Origin: Noviherbaspirillum sp. UKPF54
Lineage (GTDB): Bacteria; Pseudomonadota; Gammaproteobacteria; Burkholderiales; Burkholderiaceae_D
Direction of reading: 5' to 3'
Assembly: GCF_007874125.1 (NCBI RefSeq)
Contig: NZ_CP040128.1
Coordinates: 1,612,001-1,676,000 of the forward strand
DNA: 64,000 bases
The position numbers and the translations under genes are program-made. Below the pieces are notes generated by a model, which was not told the origin of the DNA, made no database searches, and saw nothing but the letters and a program-made list of their open reading frames with translations. This document shows, in pieces, positions 1 to 64,000 of this stretch (its first letter is position 1; the number at the start of each line of letters is the position of its first letter).

Positions 1-1100
1 GAACTGCCCAGGGGCGCGCCGGCGCGTTCGATCTCTCCGCACAGCATCTTCATTTCCGTCTCGCTGGTGCGCGGCGAGCCGGGAACGGTTTCGACATAGC
101 CGATAAAGTTCAGCAGTTTCGATAGCCGCGACAAGTAGTCGATCGCGGCGGCTCGATCTTCCGTGAAGTTTTCACCGTCGGAAGCGTAGAACAGGTAGCC
201 GTTGTAGCGCGATGGATCGTATTCCGTTTCGATCAGGTCCAGCGCCAGCTTGAAGGCAGTGGAGGCACCCGTCCCGCCGGTGCCGCTGACGTTGAAAAAT
301 TCGCTCTCGGAAAATTCCCACGCCTGGGTGGTATGCGCGATGAAGCGCGTTTCCACCTTGCCGTAGCGGCGGCGTATGCCTTGCAGCACGAAGAAGAAGA
401 AGCTCTTGGCCAGCTTGCGCTCGGCATCGGTCATGCTGGCGGAGACATCGAGCGCGAAAATCACGACGGCATTCGTTGCGGGTTTGCGCCGCTGCACCAA
501 CTGCTTGAAGCGCAGGTCCTCGTTGGTGAACGGTACCGGATTTTCGGTGGTCTTTTCCTGGGTGGCGCGCCGCTTGACCGCTTCCTTCACGGTGCGGCGG
601 CGGTCCAGGCGCGCGCGCGCGCCATGCTTGTCCCAGCCTTCGCGCACGTATTCGTCATCCTCGACGCTGGTATTGCGCTTGGGTTGCAGGTCGGGCAGCT
701 GCAATTCTTCCCACAGCCAGTCGATGATGTCGTCGACCTTGAATTCCAGCAGCAGCTTGACTTCGCCATCGTTGTTGCCGCCTTCGCCTTCGTCGTCGCC
801 CATGTCCGGTTGCGCCTGCCGCAGCACGTCGCCAGGCTTGCCCTGTCCCTGGCCGGCGCTGGTGAACGGCTGCGACGAGGAATCGGCAAGGCGGAAGCGA
901 GCATGCTCCAGCAGCCGCACCGGTACCTGCACGGTGCGGTCCTGCGAACCGGTAATCACATCCGGCCCGGCTACCAGGTTCGGCAGGTTCTGCTGTACCG
1001 CTTCGCGCACCTTCTGGTTGTGCCGCAGCCAGTCGCGCGATCCGCGTGAGAACAAGTCGTACCAGGGCGTTTCCGCAGAGATCGTAATGTGATCAGTCAT
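1..1100 (-). CDS. yeaH: DUF444 (YeaH/YhbH-like) protein, 3' end cut by window edge
   Basis: About 366 codons are visible from the ATG at 1100 and the frame stays open to base 1, so the C-terminus lies outside the window. The N-terminus (MTDHITISAETPWYDLFSRG) and the VWA-like stretch VIFALDVSASMTDAERK, with its DxSxS metal-site pattern, fit the DUF444 family. The gene sits 22 bp downstream of prkA on the same strand, as yeaH follows yeaG in E. coli, so the two are very probably one operon. The family is linked to starvation and nitrogen stress; its biochemical role is not established. A spoVR-family gene often comes next and would lie beyond the left edge. Confidence 0.9.
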   Translation of the reverse strand, partial: MTDHITISAETPWYDLFSRGSRDWLRHNQKVREAVQQNLPNLVAGPDVITGSQDRTVQVPVRLLEHARFRLADSSSQPFTSAGQGQGKPGDVLRQAQPDMGDDEGEGGNNDGEVKLLLEFKVDDIIDWLWEELQLPDLQPKRNTSVEDDEYVREGWDKHGARARLDRRRTVKEAVKRRATQEKTTENPVPFTNEDLRFKQLVQRRKPATNAVVIFALDVSASMTDAERKLAKSFFFFVLQGIRRRYGKVETRFIAHTTQAWEFSESEFFNVSGTGGTGASTAFKLALDLIETEYDPSRYNGYLFYASDGENFTEDRAAAIDYLSRLSKLLNFIGYVETVPGSPRTSETEMKMLCGEIERAGAPLGS

Positions 1101-1122
1101 AGGTAAATTAGCCTCAAAGTCG

Positions 1123-3072
1123 CTACTCTTGCGCCATCAGCGTGGTCACGTAATTCAGTGCCTCGCGCGCGCTGTGGCTGTCGTAGCCGTATTCGTCGAC
1201 CAGGCGCCGCTCGACGACGGAGATCTTTTGACGCACCTCCTCGTCGGGCCGCGCGCTGGAAGACACCAGGCGCAGCACTTCGCGCCGCTGCTCGAACAGG
1301 TACTGCTGCACCGCGTTATGCAGCTGCGCATGGCTGTCGAGCGTGAATTTCTCGCCGCGCTTGAACGCGCCCATCGCCTTGCGCACCACCTCCTGGCGGA
1401 ACGACTGCTTGCCCGAATCGGAGATGTGGATTTTTTCTTCCACCGCACGCAAGAAGCGTTCGTCCGGCTTGCGCTCCTCGTTGGTGATCGGGTCCTTGAT
1501 CTGGCGGTTGTCGAGCGTGGCCTCCACCTCGTCCAGGTACTTGTCGAGCAAGTCTTGCGCCTCCTGTTCGAACGACACGAACAAGGCCTTGTGCACGTCT
1601 TCCTTGACCCAGCGATTGTAGAAATCCTTGCGCGCCAGCACCAGGTAATCGATCCACTTGCGCTTGCGCTTCGGATCGATGCGCGCGTCGTTTTCGATCG
1701 CGTCTTTCAGGGCCAGTAGCACATCCATCGTGGTCAGGCTTTTCGCGTTCGACTGGATGATGGCGTTCGAAAGCGCATTGATCACGAAGCGTGGCGAAAT
1801 GCCGGACAGGCCCTCGTCCGGCATGCGCTGCTTGAGCCTTTCGGTTTCGGCGTGGGCATAGCCTTCCACCTCTTCACTGGCGTAGAGGCGGACTTTCTTG
1901 CTTAGTTCCAGTTCCTTTTCCTCGCCTTCGTGCAGGCGCGTCAGGATCGCGAACACGGCCGCAGTGTGCAGCACATGCGGGTCGAGGTGCACTTCGCGGA
2001 AGGCGGGCGCCGCCGAAGAAATCAATTTCTTGTAAATTCGCGCCTCGTCCTTGTAATTCAGCGTATAAGGCACCTGGATGATCACCATGCGGTCGAGCAG
2101 CGCCTCGTTCTCGCTCTCCTGCAGGAACTTGCGGAATTCGGCCAGATTGGTGTGCGCGAGGATGGTTTCGTCGAGATAGATCAGCGGGAAGCGCGACACC
2201 TTCACGTTCTTTTCCTGCGTCAGCGTCAGCAGCAGGTACAGGAATTCGCGCTTGACCTTCAGGATCTCGATCATTTCCAGCATGCCGCGCGAGGCGGCGT
2301 ACACCGCGCCGGACCAGGACCATGCGCGCGGGTCGCCCTCGTCGCCGTATTCCGCGACCTTGGACAGGTCGACCGAGCCTACCAGGTCGGCCAGGTCGGC
2401 CGTGGTCGGGTCGTGCGGCGCGTAGGTGCCGATGCCGATGCGGCCAGCCTCCGAAATGAAGATGCGCTCGACCGGCATGCGCAGGAAATCGCCTCCGTAT
2501 TCGGTATCGAGGCGGCTGCGGCAATGCGGGCACATTTCGCCGATGATCTCGACGCCGTAGGTGTCGCGAAAGCGCGGCCGCAGCGAGTGCGGGATCAGGT
2601 GCAGCGGCGACTCGTGCACCGGGCAGCCGTGAATGGCATACATGGCGCCGGCCTCGGTCAGGCTGTATTCCTCCAGCCCGCGCTTGAGCAGGATCACCAG
2701 CGTCGACTTGCCGCCGGATGGCGGGCCCAGCAGAAGCAGCAGCCTGCGTCCCACTTCGGAGCCGGCGGCGGCAGCCTTGAAATAGTCCACCACGCGATCG
2801 ATCGCTTCATCGACGCCGAACAGTTCCTGGTCGAACAGCCGGCAGTGGAAGTTGCCGTTGCCGTCCTCGCCGCCCATCCAGCGGATCATGTCCCACATGT
2901 ACTGATGCGAAGTGCGCGCCACGCCCTGCGGATCCGCCGGCAATACCCTTTCGAGAAACTGGGAGAGCGTGCCGGACCAGTAGGTGGCACGGTGGTCCTG
3001 GGTGAACGCAATCAGGCTCTTGATGAAGCCTTCTTGCTGTTCAGTATGGTTTGCATCCTGTTGCGTCGTCAT
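1123..3072 (-). CDS. prkA: Serine protein kinase PrkA (YeaG family)
   Basis: A 649-residue protein of typical PrkA length. An N-terminal AAA-type domain has a Walker A motif GPPSGGKS at residues 116-123. The C-terminal half carries the kinase-related domain; LPxDPQGVARTSHQYMWDMI near residues 44-63 is characteristic. In enterobacteria YeaG acts with YeaH in the response to sustained nitrogen starvation. Here prkA is the first gene of a leftward operon with the DUF444 gene. The start codon at 3072 is preceded by a GGGGAG-like ribosome site. A 613-bp gap separates it from the rightward operon beginning at 3686. Confidence 0.95.
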   Translation of the reverse strand: MTTQQDANHTEQQEGFIKSLIAFTQDHRATYWSGTLSQFLERVLPADPQGVARTSHQYMWDMIRWMGGEDGNGNFHCRLFDQELFGVDEAIDRVVDYFKAAAAGSEVGRRLLLLLGPPSGGKSTLVILLKRGLEEYSLTEAGAMYAIHGCPVHESPLHLIPHSLRPRFRDTYGVEIIGEMCPHCRSRLDTEYGGDFLRMPVERIFISEAGRIGIGTYAPHDPTTADLADLVGSVDLSKVAEYGDEGDPRAWSWSGAVYAASRGMLEMIEILKVKREFLYLLLTLTQEKNVKVSRFPLIYLDETILAHTNLAEFRKFLQESENEALLDRMVIIQVPYTLNYKDEARIYKKLISSAAPAFREVHLDPHVLHTAAVFAILTRLHEGEEKELELSKKVRLYASEEVEGYAHAETERLKQRMPDEGLSGISPRFVINALSNAIIQSNAKSLTTMDVLLALKDAIENDARIDPKRKRKWIDYLVLARKDFYNRWVKEDVHKALFVSFEQEAQDLLDKYLDEVEATLDNRQIKDPITNEERKPDERFLRAVEEKIHISDSGKQSFRQEVVRKAMGAFKRGEKFTLDSHAQLHNAVQQYLFEQRREVLRLVSSSARPDEEVRQKISVVERRLVDEYGYDSHSAREALNYVTTLMAQE

Positions 3073-3685
3073 CGCATCTGCTCCCCGTAAGGTTATTCCG
3101 ATGTAATAGAGACACCCGAAAATGGATTACGTTTCTGCCACCCTCGATTTAAGTATAGGGCGCTTCGAAAATTTCGAATGATGAGGGTGATCAATGAATG
3201 CACCCCGATGAACGCCCGCCCACGCACCCGTCTCGTTCCGTCCGGACGGCATATGCCGGCCGTAACTACAGCGATAGCAAGATGCATGCAAGCATATGTA
3301 AGGAGTGGTAAATGGCTCGCATGCGATCAAGTGGTGCGCAATTCTCCCGGATCGGTGCATGCGATCTTCGCGCTGGCGCGCGGCGCTCGAAACAATGTTG
3401 CAGATATTTATGGTCTCGGAAAAAATTACATGCCTGCTGTGAGCCCTGGCGGCGCCGCGCTTCTTCAAGCGACGCTGTTCGAGTGCCAACAATGGAGCGG
3501 CGTTCCCGATGATTCGTTATTTTGGAAGCAGCGGTGCTCGCATAGGGAATTGAACTTTCGTATAAGAAATAATTGACGTGGATCAATGGCGGAAATTTTG
3601 GGATTTACGATAGTGTGAGCAGACATGTTTCCCTATGCTATTAAGATGTAATACGCGGCGGAAAACCGCAAATGAAAGGCATCAC
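3073..3685. other. Divergent intergenic region between prkA and the beta-CASP nuclease operon
   Basis: About 600 bp with no convincing gene. Open frames here (for example 3178-3576 on the plus strand) have no recognisable domain or ribosome site. The region should hold promoters for both divergent transcripts. The only site I can name is the FNR-type box at 3573-3586 near its right end. Confidence 0.6.
3573..3586 (+). promoter_or_regulatory. FNR/ANR-type box
   Basis: TTGACGTGGATCAA matches the FNR/ANR consensus TTGAT-N4-ATCAA at 9 of 10 positions. It lies 100 bp upstream of the ATG at 3686, a plausible distance for activation of the nuclease/phosphorylase operon when oxygen is low. Binding is inferred from the motif only. 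Confidence 0.65.
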
Positions 3686-5047
3686 ATGCAGGTTCAGTTT
3701 CTCGGTGCAACAGGGACCGTTACCGGATCGAAATATCTTGTCAACGCGGGCCGGAAGAAAATTCTCGTCGACTGCGGGCTCTTCCAGGGCTACAAACAGC
3801 TCAGGCTGCGCAACTGGGCGCATTTGCCGGTCTCGCCTGCGGCAATCGATGCAGTCGTGCTGACCCATGCCCACCTCGACCATAGCGGATACATTCCGCT
3901 GCTGGTAAAAAGCGGCTTCAAGGGAAAGATTTACTGCAGCGAAGCGACGTATGACCTGTGCAAGATATTGCTGCCGGACAGCGGGCATCTGTTGGAGGAG
4001 GAAGCCGCCTATGCCGAGCGGCACGGCTTTTCCAAGCACAAACCGGCGCTGCCGCTTTATACGCAGGATGACGCGCGGCATTCGCTGCATTTCTTCGCGC
4101 CAGTAAAGTTCGATCAGCGCTTCAATCCGATCGACGGCCTGACTGGGCGATTGATTCATGCCGGTCATATCCTCGGTGCCGGCATCCTGACGCTCGACAA
4201 TGGCGCAACCACGGTGACTTTTTCCGGCGATCTCGGGCGTCCGAACGATCCGGTCATGCTGCCGCCGGCATACATCGAACGATCTGATTATCTTGTGGTG
4301 GAATCGACATACGGCAACCGGCGCCACGATCCAGCGGACCCGATGATCATTCTTGGCAACACGATCAGGGAGACTGTTGCGCGTGGCGGTGTCGTCGTGA
4401 TCCCATCGTTTGCCGTCGGGCGCGCCCAGGAGCTGATGTATTACCTGCACCAGCTCAAGCAGTCGGGCGCCATTCCGCGCCTGTTGCCCGTCTATCTGAA
4501 CAGTCCGATGGCGGTCGATGCCACCGTGTTATATCGGAAACATCGTAGCGATCACCGCCTGGATATCGAGCAGTGCACAGCCATGTGCCAGGCGGCGAAA
4601 ATCGTCAACAGCGTCGAGGAATCAATCGCATTGAATCAGCAACGGATGCCGATGGTTATCATCGCCGCCAGTGGCATGGCGACCGGCGGCCGCGTATTGC
4701 ATCACCTCAAGGCATTTGCGTCCGACCCGCGCAACACTATCCTGTTTGCCGGATTCCAGGCCGGCGGTACGCGCGGCGCAGCCATGGTGGCGGGCGCCGA
4801 AGCGATCAAGATCCACGGTGAATACGTGCCGCTGCGGGCGCAGGTGGTCCAGATCGAAAACCTGTCGGCGCACGCGGATGGCGAGGAAATCCTGGCCTGG
4901 CTATCGCACTTCCAGCGACCGCCGCGCAAGACCTTTATCACGCACGGGGAGCCGGATGCCGCCGACGCATTGCGCAGGAGCATCGAGGAACGCCTGCATT
5001 GGCAATGCGAGGTGCCGGAATATCTGTCCACGGCGGAGCTGACATGA
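3686..5047 (+). CDS. Beta-CASP metallo-beta-lactamase-fold nuclease (RNA-processing type)
   Basis: A 453-residue protein beginning MQVQFLGATGTVTGS, the usual start of this family; an upstream in-frame ATG at 3635 would add 17 unrelated residues, and AAAGG lies just before 3686. The zinc motif HAHLDH covers residues 61-66. Later beta-CASP signatures include SFAVGRAQEL, the MATGGR segment, LSAHAD and THGEP near the C-terminus. Relatives are bacterial and archaeal RNA exo/endonucleases related to CPSF73. Its stop overlaps the next start (ATGA), so it is translationally coupled to the phosphorylase. Together with the upstream FNR-type box this suggests RNA turnover feeding nucleotide salvage under low oxygen; the substrate is inferred. 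Confidence 0.85.
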   Translation: MQVQFLGATGTVTGSKYLVNAGRKKILVDCGLFQGYKQLRLRNWAHLPVSPAAIDAVVLTHAHLDHSGYIPLLVKSGFKGKIYCSEATYDLCKILLPDSGHLLEEEAAYAERHGFSKHKPALPLYTQDDARHSLHFFAPVKFDQRFNPIDGLTGRLIHAGHILGAGILTLDNGATTVTFSGDLGRPNDPVMLPPAYIERSDYLVVESTYGNRRHDPADPMIILGNTIRETVARGGVVVIPSFAVGRAQELMYYLHQLKQSGAIPRLLPVYLNSPMAVDATVLYRKHRSDHRLDIEQCTAMCQAAKIVNSVEESIALNQQRMPMVIIAASGMATGGRVLHHLKAFASDPRNTILFAGFQAGGTRGAAMVAGAEAIKIHGEYVPLRAQVVQIENLSAHADGEEILAWLSHFQRPPRKTFITHGEPDAADALRRSIEERLHWQCEVPEYLSTAELT

Positions 5048-6588
5048 GCGACAGGCATCATCCCGGCCAGAGCCCGCTTAACGGCCCGGCCCATGTGCTG
5101 CGCATGCGCCGCATCGGCATCGACACCTATCTCGAACCGGTCGTCTACATGCGCAGCGACTGCCACATATGCCGCTCGGAGGGTTTCGAGGCGCATTCCC
5201 GCATCGAGGTATGGCGCGGCGGGCAGCGTATCATCGCCACCCTCAACGTGGTCCATTCGCCGCTGCTGGCGCTCGATGAAGCAGGCTTGTCGGAAGCCGC
5301 CTGGCGCGCGCTGGGCGGCGTCGACGGCGAACAGATCAAGATATTCCATCCGCAGCCGGTGCAGTCGTTTTCTTATGTGCGCGGAAAAATCTTCGGCAAG
5401 CCGATTGACGCGGAGGGCGCCGGCGCGATCATGCGCGACATCGTCGACGGCCGCTATTCGGACATGGAAATGGCGGCGTTCATCGCCACCTGCGCCGGCA
5501 ACCGCATGGATACCGAGGAAATCACGGCATTCACCCGCGCCATGATCAATGTCGGCAAGCGGCTCGAATGGGGCCGCCACCCGGTGGTGGACAAGCATTG
5601 CGTGGGCGGCCTGCCGGGCAACCGCACCACGCTGATCGTGGTGCCGATCGTCGCAGCCTGCGGCCTCACGATTCCCAAGACGTCGTCGCGCGCGATCACG
5701 TCGCCGGCCGGCAGCGCCGATACGATGGAAACGCTGGCGCCGGTGGCGCTCGACTTGGCCCGGATCAGGCGCGTGGTGGAACGGGAAAACGGTTGCATCG
5801 CGTGGGGCGGTGCGGTCAGCCTGAGCCCGGCCGACGACATCCTGATCCGGGTCGAGCGTCCGCTCGGCCTCGACAGCGACGGCCAGCTGGTGGCTTCGGT
5901 ATTGTCCAAGAAGGCTGCGGCTGGCTCTACCCATGCGCTGATCGATATCCCGGTGGGGCCTACGGCGAAGGTGCGCTCGGCGCAGGCCGCGCAGCTGCTG
6001 GGCGAGCGCCTGATCGGGGTCGGGCGGGCGCTTGGCATCGAGGTGCAGACCATTGTGACCGACGGCCGGCAGCCGATCGGGCGCGGCATCGGGCCCGCGC
6101 TCGAAGCGCACGATGTGCTTGCGGTTTTGCAAAATCTTCCCGATGCGCCGGACGACTTGCGCCAGCGCGCGCTACTGCTGGCCGGCAAGGTACTTGAAAT
6201 GGGCGGCAAGGCTCCGCCGGAAAAAGGCCTGGAGATGGCGCATGCCGCGCTGGCAAGCGGAGCGGCATGGAAAAAGTTCCAGGCAATCTGCGACGCGCAG
6301 GGCGGCATGCGTACGCCGCCCACGGCGGCGTACAAGTATGTGCTGGCCGCAACCGTGAACGGTCGCGTGATGGAAATCGACAACCGGCGCCTGGCACGCG
6401 CGGCCAAGCTCGCTGGCGCACCCAAGGCGCTTGCCGCCGGCATCGTGCTGCATGCCGCGCTCGATACGACGGTACAAGAAGGGCAGCCACTGCTGACCAT
6501 TCATGCCGAATCGCCGGGCGAACTGGCCTACGCGAAAACCTACGTGCTGGCTGAAAAAGACATGATCTTGATTAACGAGGACCGATGA
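5044..6588 (+). CDS. AMP/thymidine phosphorylase, archaeal-type long form
   Basis: A 514-residue member of the pyrimidine-nucleoside/AMP phosphorylase family. It carries the roughly 80-residue N-terminal extension of the archaeal AMP phosphorylase group, which ordinary DeoA (about 440 residues) lacks. Phosphate and nucleoside site motifs are visible: KHCVGGLPGNRTT, then KTSSRAITSPAGSADTME. The biochemically studied archaeal enzymes convert NMP plus phosphate to ribose 1,5-bisphosphate plus base. The start at 5044 overlaps the upstream stop, and the stop overlaps the mini-ORF start at 6585. NMP or deoxynucleoside specificity cannot be settled from sequence, but a PRPP-synthetase-like gene next door favours ribose-phosphate metabolism. 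Confidence 0.85.
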   Translation: MSDRHHPGQSPLNGPAHVLRMRRIGIDTYLEPVVYMRSDCHICRSEGFEAHSRIEVWRGGQRIIATLNVVHSPLLALDEAGLSEAAWRALGGVDGEQIKIFHPQPVQSFSYVRGKIFGKPIDAEGAGAIMRDIVDGRYSDMEMAAFIATCAGNRMDTEEITAFTRAMINVGKRLEWGRHPVVDKHCVGGLPGNRTTLIVVPIVAACGLTIPKTSSRAITSPAGSADTMETLAPVALDLARIRRVVERENGCIAWGGAVSLSPADDILIRVERPLGLDSDGQLVASVLSKKAAAGSTHALIDIPVGPTAKVRSAQAAQLLGERLIGVGRALGIEVQTIVTDGRQPIGRGIGPALEAHDVLAVLQNLPDAPDDLRQRALLLAGKVLEMGGKAPPEKGLEMAHAALASGAAWKKFQAICDAQGGMRTPPTAAYKYVLAATVNGRVMEIDNRRLARAAKLAGAPKALAAGIVLHAALDTTVQEGQPLLTIHAESPGELAYAKTYVLAEKDMILINEDR

Positions 6589-6662
6589 ACATGCAATGTG
6601 ATACCCATGCCTTGAATCCGCGCACCGGCGCCGCAACCCCGGACTGGGAGGGCAAGCGATGA
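6585..6662 (+). CDS. 25-residue mini-ORF coupled at both ends
   Basis: The ATG at 6585 overlaps the stop of the phosphorylase gene. The TGA at 6660-6662 overlaps the ATG of the PRPP-synthetase-like gene at 6659. The predicted peptide begins MNMQCDTHALNPRTG and has no known motif. Its last codons contain the GGGAGGG that serves as ribosome site for the next gene. It may simply carry ribosomes across the 70-bp gap or may make a real micropeptide. Confidence 0.4.
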   Translation: MNMQCDTHALNPRTGAATPDWEGKR

Positions 6663-7564
6663 TCCCGATTCTTTTTGCCATGCCGGGCAACGAAGCCTTC
6701 GCGCTTCACCTGGACCGGGCGATGTCCTGCGAAGTCGGGCAGATGGACATGCGGCGCTTTCCGGACGGCGAAACCTATGTGCGCCTGTTATCTCCGGTGC
6801 GCGAGCGCGACGTGATCTTCGTCTGCACGCTGGACCGCCCGGACGAGAAAATGATGGCGCTCTACCTTGCCGCCCGCACCGCCCGCGAACTCGGCGCACG
6901 CAGAATCGGCCTGATCGCGCCCTATTTGGCCTACATGCGGCAGGATGCGCGATTCCAGGAGGGCGAGGGCGTCACTTCGGCGCATTTCGCCAGTTTCGTT
7001 TCCGATTTCTGCGACTGGCTGGTGACCGTCGATCCGCATCTGCACCGCCACCATCGGCTCAATGAAATCTACAGCATCCCCACCAAGGCGGTGCGGGCGG
7101 CGCCCCATATCGGTGAGTGGATCGCGGCCAACGTCGAGCAGCCTGTGATCGTCGGCCCTGATGCCGAAAGCGAACAGTGGGCGGCCAAGGTGGCGAAGTC
7201 GGTCGGCTGTCCTTACGCCGTCCTGAACAAGGTACGCAAAGGCGACAGCGACGTGGAGGTGTTCGCTCCCGAAAACAGCGCATGGCAGGGCGGCACGCCG
7301 GTGCTGGTGGATGATATCGCCTCGACCGCGCATACGATGATCGCGGCAGCGGACAAGCTCAAGACGGCAGGTCTGCCGCCTCCGGTGTGCATCGCGGTGC
7401 ACCCGATCTTTGCCGGCAACGCATACGAGGAGCTGAGCGCGGCGGGCGTGGCGCGCGTCGTCAGCTGCAATACCATCGCGCATCCCTCCAACGGCATCGA
7501 TATCAGCGAAGAGGTGGCCGTCGCGGCAGTCGAACTGATGGCGATCCTGCCGATTGAGCTTTAA
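6659..7564 (+). CDS. Ribose-phosphate pyrophosphokinase (PRPP synthetase)-like protein
   Basis: A 301-residue protein with the family fold: RRFPDGETYVRL near the N-terminus, the ATP-site region PYLAYMRQDARF, VDPHLHRH (metal-binding His), the flexible-loop KVRKGD, and the PRPP loop VLVDDIASTAHTM. The loop reads STAHT where housekeeping enzymes usually read STGGT or DTAGT, and the protein is slightly shorter than bacterial Prs (about 315), so it is probably a paralogue. It ends the FNR-box operon and is followed within 4 bp by a strong hairpin. Inferred role: regenerating PRPP from sugar phosphates released upstream in the pathway. Confidence 0.8.
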   Translation: MIPILFAMPGNEAFALHLDRAMSCEVGQMDMRRFPDGETYVRLLSPVRERDVIFVCTLDRPDEKMMALYLAARTARELGARRIGLIAPYLAYMRQDARFQEGEGVTSAHFASFVSDFCDWLVTVDPHLHRHHRLNEIYSIPTKAVRAAPHIGEWIAANVEQPVIVGPDAESEQWAAKVAKSVGCPYAVLNKVRKGDSDVEVFAPENSAWQGGTPVLVDDIASTAHTMIAAADKLKTAGLPPPVCIAVHPIFAGNAYEELSAAGVARVVSCNTIAHPSNGIDISEEVAVAAVELMAILPIEL

Positions 7565-7567
7565 TGT

Positions 7568-7611
7568 TGTTGGCAGCCAGTGGCGCCGGCTGCCAACACG
7601 TGTATGTTTTT
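7568..7611 (+). terminator. Rho-independent-type terminator after the salvage operon
   Basis: A perfect 11-bp stem (TGTTGGCAGCC at 7568-7578 pairing with GGCTGCCAACA at 7588-7598) with a 9-nt loop, followed 9 nt later by TTTTT. Confidence 0.7.
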
Positions 7612-7854
7612 CGCTTAATTTCAGATACGAGGATTGACAGGAAAAATCGTTTTCGATGGAATGGTCAAAGCTGTTATGCGGGAGCATGTTTAACGGTTGG
7701 AACGAATTTTGCACCATGGCCCGTGTGTCGCAGTGAATGTTTCCGTGATTAAGTTTTTACGGGGAAATTCGATACCAGAAGAGGCGGGGCAAACGCGGTT
7801 GCAATGGCGGTACGTTCCGATCGTTCAGGCGGCAGGCAATTCAGGAGTTTCATC
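7612..7854 (+). promoter_or_regulatory. Intergenic region upstream of the AAA+ ATPase
   Basis: About 240 bp without a gene. A consensus -35 hexamer TTGACA lies at 7634-7639, with a weak -10 candidate TGGAAT 17 bp further on. AGGAG at about 7842 is the ribosome site for the ATG at 7855. Promoter assignment is tentative. Confidence 0.35.
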
Positions 7855-8808
7855 ATGACGATCACACTGGCCCGATCCCATTCGGTCTACAGCACCAAGG
7901 ACGTCGAATCGGCGCAGGAAAGGGCGCGTGCCCTGAACTCGCCCGAGCTGGAAGCCTTCTACGACAACATGCTGGCGCTGGGCGGAGAGCGCTTCGTGAC
8001 CACGCCGTCGTCGACCGACGCGCTCGATCCGCTGTATGAAGATTGCCCGAACTTCGAGGAAGTGCTGGACGACTTGACGCGTTACGTCGGGTTGTCGCTG
8101 GCCGGCGGTGCGGGCGTCAACGTGATGCCTCTCCTGCTGCTGGGTGATCCGGGCGTGGGCAAGACCCATTTCGGCAAGCGGCTGGCGGCCGCACTGGGCA
8201 CCGAATTCGAATTCATCGGCATGAATGCGCTGTCGGCCGGATTCGTCATCACTGGCAGTTCGTCGACCTGGAAGGGGGCGAAATGCGGCAAGGTGGCGGA
8301 ACGCCTGGTGCGCGGCAAGTTCGCCAATCCTGTGGTGCTGCTCGACGAGGTGGAAAAGGCGACCGGCTCCACCCAGTCCGATCCGATGGCGGCCCTGTAC
8401 CAATTGCTGGAACCGGAAACGTCGCGCGCCTTTCACGACGAATTCATCGATGTCGACCTCGACGCCAGCCAGGTGTTCTGGGTGCTGACGGCCAATAGCC
8501 TGGACGGCATTCCGCCCGCGCTGCTGAGCCGGATGGCAGTCTACGAAGTGCCTGCACCAAATGCGGAACAGGCGGCGGCCATCGCGCAGCGCGTGTACGG
8601 AGGGTTGCTGCGCGAGCTGAAATTGCAGAACATGGAGGCCGAATTGCGGGGCAAGGTGCTCGACAAGCTGTCGGAAATCTCGCCGCGCGAAATGCGCAAG
8701 GCCTTGCTGGATGGGCTGGGCTATGCCGTGGCCGCCGGCAGGACGGAGCTGTTGGCGGAGGATGTGCGTGTCAAGAGCGACAGCGGCAAGCGCAGGATCG
8801 GCTTCTGA
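7855..8808 (+). CDS. AAA+ ATPase, Lon-like ATPase module without protease domain
   Basis: A 317-residue protein. Walker A is GDPGVGKT at residues 97-104, Walker B is VVLLDEVEK, and a sensor segment VLTANSLDGIP follows. The small-domain region KLSEISPREMRKALLDGLGYA resembles the Lon AAA module, but the protein ends before any Ser/Lys protease domain. The start at 7855 is chosen because AGGAG precedes it; an in-frame ATG at 7804 lacks this. It is convergent with the tyrosine recombinase, their stop codons separated by one base. A remodelling or unfolding role is all that can be inferred. Confidence 0.8.
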   Translation: MTITLARSHSVYSTKDVESAQERARALNSPELEAFYDNMLALGGERFVTTPSSTDALDPLYEDCPNFEEVLDDLTRYVGLSLAGGAGVNVMPLLLLGDPGVGKTHFGKRLAAALGTEFEFIGMNALSAGFVITGSSSTWKGAKCGKVAERLVRGKFANPVVLLDEVEKATGSTQSDPMAALYQLLEPETSRAFHDEFIDVDLDASQVFWVLTANSLDGIPPALLSRMAVYEVPAPNAEQAAAIAQRVYGGLLRELKLQNMEAELRGKVLDKLSEISPREMRKALLDGLGYAVAAGRTELLAEDVRVKSDSGKRRIGF

Positions 8809-8809
8809 A

Positions 8810-9787
8810 TCATTCCGCCTCCACGCCCCCCGGATTCACCAGCAGCCGCTGGTAGCGCAGGGTCGACTTGAGTTCGACATGGCCGGCCCACTGCTGCACG
8901 ACATCGACCGGCTTGTCCTTGGCAAGTTGGCGCATCAGGAAGGAATTGCGCAACACTTGCGGTCCGAAACCGCCGCGCGGTCGCAATGCTGCGCCATTCG
9001 ACTTCAGCACCGCCTGCACCTTGCGGTACAGCGTGGCCGGCAGCATCCTGCCTCCCTTGCCCGACACGAAAACGGCACGTTCGCCGCGCAATGGCAGCGT
9101 CGCGCGCAGGGCCAGCCATGCACGCAGCGGCTCGCATGCGAACGGCGCGATGGGCGCTTTGCGTTCAGGAACCTTCCCGTGCGCCGCGACGTGGATGTAA
9201 GGCGGGGTGGCGTCGAGGATCAGCTGATCCATTTCCAGTCCGATCACTTCGCTGGCGTACAGGCCGGAACCGATGATCAGCACCATCATCGCCTGGTCGC
9301 GATATTCGCGCCAGGTGCGCGGCGGTTGCGCCAGCACGGCTGCGACGAATTTCTCGTCTTCCTGCGAAGCTAGCGTGCCGGGATTCTTCATGGGAGGCGG
9401 CCGGTAAAGCTTGTGCAGCGAGGCGCAGGGATTGCCGCCGCACCGCGCGCCTGTCTTCGTCAGGTGATCGAAGACCAGGCCAAGCAGCTTCAGGTAGCGC
9501 CGTCTGGTGGAGTCTTCCGCCGCGTGGCCGTTCTTGCTTTGCAAGCCGTCCAGGAACTGCGCCACCCGGTCGGCCTGGATCGAGCCGAGGTCAAGCCCGT
9601 GGGCGTCGAGAAAGTGAATGAAACGGCGCCACATAGCGCAATGCTGGCGCACAGAACGCTCCGCGTACAGGAAGCCGTTCGCATGAGGTATGCCGCGCTG
9701 CCAGTTTTCGAAGGCGGCGTGCGGGTTCTTCAGCCACAGCTCGGCGGAATCGATGCGGGGCAGATCGGCCAGCTCCAGTTGTTCCAT
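8810..9787 (-). CDS. Tyrosine recombinase/integrase family protein with altered active site
   Basis: A 325-residue protein with an N-terminal SAM-like core-binding domain and a C-terminal catalytic domain of XerC/XerD type. The usual TGLR (Arg I) reads SGLY, with Tyr177 in place of Arg. The HxLR box reads QVLR, so His is replaced by Gln while Arg is kept. The GH motif (WAGHVELKS), the beta-hairpin Lys (GKVPERK) and the nucleophile candidate in STLRYQRL remain. Start 9787 is chosen for the GGGAG upstream; an alternative ATG at 9895 would add 36 residues with four Cys. Catalytic competence is doubtful. A 125-bp inverted-repeat element lies about 150 bp upstream. Confidence 0.8.
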   Translation of the reverse strand: MEQLELADLPRIDSAELWLKNPHAAFENWQRGIPHANGFLYAERSVRQHCAMWRRFIHFLDAHGLDLGSIQADRVAQFLDGLQSKNGHAAEDSTRRRYLKLLGLVFDHLTKTGARCGGNPCASLHKLYRPPPMKNPGTLASQEDEKFVAAVLAQPPRTWREYRDQAMMVLIIGSGLYASEVIGLEMDQLILDATPPYIHVAAHGKVPERKAPIAPFACEPLRAWLALRATLPLRGERAVFVSGKGGRMLPATLYRKVQAVLKSNGAALRPRGGFGPQVLRNSFLMRQLAKDKPVDVVQQWAGHVELKSTLRYQRLLVNPGGVEAE

Positions 9788-9938
9788 GGGTGCTCCCGCT
9801 AAGGCGTGATTTCGTATGGAAACGTTCGGGCATGGCGCGCCGCACCATGCGCAAGTTCTAGGAGTGGCGGGACGCCGGAGTGGTTCAGTCGACAACGGAG
9901 GGGAGGACGGCGGGCAGGAGTTCGGTGCGCGAGCGGGT

Positions 9939-10063
9939 AAAAATGCAATATACCGATCTAGGCGATCGCCTCTTCAGGCTCGCAAGCACATTGTCGCCCG
10001 AGCCAACCTAAGGGCTCGGCTCTGGGGGGCTGGCGTTATACGGAACCGGTATATTGCATTTTT
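9939..10063. repeat. 125-bp element bounded by perfect 17-bp inverted repeats
   Basis: The left arm AAAAATGCAATATACCG (9939-9955) is the exact reverse complement of the right arm at 10047-10063. The 91-bp interior holds a 10-bp palindrome GGCGATCGCC (9961-9970) and a small hairpin CGAGCC/GGCTCG near 9999-10018. No gene fits inside. It lies between the recombinase gene and the lipoprotein gene. It could be an invertible segment, a MITE-like element or a pair of regulator sites. I see no clear target-site duplication. Confidence 0.75.
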
Positions 10064-10195
10064 GCGTAAGACATCGGCGTTTTCTTCGCCGCCGGCGGCC
10101 GGCGTATGATAGTCATCTATGAACAGAGGCGCGGGCCGTGCGACGTATCGGCTCCCGTGCCGTCCCGGGTGCACAACCTTTTGAAGCCTATCGCC

Positions 10196-10699
10196 ATGAT
10201 CAGGATTTTCCGTTACCTGCTGCTGCTCGCAACCAGCCTGCTCGCGCTTGCCTGCGACAGGCAAGGCCGGCCAATCGAGGAATTCGGCCTGGAAAAGCTG
10301 GAAAAAGGCATTTCCACCGAAGGCGACGTGCGCGTCGTGATGGGCGAACCCGACACGGTGTGGGAAGAAAAAGACGGTACGCGCACGCTGGAATATCCGA
10401 AGGGGCCGGAGGGCGCCCGCACCTGGTTTTTCTACATCGGCCGGGACGGCAAGCTCCAAGACTACAGGCAGGTGCTGACCGACGAGAATTTCGCCCGCAT
10501 TCGTGCCGGAATGAGCAAGGATGAGGTGCGGCATATGCTTGGACGACCGCGCACCGTTATGCAATTCAAGCTCAAGAACGAGGAAGTATGGGATTGGCGT
10601 TACCTGAGCAACCACGAAGCCCGCTTCTTCAACGTGCATTTCGACATAACGAGTGGCAAGGTTACCCGAACTTCCAGTTCAGATGCCATGCCAAATTGA
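10196..10699 (+). CDS. Lipoprotein with BamE/SmpA-like domain
   Basis: A 167-residue protein. The start at 10196 gives a classical signal peptide (MIRIFRYLLLLATSLLALAC), so Cys20 is the likely lipidation site, although the lipobox A-L-A-C is not ideal. The C-terminal part (GMSKDEVRHMLGRP, then VWDWRY) resembles the BamE/OmlA fold found in outer-membrane assembly lipoproteins. An earlier half repeats the pattern (GISTEGDVRVVMGEP), suggesting two BamE-like units. It stands alone, so a role in envelope assembly is inferred from the domain. Confidence 0.75.
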   Translation: MIRIFRYLLLLATSLLALACDRQGRPIEEFGLEKLEKGISTEGDVRVVMGEPDTVWEEKDGTRTLEYPKGPEGARTWFFYIGRDGKLQDYRQVLTDENFARIRAGMSKDEVRHMLGRPRTVMQFKLKNEEVWDWRYLSNHEARFFNVHFDITSGKVTRTSSSDAMPN

Positions 10700-10863
10700 C
10701 GGCGCGGTGTGCGTCAAGTGACGCCAGGTTTGCCTTATCTCAACCAAAAATATGCAATATTGACGAAACCGAAACTTCAGCCGCGGGTCCTATTGCAAGA
10801 AGCGGTCATACCGGCGCTTGATTGCCAAGCGCTCGTTTTTCGAGCTTGCTTATGGAGAACACG

Positions 10864-11241
10864 ATGAAGAAAACTTCTTTCACCCTCGGCATTTCCCTGT
10901 TGTCGCTCGCGTGCATCTCGTTTGCCGCGGAATCGCCCAAATCGGAGTTGCGCGAGAGCACTGACCCGGCGCGCGCTGCCGAAGTCGAGCGGCATGCCGC
11001 CGAGATCCAGGCACGGCAGCAGGGCAGCGACCAGACATCGGGTGAAAGCGGCACGGCCAGCGAAAAGCCGGCCAAGCGCATGCATTCGAAGAAATATGGC
11101 GCGCGTCATGGAAGCAAATCGTCCAAATCGGAATCGATGGGACATCGCTCCGATACTTCCGGCGCTTCTCCCGGCATGTCCGGCAGCGGATCGGGAGCCC
11201 GCAGCCGCGCCGAGCAGGGATCGGATTCCGGCAGCAAATAA
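10864..11241 (+). CDS. Small secreted Ser/Gly/Lys-rich protein of unknown function
   Basis: 125 residues. MKKTSFTLGISLLSLACISF followed by AAES is a typical Sec signal peptide. The mature part is low-complexity, rich in Ser, Gly, Lys, Arg and His (for example KKYGARHGSKSSKSES), with no recognised domain. GGAG lies 9 bp before the ATG at 10864. A terminator follows. It is probably periplasmic and positively charged over its middle; function unknown. Confidence 0.65.
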   Translation: MKKTSFTLGISLLSLACISFAAESPKSELRESTDPARAAEVERHAAEIQARQQGSDQTSGESGTASEKPAKRMHSKKYGARHGSKSSKSESMGHRSDTSGASPGMSGSGSGARSRAEQGSDSGSK

Positions 11242-11277
11242 GTATCGCCACCGGCATTCGTCCTACATTCATCAGGC

Positions 11278-11310
11278 AGAGGGGCGGCATTCGCCGCTCC
11301 TCTTTTGTTT
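11278..11310. terminator. Bidirectional terminator between convergent genes
   Basis: AGAGGGGCGGC (11278-11288) and GCCGCTCCTCT (11293-11303) form an 11-bp stem with one mismatch and an ATTC loop, followed by TTTGTTT. It sits between the rightward secreted-protein gene and the leftward hydrolase. Confidence 0.65.
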
Positions 11311-12400
11311 ACCGCCGCAGGCGCGCGCCGTTAGCGGCGATCCAGTCGAAAATCTCAGGCCACAGCTGGCCGTGCGCATTGCGTCCCACCAGCGCGCCGA
11401 CATGCGCGAGCGCGATCCCCGTGTCGCCATGATAGGCCAGCAAGCGTTTCTCCTTGCTGGCGGTCGCGCGGTGGAAATCGATGATCGAGGCGGGGGGAAT
11501 GATCAGGCTGCGCGGGTCGTAGACCGCGAGGAATGGCGCGGTGATGCTGGACGGACCGATGTCCTTGCCATGGACATGCAGGCGGCCTCGCATGAACCGG
11601 TCTTCGCGGTAGAGATGCTCGACGACCTGTTCGAACAGGCGGCGTGACATCGGCGCTTCGTCGAGCGTCCAGCGTTGCACTTTCCAATGTCCTTCCAGCT
11701 CCTCGGTGCAGCCCAGGCTGCGGATCAGGTCCGCATAGCGTTCGACCTGAAATGAGGTGGGCGAGGCGGTGATGCTCGCCTGTCCCAGCACGGAACCCGG
11801 CACGGTATCGAACCAGCGGGTGATCTCGGCGGCGCGCGGACCGAATGCAAGCAAGGGGCCGAAGGAGCCGGATGCCTCGCCAAAATGCAGCGGCGCTTCC
11901 ACCGTCACCAGGCCGGCGACCCTGTCCGGCCGCAAGCCTGCATAAATCGCCGCAAATACTCCTCCCAGCGAGTGAGCGAGAAGAAAGACAGGCTGACCGG
12001 CCGATCCGGCGGACGAAGCAATCGCCTCGATGCAACGCTCGATGAGCGCATGGCCGTAATCCTCCAGTCCGTTCCCCGGGCCGCCATCGGCGCCGGGCGG
12101 ATCGCTCCACTCGATCAGGTAGACCTGCATGCCGCGCGCAAGTGCGGCGCGCACGACGCTGTGGTCGGGCGACAGGTCCCAGATATAGGGGCGCTTGATG
12201 GGCGCGGGCACAATCAGCGCGACCGGCCGTGCCGCGTCGTCTCCATAGCGACGCAAGCGCATCCCGGCATGCGTCAATACCGTCCGGTACGGCGCCTCTT
12301 CCGGTCCCAGCCCCAGCCGCTCCAGTTCCAGGCCGCGCTGGCGCCGCAGCCGGTCCAGCGATTCGTACCACCAGCGGATGGCGTTTGTGGACGGATACAT
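11309..12400 (-). CDS. Alpha/beta hydrolase related to poly(3-hydroxyalkanoate) synthase
   Basis: A 363-residue protein with the length and layout of class III PhaC subunits. The nucleophile elbow is AHSLGG with Ser144, where PHA synthases have Cys in GxCxG. Other triad candidates are Asp in AVYDPRS and His in ALAHVG. The segment IKRPYIWDLSPDHSVVRA is PhaC-like. The serine nucleophile argues for an esterase, lipase or depolymerase-like activity rather than polymer synthesis. The gene is monocistronic and points away from the cyanophycin locus on its left side, so any storage-polymer link is only suggestive. Confidence 0.75.
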   Translation of the reverse strand: MYPSTNAIRWWYESLDRLRRQRGLELERLGLGPEEAPYRTVLTHAGMRLRRYGDDAARPVALIVPAPIKRPYIWDLSPDHSVVRAALARGMQVYLIEWSDPPGADGGPGNGLEDYGHALIERCIEAIASSAGSAGQPVFLLAHSLGGVFAAIYAGLRPDRVAGLVTVEAPLHFGEASGSFGPLLAFGPRAAEITRWFDTVPGSVLGQASITASPTSFQVERYADLIRSLGCTEELEGHWKVQRWTLDEAPMSRRLFEQVVEHLYREDRFMRGRLHVHGKDIGPSSITAPFLAVYDPRSLIIPPASIIDFHRATASKEKRLLAYHGDTGIALAHVGALVGRNAHGQLWPEIFDWIAANGARLRR

Positions 12401-12511
12401 GGGATCGGTCTCCAGGCGATGGGCAATCGTCGTTTGCTAATGCCTGGTCAGATACGGTGGCGCTGGATTCGGTTCAATCGGCGCCGCGCCGCCACGCCGT
12501 CACGTGAGGCC

Positions 12512-12976
12512 TCAGAGGAAACGATCCAGCAGCTTGCGGCTGTGCTTGTCCAGGGCTTGCAGGTCCTTGACCAGGAACTGGATGCCGTTGCTGTCGGCAA
12601 TCAGCAGCGTGACATGGGCGATGCGGCGGATATCTTCTTCGCCCTTGAGCACGAAGCTGGTATCGCCGCGGTCGGTCTCCACATCCCAGGTGCTGGGCGT
12701 GGCAAAGCTCGACACGCGGTGGATGCGCCGGATCTGCGGCAGGAATTCGCGGCTGGCGAGCTCTTCCTCCACCAGCTTGCGCGCGTCCGGCGGCAGCGCC
12801 GATCTGGATTCGATCCATGCCAGTTCGCGACCGTCGGCGTTGACCAGCGCCAGGCCCTCGTCGGGCGCGGCGATCGGAAAGGCGCGCACCGGCACCACGC
12901 CCTCATGCACTTCGCCGTCGTCCGCGGTGTAGACCAACCGGCCGAATGCGTTGCGTTGCAACTGAAAAGGCTTCAT
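12512..12976 (-). CDS. DUF1854 protein associated with cyanophycin metabolism
   Basis: A 154-residue protein matching the DUF1854 family by its length and pattern (GRLVYTADDGEVHEGVVPVR, then the WIESRSALP and RIHRVSSFATPSTW blocks). Its ATG overlaps the stop of the ABC transporter (ATGA at 12973-12976), so the two are coupled. In betaproteobacteria this pair recurs next to cyanophycin synthetases. No catalytic motif is visible. A regulatory or accessory role for the transporter is inferred from coupling. Confidence 0.85.
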   Translation of the reverse strand: MKPFQLQRNAFGRLVYTADDGEVHEGVVPVRAFPIAAPDEGLALVNADGRELAWIESRSALPPDARKLVEEELASREFLPQIRRIHRVSSFATPSTWDVETDRGDTSFVLKGEEDIRRIAHVTLLIADSNGIQFLVKDLQALDKHSRKLLDRFL

Positions 12977-15240
12977 GCCGCCACCTCCTGTTCCGACGCT
13001 TCGCCAAGCACGGCTTCGTTCTCCGCCAGGCGCGCCTGCGCCTGGTGCAGCTGGTAATAATGGCCTTCGCGCGCCAGCAATTCCTCGTGATTGCCGACTT
13101 CGACGATCTGGCCGCGATCCAGCACCACCAGGCGCGAGGCGCGGCGCAGCGTCGACAGGCGGTGCGCGATAGCAATGGTGGTACGGCCGCGCACCAGGTT
13201 GTCCAGCGCTTTCTGGATTTCACGCTCGGTGGTGGTGTCGACCGACGAAGTCGCTTCGTCCAGGATCAGGATGTGCGGGTCGATCAGGAGCGCGCGCGCG
13301 ATCGAGATGCGCTGGCGCTCGCCGCCGGACAGCGTCTGGCCGCGCTCGCCGACGAGCGAATCGTAGCCGTGCGGCAGGCGCAGGATGAATTCGTGCGCGT
13401 GCGCGGCGCGCGCGGCGGCGACGATTTCCTCGCGCGTGGCGTCCGGCTTGCCGTAAGCGATGTTTTCCGCGATGGTGCCGAAAAATAGGAAGGGCTCCTG
13501 CAGCACCAGGCCGATGTTGCGGCGATAGTCGGACACCGCGAACGAGCGGATGTCGGTGCCGTCCACCCGGATCGAGCCGTCGGCCACGTCATAGAAGCGG
13601 CAGATCAGGTTGACCAGCGTGCTCTTGCCCGAGCCGCTGTGGCCGACCAGGCCGATCATTTCGCCGGGTTCGATGGCAAGATCGACGCCGCGGATCACGG
13701 CGCGGTTACCGTAGCGGAAGCCGACATTGCGCAGCTCGATGCGTCCTTTCACGCTCGGCAGCGGCACCGGGTTAGCAGTCTCGGGGACGTTCGACACATG
13801 GTCGAGGATGTCGAAGATGCGCTTGGCGCCGGCGGCGGCCTTTTGCGTGACCGACACGATGCGGCTCATCGAGTCGAGCCGGGTATAGAAGCGGCTGATG
13901 TAGGCAATGAAGGCGGTCAGCACGCCGACGGTGATCTGGCCGTGCGAGAGCTGCCAGATGCCGACGCCCCATACCACCAGCAGGCCGATCTCGGTCAGCA
14001 GCGTGACGGTCGGCGAGAACAGCGACCAGACCTTGTTGACGCGGTCGTTCACCGCCAGGTTGTGCTGGTTCGCCTCGCGAAAGCGCGCCGCTTCCCGCTT
14101 TTCCTGGGCGAACGCCTTCACCACGCGGATGCCGGGGATGGTGTCTGCCAGCACGTTGGTCACTTCCGACCAGATGCGGTCGATCTTTTCGAAACCGTGG
14201 CGCAGCTTGTCGCGCACCACGTGGATCATCCAGGCGATGAAAGGCAAGGGCAGCAGCGTCACCAGCGCCAGCCAGGGGTTGATCGACACCAGGATCGCCG
14301 CCGTCATCACGATCATCAGCACGTCGGTGGCGAAGTCGAGCAGGTGCAGCGACAGGAACACGCAGATGCGGTCTGACTCCGAGCCGATGCGCGCCATCAG
14401 GTCGCCGGTGCGCTTGCCGCCGAAATATTCGAGCGACAGCTTCATCAAGTGCTCGTAGGTGGAGGTGCGCAGATCGGCGCCGATGCGCTCGGACACCAGC
14501 GCCAGGATGTAGGTCTTGGCCCAGCTTAGCGCCCACGCCAGCAAGGCCGAGGCCAGCAGCCCGGACAGGTAGAGCGCGGCCAGCCCGACATTGATCTCCT
14601 TGCCGTTCTGATAAGGAATCAGCACGTTATCCATCAGCGGCATCGACAGGTAGGGAGGCACCAGGTTGGCGGCGGTGGCGGCCAGCGTCAGCAGGAAGCC
14701 GGCCAGCAGCTGGCCCTGGTAGGGGCGGGCGAAGCGCCACAGGCGAAACAGGGTCCAGGTCGACGGCGGCGTATGGATTTCCTTGGTGCAGACCGGGCAT
14801 TCCTCCTGGTCCGGCGGCAGCGCAGCCATGCAGCTCGGGCACAGCGCCTGCTCCGGCGGCGTGACCGGCGTGCCCGAAACGGCGGCGTCGCGTTGCGCGT
14901 CGAAGTGTTCGATCAGGCGCAATGCAGCCGGATTGCGGCCCAGCGTGTAGCGCCAGCCGGCCAGGCGCGCGTGCGCGTCGTGCAGTTCGAGCGTGCCGAC
15001 GCCGGCATGGTCGTGATGCGCCAGTTCCAGGCCTTGGCGCAGCGGCCAGGATTGCCAGTCGTCTGCGCCCGGCGCCTTCGCCAGCAGGCGGCGCTCGGTG
15101 ACGACAAGCAGACCGGCATTAAAATGCAATCGGGTGTCGAGGTCGAGTTCGAGGCAGGCGACGGCGGATTCGCCTTCGGCCAGTTGCGACTCCAGGCCGG
15201 GACGCCAGGACTCGGGAAGCGGATAATTGGATGACGACAT
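12973..15240 (-). CDS. ABC transporter (fused permease-ATPase) of the cyanophycin locus
   Basis: 755 residues. An unusual N-terminal region of about 160 residues includes a zinc-ribbon-like CPSC...CPVC with Cys134, Cys137, Cys148 and Cys151. It is followed by a six-helix type I exporter domain (about 165-460). The ATPase domain has Walker A GHSGSGKS, signature LSGGERQRISIARAL and Walker B ILILDEATSSVD. The gene is divergent from the cyanophycin synthetases and coupled to the DUF1854 gene. The family is known mainly by this neighbourhood; its cargo is unproven. Export of peptides or a role at the granule are both possible. Confidence 0.85.
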   Translation of the reverse strand: MSSSNYPLPESWRPGLESQLAEGESAVACLELDLDTRLHFNAGLLVVTERRLLAKAPGADDWQSWPLRQGLELAHHDHAGVGTLELHDAHARLAGWRYTLGRNPAALRLIEHFDAQRDAAVSGTPVTPPEQALCPSCMAALPPDQEECPVCTKEIHTPPSTWTLFRLWRFARPYQGQLLAGFLLTLAATAANLVPPYLSMPLMDNVLIPYQNGKEINVGLAALYLSGLLASALLAWALSWAKTYILALVSERIGADLRTSTYEHLMKLSLEYFGGKRTGDLMARIGSESDRICVFLSLHLLDFATDVLMIVMTAAILVSINPWLALVTLLPLPFIAWMIHVVRDKLRHGFEKIDRIWSEVTNVLADTIPGIRVVKAFAQEKREAARFREANQHNLAVNDRVNKVWSLFSPTVTLLTEIGLLVVWGVGIWQLSHGQITVGVLTAFIAYISRFYTRLDSMSRIVSVTQKAAAGAKRIFDILDHVSNVPETANPVPLPSVKGRIELRNVGFRYGNRAVIRGVDLAIEPGEMIGLVGHSGSGKSTLVNLICRFYDVADGSIRVDGTDIRSFAVSDYRRNIGLVLQEPFLFFGTIAENIAYGKPDATREEIVAAARAAHAHEFILRLPHGYDSLVGERGQTLSGGERQRISIARALLIDPHILILDEATSSVDTTTEREIQKALDNLVRGRTTIAIAHRLSTLRRASRLVVLDRGQIVEVGNHEELLAREGHYYQLHQAQARLAENEAVLGEASEQEVAA

Positions 15241-15522
15241 TGAAAATTCGGTTTTCTTCGGCAGGGGGCGCAGCGCGCTGCAATGCCGTTTCCGGATCGC
15301 GCGGAACGCGGCGCAAGGCCGGAAGTATACGATATGGACAGCGAATGTTGCGGCTTTGAAGTGTTCTCTTTACGATCACATTAGGACGAACCAAGCGCAA
15401 CATAGTATATTACTGCGCGGAAAATTTCTTTTGTTTCCGAGTAAACCCATTTTTCAAGCAGAGCGTTATCACGTTGTGTTTTTGAAATTTTGCATCTGCA
15501 CGCACTGCCTGACAGCACCGAC
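15241..15522. promoter_or_regulatory. Divergent promoter region of the cyanophycin locus
   Basis: 282 bp between the ABC transporter start (15240, leftward) and the first synthetase (15523, rightward). It is more AT-rich than its surroundings from about 15340 on, as expected for promoters. I could not fix a convincing -35/-10 pair. Coordinated control of both arms is inferred. Confidence 0.5.
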
Positions 15523-17697
15523 ATGAATAAAAGATACATTGACATTATCAATGTGATATCGCTGCGCGGACCGAATATCTGGACCTACCGCCCGGTTCTC
15601 GAAGCCTGGGTCGATATCGGCGATCTGGAAGACGCGCCTTCCAATACCATTCCCGGCTTCTACGAGCGGCTGAACGCATGGCTGCCCGGCCTGATCGAGC
15701 ACCGCTGCGGCATCGGCGAGCGCGGCGGCTTCCTGCTGCGCCTCAAGGAAGGCACCTGGCCCGGCCACATCCTGGAACACGTCACGATCGAACTGCAAAA
15801 CCTGGCCGGCATGCAGACCGGGTTCGGCAAGGCGCGCCAGACATCGAAGCGCGGCGTGTACAAGGTCGCGGTCCGCTCCCGCAACGAACAGGTCAGCCGC
15901 ACCGCGCTGTTCGCGGCACGCGACCTGGTGATGGCCGCGATCGACGACCAGCCGTTCGACGTGGCGGCGGTGGTGGAAAAGCTGCGCGACATGGTCGACT
16001 CGCTGTGCCTGGGACCCAGCACAGCCTGCATCGTCGACGCCGCCGCCGACCGCCGCATCCCGTCGATGCGCCTCAATGACGGCAACCTGGTCCAGCTCGG
16101 CTACGGCTCCCGCCAGCGCCGCATCTGGACAGCCGAGACCGACAAGACGCCGGCCATCGCCGAGAGCATTTCGAGCGACAAGGACCTGACCAAACGCCTG
16201 CTGTCGTCGTGCGGCGTGCCGGTGCCGGAAGGGCGCGCGGTCGATGGTCCCGACGACGCGTGGGAAGCGGCCAACGACATCGGCCTGCCGGTGGTGGTCA
16301 AGCCGTCCGACGGCAATCACGGGCGTGGCGTGTCGACCAACCTCACCACGCGCGAGGATATCGAGGCCGCCTACAAGCTGGCGATCGACGAAGGCAGCGA
16401 AGTCCTGGTCGAGCGTTTCGTGCCGGGCGACGAGCACCGGCTGCTGGTGGTCGGTGGACGCGTGGTGGCCGCCGCCAAGGGCGAGACCGCCTGGGTCACG
16501 GGCGACGGCGCATCGACTGTCGCACAATTGATCGACAGCCAGATCAATACCGACCCGCGCCGCGGCCTGACCGAGGAATTCCCGTTGAACCTGGTGCTGC
16601 TGGAGGAAGATCCGGCTGTGCGCCTGGAGCTGACGCGCCAGGGCTATTCGCCGGAATCCGTGCCGGAACAAGGCAAGCAGGTGCTGATCCAGCGTAACGG
16701 CAACGTCGCCTTCGACATCACCGAGCGGATTCATCCGCGGGTGGCTGCGGTCGCGGCTCTGGCCGCGCGCGTGGTCGGGCTCGACATCGCCGGGGTCGAC
16801 CTGGTGGCGGAAGATATCGGCCGCCCGCTGGACGAGCAGCGCGGCGCCATCGTCGAAGTCAACGCCGGGCCGGGATTGCTGATGCATCTGAAGCCGGCTT
16901 CCGGCGAGCCGCGCCCGGTCGGGCGCGCCATCGTCGACCATCTGTTCGGCGACCAGGAAAGCGGGCGCATCCCGGTGGTCGGCGTGGCCGGCAGCCATGG
17001 CACGACCCTGGTCGCGCGGCTGGTCGGGCGCCTGCTGCACCTGCACGGCAAGTATGTCGGCGTGGCGTGCGGCGACGGCCTGTATGTCAACGAGCGCCGC
17101 ATAGAAAAGGGCGATTGCGCGAACTGGCAATCGGGCAACCGGATATTGATGAACCGCGCTGTCGAAGCGGGGGTGTTTGAAAACGGCTGCCGCGCCATCC
17201 TTGCGGAAGGCTTGGCATACGACCGTTGCGTGGTGGGCGTCGTGACCGGTATTGATCCGGATGCGCTGCTGCCCGATTTCTATATCGACGATGCCGAGAA
17301 ACTGGTCAACGTGATTCGCACGCAGGTCGATGTGGTCCTTCCTGACGGCGTGGCGGTGCTCAACGCCGGCGACGAACGGGTGGCGGAGCTGGCCTCGCTG
17401 TGCGACGGCGACGTGCTGTTCTTCGGCCAGCATCCCGACCTGCCGCGCCTGCAGGCGCATCGCCAGCAGGACGGACGCGCGGTTTACCTGCGCGACGGGC
17501 AGCTGATCATGGCGGTCGGCACGGAAGAGTCGGCGCTGTGCCGCATGGCCGACATTCCCATGGCTGCGGGCGACGCCGAGCGGCATCTGGAGGCCATCCT
17601 GGCTGCGGTTGGCGCGGCCTGGGCGCTGGGCTTGCCGGCGGACCTGATTCGCACGGGGCTGGAAACGTTCGACAACGGATTGGCCGCGGCCAAATAA
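15523..17697 (+). CDS. cphA': Cyanophycin synthetase paralogue (CphA'/CphA2-like)
   Basis: 724 residues; the start at 15523 gives MNKRYIDIINVISLRGPNIW, the normal CphA N-terminus. The N-terminal and ATP-grasp regions are intact (VVKPSDGNHGRGVSTN; EVNAGPGLLMHLKP). The Mur-ligase-like part is degenerate: the P-loop reads GSHGTTL at about residues 490-496, with Thr494 where GTNGKTT has the essential Lys. The protein stops about 130 residues short of its neighbour, losing the Mur C-terminal domain. This fits CphA2-type enzymes that polymerise beta-Asp-Arg dipeptides with one ATP site. Its partner cphA starts 57 bp downstream. Confidence 0.9.
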   Translation: MNKRYIDIINVISLRGPNIWTYRPVLEAWVDIGDLEDAPSNTIPGFYERLNAWLPGLIEHRCGIGERGGFLLRLKEGTWPGHILEHVTIELQNLAGMQTGFGKARQTSKRGVYKVAVRSRNEQVSRTALFAARDLVMAAIDDQPFDVAAVVEKLRDMVDSLCLGPSTACIVDAAADRRIPSMRLNDGNLVQLGYGSRQRRIWTAETDKTPAIAESISSDKDLTKRLLSSCGVPVPEGRAVDGPDDAWEAANDIGLPVVVKPSDGNHGRGVSTNLTTREDIEAAYKLAIDEGSEVLVERFVPGDEHRLLVVGGRVVAAAKGETAWVTGDGASTVAQLIDSQINTDPRRGLTEEFPLNLVLLEEDPAVRLELTRQGYSPESVPEQGKQVLIQRNGNVAFDITERIHPRVAAVAALAARVVGLDIAGVDLVAEDIGRPLDEQRGAIVEVNAGPGLLMHLKPASGEPRPVGRAIVDHLFGDQESGRIPVVGVAGSHGTTLVARLVGRLLHLHGKYVGVACGDGLYVNERRIEKGDCANWQSGNRILMNRAVEAGVFENGCRAILAEGLAYDRCVVGVVTGIDPDALLPDFYIDDAEKLVNVIRTQVDVVLPDGVAVLNAGDERVAELASLCDGDVLFFGQHPDLPRLQAHRQQDGRAVYLRDGQLIMAVGTEESALCRMADIPMAAGDAERHLEAILAAVGAAWALGLPADLIRTGLETFDNGLAAAK

Positions 17698-17753
17698 AAC
17701 AATTAGGAAAATCCCGGCCGCGGCAGCGGGCGGGCTAAGAAGGAAAGCTGTTC

Positions 17754-20327
17754 ATGGAAATATCGCGGATCCGTGCGCTGCGCGGCCCAAACCTCTGGAG
17801 CCGGCATACGGCGATCGAAGCCATTGTCCGATGCGAGCCGGCCGAATGTTCGCTGGCCTCGATGCCGGGACTGGAAACCCGGTTGCGCGCGCGCTTCCCG
17901 GAAGTCGAGTTCCTGCCGCAGGCGGACAACCCGCAGCCGGCGTCGCTGGCCCATGCGCTTGAAAGCGCGGCGTTCTGCCTGCAGGCGCAGGCCGGCTGCA
18001 AGGTGGCGTTCAGCCGCACCGTGCAGACGGTCGAGCCGGGCGTGTACCAGGTCGTGGTCGAATACACCGAGGAAGCGGTCGGGCGCCTGGCGCTGGAGCT
18101 GGCCGAGGAGCTGTGCAAGAGCGCGATGGATGACCGTCCGTTCGACCTGGCGGGTAGCCTGGCGCGCCTGCGCGAGCTGGACGAGGATGTGCGCCTTGGT
18201 CCCTCCACCGGGTCGATCGTGGATGCGGCGCTCAAGCGCGGCATCCCGTACCGCCGCCTGACCGAAGGCAGCATGGTGCAGTTCGGATGGGGCAGCAAGC
18301 AGCGCCGCATCCAGGCCGCCGAGACCGACAGCACCAGCGCCATCGCCGAATCGATCGCGCAGGACAAGGAACTGACCAAGGCGCTGCTGGACGCGGCCGG
18401 GGTGCCGGTGCCGCGCGGGCGTTCCGTGGACGACGCGGAGCAGGCGTGGCAAGTCGCCAGCGAGCTGGGCGGCAGGGTGGTGGTCAAGCCACGCGACGGC
18501 AACCAGGGCAAGGGCATCACGGTCAACATCAGCACCCGCGAGGAAATCCTGACGGCGTATGCGGCCGCCAGCGAAATCAGCTCCGACGTGATCGTCGAGC
18601 GCTATCTGCCCGGGCACGACTTCCGTCTGTTGGTGGTCGGCAACAAGCTCGTGGCGGCGGCGCGGCGTGCACCGCCGCAAGTAATCGGCGACGGCATGCA
18701 CAGCGTGCGCGAGCTGGTCGAACAGGTCAACCGCGACCCGCTTCGCGGCGACGGCCATGCGACCTCGCTGACCAAGATCCGGTTCGACGCGATCGCGCTG
18801 GCGACGCTGGCCAAGCAGGGCTATGACGCCGACAGCATCCCGTCCAAGGGCGTCAACATCATTCTGCGCAACAACGCCAATCTGTCCACCGGCGGCACCG
18901 CGACCGACGTCACCGATGACGTGCACCGCGAAGTGGCCGCGCGCGCGGTCGAGGCGGCGCAGATGGTCGGGCTCGACATCTGCGGCGTGGACGTGGTGTG
19001 CGAAAACGTCATCCAGCCGCTGGAAGCGCAGGGCGGCGGCATCGTCGAAGTCAACGCCGCGCCCGGCCTGCGCATGCACCTGCAGCCGTCGTTCGGCAAG
19101 GGCCGCGCGGTGGGCGACGCGATCATCTCGATGATGTATGCCGACGGCGACGACGGCCGCATTCCAGTGGTCGCCGTTTCCGGCACCAACGGCAAGACGA
19201 CCACGACCCGCCTGATCGCCCATATCCTCGCCAGCAAGAAATTGCGGATCGGCATGACCGGCACCGACGGCGTCTACGTCCAGGGCGAGCGCATCGATAC
19301 CGGCGACTGCAGCGGGCCGCGCAGCGCGCGCAACGTGCTGCTTCATCCCGACGTCGACGCCGCCGTCTTCGAGGTGGCGCGCGGCGGCGTATTGCGGGAA
19401 GGTCTCGGTTTCGACCGTTGCAACGTGGCTGTCGTCACCAACATCGGCGTGGGCGACCATTTGGGTCTCAACTACATTTCCACCGTGGAAGACCTGGCGG
19501 TGGTCAAGCGCGTGATCGTGCAAAATGTCGCATCGACCGGCACGGCGGTGCTCAACGCCGCCGATCCGATGGTGGCGGACATGGCCAAGGCGTGTCCGGG
19601 AACGGTCACCTTCTTCGCCGCTGACCGCCATCATCCCGTGATGGCGACCCATCGCGCCAAGGGGCTGCGCGTGGTCTTCCGCGACGGCGGGGATATCGTG
19701 GCGTCGCAAGGCGTCGAGCAGCAGCGCATTGCGCTGGCTGATATTCCGCTGACGCACAACGGTTCCATTGGCTTCCAAGTGGAAAATGCCATGGCGGCGG
19801 TTGGCGCGGCATGGGCACTCGGCGTCGACTGGGAAGTCATCCGCGCCGCACTCAAGACCTTCGTCAGCGATGCGCAAAGCGCGCCGGGGCGGTTCAACCT
19901 GTTTTCCTATCGCGGCGCCACCCTGATCGCCGACTACGGTCACAATCCGGACGCGATCGCCGCGCTGGTGGCGGCGGTGGAAGCGATGCCGGCGCAGCGC
20001 CGCTCGGTCGTCATCAGCGGCGCAGGCGACCGGCGCGACGAGGACTTGCGGCGCCAGACCGAGATCCTTGGCGAGGCGTTCGATCGCGTCGTGCTGTACC
20101 AGGACCAGTGCCAGCGCGGCCGGGCCGACGGCGAGGTGCTCGCGCTGCTGCGTGCCGGCCTGGCAGGCGCCAGCCGGGCGCGCGACGTGAAGGAAATCAC
20201 CGGCGAATTCCTCGCCATCGATACCGCGCTGGCGGACCTGCAGGCAGGCGATCTGTGCCTGATCCTGATCGACCAGGTGGAAGAGGCGCTCGCGCATATC
20301 GCGAGCCGCGTCGCCGAAAGCGCATGA
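17754..20327 (+). CDS. cphA: Cyanophycin synthetase (CphA)
   Basis: 857 residues, full-length. It makes multi-L-arginyl-poly-L-aspartate, a nitrogen storage polymer, from Asp, Arg and ATP. The ATP-grasp domain (VVVKPRDGNQGKGITVN, about residues 242-258; VEVNAAPGLRMHL) adds one amino acid. The Mur-ligase-like domain keeps the P-loop GTNGKTTT with Lys481 and the C-terminal segment IADYGHNPDAIAALV. AGGAAAG precedes the start at 17754. It lies directly after the degenerate paralogue in a two-gene operon. No cyanophycinase is present in the window. Confidence 0.95.
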   Translation: MEISRIRALRGPNLWSRHTAIEAIVRCEPAECSLASMPGLETRLRARFPEVEFLPQADNPQPASLAHALESAAFCLQAQAGCKVAFSRTVQTVEPGVYQVVVEYTEEAVGRLALELAEELCKSAMDDRPFDLAGSLARLRELDEDVRLGPSTGSIVDAALKRGIPYRRLTEGSMVQFGWGSKQRRIQAAETDSTSAIAESIAQDKELTKALLDAAGVPVPRGRSVDDAEQAWQVASELGGRVVVKPRDGNQGKGITVNISTREEILTAYAAASEISSDVIVERYLPGHDFRLLVVGNKLVAAARRAPPQVIGDGMHSVRELVEQVNRDPLRGDGHATSLTKIRFDAIALATLAKQGYDADSIPSKGVNIILRNNANLSTGGTATDVTDDVHREVAARAVEAAQMVGLDICGVDVVCENVIQPLEAQGGGIVEVNAAPGLRMHLQPSFGKGRAVGDAIISMMYADGDDGRIPVVAVSGTNGKTTTTRLIAHILASKKLRIGMTGTDGVYVQGERIDTGDCSGPRSARNVLLHPDVDAAVFEVARGGVLREGLGFDRCNVAVVTNIGVGDHLGLNYISTVEDLAVVKRVIVQNVASTGTAVLNAADPMVADMAKACPGTVTFFAADRHHPVMATHRAKGLRVVFRDGGDIVASQGVEQQRIALADIPLTHNGSIGFQVENAMAAVGAAWALGVDWEVIRAALKTFVSDAQSAPGRFNLFSYRGATLIADYGHNPDAIAALVAAVEAMPAQRRSVVISGAGDRRDEDLRRQTEILGEAFDRVVLYQDQCQRGRADGEVLALLRAGLAGASRARDVKEITGEFLAIDTALADLQAGDLCLILIDQVEEALAHIASRVAESA

Positions 20328-20330
20328 ATC

Positions 20331-20363
20331 GGGGCGGCGGGCGCGGATCGCGGCCGCCGCCCC
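20331..20363 (+). terminator. GC-rich hairpin after cphA
   Basis: GGGGCGGCGG (20331-20340) pairs with CCGCCGCCCC (20354-20363) around a 13-nt loop, 3 bp after the cphA stop. No T-run follows, so termination may be weak or need Rho, or the hairpin may protect the 3' end. Confidence 0.5.
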
Positions 20364-20510
20364 TCGTACGTGACGGCGCCGGTTTCATCCGGTTAACCGA
20401 CACGATGACGGACGCGTAACGGACACAACTTGTTGCAATCCTTACCGGCTATTCGCAGTTTGGGCCGAGGGTTTGACGTTAAATAAGTACGTCATTCACC
20501 GAGGGTTGTC

Positions 20511-21017
20511 ATGAAAAAATCTTTTGCTTTTGTCCTGGCGGCGGCCGGGTTTCTTGCCGCTTGTGCAAGTCCCGGTTATTACGGGCAGAACAACACAGCG
20601 CCATATCCGCCCGCATCTCCGTCCCCATCCTATCCCCAGGCTTACCCGCAGCCATATCCGCAGCCTTATCCGGCGACGTATTCCAATGCCTACGGCACGA
20701 TCGAGTCGATCCGCGTCGGTCCTGCCGCGACCAGCGGCAGCGGCACGGGAGCGGTGGTCGGCGGCCTCGTCGGCGGCTTGCTGGGCAACCAGGTCGGCGG
20801 CGGCAACGGCCGCGCCGCCGCCACCATCGCGGGGGTGATAGGCGGCGCGATGGTGGGCGACCAGATCGAGCAGCGCAATGCACAAGCGCGCACCGCCTAC
20901 CAGATCGGAGTGCGGCTCGACGGCGGCGGCTACCAGACCGTCACCCAAGACAGCGTGGCCGGTCTTCAGGTCGGCAACCGCGTGCGCATCGAGAACGAAC
21001 GCGTCTATCGCAATTAG
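20511..21017 (+). CDS. Glycine-zipper (SlyB-like) outer-membrane lipoprotein
   Basis: 168 residues. The signal peptide MKKSFAFVLAAAGFLAAC has a good lipobox (LAAC, Cys18). A Pro/Tyr/Gln repeat stretch (YPQAYPQPYPQPYP, about residues 44-57) is followed by a two-helix glycine zipper (GAVVGGLVGGLLGNQVGGG; IAGVIGGAMVGDQI) and a C-terminal segment ending NRVRIENERVYRN, as in SlyB/Pcp lipoproteins. Probably an envelope-stability protein. Upstream is an inverted repeat TGACGT/ACGTCA at 20474-20494 of unknown meaning. Confidence 0.8.
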   Translation: MKKSFAFVLAAAGFLAACASPGYYGQNNTAPYPPASPSPSYPQAYPQPYPQPYPATYSNAYGTIESIRVGPAATSGSGTGAVVGGLVGGLLGNQVGGGNGRAAATIAGVIGGAMVGDQIEQRNAQARTAYQIGVRLDGGGYQTVTQDSVAGLQVGNRVRIENERVYRN

Positions 21018-21163
21018 CGCATCGGCCCCACGCAGCCCGCCGCAGTCAAACGCCGCCTCACGCCGAACTGCCAGGGCTGCGGATAGTCGAATTGTCATCG
21101 AATCGCGGTTCTCGTGCGTATCCGGCTGGCGGAGGCGCGCCGAACTGCGCGAAGGAGGTTGAA

Positions 21164-21919
21164 GTGAGCATCCTTGACACGGTATTTCGGCGGCGCGAGC
21201 CTGCCGTCAAGTACCGCACCATCGACGGCGGCCATCCCGCGCCCTATCCCGACATGACAGACGAGCAGTTGTACAACTACGAAATGACCTTCAATGTCCC
21301 GAAAAAGACGTTCGACAAGCCGCCCGGCGGCCCTGCGGCGACCTCGGACGCAACCGGGGATGCGATCGGCGCCGGCGGCACGGTGCTGCATGGGCGCGCG
21401 GACGCGGGCGAACCGAATGTGACGGCATTGCGCACCGCCGGCAGGCAGAGCGCGACAGGCCGGGGGCAAGGGCGCACTCGCACGGGCAGTCCCCATGTCT
21501 CGCTCGCGCAGTCCGACAGCGACCCGGAGGTGACGCGCACGCTTGCTACCGAACGCATTGCGGCGGCGCAGCCGCCCGCGCCGCTCGACTTGTCCAAGCC
21601 GGTACGCACCATCACCACCAAGCAGCCGGTGGAAATCGTCACGACCAGGGCTCGCCATCCGCTGTTCAAGGTGCTCGGCTATATCGGCGACGATGAGGTG
21701 GTGACGATGTTTACGCTGGACGGGCAGATATCGGAAAACGGTCCCTGTTTCCTCGAGAACGTGCCGCAAAAACAATCTCTGTATGTCAACATCTATCCGA
21801 ACCGTTCGTTCGGCGGGCGCGAGCGCTTCTTCCTGACGCAGCACGACTCGCGGGAAGCCGCGGATGCCGCAGCCACCGGCGAGCGCATCGCCTGTATTCC
21901 GCTGGAATTCGATTTGTAG
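21164..21919 (+). CDS. Hypothetical protein with GTG start
   Basis: 251 residues from a GTG at 21164, chosen because a perfect AAGGAGG lies 5 bp upstream; upstream codons of the same frame overlap the lipoprotein gene and are not credible. There is no signal peptide. The middle is disordered (Gly, Ala, Thr, Arg-rich, about 60-130). The C-terminal 90 residues look folded (HPLFKVLGYIGDDEVVTMFT, then FLENVPQKQSLYVNIYPN). I recognise no family. It lies alone between the lipoprotein and the hybrid kinase. Confidence 0.65.
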   Translation: MSILDTVFRRREPAVKYRTIDGGHPAPYPDMTDEQLYNYEMTFNVPKKTFDKPPGGPAATSDATGDAIGAGGTVLHGRADAGEPNVTALRTAGRQSATGRGQGRTRTGSPHVSLAQSDSDPEVTRTLATERIAAAQPPAPLDLSKPVRTITTKQPVEIVTTRARHPLFKVLGYIGDDEVVTMFTLDGQISENGPCFLENVPQKQSLYVNIYPNRSFGGRERFFLTQHDSREAADAAATGERIACIPLEFDL

Positions 21920-22144
21920 GCATGAACTTTTTGCAAAAGATTTACTCTTGATCAGGAGTCGCAGCCCCGCGCGGGATGACGATGCAGAACGGCGCGTCGC
22001 TTATCCGGAGCCATGAATTGATTCCGGCGCCGCGCAGGAAAGGTGCCGGCTTTGCCGCTGATTGTGGCCGCAAGTCCGGTCGTAGCGGCCGACCGCATCC
22101 GCGGTCCCCCCCGGCCCGTCCATTTTCAAACAATAAAACAAGGC
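21920..22144. other. Intergenic region before the hybrid kinase
   Basis: 225 bp with no gene seen. An in-frame upward extension of the kinase frame to 22043 exists but looks non-coding. No clear terminator or promoter was identified. Confidence 0.4.
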
Positions 22145-24895
<2,751 letters not shown>

Positions 24896-24956
24896 AGCCG
24901 CCGCGCCGCAGTCCTGATCTGTGTATCATTCGGCCTTTCGAACAGGACAATACCGA

Positions 24957-26225
24957 ATGAACATCAAGCCTCTATTTGCCATGGCGCTCCTTGCGCTGGG
25001 CACCGGTGCCGACGCGGGCAGTGCCGAGCCGATCCGGATCGGCATGATCGACGGTCTGTCCGGTCCCTTCGCCAACGCGGGGCAGGCAGTGGTGCGCAAT
25101 CTGAGCTATGCCATCGAGCAGGTCAACGCGCGTGGCGGCGTGAAGCTGCCGGACGGACGCCATCCGCTGGAGCTGGTCACTTACGACAACAAGCAAGGCG
25201 TGGAAGAAGCGCTCACCGGGCTGCGCCATTTCGCCGACCGGCGCATCCGCATCATCGCACAGGGCAACAGCTCCGCGGTCGCCCTGGCGCTGAGCGAAGC
25301 GATCGACAAGCACAACAGCCGCACGCCGGAGCAGCGCATGCTGCTGCTGAACTATGCGGCGGTCGACCCGGCGCTGACCAACGAGAAATGCAGCTTCTGG
25401 CATTTCCGCTTCGACGCCAACTCCGACATGCGCATGCATGCGCTGACCGAAGTGATCAAGACCGACCGCAGCGCCAGGCGCGTCTACCTGATCGGCCAGG
25501 ACTACAGCTTCGGCCAGCATCTGGCCCGGGTGGCTCGCGACCAGCTGGCAGCGAAGCGCCCGGATATCGCCGTCGTCGGCGACGATCTGCACCCGATCGG
25601 GAAAATCAAGGATTTCTCGCCTTACGTCGCCAAGATCCGGGCCAGCGGCGCCGACACCGTCGTCACCGGCAACTGGGGCAATGATCTCACCCTGCTGGTC
25701 AAGGCCGCGAAAGACGCCGGCCTGAACGTCAAGTTCTACACTTTCTACGGCAACAGCCTGGGGGCGCCGGCCGCCATCGGTGACGCCGGCGTAGGCCGCG
25801 TGCGGGCGGTGGCGGAATGGCACCCGAACGCCGGTCAGGACGCCGCCGATTCGGCCAGCGACGCCTATTACCGCGCGTTCCGGCGGCGCTATCCGCAGCC
25901 CGAGCAAGATTACCTCCATCTGCGCATGCATGTGATGATCGACATGCTGGCAAACGCGATCGAAAAGGCAGGAAGCGTGGACGCCGCGGCGGTGGCAAGG
26001 GCGCTCGAAGGCGCGAGCTTCCGCAACGCGTTTCACGAGGCCAGCATGCGCGCCGCCGATCACCAGCTGCAGCAGCCGCTGTACGTGTCGGTGATGCGCA
26101 AGTCGGGCGACGGCGGCGTGCAGTTCGATAACGAAGGCAGCGGCTACGGCTTCCGCACGGAGCGCTACCTGCCGGCATCGTTCTCGGCCTTGCCGACCAG
26201 CTGCAGAATGCAGCGGCCGCGCTAA
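24957..26225 (+). CDS. Branched-chain amino-acid-type ABC solute-binding protein
   Basis: 422 residues from the ATG at 24957, giving a signal peptide (MNIKPLFAMALLALGTGADA). The mature part matches the LivJ-type periplasmic-binding fold: IRIGMIDGLSGPFANAGQ, VTYDNKQGVEEA, YLIGQDYSFGQHLA and DFSPYVAKIRASGAD. No permease or ATPase gene is nearby, so it is an orphan. It starts 61 bp after the hybrid kinase stop. It might share permeases encoded elsewhere or act in sensing; amino acids or short amides are the usual ligands. Confidence 0.85.
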   Translation: MNIKPLFAMALLALGTGADAGSAEPIRIGMIDGLSGPFANAGQAVVRNLSYAIEQVNARGGVKLPDGRHPLELVTYDNKQGVEEALTGLRHFADRRIRIIAQGNSSAVALALSEAIDKHNSRTPEQRMLLLNYAAVDPALTNEKCSFWHFRFDANSDMRMHALTEVIKTDRSARRVYLIGQDYSFGQHLARVARDQLAAKRPDIAVVGDDLHPIGKIKDFSPYVAKIRASGADTVVTGNWGNDLTLLVKAAKDAGLNVKFYTFYGNSLGAPAAIGDAGVGRVRAVAEWHPNAGQDAADSASDAYYRAFRRRYPQPEQDYLHLRMHVMIDMLANAIEKAGSVDAAAVARALEGASFRNAFHEASMRAADHQLQQPLYVSVMRKSGDGGVQFDNEGSGYGFRTERYLPASFSALPTSCRMQRPR

Positions 26226-26234
26226 GCAGGCGCG

Positions 26235-26265
26235 AAAAAAAGCCCCGTCGCAAAACGGGGCTTTT
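26235..26265. terminator. Strong bidirectional terminator
   Basis: AAAAGCCCCGT (26238-26248) pairs perfectly with ACGGGGCTTTT (26255-26265) around a 6-nt loop; the A-run and T-run let it work in both directions. It serves the rightward solute-binding gene and the leftward FtsH-like gene. Confidence 0.9.
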
Positions 26266-26283
26266 CACATGGCGCCGGACTGA

Positions 26284-28200
26284 TTACGCGGCCTTCAGGC
26301 GCGGCTCGCTCATTTCTTGCAGCAGCTCGAACACTTCGTCCTTGGACAGCACGTAACGCTCCAGCAGCGTATCCTTCAGGTCGGCGATGGTGGACTTGTA
26401 ACCCTTGATCGCTTCCAGCGTACGGGTGTACAGTTCGTCCGCCTTGGCTTCCACCTGCTTCAACGATTCCTCGTGCGACTCGCGGTGCAACTGGGTGTAG
26501 TCGAGCTTGGAGCGCGAGTACATCGACAGGCGGTTGACCATCAGGTCGAGCTTGGCGGTGACTTTCTGGATATCGTTCTGGCTGCCCACGGAAATGCCGC
26601 GCGCGCCATAGAACAGTTCTTCCGCCGCCACGCCGCCATAAAGCTGCATGATGTCCTGCTCCATTTCTTCCAGCGTCTGCAATGCCACATCGTCTCCGGA
26701 CGACAGCACGTAGCCGAGCGCGCCGATCTTGGATACCGACTCGGTGCTGATCTTGAGCAGGTGCGACTTTTCCTTCACCTCGTCCCACGACATGCCTTCG
26801 CGCAGGTACGGATCGATCTGCATGAAGAAGTGGCCCAGTTCGTGCAATGCCACGCGCTCGCGCTGCTTGTTCATTTCCGCCGTGGTCGCGCGGTCCGTCA
26901 TGCCGATGGTCGAGCGCTCGAAGGCACGGAACAGGACATCGGTCGTGATCAGGATCTTTTCCTGGATCGCGATCATGCTGGCGCGGTCGACCACGGTTTC
27001 CAGCAGCGCCGGACTCAGGTTGGCGGTGATTTCCGCCGCGTAGTCGAGGTTCAGGTGGGTCCAGTCGATGCAGGCCGGATCCTTCTTCGACAGGAAAACC
27101 TTCAGCAGTTCGCGTCGCTCCGACTTGTTCGGCAGGCGGAAGTTGATCTTCACCGAGAAGCGGCGCAGCATCGCCTCGTCCATCTGCGAATTCATGTCGT
27201 CGAAGTTCGACGCCACGACCCAGATCACGCCTTCGCCTTCATCGCTCTTGACGCCGTCCAGCAGCGACAGCAGGGTGTTGGCGGTGTCGTCTTCCCACTT
27301 CTTTTCGCCGCGGCCGCGCGGCATGAACAGGCTCTGCGCCTCGTCCAGGAAGATGATGCACTTGCCTTGCTTGCATGCCTTCTTGTAAATCGCGTTCAAC
27401 GCCTTCGAGCCGCCGCCGACGAAGCCGGATTCCAGCGCCGAGCCGGAGGCGGTGATCAGCGGTACGTCGAGCTTCTTCGCCAGGTAGCCGGCCAGCTTGG
27501 TCTTGCCGGTACCGGCCGGGCCGGTCAGCATCACGTTGAACGGCTTGTCAATGTTGTGCGAACGGTAAACGTCGCGGTTGCGGATCATTTCTTCCAGGTG
27601 CGCGACTTCCTGCTTGATGTCTTCCATGCCGACCAGGTCGTCCATGCTGCCCTTGAGGTGCTCGGGCTTGATCATCGACGCCGGCGCACCGGTCATGCCC
27701 GGGATGCCTTTCTTCATGGCGAAAACAATAAACAGCAGCAGCACGATGCCGAAGGCATTGCGGGCGAGCAGGGTGCCCGCTTCGCTCCACATACCGCCTT
27801 GCTCGGCGTCATCTGCCAGCACCGACTTGTGGCTGTCGAGATATTCTTCCTTGGCAATCGCGTAGGGAATCGCGTTCTTCAGCAGCACCTCGCGCTCAAG
27901 GTTGGCGTGCGTCGTGCTTGGCACCTTGACCACATGGATCTGCGGCGCATCCTTGTACTTGATCACATAGCGCGGAAAATCCGACAGCGGCTTGGCCAGC
28001 AGCAGGTATTCCAGGCGAGCCTTGTTGGCGGCCAGATGCGTGATTTCGGAAATGTCCTGCGACTGCACTACCGGGCTGGTGTCGCGCAGGGCGATCGGCT
28101 TGTACGCAAATGCCACTGCGGCAGCCGCAATCAGCGCAATCAGCGCGGCACGCACGTAGTTGTTTTTTGAAATTTCGAAAAATTTTGAAAAATCAGGCAT
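26284..28200 (-). CDS. Membrane-bound FtsH-like AAA metalloprotease, divergent
   Basis: 638 residues from the ATG at 28200, preceded by AAGGAC; an upstream ATG at 28230 lacks a ribosome site. Two membrane segments flank an extracytoplasmic domain (about 17-33 and 148-165). The AAA domain has Walker A GPAGTGKT with Lys233, pore-loop-like FVGGGS, Walker B IIFLDEA and an arginine-finger segment MLRRF. The zinc motif HELGH is at residues 453-457 and the distal Asp in SQNDIQ fits the FtsH third ligand. Differences from housekeeping FtsH (HEAGH; SRH reading LRPGRFD) mark it as a paralogue. It is probably an inner-membrane protease with specialised substrates. Confidence 0.85.
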   Translation of the reverse strand: MPDFSKFFEISKNNYVRAALIALIAAAAVAFAYKPIALRDTSPVVQSQDISEITHLAANKARLEYLLLAKPLSDFPRYVIKYKDAPQIHVVKVPSTTHANLEREVLLKNAIPYAIAKEEYLDSHKSVLADDAEQGGMWSEAGTLLARNAFGIVLLLFIVFAMKKGIPGMTGAPASMIKPEHLKGSMDDLVGMEDIKQEVAHLEEMIRNRDVYRSHNIDKPFNVMLTGPAGTGKTKLAGYLAKKLDVPLITASGSALESGFVGGGSKALNAIYKKACKQGKCIIFLDEAQSLFMPRGRGEKKWEDDTANTLLSLLDGVKSDEGEGVIWVVASNFDDMNSQMDEAMLRRFSVKINFRLPNKSERRELLKVFLSKKDPACIDWTHLNLDYAAEITANLSPALLETVVDRASMIAIQEKILITTDVLFRAFERSTIGMTDRATTAEMNKQRERVALHELGHFFMQIDPYLREGMSWDEVKEKSHLLKISTESVSKIGALGYVLSSGDDVALQTLEEMEQDIMQLYGGVAAEELFYGARGISVGSQNDIQKVTAKLDLMVNRLSMYSRSKLDYTQLHRESHEESLKQVEAKADELYTRTLEAIKGYKSTIADLKDTLLERYVLSKDEVFELLQEMSEPRLKAA

Positions 28201-28404
28201 TAAGAAGTCCTTAACAATCAATTTGCTCATGCAACATCATGTTGCACGTATCGTTTCTGATCAGCACACATAGGACCAAGCCAAACGGGCAGAGTTGCCC
28301 CGGACAAAAAAAAATTTCGACTTTCCGATCATGTAAATGCCGAACGGTCAAGCTCGAAGTGCCATGTGCGGCAAAGAAGATGCTGAATGTGTAACGCCGG
28401 AGGC
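28201..28404. other. Intergenic region between the FtsH-like and GGDEF-EAL genes
   Basis: About 200 bp, AT-richer than its flanks. It should hold the promoter of the leftward FtsH-like gene. A short inverted repeat GCAACAT/ATGTTGC lies at about 28232-28246. No gene is seen. Confidence 0.4.
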
Positions 28405-30870
28405 TCAGCGTTGACTGGTATGCAAGTACAGCGAGGTTTCGCGCAGTAATTGCTCGAACTCCAGCGGGGACAGCGGCTTGCTGATGCAGGAGCCTTGCAC
28501 TTCGTCACATGAGGTATTGGAGAGGAATTTCAAGTGCTCGTCGCTTTCGACGCCCTCGGCGACGACGGATAGATTGAGCGTGTGTGCCAGATTGATAATG
28601 GCTTCGGCCAGCTTCCATGTATTGATCGCTTCCGGATGTTGCTGCACCAGGAAAGAGCGATCCAGCTTGAGGGCGTCGAGCGGGAAACGGCACAGGTAGG
28701 CCAGCGAGGAATAGCCGGTGCCGAAATCGTCCACCGACAGTTTCAGGCCGAGCGCCTTGAGGTCCTTGAGCAGTCCGGCGGCCAACACCGGGTCTTCCAT
28801 CAGGCCGCTTTCGGTCAGTTCCAGTTCCATCTGGTGCGCGGGCAGGCCGCTGGCCCGCAGCGCCTGCTTCACCAGCGTCAACAGCTTGCGGCTGCGTAGT
28901 TGTCGGGCCGACAGGTTGACCGATACCTTCAGCGGCTTGCGGTAACGCGCGGACCATTGCTGCGCCTGCGCCGCCGCGTGCTGGATCACCCAGCCGCCGA
29001 TTTCGTCGATCAGCCCCGATTCCTCCGCCAGCGGAATGAACTGGGCGGGCGGCACGGCGCCGAGATGCGGATGGGTCCAGCGCAGCAGCGCTTCCATGCC
29101 GGTCATTTCCATGGTGCGCAGGTTGACGCGCGGCTGGTAAAACACCTCGAACTCGTCGCGTTCCAGCGCATGGCGCAGCGCGCCCTGCATCAGCAGGCGC
29201 GCGCGCGACGCCTCGCCCATCTCGGGGGTGAAGAAGCAGTAGGCATCGCCGCCCGAAGCCTTGGCGCGGTACAGCGCGGTATCGGCGTTGCGCAGCAGCG
29301 CCTCGCTGGTATCGCCATCCTGCGGGTACATGCTGATGCCGACCGAGGCGGCCGCCTTGACTTCATGGCCGGCGATGATGACGGGCGTGTCGAGCGCCGT
29401 GCTCAGCTTTTCGGCGATGCTGATGGCGGATGTGTCGCCGTTGCGGCACTCAGCCAGCACCACGAATTCGTCGCCGCCCAGGCGCGCCACCATGTCGTCC
29501 GGGCGCACGCATTGACGCAGGCGGGCGGCGATTTCCTTGAGAAGCACGTCGCCGGCGCCATGGCCGAGCGAGTCGTTGACTTCCTTGAAATTGTCGAGAT
29601 CTATGAAAAACACGGCCTCGCACACGCCTTCGCGCGGATTGGTCAGGCGCTGCTTGAGGCGCAGTTCCAGCATGGCGCGGTTGGGCAAGTCGGTCAGCGC
29701 GTCGCAGGTGGCCAGCCGTTCCAGCGAGCGCGCGGTCCGCACTTCATGCGTGACATCGCGGCTCACGCCGCGGTAGCCGCAGAACACCCCGTTTTCGCTG
29801 AACGGCTCGCCCGAGATGCGCAAGAAGCGCACGATGCCGGGATGGGCGGACCATTCGGCGGGATAGATCAGGTCCTGGAAAGGGCGCCGCTCCCTGATCG
29901 CGTCCTTGGCGGCGATGAAGCCGGGCGCGCCGGAGTCCTGGACGTGGGCATCAAAGGAAGAGCCCAGCAGGTGCTGCGCATTGATCCTGAGCCGGCTGTA
30001 GATTCCTTCGGAAAAGAACGTGAAGCGGATCTCGGCATCGGTTTCCCAATACCAGTCCGACGACAGCGACGTCAGGCTGCGAAATCGCTCTTCGCGCCGC
30101 GCCAGTTCGCGCTCGGCTTCCAGCTGCGCGGTGATGTCGCGCGCAATCGAAACCACGCCGAGCTTTTGGCCGCTCTGCCGGTCGTGCACGGCGCGCGTGC
30201 TGGCGCCGATCCACACCCAGTTGCCGTTCTTGTGCCGGAAGCGGACGTTGGACAGCCGGCGCCGCTTGCCCGACCTGGCCGCCTCCAGATCGGCCGCCAG
30301 GTCGTCCGGGTGGATGTAGTCGTACAGGCGGGTGCCGATCAGTTCCTGCGGATCGTAGCCCAGCGTATCCTTGTGCGACGGCGACGCGTACACATACACG
30401 TTGTCGGCGTCGCTATGCGAGATCATGTCGTGCGCGTTTTCGGTAAGCAAGCGATGCACTGCTTCGCTCTTGCTCAGGCGCGCCTGGGCGTCGTGGTGCT
30501 CGCTGACATCGACCAGCGTCCCGACATAGCCTTTGTGGCGCCCGTCGGCGAAAAAACGCGGCGATGCCGCGCTCATCATCCAGCGCGTCGTTCCGTCGCT
30601 GCGGATAATCCGGTATTCGACGCGGTATTCACGCTGCTCTGCCCGGGACTCACGGATCACCGCAACCGCGGTTTCGATATCATCCGGGTGAACAAATTGT
30701 AACCAGTCAAGAATATTGATTTCCGGCAGCTTAGTGACAGTCGCCATGCTGGCCGGATTCAGATAGATGACGCGTGCGTCGGCGTCGGCCTCCCAGACGA
30801 CCACGTTGACATGGTCGGCTACGTAGCGCAACAAATGTTGCGCACTATCGACATTGTCTTTCTGGATCAT
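28405..30870 (-). CDS. PAS-PAS-PAS-GGDEF-EAL cyclic-di-GMP signalling protein
   Basis: 821 residues from the ATG at 30870; the frame stays open to an ATG at 30942, but none of the candidate starts has a good ribosome site and the longer form would overlap a palindromic operator. Three PAS/PAC modules cover about residues 10-385. The GGDEF motif is intact at 465-469 (RLGGDEFVV). The EAL domain begins with Glu593 (MEALLRW) and keeps DDFGTGYSSL and AEGVES. Both diguanylate cyclase and phosphodiesterase activity are therefore possible. No transmembrane helix is seen, so sensing is cytoplasmic. Confidence 0.9.
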   Translation of the reverse strand: MIQKDNVDSAQHLLRYVADHVNVVVWEADADARVIYLNPASMATVTKLPEINILDWLQFVHPDDIETAVAVIRESRAEQREYRVEYRIIRSDGTTRWMMSAASPRFFADGRHKGYVGTLVDVSEHHDAQARLSKSEAVHRLLTENAHDMISHSDADNVYVYASPSHKDTLGYDPQELIGTRLYDYIHPDDLAADLEAARSGKRRRLSNVRFRHKNGNWVWIGASTRAVHDRQSGQKLGVVSIARDITAQLEAERELARREERFRSLTSLSSDWYWETDAEIRFTFFSEGIYSRLRINAQHLLGSSFDAHVQDSGAPGFIAAKDAIRERRPFQDLIYPAEWSAHPGIVRFLRISGEPFSENGVFCGYRGVSRDVTHEVRTARSLERLATCDALTDLPNRAMLELRLKQRLTNPREGVCEAVFFIDLDNFKEVNDSLGHGAGDVLLKEIAARLRQCVRPDDMVARLGGDEFVVLAECRNGDTSAISIAEKLSTALDTPVIIAGHEVKAAASVGISMYPQDGDTSEALLRNADTALYRAKASGGDAYCFFTPEMGEASRARLLMQGALRHALERDEFEVFYQPRVNLRTMEMTGMEALLRWTHPHLGAVPPAQFIPLAEESGLIDEIGGWVIQHAAAQAQQWSARYRKPLKVSVNLSARQLRSRKLLTLVKQALRASGLPAHQMELELTESGLMEDPVLAAGLLKDLKALGLKLSVDDFGTGYSSLAYLCRFPLDALKLDRSFLVQQHPEAINTWKLAEAIINLAHTLNLSVVAEGVESDEHLKFLSNTSCDEVQGSCISKPLSPLEFEQLLRETSLYLHTSQR

Positions 30871-30934
30871 CACTGGGATAACAATATGGGCTCGTTGCAA
30901 GGTTGGCCAAGTCGCGGGCGGCACGGCCATAATT

Positions 30935-30952
30935 TGTACCATCTATGGTACA
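30935..30952. promoter_or_regulatory. Palindromic operator-like site
   Basis: TGTACCAT-CT-ATGGTACA has perfect 8-nt arms and lies 65 bp upstream of the chosen start of the GGDEF-EAL gene and about 137 bp upstream of the divergent response regulator. Its core TACCATCTATGGTA matches a second palindrome at 50887-50900, consistent with one regulator binding both. Confidence 0.55.
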
Positions 30953-31088
30953 CCAAGCAACTTTTCTTTACTTATTTTTAACAATTTGTATCGTATTTAC
31001 ACTCCACCCCGTGGCGGGCGATGCGTCAACACGATATCTGCTACGGTAGGATGAGGGACTTTTGCATGAACTGTTTCTATAACGCACT

Positions 31089-31751
31089 ATGAGACTGCTG
31101 CTGGTTGAAGACGACCCGATGATTGGGGAAAGCGTACGCAAGGGCTTGCGCCTGGATGGCTTCACGGTCGACTGGGTGCAGGATGGGCGCGCCGGCGAGC
31201 ATGCGCTCGATGAAAAGGTGCATGACCTGCTGCTGCTCGACCTCGGATTGCCGGGTAAGGAAGGACTGGACGTACTGAAATCGATCCGCCGCAAGGGCAA
31301 TCGCATTCCGGTTCTGGTGCTGACTGCGCGCGATGCCGTGCCGGACCGCGTCGCGGGGCTGAACGCGGGCGCTGACGACTACCTGATCAAGCCGTTCGAC
31401 CTGGAAGAACTGAGCGCGCGGATCAGGGCCCTGCTGCGGCGCCAGGCCGGCCGCGCCGAGGAAGTGATCGTGCATGGCGAACTGACGCTGGTGCCGGCCA
31501 CCCACGAGGCGAGTTTCGGCGGCCAGCCGCTGGCCTTGTCGGCGCGCGAATTCGCGCTGCTGGAGGCACTGCTGGAGCGGCCCGGGGTGGTGTTGTCGAT
31601 CGCCCAGCTGGAAGAAAAGATCTACGGATGGGATGATGAGGTGGGCAGCAACACGATCGAAGTCTATATCCATTCGCTGCGCAAAAAACTCGGCACCGGC
31701 TTCATCAAGAACGTGCGCGGCGTCGGCTACATGATCCCGCCATTATCATGA
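31089..31751 (+). CDS. OmpR-family response regulator (QseB/PmrA-like)
   Basis: 220 residues. The receiver domain (1-115) has the acidic pair in VEDDPMIGE, phospho-acceptor Asp51 (LLLLDLGLPG), a Thr in VLTARDA and Lys in LIKPFDLEEL. A winged-helix DNA-binding domain follows (ALSAREFALLEALL; NTIEVYIHSLRKKL). Its last codons overlap the sensor kinase start (ATGA at 31748-31751). The downstream degP promoter carries a PmrA-type direct repeat that this regulator could bind. Confidence 0.93.
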   Translation: MRLLLVEDDPMIGESVRKGLRLDGFTVDWVQDGRAGEHALDEKVHDLLLLDLGLPGKEGLDVLKSIRRKGNRIPVLVLTARDAVPDRVAGLNAGADDYLIKPFDLEELSARIRALLRRQAGRAEEVIVHGELTLVPATHEASFGGQPLALSAREFALLEALLERPGVVLSIAQLEEKIYGWDDEVGSNTIEVYIHSLRKKLGTGFIKNVRGVGYMIPPLS

Positions 31752-33061
31752 AATCGATCCGTCATAACCTGTTGATCTGGCTGTCGGCCGGACTGTCGGC
31801 CGGCATCATCGGCGCGGGCGGCATTCTGTACGTGCAGGCGCGCCAGGAAGCCAACGAAATCTTCGACTACCAGATGAAGCAGCTGGCGGCATCGCTTCCC
31901 AACCAGCCGTTCGCACCGCTGTCGCCATCGCATCCGGCCCAGCCCGACCTGGAGCGCGACATCGTGATCCAGATCTGGGATGGCAGCGGACTGCGCATCT
32001 ATCACTCGCATGAACAGCTGGCGCTGCCGCAGCGCGCCGAACTGGGATTCACCACGATCCGCACGCGCAACGGCCCTTGGCGGGTGTACAGCATGCAACG
32101 CGGCCATACCGTCGTGCAGGTGGCTCAGCCGCTGTCGGCGCGGCGCGAGGTCGCGGCCGACATGGCTCTGCGCACGGTCGCACCACTGATGCTGCTGTTT
32201 CCGTTTCTCGGCGCACTGATCTGGATGACCGTGGGGCGCGGCCTGTTGCCGGTCAAGCGCGTGGCGCAGGAAGTGCAGTCGCGCGACGCCGCTACGCTGT
32301 CGCCTATCGCCGACGACAGCCTGCCGCAGGAAATCAGGCCGCTCACGCACGCCCTCAACGATCTGCTGGGACGGCTCGATCATGCGCTCGACGCGCAGCG
32401 CGCATTCGTGGCCGACGCCGCGCACGAGCTGCGCACCCCGCTGGCGGCGCTCAAGCTGCAGATCCAGCTGGCCGAACGCGCCGGCGACGAAGCGGAGCGG
32501 CGCGCCGCCTTTGCCGAGCTGCGCCAGGGTTTCGAGCGCGCCATGCACCTGGTGCAGCAACTGCTGACGCTGGCGCGCCAGGAACCGGACGCGTCCGGCG
32601 CGGCGCACGTGAAGCTCGATTTGGCCGAACTGTCGCGCACGGTCGTGTCAGAGTTGGCGCCGCTGGCGGCGGCCAGGGAAATCGACCTGGGAGCATTGGC
32701 CGATAACGCCGTCGCGGCCAGCGGCGACCCGCAAGCCTTGCGCATCCTGCTCGTCAACCTAGTGGAAAATGCGATCCGCTATACGCCCGAAGGCGGCAAG
32801 GTCGATGTCTCGGTCCTGTACGACCAGGGCTCGCCGGTGATCCGCGTGCAGGATTCCGGTCCCGGCATTCCGGAGCAGGAGCTGGGCCGCGTCTTCGACC
32901 GCTTCTATCGGGTGCCGGGTACGCGGGCGTCCGGTAGCGGGCTGGGGCTGGCGATCGTGCGCCGCATTGCCGATGGGCACGGTATCAGGGTCGAACTGCG
33001 CAATACCGGCCATGGCTTGTGCGCGGAACTGATTTTTCCGCCGGTCGAAAAGGGCGCCTGA
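31748..33061 (+). CDS. Sensor histidine kinase (QseC/PmrB-like)
   Basis: 437 residues with two membrane helices (about 10-29 and 145-165) flanking a periplasmic loop of about 115 residues, then a HAMP-like linker. HisKA holds His226 (ADAAHELRTPLAALK). The ATPase domain has the N box (LVNLVENAIRYTP), G1 (DSGPGIP) and G2 (GSGLGLAIV). It is co-translated with the response regulator upstream. The trio regulator-kinase-DegP suggests envelope-stress sensing. Confidence 0.93.
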   Translation: MKSIRHNLLIWLSAGLSAGIIGAGGILYVQARQEANEIFDYQMKQLAASLPNQPFAPLSPSHPAQPDLERDIVIQIWDGSGLRIYHSHEQLALPQRAELGFTTIRTRNGPWRVYSMQRGHTVVQVAQPLSARREVAADMALRTVAPLMLLFPFLGALIWMTVGRGLLPVKRVAQEVQSRDAATLSPIADDSLPQEIRPLTHALNDLLGRLDHALDAQRAFVADAAHELRTPLAALKLQIQLAERAGDEAERRAAFAELRQGFERAMHLVQQLLTLARQEPDASGAAHVKLDLAELSRTVVSELAPLAAAREIDLGALADNAVAASGDPQALRILLVNLVENAIRYTPEGGKVDVSVLYDQGSPVIRVQDSGPGIPEQELGRVFDRFYRVPGTRASGSGLGLAIVRRIADGHGIRVELRNTGHGLCAELIFPPVEKGA

Positions 33062-33076
33062 ACCCGGCGCAAGATT

Positions 33077-33093
33077 TTTAAGTTCAATTTAAG
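33077..33093 (+). promoter_or_regulatory. PmrA/QseB-type direct repeat upstream of degP
   Basis: TTTAAG-TTCAA-TTTAAG is a perfect hexamer repeat with 5-bp spacing, the architecture of PmrA/QseB-type boxes. A -10 candidate TACGAT lies 10 bp downstream at 33104-33109. It sits 57 bp before the DegP start. Confidence 0.6.
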
Positions 33094-33149
33094 TTTGCCT
33101 CCTTACGATGGACTCCATGTTGGAAAGCCTTCCATGAAAGGAGTGCATC

Positions 33150-34631
33150 GTGAAACAGAGAACTTTCAAGCGCGGCGTGATCGCCGCATCCCTTGTTGCC
33201 CTTTCCGTTGCCGGTTACGCGCGCTTTGGCGAGACCGGCTGGGGAAGGGCCGACGCCGCTGTTCCCACGGCGGGCTCCCAGCCCGCACAGTCGGTCGTGA
33301 CCTCGGTGCCTGGCATCGCGACCGCCACCGATTTTTCCGGCATCGTCCAGCATTACGGTCCGGCGGTGGTCAACATCAGCGTCGTTGGCAAGGCCGAGCG
33401 CACGCCGGCTGTCAACGACATGCCGGAACTCGATCCGGACGATCCATTTTCGCAATTCTTCCGGCGCTTCGCGCCCCACATACCGCGCGGCCCGCGGGGC
33501 GGCTTGCTGGTGCGCGGCCAGGGATCGGGCTTTATCGTGAGTCCCGACGGTCTGATCCTGACCAATGCGCATGTGGTCGATGGCGCGCAGGAAGTAACGG
33601 TCAAGCTGACCGACCGCCGCGAGTACAAGGCCAAGGTGCTGGGCGCCGACCGTCAGAGCGACGTCGCGGTGATCCGCATCGATGCACACAATTTGCCGAC
33701 GGTTAAGATCGGCGACCCGGCCGCAGCGAAGGTCGGCGAACCGGTGCTGGCCATCGGCTCGCCCTATGGCTTCGAAAACTCGGCAACAGCGGGCATCATC
33801 AGCGCCAAGTCGCGTTCGCTGCCTGACGGTACCTATGTACCGTTCATCCAGACCGATGTCGCCGTCAATCCGGGCAACTCTGGGGGGCCGCTGTTCAACA
33901 TGAAGGGCGAAGTGATCGGCATTAATTCGCAGATCTACAGCCAGACCGGCGGCTACCAGGGATTGTCGTTCGCGATCCCGATCGATGTCGCGGCTCAGGT
34001 GCAGGATCAGCTCGTGCGCCACGGCAAGGTGTCCCGCGGCCGCCTGGGCGTGACCATCCAGGAAGTGACGCAGGGGCTGGCCGACTCCTTCGGACTGCAA
34101 AAGCTGCAGGGTGCGCTGGTCAGTTCGGTGGAAAAGGGCAGCCCCGCCGACCGTGCCGGACTGGAGCCGGGCGACGTGATCGTCGGCTTCAACGGGCATG
34201 AAATCAATCGCTCGTCGGATTTGCCGGCGCAGGTGGCGAGCGCCACGCCCGGCACCACGGTGAAGCTGGACGTGATCCGCAAGGGAACGCCGAAAACCCT
34301 GTCGGCGAAGATCGAGGCGTTCAAGGACCAGACGCTGGCGCAACGCGGCGACGCACAGCAGGAACAGGGGCGACTCGGCCTGGCCGTACGGCCGCTGGAG
34401 CGCGGGGAGCAGCGCGAGGCGGGCGTGCAGGGCGGCCTGCTGGTGCAGGGCGTGAGCGGACCGGCGGCGAATTCGGGCATCCAGGCCGGCGACATCGTGT
34501 TGTCGTTCAACGGCACGCCGGTCAGCACGATCGAGCAATTGCGCTCGCTTGTCGCCAAGGCCGGCAAGCACGCGGCCGTGCTGGTGCAAAGGGAAAACGC
34601 CAAGATCTTCGTTCCGATCGAGCTCGGCTGA
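33150..34631 (+). CDS. degP: DegP/HtrA-type periplasmic serine protease
   Basis: 493 residues with an N-terminal signal or anchor region (FKRGVIAASLVALSVAGYA). The catalytic triad is His141 (TNAHVVDGA), Asp171 (QSDVAVIRID) and Ser244 (GNSGGPL). Two PDZ domains follow (about 280-375 and 395-490), with LEPGDVIVGFNG and IQAGDIVLSFNG. GAAAGGAG precedes the ATG. It acts in the periplasm as protease and chaperone for misfolded envelope proteins. Position directly after the two-component genes, with its own PmrA-type box, suggests direct control by that system. Confidence 0.93.
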   Translation: MKQRTFKRGVIAASLVALSVAGYARFGETGWGRADAAVPTAGSQPAQSVVTSVPGIATATDFSGIVQHYGPAVVNISVVGKAERTPAVNDMPELDPDDPFSQFFRRFAPHIPRGPRGGLLVRGQGSGFIVSPDGLILTNAHVVDGAQEVTVKLTDRREYKAKVLGADRQSDVAVIRIDAHNLPTVKIGDPAAAKVGEPVLAIGSPYGFENSATAGIISAKSRSLPDGTYVPFIQTDVAVNPGNSGGPLFNMKGEVIGINSQIYSQTGGYQGLSFAIPIDVAAQVQDQLVRHGKVSRGRLGVTIQEVTQGLADSFGLQKLQGALVSSVEKGSPADRAGLEPGDVIVGFNGHEINRSSDLPAQVASATPGTTVKLDVIRKGTPKTLSAKIEAFKDQTLAQRGDAQQEQGRLGLAVRPLERGEQREAGVQGGLLVQGVSGPAANSGIQAGDIVLSFNGTPVSTIEQLRSLVAKAGKHAAVLVQRENAKIFVPIELG

Positions 34632-34666
34632 CAGCTGCGCCGGTGACGCATCTTTCCTTGTAATGC

Positions 34667-34702
34667 ATGCCCCGTCATCCTATAAATGGGTGATCGGGGC
34701 AT
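34667..34702. terminator. Stem-loop downstream of degP
   Basis: ATGCCCCG (34667-34674) pairs with CGGGGCAT (34695-34702), extended by TCA/TGA inside a 20-nt loop region. There is no T-run. It may end the degP transcript or lie in the leader of the small gene that follows. Confidence 0.45.
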
Positions 34703-34727
34703 GATCCCTCCATCACCGGACTGCGGC

Positions 34728-34952
34728 ATGGAACACACGGCTGACGAACACGTGAAATACAAGGGCTACACGATCTTTCCGATGCCCTCCCTGAGCGCTG
34801 GCGAGTTGTGGTTCGGCGGTTACGAAATCACGAAGGATGGCACGCCGGTCTGCGTCCGCAAAAACATTTTTCCCGGCTTCTTCTATTCCGAAGCGGCGTG
34901 GGTCGACAGCATCGAACACGCGAAAATCGAGATCGACAACCTTGCGATGTAA
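34728..34952 (+). CDS. Small hypothetical protein (74 residues)
   Basis: From the ATG at 34728 the product begins MEHTADEHVKYKGYTIFPMP and ends HAKIEIDNLAM. It looks folded and soluble, with several aromatic residues and no signal peptide or membrane segment. An alternative start at 34701 adds nine residues. I recognise no domain. It lies between degP and the P450 gene, both on the same strand, without clear operon structure. Confidence 0.6.
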   Translation: MEHTADEHVKYKGYTIFPMPSLSAGELWFGGYEITKDGTPVCVRKNIFPGFFYSEAAWVDSIEHAKIEIDNLAM

Positions 34953-35239
34953 CAGCATCGCAACGGATAACGGGCGCCGCCGGCCACTTTCCTTGCTCGC
35001 TTTGACAACGCGCCGGAATCCACTCTCGCATCGATACCTCGGCCGCCGGTAGGGACATAGGCGGAATGAATTGCAATTGAAATCCGACAGGCATAAAGTT
35101 CTATAGAGAAACAGACGGCATCCGTCGGAGCAGCCTCTTGCTGTTCCCGACAGGAATGATTCTCCGCAGTGGGCCACGCGAGCATCGCCTGCACCGGAGC
35201 CCGTGAACCGACTTATCGCGCATCGCGACATTAACGGAT
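34953..35239. other. Intergenic region before the P450 gene
   Basis: 287 bp with no convincing gene; leftward frames here lack motifs and ribosome sites. It probably contains the P450 promoter, not identified. Confidence 0.4.
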
Positions 35240-36400
35240 ATGAACAAAGAAATGCCCCAGGACGATTGGGATCCCAGGTCGGAAGCCGTGCTTGACGACC
35301 AGATCGCCAGCTACGACGAAATGCGCCGGGGTTGCCCGGTCGCGCACAGCGAATACCTGCACTGGTCCTTGTTCCGTCATGAAGACGTCGTGCGCGCGCT
35401 GCACGATCACCGCACCTTCAGCAATGCCGCTTCCAGTCATCCGTCGGTGCCCAACGGAATGGACCCGCCGCAGCACACCCTGTACCGGCGCGTGATCGAG
35501 CCTTATTTCAGCGCGCAGCGGATGCATGCATTCGAGCCCGTGTGCCGCAACATCGCCGTCAGTCTGGTGGACGACTTGCCGGCGGAGGGTGAAATCGAAT
35601 TGATGGCGTCGTTTGCCGAAGAGTTCGCGCTGCAGGCGCAGTCGGCGTTTCTCGGCTGGCCGGCGCAATTGAATGAGCCGCTGCGGCGCTGGACCCGCAA
35701 GAACCATGCGGCGACCCTTGCGCGCGACCGGAAGGCGATGGAAGAGGTGGCCTTCGAATTCGACGGCTATATCCGTGCATTGCTGGCGCAGCGGCGCGCC
35801 GACCGCGACGGCACGCCCACCGACATCACGGCTTGCCTGCTGCGCGAGCGGGTGGCGGATCGTTTGCTGAACGACGAAGAGATCATCAGCATCCTGCGCA
35901 ACTGGACTGTCGGCGAACTAAGCACGATGTCCGCCAGCGTCGGTATCCTGGCCCACTACCTGGCGGCGCGGCCCGCGCTCCAGGAGCAACTGAGGGGCCA
36001 ACCTTCGCTGCTGCCTGCGGCCATCGATGAAATCCTGCGTATCCATGCCCCGTTGATCGCCAATCGGCGCATCACCACGAGCGAGGTGGATGTCGGCGGT
36101 CGCCGGCTGGCTGCGGGCGAACGCGTGACGCTGATGTGGGCCTCTGCCAACCGGGACGAGGCGGTCTTTGGCGACCCCGATGAATTCAGGCTCGACCGCG
36201 ACCCGTCGAAAAACCTGCTATATGGCGCCGGCATCCATGTCTGCCCCGGCGCGCCGCTGGCGCGCATGGAGCTGCGCGTGATTCTCGAAGAACTGCTGCG
36301 GGGCGGCCGCCGGCTTGAGCTGGTGCCGGGCAAGGCGCCGGTCAACGCCGTGTATCCGGCAAGCGGATTCGCGGCGTTGCCGTTGCGAATAACAAGCTAA
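35240..36400 (+). CDS. Cytochrome P450
   Basis: 386 residues, a usual size for soluble bacterial P450s. The haem-binding loop YGAGIHVCPGAP has thiolate ligand Cys335, the K-helix ExxR reads EILR, and the conserved RLDRDP-type segment is present. The I-helix reads NWTVGELSTMSAS, so the usual acid-threonine pair (AGxDT or AGxET) is not conserved. The gene is alone, with no ferredoxin or reductase gene adjacent, so redox partners are elsewhere. Substrate unknown. Confidence 0.9.
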   Translation: MNKEMPQDDWDPRSEAVLDDQIASYDEMRRGCPVAHSEYLHWSLFRHEDVVRALHDHRTFSNAASSHPSVPNGMDPPQHTLYRRVIEPYFSAQRMHAFEPVCRNIAVSLVDDLPAEGEIELMASFAEEFALQAQSAFLGWPAQLNEPLRRWTRKNHAATLARDRKAMEEVAFEFDGYIRALLAQRRADRDGTPTDITACLLRERVADRLLNDEEIISILRNWTVGELSTMSASVGILAHYLAARPALQEQLRGQPSLLPAAIDEILRIHAPLIANRRITTSEVDVGGRRLAAGERVTLMWASANRDEAVFGDPDEFRLDRDPSKNLLYGAGIHVCPGAPLARMELRVILEELLRGGRRLELVPGKAPVNAVYPASGFAALPLRITS

Positions 36401-36445
36401 ACAGCGCGCCACTAGAGGATCAATTGCCGGCGGCGCACCTGCGGA

Positions 36446-37039
36446 TCAAATATTCAGGCGCGTGATCTTGGTGCCTTCCAGCGTCAGGTTCGCCATCAGG
36501 CCGGCGTTGGTCATCACGAACGCCACTACCGGGCCAACCGCCGAGGTGGTATCGATGTCGCCATTGGCGCCAACCTTGATGACAGCCACGGAGGCATCGA
36601 CGCCGACCGACCAGCCCTTCGCGGAGCGGAACTTGCTCAGCGCGTCGGGCGTCATGAACAGGAAAATGATGGCCTTCGACTGCGCACCGATCTGCAGTCC
36701 GATCGACACCGACGCCAAGCTGTAGTAGCCGAGGGCTTCTCCCTTCGTGCGCAGGACGCCTTCGCCGTACTCGCCGCCGACGCCGAGGCCGGCTGCGATG
36801 ACCGACGGGAAGATCAGCATGCCATTGGACTTGGCGACGATATCGCGCGATCCCTTCACGCTGGTGTACAGGCGTTCCAGAGTGGAACTCGCCGCCGAGT
36901 CGATTCCCTGGCGCCGCTTCGCGGCTTCGGCGTTCGTGTTGGTTGTGGTGGTCGTGGTCGCGGTCGTGGTGCAGGCCGTGACCGCCAGTCCAGTTGCCGC
37001 CAGGGACGCTGCCTTGAGCATGAAATCGCGTCTATGCAT
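36446..37039 (-). CDS. Ysc84/SYLF-domain lipoprotein with twin-arginine signal
   Basis: 197 residues from the ATG at 37039, which has GGAGAA upstream. MHRRDFMLKAASLAATGLAV followed by TAC combines a twin-arginine motif with a lipobox (Cys23). A Thr/Asn-rich linker follows, then the Ysc84/SYLF lipid-binding-type domain (LIFPSVIAAGLGVGGEYGEG; GLQIGAQSKAIIFLF; GVDASVAVI). Upstream frame extension to 37228 is not credible. The role of bacterial members is unknown; surface or lipid association is likely. Confidence 0.85.
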   Translation of the reverse strand: MHRRDFMLKAASLAATGLAVTACTTTATTTTTTNTNAEAAKRRQGIDSAASSTLERLYTSVKGSRDIVAKSNGMLIFPSVIAAGLGVGGEYGEGVLRTKGEALGYYSLASVSIGLQIGAQSKAIIFLFMTPDALSKFRSAKGWSVGVDASVAVIKVGANGDIDTTSAVGPVVAFVMTNAGLMANLTLEGTKITRLNI

Positions 37040-37310
37040 ACCGTTCTCCGCTGAATCGAACAAGAATTCAGGCGCCGGATCGACCGCCCGGCACACCCTC
37101 TGGCAATCTCTTGATCGCCATCGTTGTTCAGTATGTGCGCAATGCGGCGCTTGTCCGTGATAGTTGTGGATGGATTGATTTCGGTCAGTGGTATTTTCCA
37201 TCCGTGCCCCTGTCAAGCGCACGGCCACGGCATAAGCTTTTCTTTGGTGGCTCCCCCGTGGTTGCCTGCATTGCGAAAGCGTGCATGCCGATATGTGGAG
37301 GATTTGGACG
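37040..37310. promoter_or_regulatory. Divergent region between Ysc84 lipoprotein and cytochrome b genes
   Basis: 270 bp. A degenerate FNR-like sequence TTGATTTCGGTCAG lies at 37175-37188; the left half is perfect but the right half has two mismatches. GGAGGA near 37297 is the likely ribosome site for the ATG at 37311. Confidence 0.35.
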
Positions 37311-38159
37311 ATGCCTGACGTGAATGCGGAACAGGTGTTTTATTACCGGCATGGATTGCCAGTAAGGATCATGCATTGGATAAACGCGCTGGCGTTTTTC
37401 CTGCTGCTCATGAGCGGTCTGCAAATCTTCAACGCCCATCCGGCACTCAACTGGGGAAAGTCCTCGTATGACGGAAAGCCACCGCTGCTTCAACTGGAGG
37501 CAAAGCGGCGCGCGGATGGACAACTGCAGGGAGTCACGCGGCTCGGGCGGCATGAGTTTGCCACGACCGGCATTCTCGGCGCATCGCGCAATGCCGATGG
37601 CGAACTGACGGCGCGCGGATTCCCGGCCTGGGCGACGTTGCCCGGGCCGCAATGGCTGGCGATGGGGCGGCGCTGGCATTTGTTTTTCGCCTGGGTATTG
37701 GTGATCAACGGTATCGCCTATCTTGGCTATGCCATTTTCAGTAGGCACCTTGGACGCGATCTTGCTCCGTCGCGGCGCGACTGGCGCTCGGTCGGTACAT
37801 CCATCAAGGAGCATCTGTTGCTGCGCCATCCGCAGGGAGAGGCGGCCAAGCATTACAACATCTTGCAGAAGCTGGCCTATCTGTCCGTCATCTTCGTGCT
37901 GCTGCCGTTGATGATGATCACGGGCTGGTCGATGTCGCCGCGGCTCGATGCGGTGCTGCCGGGCTGGGTCGATCTGCTCGGTGGGCGGCAATCGGGCCGC
38001 ACGATTCATTTCATCGTGGCATGGGCATTGTTCGGCTTCGTTCTGATCCACGTTTTCGAAGTGATCGTCAGCGGGTTCTGGAATCACCTGCGCTCGATGA
38101 TTACCGGACGTTTCGGTATCCGCCAGGAGGTCACCGCGCATGACAACGTTCCACACTGA
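37311..38159 (+). CDS. Di-haem-type cytochrome b (membrane subunit)
   Basis: 282 residues from the ATG at 37311. Four or more membrane helices carry histidines in the pattern of b-type cytochromes of hydrogenases and oxidoreductases: IMHWINALAFFLLLMSG, RRWHLFFAWVLVING, the KLAYLSVIFVLLPLMMITG helix and the HFIVAWALFGFVLIHVFEV helix. Its 3' end overlaps the molybdopterin protein gene by 20 bp, so the two form a unit that passes electrons between the quinone pool and the periplasmic molybdoenzyme. Confidence 0.88.
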   Translation: MPDVNAEQVFYYRHGLPVRIMHWINALAFFLLLMSGLQIFNAHPALNWGKSSYDGKPPLLQLEAKRRADGQLQGVTRLGRHEFATTGILGASRNADGELTARGFPAWATLPGPQWLAMGRRWHLFFAWVLVINGIAYLGYAIFSRHLGRDLAPSRRDWRSVGTSIKEHLLLRHPQGEAAKHYNILQKLAYLSVIFVLLPLMMITGWSMSPRLDAVLPGWVDLLGGRQSGRTIHFIVAWALFGFVLIHVFEVIVSGFWNHLRSMITGRFGIRQEVTAHDNVPH

Positions 38160-38907
38160 CCGCCGCCGCTTTCTGGCGCGCGCTGCTGCCGGCAGCGCCG
38201 CCTTGCTGGCGGGGTGCGACCGCCTGTCCGGCGGCGAATGGCTGCCGCCGATCCTGGAGCGCGCCGAACATCTGAGCAGGGCGGCGCAAAAGCTGGTCAG
38301 CCCGCGCGGATCGATGGCGCAGGAATTCCGCGAGACCGACCTGTCGCCCTCATTTCGCAGCAACGGCACCTCCGATCCGGCGGATACGCACTATCAGGCC
38401 CTGGCGGCGGGCGGATTTTCCGGCTACCGGCTGCTGGTGTCGGGCCTGGTGGAGCGCCCGGCCGGCTTCACGCTCGCGCAGCTGCATGATCTTCCTAGCC
38501 GCACCCAGATCACGCGCCATGACTGCGTGGAAGGCTGGAGCGCCATCGGCAAGTGGAAGGGGGCGCGTCTGGCCGCGCTGCTCGACAGTGTGCGGACCCG
38601 GGCACAGGCGCGCTACGTGGTGTTTTACTGCGCCGACCCGATGGATGAACAGGGCACCCGCTATTACGAGAGCATCGATATGGACGACGCATATCATGCA
38701 CAGACGATACTGGCGTATGAGCTGAACGACAAGGCGCTGCCGATCGCCAATGGCGCTCCGCTGCGCCTGCGCGTGGAACGCCAGCTCGGTTACAAGATGG
38801 CGAAATACGTGATGGCCATCGCACTCGTCGATAGCTTCGCGCATATCGGCGCGGGCAAGGGTGGATACTGGGAAGACCTTGGATACGAGTGGTATGCGGG
38901 AATCTGA
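38140..38907 (+). CDS. Molybdopterin-dependent oxidoreductase, sulfite-oxidase fold, Tat-exported
   Basis: 255 residues. The N-terminus has a Tat motif (DRRRFLARAAAG) and a possible lipobox (LLAGC, Cys26). Cys129 in HDCVEGWSAIGKWKG is the molybdenum ligand of the sulfite-oxidase/YedY family. Other family blocks are GTRYYESIDMDDA and GAPLRLRVERQLGYKMAKYV. It overlaps the cytochrome b gene, its probable electron partner. The arrangement is like MsrPQ, but the membrane partner is of a different cytochrome b type; substrate unknown. Confidence 0.88.
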   Translation: MTTFHTDRRRFLARAAAGSAALLAGCDRLSGGEWLPPILERAEHLSRAAQKLVSPRGSMAQEFRETDLSPSFRSNGTSDPADTHYQALAAGGFSGYRLLVSGLVERPAGFTLAQLHDLPSRTQITRHDCVEGWSAIGKWKGARLAALLDSVRTRAQARYVVFYCADPMDEQGTRYYESIDMDDAYHAQTILAYELNDKALPIANGAPLRLRVERQLGYKMAKYVMAIALVDSFAHIGAGKGGYWEDLGYEWYAGI

Positions 38908-38922
38908 TCACGGAGAAAAAGG

Positions 38923-39966
38923 ATGATCATGTCGCCGTCCTCGCAAGACGAATCGGGCAAGGAAAGCTCGACCGATGCCGCTCCCGGCAGCCTGTCATCC
39001 CGGGCAGAGGCCCGGGATGAAGTCGGCTTCCCGCAAGGGAAAACAACGCTGCTCGTGATCGATCCGGTCAACGACTTCCTTTCGGAAGGCGGTGCCGGAT
39101 GGGACATGACCAAGAACACAGTGCGCTTGCACGACGTGGTCGGAAACCTGCGGCGGGCCATCGAAGGAGCGCGCCTGCGCGGGCTGCCGGTGCTGTTCGC
39201 GCCGATGGCCTATACCGAGGAAGATTATGCGCAGGGACGGCTGCAGCACCGCTGCGGCTTCAACCGCATCATGTTCGAGAAGCGCATGTTCCTGGTTGGG
39301 AGCTGGGGCGCCGATTTCCATCCCGAGCTGCGCCCGCGCGAAGGCGAAATCGTCCTGCAGCCCCACAAGGGCACCGACGTGTTCGAAACCGACCTGCCGC
39401 GGCATCTGGACAGGCTAGGAACGACCCATCTCGTCATCGCCGGCATGACGGCCAACCTGTGTTGCGAATCGACCGGCCGGCGCGCAGTCGAATTCGGCTA
39501 TGACGTGACCTATCTGTCGGATGCGATTGGCGCGGAAAGCGTGCTGGGCTACGAAGCCTCGATGCGCGTCAATTATCCGCTGCTGGCCAACGCGGTGATG
39601 ACCGTGGCCGAGTTCCTGAAGGCCCTCGATACGCCGCCGTGCGCGCTTCTGGACACGATTCCGGGCAGCGTGGTGCGCGGAACCGACCACGGCGACATCG
39701 GCACGGTCCTGGAAGTGGTGCCGCCGACCGAAGCGACCGACGGCTATCTGCTGGTGTCGCGCGGCATATTAAGCCACGATCTCTATGTTCCGTTCGACGC
39801 GGTGGTCAATTGCGCCGGCACCGAAATCTTCGTCAATGTCCCGAAGATGGCGGTGGACGACCTGCCGTGGACATATGCCGCATCGCGCCAGCAGCGCATG
39901 GAAAGATTCGGTCCGCAGGCGGCGAGCGTCGGCCATCACCCTGGCGCGCGCGGGCCGGACCATTGA
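38923..39966 (+). CDS. Isochorismatase-family cysteine hydrolase with C-terminal extension
   Basis: 347 residues. The hydrolase domain (about 40-230) shows the triad: Asp47 (LLVIDPVNDF), Lys in QPHKGTDVF and Cys in GMTANLCCES. About 110 extra C-terminal residues (GTDHGDIGTVLEVVPP, then SRGILSHDLYVPFDAV) resemble a PRC-barrel-like domain. The first 38 residues are poorly conserved-looking and include a segment encoded by a palindromic repeat (38995-39020). AGAAAAAGG precedes the ATG at 38923. It follows the molybdoenzyme by 15 bp and is convergent with selD. Confidence 0.85.
   Translation: MIMSPSSQDESGKESSTDAAPGSLSSRAEARDEVGFPQGKTTLLVIDPVNDFLSEGGAGWDMTKNTVRLHDVVGNLRRAIEGARLRGLPVLFAPMAYTEEDYAQGRLQHRCGFNRIMFEKRMFLVGSWGADFHPELRPREGEIVLQPHKGTDVFETDLPRHLDRLGTTHLVIAGMTANLCCESTGRRAVEFGYDVTYLSDAIGAESVLGYEASMRVNYPLLANAVMTVAEFLKALDTPPCALLDTIPGSVVRGTDHGDIGTVLEVVPPTEATDGYLLVSRGILSHDLYVPFDAVVNCAGTEIFVNVPKMAVDDLPWTYAASRQQRMERFGPQAASVGHHPGARGPDH
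38995..39020. repeat. REP-like palindrome inside a coding region
   Basis: TCATCCCGGGC (38995-39005) pairs perfectly with GCCCGGGATGA (39010-39020) around AGAG. It lies in frame near the start of the hydrolase gene and encodes part of its variable N-terminus. The form resembles short dispersed palindromes of proteobacterial genomes. I saw no second copy in this window. Confidence 0.65.
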
Positions 39967-41025
39967 TCAGGCGCCGACTTCCACGCCAGACGGGCCGGCC
40001 GTCATTTCGCCGATCACGGCGGCATGCGCGAATCCTTCGCGCGCAAACAGCGCCAGCACTTCCTGCACCGCGTCGGGAGCGCAGGACACCAGCAGCCCGC
40101 CCGAGGTTTGCGGGTCGGTCAGCAGCATCTGCTGCACCGGCGTAACGGCGTCCGACAGTTGTATGTCGTGGCCGTAGCCGCTCCAGTTGCGCGCCGACGC
40201 CCCGGTGACGAATCCCTGTTCGGCCAGATCCTGGACTTGCGGCAGCAGCGGAACCTGGGCCATGCTCAGGCGCGCGCGCAAGCCGGCGCCACGCGCCAGT
40301 TCCAGCGCATGACCGAGCAGGCCGAATCCGGTAACGTCGGTCAGGGCGTGAACGCCGGGCAGGTCGGACAGCGACTTGCCCGGCTTGTTGAGCTTGGTGG
40401 TGTTTTCGATCATCGCGGCATAGCCGGCGGCATCGAGCGCATTCTTCTTCAGCGCGGCGGACAGGATGCCCACGCCGAGCGGCTTGCCGAGGATGAGCTT
40501 GTCGCCCGCCCTGGCGTCGGCGTTGCGCTTGACCTTGTCAGGGTGAACCAGCCCCATCACCACCAGTCCGTAGATCGGCTCGACCGAATCGATGGTGTGG
40601 CCGCCCGCCACCGGAATGCCTGCCTGGGCGCAGACCGATTCGCCGCCCTGCAGGATCTGGCCGATGACGTCGAGGGGCAGTTTGTTGATCGGCATGCCGA
40701 CCAGTGCGAGCGCCATGATCGGCGTGCCGCCCATGGCATACACGTCGGAAATCGCGTTAGTGGCGGCGATCCGCCCGAAATCGTAGGGATCGTCCACGAT
40801 CGGCATGAAAAAGTCGGTAGTCGCGATCAATGCCTGCTCGTCGTTGAGCTTGTATACCGCGGCATCGTCGGCAGTCTCGATGCCGACCATCAGTTCTTTC
40901 GGAACCGGAAATCCGCTCGATTTCTTCAGTATCTCGGCCAGCACGCCGGGCGCGATCTTGCAGCCGCAGCCGCCGCCGTGGGAAAAGGATGTGAGTTTGA
41001 TGTCGTGCCCGGTTGCGGTGTTCAT
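39967..41025 (-). CDS. selD: Selenophosphate synthase (SelD/SenC)
   Basis: 352 residues. The N-terminal glycine-rich loop SHGGGCGCK has catalytic Cys20 and Lys23 (E. coli Cys17 and Lys20). Further family blocks are TTDFFMPIVDDPYDFGRIAA, GGHTIDSVEPIYGL and LTDPQTSGGLLVS. It uses ATP and selenide to make selenophosphate. Its ATG overlaps the stop of senB (ATGA at 41022-41025), so here the product probably feeds the selenosugar synthase as SenC does in selenoneine biosynthesis; it may also serve selenocysteine or tRNA selenation. Confidence 0.93.
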   Translation of the reverse strand: MNTATGHDIKLTSFSHGGGCGCKIAPGVLAEILKKSSGFPVPKELMVGIETADDAAVYKLNDEQALIATTDFFMPIVDDPYDFGRIAATNAISDVYAMGGTPIMALALVGMPINKLPLDVIGQILQGGESVCAQAGIPVAGGHTIDSVEPIYGLVVMGLVHPDKVKRNADARAGDKLILGKPLGVGILSAALKKNALDAAGYAAMIENTTKLNKPGKSLSDLPGVHALTDVTGFGLLGHALELARGAGLRARLSMAQVPLLPQVQDLAEQGFVTGASARNWSGYGHDIQLSDAVTPVQQMLLTDPQTSGGLLVSCAPDAVQEVLALFAREGFAHAAVIGEMTAGPSGVEVGA

Positions 41026-42029
41026 TGTTTGCCAGTCCTTGTGCGTGCGTCCCGCGTCGCAGGATGCGGGATCAAATTATCCAATAATTGCAGCAGCGCC
41101 GCTTGCTCGCGTTCCGGGGCGAACAGTCCGGCACGCGCATCGCATTGCGCAAGCAGCTGCGCGTAATAAGCTGGCTCGGAAACCGCCCGGTCGATCAGGC
41201 GAGCCAGCGCGGTGCTGTCCCCGAGCGGGAAATACCCGGAGTAGTCGTCGCCCAGCATGCCGCGATTGCCGGAAATGTCGCTCGCGAGCACCGGCACGCC
41301 GCTGCGGATCGCCTCGATGATCACGTTGGCGCCGCCCTCCATCCTGGAGGCGAGCACCGTCAGGTAGCTGCGCCTGAGATACTGGCGTGCCCTGGCGTGC
41401 GGCACCGGGCCGAGCCAGCGGTAACGCGCGACGGACTCTTGCGTTTCCTGCGCCTGCTCTCCCAGTTCGGCATCGAGCGCGGCGCCGATATGAGTCATGC
41501 GCACGCGAGGCGCGGCGACCAGAGCGGCAGCGCGCATGAAGGTGAGCGGGTCCTTTTCCGCGCGCAGGTGGCCGACCATGGTGATGTCGAGGAAGCGCGC
41601 CCGGGCGGAACGCGCGAACGGGGACAGCGCCGGCGCCGACTGGTGGATCACGCACGCCTTGGCGCGCTCCGCATCGTCCAGTTCCCGCAGGCCTTCCGCC
41701 TGCAGCAGCACCAGCCGGGTGGCCAGCGCCAGCGACTCCTGCGAGCTCGCATCGGAGCGGATGTCGCGGTACAGGTCGGTGCCTGTCAATACGACGATGA
41801 GCGGACAGCCGGGCATTGCGCGTGCGGTCGCGGCGATCGAATTCGCCGAGCGGCGCGCATGCAGCGCAATGACAGCATCGCATTGGCGGCCATCCCACTC
41901 AGGCAGCAGCGCCACCCGGTAATGCGCGCGCAAGAAGCGCGCCCAGCGGCTGGCGGTTTGCCAGTTGCCATTGTTGGCATTTGCGGTTGCCGGGCTGATA
42001 ATAGCCACCTGCGGTTTAGTCAATTCCAC
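41022..42029 (-). CDS. senB: Selenosugar synthase SenB (glycosyltransferase family)
   Basis: About 335 residues if the GTG at 42029 is the start; the frame is open to an ATG at 42158, but that would overlap the divergent marR gene. The sequence begins near VAIISPATANANNGNW and keeps LTGTDLYRDI, MVGHLRAEKDP, HIGAALD and SRMEGGANVIIEAIRSGVPVLAS. These match the SenB glycosyltransferase group, which joins selenophosphate to UDP-N-acetylhexosamine to give a selenosugar. It is coupled to selD. SenA, the third selenoneine enzyme, is not in this window. Confidence 0.85.
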   Translation of the reverse strand: MELTKPQVAIISPATANANNGNWQTASRWARFLRAHYRVALLPEWDGRQCDAVIALHARRSANSIAATARAMPGCPLIVVLTGTDLYRDIRSDASSQESLALATRLVLLQAEGLRELDDAERAKACVIHQSAPALSPFARSARARFLDITMVGHLRAEKDPLTFMRAAALVAAPRVRMTHIGAALDAELGEQAQETQESVARYRWLGPVPHARARQYLRRSYLTVLASRMEGGANVIIEAIRSGVPVLASDISGNRGMLGDDYSGYFPLGDSTALARLIDRAVSEPAYYAQLLAQCDARAGLFAPEREQAALLQLLDNLIPHPATRDARTRTGKQ

Positions 42030-42124
42030 GTCCCGTGTTGCTCGATGCGCGCGATTATACGCTTGCGCAACGCCGCGCAGAGACGGAAAACCGAACCGAT
42101 TTTCTGTGGACGGAGCACCGATAG

Positions 42125-42637
42125 ATGGCGAACAAAGGCAAGAAAGCCGGACAAGCAACCGGATCGGAAGCCGGGCTTCCGCATCTCGATACTCTCAAGA
42201 AGCTGCGCATCGTGATACGCGCGGCGCAACGGCATTCGGCCTGGATCGAAAAGCAATGCGGAGTGGCAGGCGCCCAGCTCTGGCTGATGCAGGAACTGGA
42301 GGAAATGCCGGGTTTGCGCGTGGGCGAAATCGCCGACCGCATGGCGATACATCAGACTACCGTCAGCAACTTGCTGGACACGCTTGAAAAGCGCGGCATG
42401 GTGGTCAAGACGCGCGACCCCGTGGACCAGCGGGCTGTCAGGCTGGCGCTGTCGGACGACGGACGCAAACTGCTGGCGTCGGCGCCCAAGCCGGCGCGCG
42501 GACTGTTGCCGGAGGCTCTGCGCCAGATGGAGCCGGAGCAATTGGCGCAGCTCGATCGCGGCCTGCAGGAGCTGTTGGACAGCATCGGCATGCTCGATGA
42601 AAGCTACGGACTGCAGCCCATGCCTTTCACCATGTGA
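42125..42637 (+). CDS. MarR-family transcriptional regulator
   Basis: 170 residues with a winged-helix core: GLRVGEIADRMAIHQTTVSNLLDTLEKRGMV is split as helix-turn-helix, followed by the wing RDPVDQRAVRLALSDDGR. The first 20 residues are Lys/Gly-rich. It is divergent from senB-selD, about 95 bp apart, so it may control that pair; this is inference. MarR proteins often respond to small ligands or oxidants. Confidence 0.9.
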   Translation: MANKGKKAGQATGSEAGLPHLDTLKKLRIVIRAAQRHSAWIEKQCGVAGAQLWLMQELEEMPGLRVGEIADRMAIHQTTVSNLLDTLEKRGMVVKTRDPVDQRAVRLALSDDGRKLLASAPKPARGLLPEALRQMEPEQLAQLDRGLQELLDSIGMLDESYGLQPMPFTM

Positions 42638-42759
42638 AGTGCAATTCGCCTTGCCAGCCCACCTGCTCCTTGAGCGGTGACAAAACATCGCAGCGGCGCG
42701 CGCGCGAAGATTCCAGCAGAATCATCCGATCCGGGAATCAGCAAGAGGGGCAAGGTCAT

Positions 42760-43503
42760 ATGTACGCAATCCGTTCGGTCTTTGGCAGGCGCTTGCGCAT
42801 CCCGTGCGCGTCGGTCCTGATGGCACTATGCTGCCATGCGCAGGCGGACACCTCCTTGTCCGGAGACCACGGGCAGGCTGGCGCGGCGGGAATTGCGCGC
42901 GGCCTGGGCTTCGTCGCGCCTGATTCCGCCCACGGCACGCGCTGCCCGGATGCGCCCGCATGCGACGCGGGCGATGTGCAGCGCGGCGGTTATCTGCTCG
43001 GGCTCAGGAATTTCTTCGACCCCGGGCGACTGTTCTCGCGCCTCGGGCTCTTTGGCCGCGACGCGCGGCAGGATGGCCACGATGGCTCCGACTCGCAATC
43101 CGGTGCGGGCGGGAACGCGCCGGGCCTGAATCTGCATCCGCTGCCTGGGAGCGCGATCGAGGCGCGCTATGGCTGGAGCGGGCTGACGTATATCGCGCGC
43201 GACGAGTTACCTTTGCAGCCGGGATTGAAGACGCGCGGCGTCAAGTATGCGCTGTATGTCGACGATTGCGCCCGGCTGGAGGGGATGTTCGGCCGCGCGT
43301 CCGGCCAGGATCGCTACGGACTCGGGTTCGCGCAGGATAACTGGAGCGTTTCCCTGGCCACCGGCGCGGGAGACGCGCGCATGTCCCTGCATGTCGGGTA
43401 TGCGATCCCGCTGGGCCAGTCCGGCGGTACAGCCGCCGCGTGCAACGTCGCATCGAGCGCCGGCCTGCGTTCCTTAAGGCCCGGCGCCTGGCTCGATCAA
43501 TAA
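42760..43503 (+). CDS. Hypothetical secreted protein
   Basis: 247 residues from the ATG at 42760, with AAGG 7 bp upstream. The N-terminus (RRLRIPCASVLMALCCHAQA) is a likely signal peptide. The mature part has a Gly/Asp-rich middle (DARQDGHDGSDSQSGAGG) and a C-terminal half suggesting beta structure (SVSLATGAGDARMSLHVGYAIPL), perhaps an outer-membrane or surface protein. No family recognised. It is convergent with the DUF3443 gene, the stop codons abutting. Confidence 0.6.
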   Translation: MYAIRSVFGRRLRIPCASVLMALCCHAQADTSLSGDHGQAGAAGIARGLGFVAPDSAHGTRCPDAPACDAGDVQRGGYLLGLRNFFDPGRLFSRLGLFGRDARQDGHDGSDSQSGAGGNAPGLNLHPLPGSAIEARYGWSGLTYIARDELPLQPGLKTRGVKYALYVDDCARLEGMFGRASGQDRYGLGFAQDNWSVSLATGAGDARMSLHVGYAIPLGQSGGTAAACNVASSAGLRSLRPGAWLDQ

Positions 43504-44781
43504 TCAATAGGCATAGTAGGGGCCCTTGCCGCCTGGCGTATCCCTGCCATGGATGGCGGTAAACACGCTGCGCCCATAGAAGAACGGCAATCCCCAGTCG
43601 AAGTACGACGACCACAATGAGGCAGGCGTCGTATTGTCGATGCCCGACATCGGGCCGGCCAGCGTCGGGAACGCGACGAACGAAGGATTGGCGTGGAACA
43701 GGTTGTCGGCATTGGCGACGCTGAACGACACTGTGCCGCTGGCACCGCCCACCTTCACTCCGATCATGGTCGCCGTCAGATTCCGGGTAAAGGGCGGGCA
43801 ATAGAAGCCATGGTCGTAGCCGCTGCAAATAGTGATGCCGGCGTCGTCGAAATAGATGGCATTGGAGCCGCTGTCGATGAAGCTCTTCGCGTATGTGCGA
43901 TTGTTGTAGATCGTCGTGAAATAGCCTGAGGCGGGGTCGAGGTTGAACACCTTTGCCGATCCGAGCGCATTGTTGGACTGCGTTCCGATGCCGAAGATCA
44001 GCGAGCCAGATACGGTTGCCGCGCCGCCCGGCGCCACTCCCGGCAGCTGCACCACGACGCCGTTATTGTCGGTTGCAAATCGTGCTACCGGATTCGGTAC
44101 CTGCTGCGCCAGCGGCGCGGTGGAGGGCGAGCAGGATGAAGAAGTGCAGGCGTAATAGAAACCGTTTTGCGCGGTGGTGCTGCACAGATCGCCGCAGTCC
44201 TGGTCCAGGGTGCCTACCCCGAGCACGCCATTCGCTCCGAACTGGGCGGCAGTGGTGGCCGGCGTAAGGGAATTCGAACATGCGTCCGGGATGGCGGCAA
44301 AACCGGCATCGCCTACCACGTGGACGGGCAGGGCGGAGACGCGCTGGCCGGCCAGCTTCACGTCGGCCGACCTGACCGGGCCCCAGACGGAGCTGCCGTC
44401 GGCGAATTGCACGCATTCCGCCAGCGCCAAGCCTCCCGTTTGCAGCTGTGGAAAGGACAACGCCGACTGCGAAGACGTCGCCGCGAGCGCCGAGGCGAAC
44501 AGCCGGAGACCGTTGGAACCGGTATCGAGAAGCACATGATCGATGGAGCGGCACCTCACTTCGCTGCCTGGTTCGCAAACCGTCACCGTGACGTAGGGGA
44601 TGTTCACGTTGTTGGACGGGCCGAGTTCGACGCTCACGGCCATCACGTTCGAGGTGGCACTGGCCGGCGACGATACCGACGTATTGGAACTAGGGGCGGC
44701 GGAATCCGAACCGCCCCCGCCGCCGCATGCAGCCAGCGAGGCGATCAAGGCGCACGACAGAAAAGCTGAAATCAAACGCAT
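43504..44781 (-). CDS. DUF3443 lipoprotein with pepsin-like DTG/DSG motifs
   Basis: 425 residues. The signal peptide ends in LAAC (Cys19), followed by a Gly run. Two motifs, LLDTGSNGLR (Asp86) and FIDSGSNAIYFDD (Asp303), resemble the paired catalytic Asp sites of bilobal pepsin-like aspartic proteases and are spaced as expected. Many Cys (CSNS, DCGDLC, CTSSSC) suggest disulfides. It lies 9 bp after the DUF2844 gene, a recurrent pair in Burkholderiales. Protease activity is an inference. Confidence 0.85.
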   Translation of the reverse strand: MRLISAFLSCALIASLAACGGGGGSDSAAPSSNTSVSSPASATSNVMAVSVELGPSNNVNIPYVTVTVCEPGSEVRCRSIDHVLLDTGSNGLRLFASALAATSSQSALSFPQLQTGGLALAECVQFADGSSVWGPVRSADVKLAGQRVSALPVHVVGDAGFAAIPDACSNSLTPATTAAQFGANGVLGVGTLDQDCGDLCSTTAQNGFYYACTSSSCSPSTAPLAQQVPNPVARFATDNNGVVVQLPGVAPGGAATVSGSLIFGIGTQSNNALGSAKVFNLDPASGYFTTIYNNRTYAKSFIDSGSNAIYFDDAGITICSGYDHGFYCPPFTRNLTATMIGVKVGGASGTVSFSVANADNLFHANPSFVAFPTLAGPMSGIDNTTPASLWSSYFDWGLPFFYGRSVFTAIHGRDTPGGKGPYYAY

Positions 44782-44790
44782 TTTTATTCC

Positions 44791-45246
44791 TTATTGCACG
44801 ACGTCCGCGCCCACACCCTGCGGCAGCGCCTGCGGCAGATAGGCGCGTCCTGAAAACGCGCCCATGCGGCCGTGAGACTGGATCACCAGGTCCGGCTGGC
44901 TCACCACCGCGTGACGCTGGGCCCGGTGCTTGCCCTGCATTGCGGTGGCAAAACGATCAAAATAGGCGCCGAGCAGTTGCCGGATGTCCGGCAGGGAGGG
45001 GCCTTCCCACGCGATCGCGAAGACTTTTCCGTCCAACGAAACATATTCCCGCACCACCGTGCCGGAAGGCAACTGGATCTCGTGCACGCTATAGCTGCCC
45101 GCGCCGGGCATGACCTGCGCCTTGGCGTGCATGGCCGATTTGTCGGCCTGCACGGATTCCACCGTGCCTCCCAGCGCCGCATGCGCCAGGCCGGAAATGC
45201 AGAATGCAGCGGCCGCGACGGCGGCCATCAAGTTTTTTTCGATCAT
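44791..45246 (-). CDS. DUF2844 secreted protein
   Basis: 151 residues from the ATG at 45246. MIEKNLMAAVAAAAFCISGL ending AHA is a signal peptide. The mature protein has VHEIQLPSGTVVREYVSLDGKVFAIAWEG, a DUF2844 hallmark split here across residues 60-90, and a Gln/His-rich C-terminus. It starts 1 bp after the uracil permease stop and precedes DUF3443 on the same strand, so the three may be co-transcribed. Function unknown; probably works with DUF3443 in the periplasm. Confidence 0.83.
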   Translation of the reverse strand: MIEKNLMAAVAAAAFCISGLAHAALGGTVESVQADKSAMHAKAQVMPGAGSYSVHEIQLPSGTVVREYVSLDGKVFAIAWEGPSLPDIRQLLGAYFDRFATAMQGKHRAQRHAVVSQPDLVIQSHGRMGAFSGRAYLPQALPQGVGADVVQ

Positions 45247-45247
45247 G

Positions 45248-46558
45248 TCAGTGTCCCGGATGCGATGCGCGCAGCGACAGAAGCGCATGCAGGATGATCG
45301 CACCGAAGGTGGCGGTGCCGATCCCGCCGAGCGAGAACTGCCCCAGCTTCAGCGTGAAGTCGCCCGCGCCGAGCACCAGGGTGACGGCGGCGACGATCAG
45401 GTTGCGGTTATTAGAAAAATCGACCTTGTTCTCGACCCAGATGCGCGCACCGGCCACCGCGATCAGACCGAATACCACGATCGACACGCCGCCCAGCACC
45501 GGGCCGGGAATGGTCTGGATGAGTGCGCCGAACTTGGGCGAAAAACCCAGCACGAGGGCGATCAGCGCCGCGACCACGAACACCAGTGTCGAATAGATCT
45601 TCGTGACCGCCATCACGCCGATGTTTTCGGCGTAGGTGGTGACGCCGGTGCCGCCCACGCTCGCCGACAGGATCGTGGCCACGCCGTCGCCCACGAAGGC
45701 GCGGCCCATGTAGCGGTCCAGGTTCTGGCCGGTCATTGCGCCGACCGCCTTGATGTGCCCGAGATTTTCCGCCACCAGGATAACCGCCACCGGCGCCAAC
45801 AGGGCCATCGCGTCGGCCTTGAACACCGGCGCCACGAATTGCGGCACACCGAACCAGGCGGCGTTGGCGACCGCGGCGAAGTCGATCGGCTTGCCCAGCC
45901 CTGCGCCATTGGTCAGCAATGCGTAGATGACGTACGCCAGCAGCAGGCCGATCAGGATCAGCAGGCGCTGCACCATGCCGCGAGTGAAGACGGCCACGGC
46001 GCCGACGCAGAACACCGTTACCAGGGCCATCCAGGCATCGAAGTTATTGCCGGTCACGCTTTTGACCGCGATCGGAGCCAGGTTCAGGCCGATCACCGCC
46101 ACCACCGCGCCGGTGACCACCGGCGGCATCAGCTTTTCAATCCAGCCGGTGCCGACGGCCATGACCAGCAGGCCGATCAGCGCGTAGACGACACCGCAGG
46201 CGATGATGCCGCCCAGCGCGACTGCGGTGTTGGTGTTCGGGCCCTGGCCGGCATAGCCGGTGACCAGGATGACCAGGCCGATGAAGGCGAAGCTCGAGCC
46301 GAGATAGCTCGGGACGCGACCGCCGACGAACAGGAAAAAGAGCAGGGTACCGACGCCAGACATGAAAATGGCGAGATTGGGATCGAAGCCCATCAGGAGC
46401 GGGGCGAGCACGGTCGCGCCGAACATGGCGACGACGTGCTGAATGCCCATGGCGATCGTCTGCGGCCACGGCAGGCGATCTTCGATGCCGATGACCGGCC
46501 CGAGGCCGTCGTTGGTGTTGCGGCGCATGCGCCAGGTGGGGAAATAGGGGCCTGCCAT
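45248..46558 (-). CDS. uraA: Uracil/xanthine permease (UraA, NCS2 family)
   Basis: 436 residues with about 14 membrane segments. Typical blocks: QHVVAMFGATVLAPLLMG near the N-terminus, SSFAFIGLV, VTGAVVAVIGLNLAP, ILVAENLGHIKAVG and GGTGVTTYAENIGVMA. It imports uracil by proton symport in the inner membrane. It is divergent from upp, the enzyme that converts imported uracil to UMP. A 9-bp-arm inverted repeat lies in its leader. Confidence 0.93.
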   Translation of the reverse strand: MAGPYFPTWRMRRNTNDGLGPVIGIEDRLPWPQTIAMGIQHVVAMFGATVLAPLLMGFDPNLAIFMSGVGTLLFFLFVGGRVPSYLGSSFAFIGLVILVTGYAGQGPNTNTAVALGGIIACGVVYALIGLLVMAVGTGWIEKLMPPVVTGAVVAVIGLNLAPIAVKSVTGNNFDAWMALVTVFCVGAVAVFTRGMVQRLLILIGLLLAYVIYALLTNGAGLGKPIDFAAVANAAWFGVPQFVAPVFKADAMALLAPVAVILVAENLGHIKAVGAMTGQNLDRYMGRAFVGDGVATILSASVGGTGVTTYAENIGVMAVTKIYSTLVFVVAALIALVLGFSPKFGALIQTIPGPVLGGVSIVVFGLIAVAGARIWVENKVDFSNNRNLIVAAVTLVLGAGDFTLKLGQFSLGGIGTATFGAIILHALLSLRASHPGH

Positions 46559-46580
46559 CGGGATCTCCAGGAGTATGCAA

Positions 46581-46599
46581 CCGGCTGCCGGGCAGCCGG
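46581..46599. promoter_or_regulatory. Inverted repeat in the uraA leader
   Basis: CCGGCTGCC-G-GGCAGCCGG, perfect 9-nt arms, lies 23 bp upstream of the uraA start codon and just upstream of its CTGGAG ribosome site. It could be an operator or an mRNA hairpin influencing uraA. Confidence 0.5.
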
Positions 46600-46697
46600 A
46601 TATTGAGTCAGTATTAATTTACCGACGGAAAGTGTATTGAGGTACGGAATAAATGACAATCGCTGGCGCGAAAAGCATTACACTTTCGTGCTATTCC

Positions 46698-46725
46698 TTG
46701 GCTGAACCGCACGGTTCGGTGCCAA
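46698..46725. promoter_or_regulatory. Interrupted palindrome in the upp leader
   Basis: GAACCG-CA-CGGTTC (46704-46717) is enclosed by TTGGC/GCCAA (46698-46702 and 46721-46725), giving an imperfect 28-bp palindrome that ends 28 bp before the upp start. Operator or hairpin; not a known motif to me. Confidence 0.45.
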
Positions 46726-46753
46726 ATTCATAACGTCACACTTCGAAACACCG

Positions 46754-47404
46754 ATGAAACAAGATCCACGCTTCCCCAACCTGCACATCCTCGACCACCC
46801 GCTGATCCAGCATAAGCTGACGCATATGCGTGACCGCGACACCTCGACGCGGACCTTCCGCGAGCTGTTGCGCGAAATTACTCTTCTCATGGGGTACGAA
46901 ATCACGCGCAATCTGCCGCTGACCACGCTGCGTATCGAAACACCGATGCAAAGCATGGATGCGCCCGTGATCGCCGGTAAAAAGATGGTTGTGGTGCCGG
47001 TGCTGCGCGCCGGGATCGGCATGAGCGACGGCTTGCTGGAACTGGTGCCGTCCGCGCGCGTCGGCCACATCGGCGTCTATCGCGATCCGGACACCCACCG
47101 CCCGGTGGAGTACCTGGTGCGCTTGCCAGATTTGGCAGAGCGCCATTTCATCCTCTGCGATCCCATGCTGGCGACCGGTAACTCGGCGGTGCACGCGGTA
47201 GACGTGCTGAAGAGGCGCGGCGTCAGCGACGAGCAGATCGTGTTCCTGGCGCTGGTTGCCGCACCTGAAGGCGTTCAGGTGTTCCAGAACGCGCATCCGA
47301 ATGTGAAGGTCTATGTGGCGTCGCTCGACGAGCGCCTCAACGAGCATGCCTACATTATTCCCGGGCTCGGCGACGCCGGCGACCGCCTGTTCGGCACGAA
47401 ATAA
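46754..47404 (+). CDS. upp: Uracil phosphoribosyltransferase
   Basis: 216 residues. It converts uracil and PRPP to UMP. Visible signatures are LVQHKL-like [11 protein letters not shown] near the N-terminus, [23 protein letters not shown], and the PRPP loop [13 protein letters not shown]; the C-terminus [15 protein letters not shown] is typical. It is divergent from uraA, so uptake and salvage are arranged together with hairpins in both leaders. Confidence 0.95.
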
Positions 47405-47442
47405 GTCGGAAGCAGGGCGCTCGCACGCCCCGCCGCTTGGCA

Positions 47443-48381
47443 TTACCGCTTGCGCGCCGCGAGCGCCTTGGTGACTTCCATTTGCGACTGTTGGAAACCG
47501 GCGCTCGGCACGATTTCCTTGCTGCGGTCGGAGAGCGCATCGAGATTGGCGACGAGCTGCTCGACCGCGTCCGGACGTTCGCCGATATGCACGCCGTCGC
47601 TCAGCGTAACGTAGGAACACGAGAAGGTGCCGGCGCCGGCGCACAGGATGGCGCGGGTCGGCGCTTCGCGCGATGCCAGGTAGAGCATGCCGGGCGTGAC
47701 GCTTTCCGGCGTCAGGAGCGCCAGCACCTCGGCCGGCATCAGGTCTTCCGTCATGCGAGTGGCGGCGGTCGGCGCCAGGCAATTGACCCGGACTCCGTAT
47801 TTTTCGCCTTCCAGCGACAGCGTCTGCATCAGGCCGACCAGCGCCATCTTGGCCGCGCCGTAGTTGGACTGGCCGAAATTGCCGAACAGCCCCGACGATG
47901 AGGTGGTCATCACGATGCGGCCGTAATTCTGCTGTTTCATGATGTCCCAAACCGCCTTGGTGCAGATGACTGCACCCATCAGGTGCACGTCGACGATCGC
48001 GCGGAAGTCGTCCAGTGTCATCTTGGTAAAACTTTTGTCGCGCAGGAATCCGGCATTGTTGACGAGGATGTCGATGCGATTCCATTCGCGCATGGCCTGT
48101 TCCACCATTTCCTGCACACCGGCCGGGTCCGTGACGGACGCCGGGCTGGCGATCGCCTGGCCGCCCGCAGCGCGGATTTCCGCCACCACGCTTTCGGCTG
48201 CGGACAGGCCGTTTCCGGTGCCGTCGCGGGCTACGCCGAGGTCGTTGACGACGACTTTCGCGCCGCGCGCGGCGAGTTGCAATGCATGGGAACGGCCAAG
48301 GCCGCCGCCGGCGCCGGTCACGATGGCGACTTGCCCGTCGAAGCGAATCGAGTCCGGCATGGTTTGTGAGTTGGTGGTCAT
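47443..48381 (-). CDS. Short-chain dehydrogenase/reductase (3-hydroxyacyl-CoA dehydrogenase-like)
   Basis: 312 residues from the ATG at 48381; an upstream ATG at 48405 is possible. The Rossmann motif is VTGAGGGLGRSHA, followed by NNAGFLRD and the active-site YGAAK with Ser in TSSSGLFG. The insert VVVNDLGVARDGTG is typical of the MFE-2-type (peroxisomal-like) hydroxyacyl-CoA dehydrogenase group. A C-terminal tail of about 60 residues follows the SDR fold. It is monocistronic and convergent with upp. Role in beta-oxidation-like metabolism is inferred. Confidence 0.88.
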   Translation of the reverse strand: MTTNSQTMPDSIRFDGQVAIVTGAGGGLGRSHALQLAARGAKVVVNDLGVARDGTGNGLSAAESVVAEIRAAGGQAIASPASVTDPAGVQEMVEQAMREWNRIDILVNNAGFLRDKSFTKMTLDDFRAIVDVHLMGAVICTKAVWDIMKQQNYGRIVMTTSSSGLFGNFGQSNYGAAKMALVGLMQTLSLEGEKYGVRVNCLAPTAATRMTEDLMPAEVLALLTPESVTPGMLYLASREAPTRAILCAGAGTFSCSYVTLSDGVHIGERPDAVEQLVANLDALSDRSKEIVPSAGFQQSQMEVTKALAARKR

Positions 48382-48541
48382 GATAGGAGTAAAAATAATT
48401 AACAAACGACAATATTAATCGAATTTCCGATTCGCGAAAAAAAGGGGAAAAAGGGAGAAAAGGGCCAATGAGAGGAATTGACGGCGAAGAACCCGCGTGC
48501 TCGGCATTTGGGATTGCGCCACGATTGTTACACTTCGTCGC

Positions 48542-49054
48542 ATGAAAAAATATCTCTCGGCGCTTGTTCTGTGCATCGCGGCCGCCGCGCCTGCGGCTTT
48601 TGCAAACACCTCCGGCGAGGTCCCGGTCGGCGGCATGCTGCGCGAAGCGCAAATGCAAGGCTTGTCCGGTGCTTCCGGCCAGTTGTCGGCTTACCGGGGC
48701 AAACCTTTGATTATCAACGTCTGGGCCAGCTGGTGCGGCCCCTGTCGGATGGAAATGGGATCGCTGGAACGGCTGTCGCGCCGTTTTGGCGGCAAGAATT
48801 TCAACGTGATCGGCATCTCCACCGACGACTATCGCGAGCCTGCGCAGGCATTCCTGCGCCAGTCCGGCACGACCTTCCCCAATTTCATCGATAGCAAGCT
48901 CTTCCTTGAGAACATGCTGGGCGCCGACCGGATTCCGCTGACGTTGCTGGTGGATGCCAAGGGCCAGGTGCTCGGCAAATACTACGGGGCCCGGCAATGG
49001 GACAGTCCCGAGTCCATTGAAATGATCGTCAAGGCTTTCCGCCTCAAGATCTGA
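48542..49054 (+). CDS. TlpA-family periplasmic thioredoxin-like protein
   Basis: 170 residues from the ATG at 48542. MKKYLSALVLCIAAAAPAAF ending in AN is a signal peptide. The redox motif WCGPC has Cys65 and Cys68, the cis-Pro is in RIPLTLLVDAKG, and the fold fits TlpA/ResA. It probably reduces periplasmic disulfides, for example in cytochrome c maturation. It is divergent from the SDR gene. A weak hairpin CCGG/CCGG and T-run lie just after the stop. Confidence 0.9.
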   Translation: MKKYLSALVLCIAAAAPAAFANTSGEVPVGGMLREAQMQGLSGASGQLSAYRGKPLIINVWASWCGPCRMEMGSLERLSRRFGGKNFNVIGISTDDYREPAQAFLRQSGTTFPNFIDSKLFLENMLGADRIPLTLLVDAKGQVLGKYYGARQWDSPESIEMIVKAFRLKI

Positions 49055-49183
49055 AGCATTCCGGAGTGGCCGGGGTTTTTAAAGGTCGGAGAATGTGCGG
49101 CCTCGTCGTCGCTTTCAAGGGAAGTTTCTATCCGACGCAAAGTATCATCAGCGAGGATATGGCGGTCGATCAATCGGCTTTTA

Positions 49184-49840
49184 TCAGCTGCCTACTGTGC
49201 CGGCGACAATATTGATCGTTAAACCAATGATTGCGGCATTGAACAGGAAACTAAGCAATGATTGTGCGAGCACCGCTTTCCGCATGGGCGTCGTCGATAC
49301 GCTGATATCGGACGTCTGCGCTGCCACCGCAATAGTGAACGAGAAATACAAAAAGTCCCAATAGACAGGTTTGAGCTTGTTATCGGGGAAGCGTAGCGGC
49401 TTCACTTCGGGGGCGGCCCGGTAAAACATGTGGGCATAGTGGAACATGTAGATGACGCCGACCAACAGCCAGGAGCCAAATACGGTGAAGGCGGTCAGAC
49501 CGTAGTGGAACAGGCGATCGCCGCCGGACACCTGCTTGGCCGAAGCCAGTTCCACCATAATGGCCGCGAGACTGAGGACGGCGCCCAGCGACATTATGAC
49601 CAGCACGAAGACGGCGTTGTTATCTTCCTGTTTCGCCAAGCGATGCATACGTGTCTCGTCGCTATGGGCGATCAGCCAGCATATCAGCGCCAGGTAGGAC
49701 CAGACCGCGACGTTCCATGCCATCAGCATGCGCACCACCGGACTCCACGCACCGGGAGCGACGAAACCGGCGATGGCGCCGCACAGGAGTGATCCCATCA
49801 GGCGCGGGTGGGAGCGCAGGAGCATCAGGCGGTCGCGCAT
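49184..49840 (-). CDS. DUF1345 membrane protein
   Basis: 218 residues from the ATG at 49840 (MRDRLMLLRSHPRLMGSLLC); the frame continues upstream to 50149 but that part is not credible. Five or six membrane helices are visible, with the conserved blocks SDETRMHRLAKQEDNN, HYGLTAFTVFGSWLLVGVIY and KPVYWDFLYFSFTIAVAAQTSDI split along the protein. The family is uncharacterised. No operon partner. Confidence 0.85.
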   Translation of the reverse strand: MRDRLMLLRSHPRLMGSLLCGAIAGFVAPGAWSPVVRMLMAWNVAVWSYLALICWLIAHSDETRMHRLAKQEDNNAVFVLVIMSLGAVLSLAAIMVELASAKQVSGGDRLFHYGLTAFTVFGSWLLVGVIYMFHYAHMFYRAAPEVKPLRFPDNKLKPVYWDFLYFSFTIAVAAQTSDISVSTTPMRKAVLAQSLLSFLFNAAIIGLTINIVAGTVGS

Positions 49841-50379
49841 GTCGATTCTTGAAAATGGCGGGCGGATTAATAGTTTAGCAAGCTCACAGCAGTAGAACTG
49901 AGCTACTTGGATAACGAACAATGCACGACAAACCATGGCAACATCAATACGAATTTTTCCAGGTGGACCGATAGGTGTTGATCGTCGCTCGTGCGTCCCG
50001 GCGCGCCTGCGAATGTAGACGCTGTCGACGGGCAATCCTACCGTCCGCATTATATTTCGTGACGCGTCACAAAAAGCCCTTGATCTTGAAGGCAAAAACG
50101 AAAAGACGACATGGAAAGTTTTTTGGCATAAGACCGATGTGGGGACCAAAGTAGATTTAGAGGGCCTTCAGTCCCAGTCATAAGTTCGCATAATTTATAT
50201 TATGTCAAATACGCGCTGCAAGTTAATGGCGCAGTTGATAGCAATGCGGACACGAGTAAGCGGACACAAAACCCCCCTATATCGAATATGACGGACGCAT
50301 CCATGGCTGGTGCGCTTGCATCGATAAGCGGAACAGGAGGATTACACGTGAAAATTCTTCATGCCACGCCTTTTAAGCC
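49841..50379. other. Long intergenic region upstream of DUF1345 gene
   Basis: About 540 bp, AT-richer than average, with no convincing gene. It contains a 12-bp palindrome GTGACGCGTCAC (50059-50070), two GCGGACAC copies near 50250, and a 12-codon mini-ORF with a perfect AGGAGG (50335-50386). It may be the remains of a deleted gene. Confidence 0.45.
50059..50070. promoter_or_regulatory. Perfect 12-bp palindrome
   Basis: GTGACGCGTCAC lies about 220 bp upstream of the DUF1345 start. The half-site GTGAC/GTCAC resembles CRP-family and some GntR half-sites, but the spacing does not fit a standard CRP box. Function unknown. Confidence 0.35.
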
Positions 50380-50386
50380 TCACTGA
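50348..50386 (+). CDS. 12-residue mini-ORF with perfect ribosome site
   Basis: AGGAGG at 50335-50340 is 7 bp from a GTG start; the peptide MKILHATPFKPH ends at a TGA that overlaps the end of the convergent cytochrome c gene. It may be the surviving start of a truncated gene, or a leader-type mini-ORF. Coding status is uncertain. Confidence 0.25.
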   Translation: MKILHATPFKPH

Positions 50387-50697
50387 TTCTGATTGGCGGA
50401 TGGGAAATTGTAATAAAGCTTATTCAGGTACTGGGCCACCGCCTCGATATCGGCCTTGCTCCACCGTGCGCGGCTGACGCTTTCCCAGCGTCGCACTTGA
50501 GCCGTAAGGCTTGTCCAATCTGTGACAAGACCGCGCTCGCGCCAATGCACCTGCTCTGTATGACATGCAACACAGTGTGTCGAGTAAAGCAATTCACCTC
50601 GCGACAACTGTGCTTCCGTTGCTGCTTCCACAGCGGGACACGCCCCTATGAGGCACGATACGCATGTAGAAAAAAATAACCTCTTCCATGGCGACAT
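50380..50697 (-). CDS. Small periplasmic cytochrome c
   Basis: 105 residues from the ATG at 50697, with GGGAG upstream; frame extension to 50832 looks non-coding. A signal peptide (MSPWKRLFFSTCVSCLIGAC then PAVEA) precedes one haem-binding motif CVACH (Cys42, Cys45, His46). The remainder (WTSLTAQVRRWESVSR; EAVAQYLNKLYYNFP) resembles DHC/diheme-like small cytochromes. The distal Met ligand is not obvious. Electron partner unknown. Confidence 0.82.
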   Translation of the reverse strand: MSPWKRLFFSTCVSCLIGACPAVEAATEAQLSRGELLYSTHCVACHTEQVHWRERGLVTDWTSLTAQVRRWESVSRARWSKADIEAVAQYLNKLYYNFPSANQNQ

Positions 50698-50886
50698 TTT
50701 GACTCCCGCATATACACGCCGACCTCGGTATTGCCAGCCACTCGGCAGGACGGCTTGACATGTTCCAGGGCAAGGCGACATTAACTTCCACCGTTTCGGC
50801 CGCTCACAATCATCAATGCGATACAAGTGCACCGACCCGATTGATCGAAATCGACGTCATGAACTGAGAACGCCTTGCGTACGTTA

Positions 50887-50900
50887 TACCGTGTACGGTA
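50887..50900. promoter_or_regulatory. Palindromic operator-like site
   Basis: TACCGT-GT-ACGGTA, perfect 6-nt arms, lies between the cytochrome c gene and the surface-lipoprotein gene. It fits TACCRTNTAYGGTA together with the palindrome at 30937-30950. The form recalls TetR-family operators. Confidence 0.45.
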
Positions 50901-51066
50901 CGCGGCCCAATTGAGCTTGCACAGCGCGTAGTCATGTTCGCTGTTCTACATTGAATTTGCCGTCATTTCATTACTGGGGCAATGTCGAACCCGAAATCCG
51001 CTTTTCTCTCCAAAACGTCAGCGTCCACAAACGGCACATGGGAAGGTACTGGAAAGGATCTTTATC

Positions 51067-51525
51067 ATGACCAGCAAGAAAATTTCTGTTTTGATTTCTG
51101 CCGCAGTATTGGGCCTTTCAGCATGTACTGTCCCGCCGACCCAGGAACAATCGGGGATGGTGATAGGCGGCGCACTCGGCGGAGTGCTCGGCTCCCAGGT
51201 AGGGGGCGGCGAAGGCAGGACGGTGGCAACCATCGTTGGCACGCTCGTCGGCGCGTCGATCGGAGGTGCCGTTGGTCGTTCCATGGATGATCAAGACCGT
51301 ATCAAAGTTGCGCGCAGCCTGGAGACCGTTCGCACCGGCGTCGCTTCGCAATGGCGCAACCCGGACACCGGCAATGAATATACGGTAGTCCCGACCCGCA
51401 CCTATGACTCAGCCGGAGCTCCCTGCCGGGAATACACCGTTAACGCGACTATTGGCGGAAAGCGCGAAAAAGTGTATGGCACCGCCTGCCGCCAGCGGGA
51501 TGGAAGCTGGAGAACAGCAGGTTGA
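51067..51525 (+). CDS. Glycine-zipper surface-antigen lipoprotein
   Basis: 152 residues. The lipobox LSAC (Cys20) follows a short signal peptide. A glycine zipper (GMVIGGALGGVLGSQVGGGEG; GTLVGASIGGAVG) precedes a C-terminal domain (WRNPDTGNEYTVVPTRTY, then CREYTVNATIGGKREKVYGTAC) typical of the 17-kDa surface antigen/RT0821 group. AAGGA lies upstream of the ATG. Outer-membrane location is likely; function unknown. Confidence 0.85.
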   Translation: MTSKKISVLISAAVLGLSACTVPPTQEQSGMVIGGALGGVLGSQVGGGEGRTVATIVGTLVGASIGGAVGRSMDDQDRIKVARSLETVRTGVASQWRNPDTGNEYTVVPTRTYDSAGAPCREYTVNATIGGKREKVYGTACRQRDGSWRTAG

Positions 51526-51674
51526 ATCGATTGCGAACTGGCCCCCTACTCAACGCGGTGCGCAGGGAATCGAAAGTTTGCGTTAAATCAGACCTCCGCA
51601 TAGGCAAGCGGGCCCACCGCACCGCACTGCCTAGACTGATCTTCAGACACCCGTGCGTATCGAGGAGGTGCAAC

Positions 51675-52046
51675 ATGGATGACCGCAAATCTGATCAACT
51701 GTCGGACGGGAAAAGCACCTTGCTCCAGAAACTGGACGCCGTGGGCTGGGGCCTCTTTCTGATCTGGATGGGGGCGGCTTTTCTGACAAACATGCGTTGG
51801 GGATTCGCCTTGATCGGGGTCGGCGTTATCGTGCTCGGCGGGCAGGCGGCGCGCAGGTATTTCCAGCTGTCCGTGGACTGGTTCTGGCTGGTGCTCGGAT
51901 TCGTGTTCGCGGTCTGGGGCATTCTGGAATCATTGCAGTGGCAGTTTGGCGAATCATTGATACCCGGCGGCCTGCTGCCCGTCGTGTTCATCGTCGCCGG
52001 GATTGCCCTCGTCGCTTCCGCCTTGTGGCGCAAGTCGCAACATTAA
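51675..52046 (+). CDS. Small integral membrane protein
   Basis: 123 residues from the ATG at 51675, preceded by GGAGGTG. Four hydrophobic helices (about 25-45, 48-62, 72-88 and 98-116) follow a charged N-terminus (MDDRKSDQLSDGKS). I recognise no family with certainty. It lies 19 bp upstream of the phosphoribosyltransferase gene and may be in one operon with it. Confidence 0.65.
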   Translation: MDDRKSDQLSDGKSTLLQKLDAVGWGLFLIWMGAAFLTNMRWGFALIGVGVIVLGGQAARRYFQLSVDWFWLVLGFVFAVWGILESLQWQFGESLIPGGLLPVVFIVAGIALVASALWRKSQH

Positions 52047-52065
52047 TCGCGCACCACATCACGCC

Positions 52066-52764
52066 ATGTCTACCGGAATATTCAACGATCGTGTCGACGC
52101 CGCCCGGGCCCTTTTGGAGCGCCTCCAGGAGTATCGCGGCCGCAATCCACTGGTACTCGCGATTCCGCGCGGCGCGGCGCCGATGGGGCAAATTCTCGCG
52201 CAACAGCTCGACGGCGAACTGGATGTCGTATTGGTCCACAAGCTCGGTGCTTTGCTCGATCCGGAGCTCGCTATTGGGGCCATCGATGAAAGCGGGTGGA
52301 CCTATCTCGCGCCGATGATCGAAGAGCTTGGGGAGACGCACAGGATGATCGAACAGACCAAGGCGCGCCAACTGGAGACATTGAAAAAGCGGCGCGCGCA
52401 ATACACGCCATTCGCGCCGCCGATCGACCCCAGGGGCCGTATTGCGATCGTGGTGGATGACGGTCTGGCCACGGGGGCAACGATGATCGCGGCGCTCCAT
52501 GCTGTTCGCGCCAGAAAACCTGCGGAACTGATATGCGCAGTGCCGGTTGCGGCGGCCGACAGCCTGCAGCAGATTTACCCGCTGGCCGACAAGGTGGTCG
52601 TTCTGCAAGTGCCGTCGTACTTCGGTGCGGTCAGCCAGTTTTACCGGCATTTTCCTGCGGTCACGGATGAGGAAGTGGCACACATCCTTGCGGTAGCGCG
52701 CACGCCTGCTGCGCATACTTCGCCTGCCTATGCGCCGGAGCGCCAAACCGGCAAGAGAGAATAG
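52066..52764 (+). CDS. Phosphoribosyltransferase-family protein
   Basis: 232 residues from the ATG at 52066. The PRPP-binding loop is IVVDDGLATGATM; the N-terminal part has NPLVLAIPRGAAPMG and LDVVLVHKLGA. This group of orphan phosphoribosyltransferases, sometimes fused to hydrolases, is found widely with stress genes; the base substrate is unknown. It is convergent with the GGDEF-EAL gene, 2 bp apart. Confidence 0.85.
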   Translation: MSTGIFNDRVDAARALLERLQEYRGRNPLVLAIPRGAAPMGQILAQQLDGELDVVLVHKLGALLDPELAIGAIDESGWTYLAPMIEELGETHRMIEQTKARQLETLKKRRAQYTPFAPPIDPRGRIAIVVDDGLATGATMIAALHAVRARKPAELICAVPVAAADSLQQIYPLADKVVVLQVPSYFGAVSQFYRHFPAVTDEEVAHILAVARTPAAHTSPAYAPERQTGKRE

Positions 52765-52766
52765 AA

Positions 52767-54854
52767 CTATGGATCCAAATTGAAACCCGACACAGTTCCT
52801 TGCGCAAAGAGCGTGGCAAACATTTTTCCCGACACCGGTTTGCACAGATAAAACCCCTGGGCCTGCCTGCAGCCCTGCTCCCGCACATAGGCCAGCGCTT
52901 CGCGCGACTCGATGCCCTCCGCAACCACCTCAAGCTGCAATGCCGTACCCAACGCGATAATCGCATCGGTAATCGCCCGGTTCGACGCGTTTTGGTCGAA
53001 TCCGAGAATAAATTCCTTGTCGATCTTGATCTTATCGATGGGAAGGTGGCTGAGATAGCTGAGGCTGGAGTAGCCTTTCCCAAAATCGTCGAGCGCGACT
53101 TTAACCCCCAGCTCGCGCAAGCGCTGTATCGTCCGGATCGCGTGGTCGACGTTGTCCATCACGGCCGTTTCTGTCAATTCAATCTGCAATGCATCGGCCG
53201 GGACCTGCTTTTCGCGCAGCCTGCGTTCGATGTCATCGACAAAGCTGCGCAATTTGAATTGCACAGGAGACACATTGACGGAGATCGGGATCAAGGGCAG
53301 CCCTTGCTGCCGCCAGCGATGCTGCTCGCGAGCGATTTCATCCAGCACCCAATCGGTCATCCGACTGACAAGGCCTGACATTTCTGCAATCGGCACGAAC
53401 ACGTCCGGCCCCACGCGCCCGTTTTCCCAGCGAATGAGCGCTTCGGCGCAGAGCACCTTTCCCGAACTGATTTCGACAATCGGCTGGTATGCCATGCTCA
53501 GCTCACCCTTGCCGATCGCCCTTCTCAATTCATGTTCGATGCGGGAGTGCGTGATTGATTGAGACGCCAAATCGTCGGTATAGAAACGATAGCTGTTCCT
53601 TCCGGAATCCTTGGCCGCGTACATCGCAGCATCCGCCCGTCGCAGCAATTCATTGAGCGTTTCTCCGTCGCTGGGAAACAGGCTGATGCCTATGCATGCC
53701 TCCACCGTCAATTCAATGCCATCTACATTGACCGGCTTGCCGATGAGGTGGATTAGATCGGCTGCAACAGTATGCGGAAGGCGGCGTTCATCTACTTGCG
53801 GCAACAGGATGACGAACTCGTCGCCGCCGATGCGCGTGATGACGTCCTCGCCGCGCATGCGCGATTGAATCCGCGCGGCCAATTCACGCAACAGCTTGTC
53901 CCCGACCTCGTGGCCATAAATGTCGTTGACGGACTTGAATCGATCCAGATCGATAAACAGGACCGCAACCTGCTGGCAGGAGCGCCGGGCCTCGCCAAAC
54001 AGGTGCTTGGCACATTCGTACAACAGTGCCCGATTGGGAAGCCCTGTCAGAGGATCGTGCAGCGCCGCCTTTCTTAGGCTTTCCTGCGCATGATTGCGTT
54101 CCGTGGAATCATGTGCAAAGACAACCACTTCATCGATGGCGCTTGCGGCATTGAATAACGGCGTGGCGCTCACCGTATAGTCGCGCACGCCGGAGTCAGT
54201 GATGTGTTGCACTTCGGTGGTGACCGGTTTGGCGCCGGTGAGCGCATCTCTGGCGGCCGCATGCCAGAACACGTTCTCCCCGCCCGCAGCGATCGGCATG
54301 CCCGCCCGGCGCGCGGCGGAGTTCAGATAGGTCGGCTTGAGCTGGTGATCGACAATAATGACTTGATCGATGAAGCTGTCGAAGGCGGATTTCAAGCGGG
54401 TTTCCATTGCCTGGACCTGGAGCTCGGCTGTCTTGCTCTTCGTTATGTCCCGAATCGACAAAACGGCGAAGGTTTCATTAGTACCGAGAAACCGCAGCGG
54501 CCTTCCACTGTGGCTCGATATCCATTGCCGTCCGGTACGCTTATTCCTGACCCACAAGACGATATCGGCGACTTCCTCCCCGTGCATGACACGCCATACC
54601 GGCCAGTCTTCCACTGGCACCGGCTCTGCGTCCAGCGTGGAAACCTCGAAGGTCGCGTCCAGGCCGGCTTTGGTCAGCTTGATTTCTTCCTTTGTCGTTG
54701 CGCTGAGAAAGTCCAGCGCCGCCTGATTTGCTTCGATCACCTGCCCATCCAGGGCATACATCAGCACGCCTTCATTCAAGCTGTCGAGAATTGCATGCAG
54801 GCGCGCATAGCCGTGGCGGTCACGTTTTACCGGAGCAAGCTTGATTTTTTCCAT
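52767..54854 (-). CDS. PAS-PAS-GGDEF-EAL cyclic-di-GMP signalling protein
   Basis: 695 residues. Two PAS-type sensor domains (about 12-140 and 145-265), then GGDEF at 343-347 (RIGGDEFVI) and an EAL domain starting at Glu471 (AEALIRW) with DDFGKGYSSLSYL and AEGIES. All usual catalytic motifs look intact, so it may make and degrade c-di-GMP. No membrane segment is seen. It is the second such protein in the window and is monocistronic. Confidence 0.92.
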   Translation of the reverse strand: MEKIKLAPVKRDRHGYARLHAILDSLNEGVLMYALDGQVIEANQAALDFLSATTKEEIKLTKAGLDATFEVSTLDAEPVPVEDWPVWRVMHGEEVADIVLWVRNKRTGRQWISSHSGRPLRFLGTNETFAVLSIRDITKSKTAELQVQAMETRLKSAFDSFIDQVIIVDHQLKPTYLNSAARRAGMPIAAGGENVFWHAAARDALTGAKPVTTEVQHITDSGVRDYTVSATPLFNAASAIDEVVVFAHDSTERNHAQESLRKAALHDPLTGLPNRALLYECAKHLFGEARRSCQQVAVLFIDLDRFKSVNDIYGHEVGDKLLRELAARIQSRMRGEDVITRIGGDEFVILLPQVDERRLPHTVAADLIHLIGKPVNVDGIELTVEACIGISLFPSDGETLNELLRRADAAMYAAKDSGRNSYRFYTDDLASQSITHSRIEHELRRAIGKGELSMAYQPIVEISSGKVLCAEALIRWENGRVGPDVFVPIAEMSGLVSRMTDWVLDEIAREQHRWRQQGLPLIPISVNVSPVQFKLRSFVDDIERRLREKQVPADALQIELTETAVMDNVDHAIRTIQRLRELGVKVALDDFGKGYSSLSYLSHLPIDKIKIDKEFILGFDQNASNRAITDAIIALGTALQLEVVAEGIESREALAYVREQGCRQAQGFYLCKPVSGKMFATLFAQGTVSGFNLDP

Positions 54855-55125
54855 GTGAATTCATCTTGCCGAAAAATAGTTTTTGGCGAGGCTGTCGATT
54901 AGACCGCTGAAAATGCATTTCGCGCCATCGGCAAGGAACAATTCCATTAGGAAACGCTCAATGAGAAATTCTGCTTGTTGGCGCTACGTAGGCGGAGGCG
55001 GCCATCGGTACTGACTCGCCCGCGACAGACGCGACGACCGTGCTCATGGATGGCCGTGATGCGAAGGCCAGTGTTGCGAAGGCATAGGCTACTGTTGTCT
55101 GACAGGCCGCTTCATGATCGATTCG
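54855..55125. other. Intergenic region between GGDEF-EAL and ACP genes
   Basis: 271 bp with no gene. It should hold the GGDEF-EAL promoter (leftward) and the 3' end of the ACP operon transcript. I found no clear terminator. Confidence 0.4.
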
Positions 55126-55368
55126 TCAGAGCTTTGCCCCCAGATACTCCACCAGGTCGTTCAAAGTGCGCAGTCGCGCATAGTCGGATTCGGGAATGTC
55201 CACCTTGAGCTTGCGGTGCAGGCCGATCAGGAAATTGAGCCAGTCCATCGAATCGAGGTCGACCTGTTCGCGCAGCGCCCGGTCGACGACGAGTTCGTTC
55301 TCATCGACTTCCGGCGCGATCGACTTGAGATTGGAGACCACCGTCGCCAGCAATTCCTGTTTTTCCAT
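55126..55368 (-). CDS. Acyl carrier protein, last gene of the dehydrogenase operon
   Basis: 80 residues from the ATG at 55368, with AAGGGAA upstream. The phosphopantetheine attachment site is Ser40 in VDLDSMDWLNF. Helix 1 and the acidic surface are typical of ACPs. It ends the leftward operon, 10 bp after the E2 gene. An ACP as part of a 2-oxoacid dehydrogenase operon is unusual and suggests that acyl groups made by the complex, or by the synthetase, are passed to ACP. Confidence 0.87.
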   Translation of the reverse strand: MEKQELLATVVSNLKSIAPEVDENELVVDRALREQVDLDSMDWLNFLIGLHRKLKVDIPESDYARLRTLNDLVEYLGAKL

Positions 55369-55378
55369 CGTATTCCCT

Positions 55379-56539
55379 TCAGAGTTGCTCCGGGTGCTGC
55401 AGCCGCTCCCGCACCTCGGCCAGAAACAGCGCACCGTAATGACCGTCCGATACCCGGTGGTCGCCCGACAGGCTGGCGGTGGTCGCCGGCATCGTGCACA
55501 GCCCGCCGTCCGCTGTGACCCACGCGATGTCGCGAACCCTGCCGAAGCCGACCAGAGCGACCTGCGGCGGATAGATCACGCCGAACACGCTTTCCACACC
55601 CTGCTCGCCGAGATTGGTCACCGTAATCGTCGGATCCGACATTTCGGAACTGCGTAGCGATCCGGCGCGCGCACGCTGCACGAGGTCGGTGAGGTCGCGC
55701 ATCAGCTGGTCCAGCGGCTTGTCGACGGCATTGTGGATGGCTGGCGCAATCAGCCCGCCCTGCCGCAGAGAGATCGCGACGCCGACATGGATCGACCGCG
55801 ACGGCCGGCGCTCCCCGTCCACATAGAAACCATTCATGTCCGGGTATTTTTTCAACGCGAGCGCCACCGCCTTGATCTGCAGCGTCGCCATCAGCAGGCG
55901 TTCGGTGATGCTGCGTTTTTCGTTGGCCGCGGCCAGCCACTGCTGCGCCTTGCGCATCGGCACGGTCTCGCTCAGGTAGTAGTGAGGGATTTCCTTCTTC
56001 GAGCGGCTCATCGCGGCGGCGATCGCCTTGCGCATCGCGGCCTGCCTGTCGGACGGAGCCGGCTGTGCCTGCGCTGGCGCTTCGAGCCGCTGCACGTCCT
56101 GCAAAGTCACCGCACCATCCGGTCCGGTGCCGGACACGCTGTCGATGTCGATGCCGTGATCTTCCGCATGCTTGCGCGCGGCAGGAGAAATCCTGCGCCG
56201 CGCGGTTGCTGCCGCTGCCGGTCGGGAGAGCGCGACGACCGGCTCGGGCATGCGCACGGGAGGAGCTTCGGCGGCAGGCACTGTCTGTGTTTGCTCCGAT
56301 TCCCCCGCGCCCAGGAGCGTCGCGAGCACCGCGCCGACCGGCACGATGTCACCGGGCTGCGCCCGCAACTCGAAGACAGTGCCTTCCTGCCAGCTTTCCA
56401 CATCGACCGCTGCTTTCGACGTATCGACCACGGCCACTACCTGACCACGCCTGACGGTATCGCCCGGCTTGATTTGCCACTGGAGCAGCTTGCCCTCGTC
56501 CACGTCGGCACCGAGGAATGGCAATTTGAACTCGATCAT
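55379..56539 (-). CDS. 2-oxoacid dehydrogenase E2 (lipoyl acyltransferase)
   Basis: 386 residues. A single N-terminal lipoyl domain has Lys42 in [10 protein letters not shown] Pro/Ala linker and a peripheral-subunit-binding domain follow ([16 protein letters not shown], about 114-145). The catalytic domain ends with HRVSDGHYG, the HxxxDG motif. Its ATG overlaps the E1 beta stop. It takes the acyl group from E1 and passes it to CoA. No E3 gene is nearby; the housekeeping lipoamide dehydrogenase would serve. Confidence 0.92.
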
Positions 56540-57507
56540 CGTTTGCCCACCGCTAGTCTGGCCGCCGCCACAATGGAATCCGCCTGCGGCAGCGCCGCTT
56601 CTTCCAGGTGCCGTGCATACGGGATCGGCACTTCGGCACTGCAGACGCGAACCGGCGCTGCATCCAGGTCGTAGAACGCGTTTTCCGTGATGCAGGCGAC
56701 AATTTCCGCCGCCAGGCTGCCGGTTTTCCAGCCCTCGTCGACCACAACTGCGCGATGCGTCTTGCGCACCGACGCGAGGATTGTGTCGATATCCAGCGGA
56801 CGCAGCACCCTCAGGTCGACCACTTCGGCGTCGATGCCGTCCGCCGCCAGCCGCTCGGCCGCTACCAGCGCCTTCGGCAGGCAGCCGCCATACGCATACA
56901 GGCTGACGTCACTTCCTTCCCGGCGTATCGCCGCCGAGCGGATGTCGCACGGGCCCGGCACAATGTCGGCCTCGATGTTGTACAGCTGGGCATGTTCGAA
57001 CAGGATCACCGGGTCGGGATCGGCCAGCGCCGGCGCCAGCATCCCGCGCGCATCGGCGACGGTGGCCGGGGCCAGCACCTTGATGCCGGGGATGTGCGCA
57101 TACCATCCTTCCAGGCTGTGCGAATGCTGTGCCGCGACCTGCCGCCCGGCGCCGGTTGCCATCCGGATCACGACCGGCACGTTGAACTGGCCGCCCGACA
57201 TATGGCGCAAAGCGGCCGCCGTATTGACGATCTGGTCCAGCGCCAGCAGGCTGAAGTTGACCGTCATGACTTCGACGATCGGGCGCATGCCGCCCAGCGC
57301 CGCGCCGATGCCGGCGCCGACGAAGCCGAGTTCAGACAGCGGCGTGTCGCGGATGCGTTCCGGCCCGAACTCCTCGACAAAGCCTTTCGACACCGCATAC
57401 GTGCCGCCGTACTTGCCGACATCCTCGCCCATCAGGAACACGCGCGGGTCGGTGGTCAGCGCCTCGCGCATCGCCTGGCGCATTGCCTCGCGATAGCTCA
57501 TCTTCAT
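56536..57507 (-). CDS. 2-oxoacid dehydrogenase E1 beta subunit
   Basis: 323 residues from the ATG at 57507, which overlaps the E1 alpha stop (ATGA). Family blocks: [54 protein letters not shown] and [11 protein letters not shown]. The frame stays open upstream inside the E1 alpha gene but that part is not coding. With E1 alpha it forms the thiamine-diphosphate dehydrogenase of the acetoin/pyruvate/branched-chain type. Confidence 0.92.
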
Positions 57508-58480
57508 CGCTGCGGCCCCGGCGTATAGACATCGCGCGTCAGATCCTCGACCGGCTCCCACTGCGCGGCGTCGGCGAACGCGACCGCTTGCTGCACTTCT
57601 TGCTCGGCCTGCGCGTCGAGCGCGAGGAATTCGGCTTCGGTCAGCTTGTCCTCGGCTTTCAGGCGCGCGGAAAAAGTATGGATCGGACCGCGCTTCTTCC
57701 ATGCTTCGATTTCGGCCTTGTCGCGGTACAAGTCGGGATCGAACATCGAGTGCGCGCGAAAGCGATAAGTCTGGAATTCGACGAATACCGGCCCTTCCCC
57801 GGCGCGCACCTGGCGCGCGGCTTCCTTCGTCGTTTCGTGCACCGCGACCACGTCCATGCCATCGGCTTTCATGGTGCGCACGTTGTAGCTGGCCGCCTTC
57901 GCGCACAGATCAGTTTGCGATTCGGAACGCGCGAGCGCGGTGCCCATTGCATAGAAATTGTTCTCGCAGAGGAAAAGCACCGGCAGTTTCCACAACGCGG
58001 CCAGGTTGATCGATTCATGGAAGGCGCCCTCTGCCATCGCGCCCTCGCCGAAGAAGCAGGCGTTCACGCGCGAAATACTTTGCATCTTGTCGGCCAGCGC
58101 TAGGCCGACAGTCAGCGGCAAGCCACCGCCGACGATTGCATTGCCGCCGAAGAAGCGGGTGGCGCGATCGAACAGGTGCATCGAGCCGCCCCGTCCGCGC
58201 GAGCAGCCGTCGCGCTTGCCGAACATTTCCGCCATGATCGCCGTCATCGGCACGCCACGCACCAGCGCATGTCCATGCTCACGGTAGGTAGCGATGATGT
58301 TGTCCTCCGGCGCAAGCGCATGCAGCGCGCCGACCGCGACCGCTTCCTCGCCGATATACAGATGCAGAAAGCCGCGGATCTTGCCGGCGCCGTACAGCTC
58401 CGCCGATTTTTCCTCCATGCGGCGGATGCGCAGCATGTCGGTCAGCAGCGCCATGCAGATGGCCTTGTCATAAGGAACGC

Positions 58481-58484
<4 letters not shown>
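57504..58484 (-). CDS. 2-oxoacid dehydrogenase E1 alpha subunit (AcoA-like)
   Basis: 326 residues. [35 protein letters not shown] and the thiamine-binding region [20 protein letters not shown] ending in CENN are typical of the AcoA/PdhA group. The [12 protein letters not shown] loop includes the usual phosphorylation-loop region. Its start overlaps the acyl-CoA synthetase stop. Pyruvate, acetoin or a branched 2-oxoacid are all possible substrates; sequence alone does not decide. Confidence 0.92.
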
Positions 58485-60247
<1,763 letters not shown>

Positions 60248-60309
60248 GGCGATCCTTTCTCTTCTGCGAATTACTGGGCCATTGTGAGCCGTGCCGGGAG
60301 GGGGAGCCC

Positions 60310-60323
60310 TTGATTCGGATCAA
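60310..60323. promoter_or_regulatory. Perfect FNR/ANR-type box in a divergent promoter
   Basis: TTGAT-TCGG-ATCAA matches the FNR/ANR consensus in all ten positions. It lies 63 bp from the leftward synthetase start and 143 bp from the chosen rightward start, so it could control one or both operons in response to oxygen. Confidence 0.75.
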
Positions 60324-60465
60324 ATCTGCACAACCATGTGGAAGCCCGCGCGATGATGGTTGGCATACGCAGCTTCCCATGTGCAATGACTTGCAGGCAT
60401 TACTTCTTGTACCGAGCAAGTGCGCGAGCTTGATTCATGACAAAGATGCGCGTTTGCGAAGCACT

Positions 60466-63294
60466 ATGGTGAAGCAGACTCTTTCAACAGGGCTTTCCGT
60501 GAACGACGCCATCCCACCCACTGGAACGCCGACTCCCGAGCAATTGCTTGCCATCGTTCGTCAGCTCGCATACGAAACCCACCCTGGCCATTCGTATCCG
60601 GTCACCGTGGACGCCTCGTTCGAGCGCGACCTGGGATTGGACAGCCTGGCACGCGTGGAATTGATGCAGCGCGTGGAAAAGGCGTTTAGTGTTGAATTAC
60701 CCGCCGAAGCTCTATCCGAGGCCGACACGCCGCTTGCGCTGCTGCGCTATCTGGGGAAGACGCCACAAGTGCGGGTGGCGGAAACCCGGGCGTCATTGCC
60801 CGGCACGCGATCCGTCGGCATTCCCGCTGGAGCGCAGACGCTGGTCGATGTTCTCGAATGGCACGCCGCACACCAGCCGGATCGTTTTCACATCCTGCTG
60901 CATGACGAGCAACATCAGGAACATCCGCTGCGCTACCACGACTTGCTCGATGCGGCACGCGGTATTGCCGCCGGTCTGGCTGGGCAAGGGCTCCTGCCCA
61001 GGCAAACCGTCGCCTTGATGCTGCCCACCGGACGCGACTATCTTGCTTGCTTTTTCGGCGTGATGATTGCCGGCGGCATCCCGGTGCCGATCTACCCGCC
61101 GGCGCGGATGGCCCATATCGAAGACCACTTGCGAAGGCATGCGCGCATCCTGTCCAACGCCGAAGCGTCACTCATCATCACCCTGGAGCAGGCCAAGCCG
61201 GTTGCCGTCATGCTGCAAGCCGCAGCGCCGTCCCTGGCGGCGATCGTCACGCCATCCGAACTGCGCGCATCGCCGGCGACATCACGCTATCGCCCGCAGG
61301 GCAGCGACATCGCCTTCCTTCAATACACCTCGGGCAGCACCGGTGATCCCAAGGGCGTCATGCTGACCCACGCCAACCTGCTCGCCAATATCCGTGCGCT
61401 GGGGCAGGCAGCGCAGGCTTCGCCGAGCGACATCTTTGTGTCGTGGCTGCCGCTTTACCACGACATGGGCTTGATCGGCGCCTGGTTCGGCTCGCTGTAC
61501 TATGGCATGCCGCTGGTGCTCATGTCGCCGCTTGCTTTTCTCGCGCGGCCGGCACTCTGGCTGCAAGCCATTGCGCGCCATCGCGGCACAATATCGGCCG
61601 CGCCGAACTTCGCCTATGAGCTGTGCGTGCGGCATGTCAGCGATGCTGCGCTGGCCGGCCTGGATCTGTCGAGCTGGCGCTTGGCGCTCAACGGCGCGGA
61701 GCCGGTCAGTCCATCCACCCTGGAAGCGTTCGCCGCGCGATTTGCATGTTGCGGGTTGCGCCGGCAGGCGGTCACGCCCGTGTACGGTCTGGCGGAATCC
61801 TCGGTCGGGCTGGCGTTTCCTCCGCTGGAGCGCGGACCGCGCATCGATGTCATCCGGCGCGAGCCGTTCACCCGCCATGGCAGTGCGGAACCGGCGACCG
61901 GGGCCGATACCGCCACCCTCGCCATTCCGGGTTGCGGCCGGGCGCTGCCGGGGCACGAGATCCGGGTCGTCGATGACGCCGGCGTCGAACTGCCCGAACG
62001 CCGGGTCGGGCGCCTGGAATTCCGCGGGCCGTCCGCCACGGCGGGTTACTATCGCCATCCCGCAGCCACGCGCGCCCTGTTGCGCGACGGCTGGCTCGAT
62101 TCGGGCGACCTTGCGTACATGGCGCAAGGCGAGGTCTACGTCACCGGCCGCGTGAAGGATCTGCTCAAGCGCGGCGGACGCAACCTGTACCCGTACGACC
62201 TGGAGGAGGCCATCGGCAAGCTGCCGGGCATCCGCAAGGGATGCGTTGCGGTGTTCGCCAGCCCCGACCCTGCCACCGGCAGCGAGCGCCTGGTGATCAT
62301 AGCCGAGACCCGGGAACGGAACGAAGCCGCGCGCGCGCAGTTGCGCCACGCGCTTAACCAGACCGCGATCGACGTGATCGGCATGCCGGCGGACGACATC
62401 GTTCTGGTGCCGCCGCATGCGGTGCTCAAGACTTCGAGCGGAAAGATCCGTCGTCTCGCGAGCCGGGAAGCCTATGAGCATGGCACGGCGGTGAAGCCTG
62501 CCGCCATGCCGTGGCTGCAGGCCGCACGCCTGGCCGCAAGTGTCATGCTGGCCCGTGCCAGGGTCGGCGCGCGGCGCATTGCCGCATGGGCGTATGGCGT
62601 CTACGCGTGGGCTATCCTTGCCGCGCTGGCGCTCCCTTGCGGCGGGATGGTCATCCTGCTGCAACAGCCGGCACTGGGACGGCGCGTCGCCCGCTGCGGC
62701 GCACGTCTGCTATTCCGGCTTACAGGCACGCCGCTATCGGCCAAGGGCATCGATTGCTTGCCGCGCCAGCCCCATGTGCTCCTGGTTAATCACGCCAGCT
62801 ATCTGGATGCCATCGCGCTGACCGCACTGTTGCCAGCCGTGCCTGGATATACCTATGCGGCAAAGCGCGAATTCGCGGAGCAGCCGGCGATGCGCAACCT
62901 GCTGACCGGGTTGGGCGCTCTTTTTGTCGAACGCTTCGATGCCCGACGCGGCGCGAAAGATGTGGAACGGATGGCTGCCGCGTTGCAGCGCGGCGAGAAC
63001 ATCGTCGTCTTCCCTGAAGGAACGTTCAGCCGCGAGGCCGGGCTGATGCCCTTTCATTCAGGCGCATTCATTGCCGCCGCCAGGGCGGCGGCGCCGGTTG
63101 TCGTGTCAGGCCTGCGTGGCACACGTGCGGCCTTGCGTGCCGGAACGTGGCGGCCGCACCGTTTTCCCATCGAATTTGAAGTCGGTCAAGCATTTACCCC
63201 GTCCGGCCCCGACTGGAGTGCAACGGTGCAGCTGAGCATTGCAGCACGTGCGGCGATGTCCACGCTGTGCGGCGAGTTTGCTTCTCCCGCATAA
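60466..63294 (+). CDS. ACP-FAAL-PlsC trifunctional fusion (acyl-AMP ligase/acyltransferase)
   Basis: About 942 residues from the ATG at 60466; ATG 60379 and TTG 60310 are in frame, but the latter lies on the FNR box. An N-terminal carrier domain has Ser60 (DLGLDSLARVELM). The central adenylate-forming domain shows YTSGSTGDPKGVMLTH and WLPLYHDMGLIG, the latter typical of fatty-acyl-AMP ligases. A hydrophobic segment (about 705-730) leads to a C-terminal PlsC-type acyltransferase with NHASYLDA and FPEGTFSR. It could activate a fatty acid, load its own carrier domain and acylate a membrane lipid. Exact product unknown. Confidence 0.87.
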   Translation: MVKQTLSTGLSVNDAIPPTGTPTPEQLLAIVRQLAYETHPGHSYPVTVDASFERDLGLDSLARVELMQRVEKAFSVELPAEALSEADTPLALLRYLGKTPQVRVAETRASLPGTRSVGIPAGAQTLVDVLEWHAAHQPDRFHILLHDEQHQEHPLRYHDLLDAARGIAAGLAGQGLLPRQTVALMLPTGRDYLACFFGVMIAGGIPVPIYPPARMAHIEDHLRRHARILSNAEASLIITLEQAKPVAVMLQAAAPSLAAIVTPSELRASPATSRYRPQGSDIAFLQYTSGSTGDPKGVMLTHANLLANIRALGQAAQASPSDIFVSWLPLYHDMGLIGAWFGSLYYGMPLVLMSPLAFLARPALWLQAIARHRGTISAAPNFAYELCVRHVSDAALAGLDLSSWRLALNGAEPVSPSTLEAFAARFACCGLRRQAVTPVYGLAESSVGLAFPPLERGPRIDVIRREPFTRHGSAEPATGADTATLAIPGCGRALPGHEIRVVDDAGVELPERRVGRLEFRGPSATAGYYRHPAATRALLRDGWLDSGDLAYMAQGEVYVTGRVKDLLKRGGRNLYPYDLEEAIGKLPGIRKGCVAVFASPDPATGSERLVIIAETRERNEAARAQLRHALNQTAIDVIGMPADDIVLVPPHAVLKTSSGKIRRLASREAYEHGTAVKPAAMPWLQAARLAASVMLARARVGARRIAAWAYGVYAWAILAALALPCGGMVILLQQPALGRRVARCGARLLFRLTGTPLSAKGIDCLPRQPHVLLVNHASYLDAIALTALLPAVPGYTYAAKREFAEQPAMRNLLTGLGALFVERFDARRGAKDVERMAAALQRGENIVVFPEGTFSREAGLMPFHSGAFIAAARAAAPVVVSGLRGTRAALRAGTWRPHRFPIEFEVGQAFTPSGPDWSATVQLSIAARAAMSTLCGEFASPA

Positions 63295-63583
63295 AATCAT
63301 TGCGATTCATGGCGATAAATAAATTTTCCTTGGTGGGGAGCACCTGTGTCGGTTTCATCGCCTATCCTCGAAAAGCGAGCCACGGGAGCGCGATGAATGC
63401 TTGCCTCGGCACTAAGAAGCAAACACCCCAAGTCACCGAGTTCAGGCGGGATTTCACTTCCGTCTCAGTGCGATGCAGAAGACACCATCATTCACAGACC
63501 CGTTTGAGCACGCGCAAGCCCTCCTCCTCCTCCGCTGCTAACGTGAATTGATTGCACCGAGCATTTTCCAAGGAGAAAACGCC
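63295..63583. other. Intergenic region before the GYD gene
   Basis: 289 bp. Open frames here have no motif or ribosome site. AAGGAG at 63570-63575 is the ribosome site of the next gene. No terminator was recognised after the fusion gene. Confidence 0.45.
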
Positions 63584-63889
63584 ATGCAAACTTTTATTCT
63601 CTTGACTCGCCTTTCACCCGAGGCATTGAAATCCCCGTCGTCAATGGAAGATTTCGAAAAGCGGGCTGTCCGACACATCGAGCAGGAGTGCCCGGATGTC
63701 ACATGGCTGCAAAGCTATGCGCTGCTGGGGCCGTATGACTATCTGGATATATTCACGGCGCCGGACATGAATGCAGCCTTGAAGGTGTCGGCGATCATTC
63801 GCACTTTCGGTCGCGCGCATTCGGAAGTATGGGGCGCCACTGACTGGAGCGGCTTCAAGGCCATCCTTCATTCCCTGCCCTCGCAATGA
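63584..63889 (+). CDS. GYD-domain protein
   Basis: 101 residues from the ATG at 63584. MQTFILLTRLSPEALKSPSS, LGPYDYLDIFTAPD and AIIRTFGRAHSEVWGATDW fit the small GYD family (alpha-beta dimeric barrel-like). Function of the family is unknown. A strong AAGGAGAAAA lies 8 bp upstream. It stands alone at the right end. Confidence 0.82.
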   Translation: MQTFILLTRLSPEALKSPSSMEDFEKRAVRHIEQECPDVTWLQSYALLGPYDYLDIFTAPDMNAALKVSAIIRTFGRAHSEVWGATDWSGFKAILHSLPSQ

Positions 63890-64000
63890 TGTTCCATTGC
63901 GGCGACAACAGCATGCCTGCTGCGTCGCCGCCCTCCTTCGACGTCACTCTTGAATCCAAGGTGGCGTTCTTGCGGCAACCGACCAGTTTCCCGGAACCGG
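63890..64000. other. Right-edge sequence
   Basis: 111 bp after the GYD gene with no feature I can identify; it may belong to a gene continuing outside the window. Confidence 0.3.

Follow-up and report, generated by a model that had tools for sequence, protein, structure and literature searches.

The 64,000-nucleotide stretch of the Noviherbaspirillum sp. UKPF54 genome analysed here (the window) contains an operon in which an FNR-type box is followed by ORF1, ORF2, a mini-ORF and ORF3. We regard it, with moderate confidence, as a horizontally spread module that FNR activates and that turns over RNA and nucleotides when oxygen is low. What can be read in the DNA itself is an FNR box with a suitably spaced predicted -10 hexamer, three genes that appear to be translationally coupled, and an FNR gene in the same genome. 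In the mechanism that we propose, a fall in oxygen would lead FNR to switch the operon on, and ORF1 would likely act as an RNA-cleaving enzyme. ORF2 would likely split nucleoside 5'-monophosphates (AMP, and probably CMP and UMP) by phosphorolysis into the free base and ribose 1,5-bisphosphate (R15P), as TK0352 does in archaea. ORF3 would be an extra, diverged PRPP synthetase (PRS) interconverting ribose 5-phosphate (R5P) and ATP with PRPP and AMP; it could re-prime the freed bases for salvage or, in reverse, produce ATP from PRPP and AMP. The common purpose of the three genes would be the reuse of bases and ribose during RNA degradation.

All three genes lie on the plus strand. ORF1 (positions 3686–5047, 453 aa) encodes an MBL-fold/beta-CASP/RMMBL ribonuclease-like protein, ORF2 (5044–6588, 514 aa) an AMP/NMP-phosphorylase-like member of the "thymidine phosphorylase family" matched by PRK04350 and TIGR02645, and ORF3 (6659–7564, 301 aa) a class-III-like PRPP-synthetase paralogue with a GPDAESEQW loop, matched by PRK07199. 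The original prediction of a beta-CASP nuclease and a PRPP-synthetase-like gene is backed by family profile matches, and the ATGA overlaps that it described were found at all three junctions (5044, 6585 and 6659). The mini-ORF (25 codons, 6585–6662, plus strand) had been counted as an operon member. In N. autotrophicum the corresponding ORF has an equal length and a peptide that diverges beyond the initial residues, and none exists at the corresponding junction of the congener locus L142; the mini-ORF was therefore rejected as a gene and is probably only a translational-coupling spacer. The single terminator of the same prediction stands in part. A good hairpin is present 3' of the operon (7564–7601, plus strand; -22.8 kcal/mol on folding, z -2.7), its T-run begins several bases beyond the stem and the terminator scan made no call there, so that a terminator is weakly indicated.

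Noviherbaspirillum sp. UKPF54, the host of the operon, is a soil bacterium. The genus-conserved neighbours of the operon, both assigned by profile matches, are a PrkA-family serine protein kinase gene (1123–3072, minus strand) and a Lon-like AAA ATPase gene (7855–8808, plus strand). Genes of these two kinds flank both sides in seven of the eight genus loci, window counted; L142 shows the AAA side alone because its contig ends. Seven congeners with a PRS gene and no phosphorylase were examined, another PRS congener being left out. In five of them the PRS gene occupies the site syntenic with that of the window and no phosphorylase exceeds the cut-off; three of these five also have no RNase gene within approximately 11 kb. 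The PRS gene lies elsewhere in the other two (L174 and L179).

The FNR/ANR-type box TTGACGTGGATCAA (3573–3586, plus strand), found by a motif scan of the window and genome, matches TTGAT-N4-ATCAA at nine of ten positions, as originally proposed. The window holds four sites with at most one mismatch to this motif against 1.1 expected, a number reached in 3 of 100 shuffles. The motif is enriched genome-wide: TTGAYNNNNRTCAA was found 49 times across the 4.72 Mb of the genome, compared to 5 times for the reversed control. It is also present 64–92 bases upstream of ccoN and 83 bases upstream of hemN (positions compared by eye), and the genome encodes a Cys-ligand FNR protein in which the C-x2-C-x5-C motif and the ESISR helix could be read by eye. 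In class II FNR promoters the box is centred near -41.5, which sets its distance to the -10 element. The palindromic FNR box of such promoters lies upstream of the operon, and the predicted -10 hexamer GATAGT (3609–3614, plus strand; 4/6 match), 29 bases past the box centre, fits this geometry. The spacing was searched for in seven of the nine boxed family loci (two lone-phosphorylase loci were left out) and in five genus loci. The -10 lay 29 bases from the box centre in 7/7 boxed loci of the first set; L173 has it at 29 bases and L175 at 30, and none could be placed in three PRS-only genus loci with one-mismatch boxes. A well-spaced -10 thus followed the box in nine of twelve promoters, the chance of a match of at least 4/6 at one place being about 0.04.

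A box occupies the corresponding site in all eight genus loci (five exact, three with one mismatch) and is exact in 5/5 of those in which the MBL gene comes first; six other PRS loci (L174, L179–L183) are without it. Beyond the genus and a few relatives, direct boxes are rare. An exact box lies within 400 bases upstream in only 6 of 35 family loci. Of the family genomes, 37 exceed the phosphorylase cut-off, and 35 of these entered the count; G161, whose phosphorylase gene is interrupted by a stop, scored under the cut-off and stands outside it. In the broader set, made of the best 80 of 587 confirmed genome loci plus four plasmid loci, an exact box was present within 350 bases in 2 of the 80 loci left after four with fewer than 150 upstream bases were dropped. 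The P value for the exact box (1e-4), like that for gene co-occurrence given below, is not a probability of independent events because related sequences count many times. Given the rarity of direct boxes, a universal association of box and trio was rejected, and conservation of the box does not extend to Burkholderiales as a whole.

Published data on Bradyrhizobium diazoefficiens bear on the regulation. Among the available data of PMC6515984, the products of bll3117-bll3116-bll3115 rise at 0.5% O2, with protein log2 fold changes of 2.9 (MBL), 4.4 (PRS) and 2.1 (phosphorylase), and transcript fold changes of 15.4, 7.7 and 5.1, respectively. In PMC9104804, as far as available, the delta-fixK2 mutant compared to the wild type gives -30.6 for MBL and -6.6 for the phosphorylase, and a FixK box is predicted at -74; the part of the FixK2 table available has no separate row for PRS. 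The available part of PMC6515984 does not mark the trio among the direct FixK2 targets listed in 2008. As these two papers present it, this trio has the same three product names, one predicted operon and an FNR-family box, whereas its order is TP-PRS-MBL and its regulator FixK2; its presumed orthology to the window trio is drawn from names and operon structure rather than from a sequence comparison. The available parts of the two papers do not discuss what the trio does. In the literature searched, which includes few of the subscription papers, the trio is named only in these two publications, and the searches yielded neither an enzyme activity nor expression data for the present organism. Taken with the box, the -10 spacing, the conservation in the genus and the FNR gene, these microoxic and FixK2 data agree with the low-oxygen control that had been predicted, and such control of the operon is well supported at the sequence level.

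The module is widespread and mobile. In 195 genomes, phosphorylase and PRS occurred together in 27, phosphorylase only in 10, PRS only in 9 and neither in 149 (P = 2e-17, with related sequences counted repeatedly). In 9 of the 36 genomes with PRS no phosphorylase exceeds the cut-off, G161 with its interrupted gene being among the nine, so that a tight functional bond between the two is not obligatory. In the best 80 of the 587 confirmed loci, which are not a random sample, ORF2 and ORF3 are adjacent in 59 and all three genes are in order in 28. The adjacency spans Proteobacteria, Bacteroidota, Chlamydiota and MAGs of other phyla. The module is found in 116 plasmid records, and a 21.5-kb island carrying it is 99.4–99.5% identical across Achromobacter, Pseudomonas and Pigmentiphaga records. 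The surroundings of the module often include genes for a P-type ATPase or a phosphoketolase. Neighbours were counted, with no control gene, in 89 loci (the best 80 of 587 plus nine plasmid loci) as single-linkage clusters each named from one representative: a copper-kind P-type ATPase occurred in 48, a phosphoketolase-like gene in 27, an acetate-kinase family in 11 and an archaeal-type GAPDH in 10.

The last three of these neighbours would suit a module that feeds RNA ribose to fermentation, R15P or R5P being converted into xylulose 5-phosphate and then, through phosphoketolase, into acetyl phosphate and ATP. A Bradyrhizobium phosphoketolase/acetate kinase pair also shares the FixK2 table with the trio (PMC9104804, available part). 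This reading is nevertheless unlikely here: the present genome has no phosphoketolase match, the step from R15P to R5P has no assigned enzyme, and the neighbour counts are those made with no control gene. It is quite unlikely that the genes are loose cargo, sharing stress or metal islands and low-oxygen control with no common pathway. The plasmid records, the near-identical island in three genera, the copper-kind ATPase, and the absence of MBL and phosphorylase in differing combinations at the genus site are what such cargo would produce, but adjacency of ORF2 and ORF3 across phyla and overlapping frames in the window exceed the accidental retention usual in islands.

The profile scores of ORF2 were 683.3 for PRK04350 (cut-off 434) and 592.0 for TIGR02645 (cut-off 434.6), and 479.8 for the AMP phosphorylase (AMPpase) equivalog TIGR03327, under the cut-off of 535. 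In a comparison with 18 archaeal AMPpases and only 3 pyrimidine nucleoside phosphorylases (PyNPs), 26 diagnostic columns of ORF2 agreed with the archaeal NMP/AMP phosphorylases and 4 with the PyNPs (24 and 4 when two columns with PyNP gaps are removed), which makes phosphorolysis of NMPs to R15P likely. An arginine of PyNPs has a base-binding role; the column is Glu271 in ORF2, and Glu also occupies it in 79 of the 89 bacterial members and in 17 of the 18 archaeal AMPpases. The N-terminal domain of AMPpases is important, and in the alignment ORF2 shares this region with them (82–84 of 88 columns, 19–106, filled in 18/18 archaeal sequences). The Thermococcus enzyme matched ORF2 with 342 bits, whereas the best PyNP reached 141. 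The columns, the N-terminal region and these bit scores make it very unlikely that ORF2 works as an ordinary phosphorylase of pyrimidine nucleosides or thymidine in an operon for routine nucleoside salvage, as would be suggested by its database name ("thymidine phosphorylase family protein"), by its phosphate loop D-K-H, as in PyNP and unlike most AMPpases, and by the genome, where no other full-length phosphorylase of the superfamily was found and the one further match is short and weak. The archaeal type assigned to the phosphorylase in the original prediction is supported in that the active site resembles AMPpase more than it does a pyrimidine phosphorylase. In the archaeal pentose bisphosphate pathway or "NMP shunt" (PMC9700705, in part), TK0352 resembles ORF2 in sequence, N-terminal region and diagnostic columns; the present genome differs by having no R15P isomerase, by the PRS paralogue and beta-CASP partners, and by the FNR box.

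ORF3 scored 413.8 bits against PRK07199 (cut-off 322), and its best solved relative was 1u9y (140 bits), which we take to be the class III (archaeal) PRPP synthetase of M. jannaschii. The RQD, His, K-x-R and DD motifs of 1u9y are kept. In contrast, PDxGG/GA is replaced by GPDxESxQW, so that the Gly-Gly/Ala of PRPP synthetases after the ribose-binding Asp is missing, and the ORF3 group has mostly Arg/His in the R5P loop and an extra HLHR stretch. Almost every one of the 68 family members has this loop, its E and its S each being present in 98%, and no assay of this group was found in the literature searched. PRPP synthetases use R5P. ORF3 keeps the R5P and ATP contact residues named for E. coli PRPS in the available part of PMC9232217 (F34, D36, R94, H127, D168, D218, D219, T223 and T226; position 223 is Thr in ORF3 and Ser in 58% of the family), which, Ser/Thr being allowed at 223, points to ordinary R5P and ATP chemistry.

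The linear route of the original prediction, from RNA through NMP and R15P to PRPP with ORF3 closing it directly or with a helper, is highly improbable: the shared operon layout and the ORF2-ORF3 adjacency would suit it, and the GPDxESxQW loop makes a changed 1-position substrate conceivable, but the contact residues are kept, the predicted product of ORF2 is R15P and not R5P, the genome has no match to the R15P isomerase TIGR00511 and no PhnN over the cut-off (best match 59.6 bits against 156), and in five congeners the locus has PRS but no ORF2. The three enzymes thus probably do not form one chain of intermediates. The proposed absence of a Rubisco branch holds in so far as the isomerase linking R15P to RuBisCO is missing; a RuBisCO large subunit is encoded elsewhere in the genome. 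We would consider as a long shot an oxygen-controlled NMP shunt, present in many bacteria, in which the GPDxESxQW paralogue, replacing R15P isomerase and Rubisco, would use RNA-derived R15P to make PRPP, or else R5P while ADP/ATP is formed, RNA being an anoxic reserve of energy and pentose that some carriers would drain to phosphoketolase and acetate kinase. If ORF2 is an NMP phosphorylase, a mainly archaeal reaction would be accessory, mobile and partly under low-oxygen control in Proteobacteria, Bacteroidota and Chlamydiota, and "thymidine phosphorylase family" genes would be misnamed. In that case, bacterial RNA recycling without oxygen and the fate of R15P without R15P isomerase would become directly testable. 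The PRS paralogue is in itself unusual, some relatives keeping it without the phosphorylase.

ORF1 has the Pfam domains PF10996 and PF07521 and the motifs THAHLDH60, GH160, SGD180, ESTYG206, SAHAD394 and HGE420, and thus combines the MBL, beta-CASP and RMMBL domains with the metal and catalytic motifs of beta-CASP ribonucleases. The Thermus RNase TTHA0252, its best solved relative by sequence, shares these domains and catalytic motifs, as do other beta-CASP RNases, whereas operon and regulation differ. A type VII CRISPR Cas14 (361.9 bits, far under the cut-off of 800) and a phage-defence system (trace PADLOC matches for ORF1, none for ORF2 and ORF3) were rejected. The words phosphorylase and pyrophosphokinase were not found in the available main text on the low-oxygen-activated (lxa) locus of Burkholderia cenocepacia (PMC6127331), whose protein BCAM0300, rising in chronic infection, resembles ORF1 in belonging to the MBL superfamily.

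On the sequence, ORF1 to ORF3 form a real and mobile FNR-boxed operon. Its predicted products are a protein resembling RNases, an enzyme resembling NMP phosphorylases, and a PRPP synthetase of diverged sequence. The source genome is a single 4.72-Mb contig, of which the window covers positions 1,612,001–1,676,000. The window's nearest protein relatives, among named matches, belonged to Noviherbaspirillum and other Oxalobacteraceae; ORF2 was 90% identical to the phosphorylase of Noviherbaspirillum autotrophicum. The operon is flanked by a PrkA kinase gene of opposite orientation (1123–3072, minus) and a Lon-like AAA gene (7855–8808, plus). ORF1 (MBL/beta-CASP/RMMBL, hereafter MBL; 3686–5047), ORF2 (PRK04350/TIGR02645 phosphorylase; 5044–6588), a 25-codon ORF (6585–6662) and ORF3 (PRK07199 PRPP synthetase, PRS; 6659–7564) follow one another on the plus strand, and all three junctions proved to be the ATGA overlaps of the original prediction. 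In N. autotrophicum, whose phosphorylase is the 90% identical one, the 25-codon ORF was of equal length but encoded a different peptide; it was missing from the congener locus L142. As for the single terminator also predicted, the plus-strand hairpin at 7564–7601 is stable, with a better fold than 200 of 200 shuffles, but its T-run begins several bases past the stem, and the hairpin went unreported in the terminator scan.

The FNR-type box TTGACGTGGATCAA (3573–3586, plus strand) was among the 49 places in the genome where the motif TTGAYNNNNRTCAA occurred, against 5 for the reversed control pattern. The same genome carried boxes 64–92 bases upstream of ccoN and 83 bases upstream of hemN (positions compared by eye). 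Beside this region it encodes an FNR protein in which the C-x2-C-x5-C motif and the recognition helix ESISR were identified by eye. In class II FNR promoters the −10 element is expected at a 29-base offset from the box centre; a GATAGT hexamer stood at this distance in the operon promoter, where the predicted transcription start is near 3621. The offset, with four of six matches, was found in all seven boxed promoters tested, with box-to-ATG distances from 69 to 122. It measured 29 and 30 bases in the added genus loci L173 and L175, respectively, and no −10 could be placed in the three genus loci having PRS only, giving 9 placed elements for 12 promoters overall. All eight genus loci possessed the box, exact in the five bearing MBL and with one mismatch in the three PRS-only loci. 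Family-wide, an exact box was present upstream of the operon at 6 of the 35 loci, compared with an expectation of 0.7 from those loci and none for the reversed control pattern; in the broad set of 80 loci it was present at 2, compared with 0.6 expected and none for the control. With up to one mismatch allowed, the family count was 9 (expectation 2.6, control 0) and the broad count 7 (expectation 4.3, control 3). These counts thus tie the box to the genus locus and to that of some relatives, not to the trio everywhere. Low-oxygen control of the operon is very probable.

In Bradyrhizobium diazoefficiens, according to the portions of two papers covered here, one predicted operon comprises three genes that share the product names of the trio (PMC6515984); their likeness to the window trio is judged from names and operon structure. 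At 0.5% O2 the proteins rose by log2 values of 2.9 (MBL), 4.4 (PRS) and 2.1 (phosphorylase), and the transcripts 15.4-, 7.7- and 5.1-fold, respectively (PMC6515984). Deletion of fixK2 changed MBL by −30.6 and the phosphorylase by −6.6 relative to the wild type, with a predicted box at −74; the table portion covered held no separate PRS row (PMC9104804). Weighing the other way, the genes were unmarked as direct FixK2 targets in the part of PMC6515984 covered.

FNR-type boxes were clustered on the source contig at about 1.715–1.907 Mb, which is a core low-oxygen region of this genome. One locus there (L091) contained ccoN, ccoP, ccoG, hemN and genes for a FixI-like P-ATPase, an acetate-CoA-ligase-like protein and a universal-stress-like protein, with the FNR gene adjoining. 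Within the window, a perfect box TTGATTCGGATCAA (60310–60323) separates an acetate-CoA ligase gene (58484–60247, minus) from a divergent fatty acyl-AMP-ligase-like gene. The listed TTG start of the latter falls inside the box, which makes a start farther downstream the more probable one.

The Thermococcus enzyme (4ga5/4ga6) matched ORF2 with 342 bits, the best pyrimidine nucleoside phosphorylase (PyNP) with 141 bits, and ORF2 was 37–39% identical to the aligned archaeal AMP phosphorylases. In an alignment of 89 bacterial members, 18 archaeal AMP phosphorylases and 3 PyNPs, 26 well-conserved columns sided with the AMP phosphorylases against PyNP (two being gaps in PyNP) and 4 went the opposite way. 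The column of the PyNP arginine, presumably a pyrimidine contact, was Glu in 79 of the 89 bacterial and 17 of the 18 archaeal sequences. The N-terminal region of AMP-phosphorylase type aligned in ORF2 as well. Counting against this assignment, the phosphate loop of ORF2 carries Lys, as in PyNP, and its AMP_phos score lies below the cut-off. The archaeal TK0352 phosphorolyses AMP, CMP and UMP, as given in the part of PMC9700705 covered. With this precedent, the columns, the Glu and the N-terminal region point to ORF2 as quite probably an NMP phosphorylase. At 479.8 against a cut-off of 535, it was not filed as a member of the AMP_phos equivalog TIGR03327.

ORF3 is the lowest-scoring of three PRPP synthetases in the genome (202 bits, against 407 for the housekeeping-like copy and 258 for the second), and its closest solved structure was 1u9y, an archaeal class III enzyme. 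Its relatives, 68 in one alignment and 5 in another, kept the ribose 5-phosphate (R5P) and ATP contact positions of the Escherichia coli enzyme, allowing Ser/Thr at position 223 (contacts from the part of PMC9232217 covered). The loop after the ribose-binding Asp, however, reads GPDxESxQW, with Q in 100% of the 68 relatives and E, S and W at 98% apiece, where reference enzymes show PDxGG or PDxGA; the second synthetase has a third form, PDARAEQF. Because the contacts are kept, ordinary PRPP synthesis from R5P would, with fair confidence, be the most likely activity; the altered loop makes a new reaction or changed substrate possible, if rather unlikely. Just past the window end, a second PRPP-synthetase paralogue (G000:C1:1676935–1677894) has one TAA inside the matched stretch.

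The original prediction joined the three products in a chain from RNA through ribose 1,5-bisphosphate (R15P) to PRPP. Its second half is missing: the source genome yielded no R15P isomerase and no PhnN match above cut-off, and such a linear pathway is improbable. No phosphoketolase was found in this genome either. Among the best 80 of 587 confirmed loci, ORF2 and ORF3 were adjacent in 59, an MBL relative occurred anywhere in 47, and all three genes stood in window order in 28. Across 195 family genomes, 27 had both phosphorylase and PRS, 10 the phosphorylase alone, 9 PRS alone (one with an interrupted phosphorylase gene) and 149 neither. The genus site, which showed both flanking genes, PrkA and Lon-like AAA, at seven of its eight loci and the AAA gene alone in L142, held MBL–phosphorylase–PRS in three genomes (window, L139, L142), MBL–PRS in two (L173, L175) and PRS only in three (L176–L178); in the last five the upstream PrkA and downstream AAA genes were constant. 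Since PRS is kept at this site where ORF2 is missing, it seems to have a role apart from ORF2. A RuBisCO large subunit gene was present (490 aa ORF; G000:C1:3560827–3561750), next to which, by eye, lie what is probably the small subunit gene and one for a CbbX-like ATPase, and the organism therefore probably has a Calvin cycle.

The phosphorylase occurred on 116 plasmid records (E ≤ 1e-40) and in Chlamydiota, Bacteroidota and Proteobacteria. A trio-bearing stretch of 21.5 kb was 99.4–99.5% identical among Achromobacter ruhlandii, Pseudomonas rhodesiae and Pigmentiphaga records and a Burkholderiales MAG. Six islands of about 20 kb (L021–L024, L028, L029), named as Achromobacter, Pseudomonas, Hydrogenophaga, Pigmentiphaga and two Burkholderiales MAGs, combined the trio with copper-type ATPase, phosphoketolase-like and archaeal-type GAPDH genes; identity was 98.7–99.5% where compared (blastn, L022 left out). 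Neighbours in 89 loci, in clusters named from one representative each and counted without a control gene, included copper-type P-ATPase (48), phosphoketolase-like (27), acetate-kinase family (11) and archaeal-type GAPDH (10) genes. This neighbourhood suggests that ribose may drain into phosphoketolase fermentation in other carriers. An ATP-cone protein gene precedes MBL in some carriers, just upstream in L006 and L130; the copy at L070:7756–8604 is fused to an Mrr-type nuclease domain. Elsewhere in the window, at 11312–15240, a PHA-synthase-like gene adjoins a cyanophycin-metabolism-associated ABC transporter (NF052233, 1451 bits).
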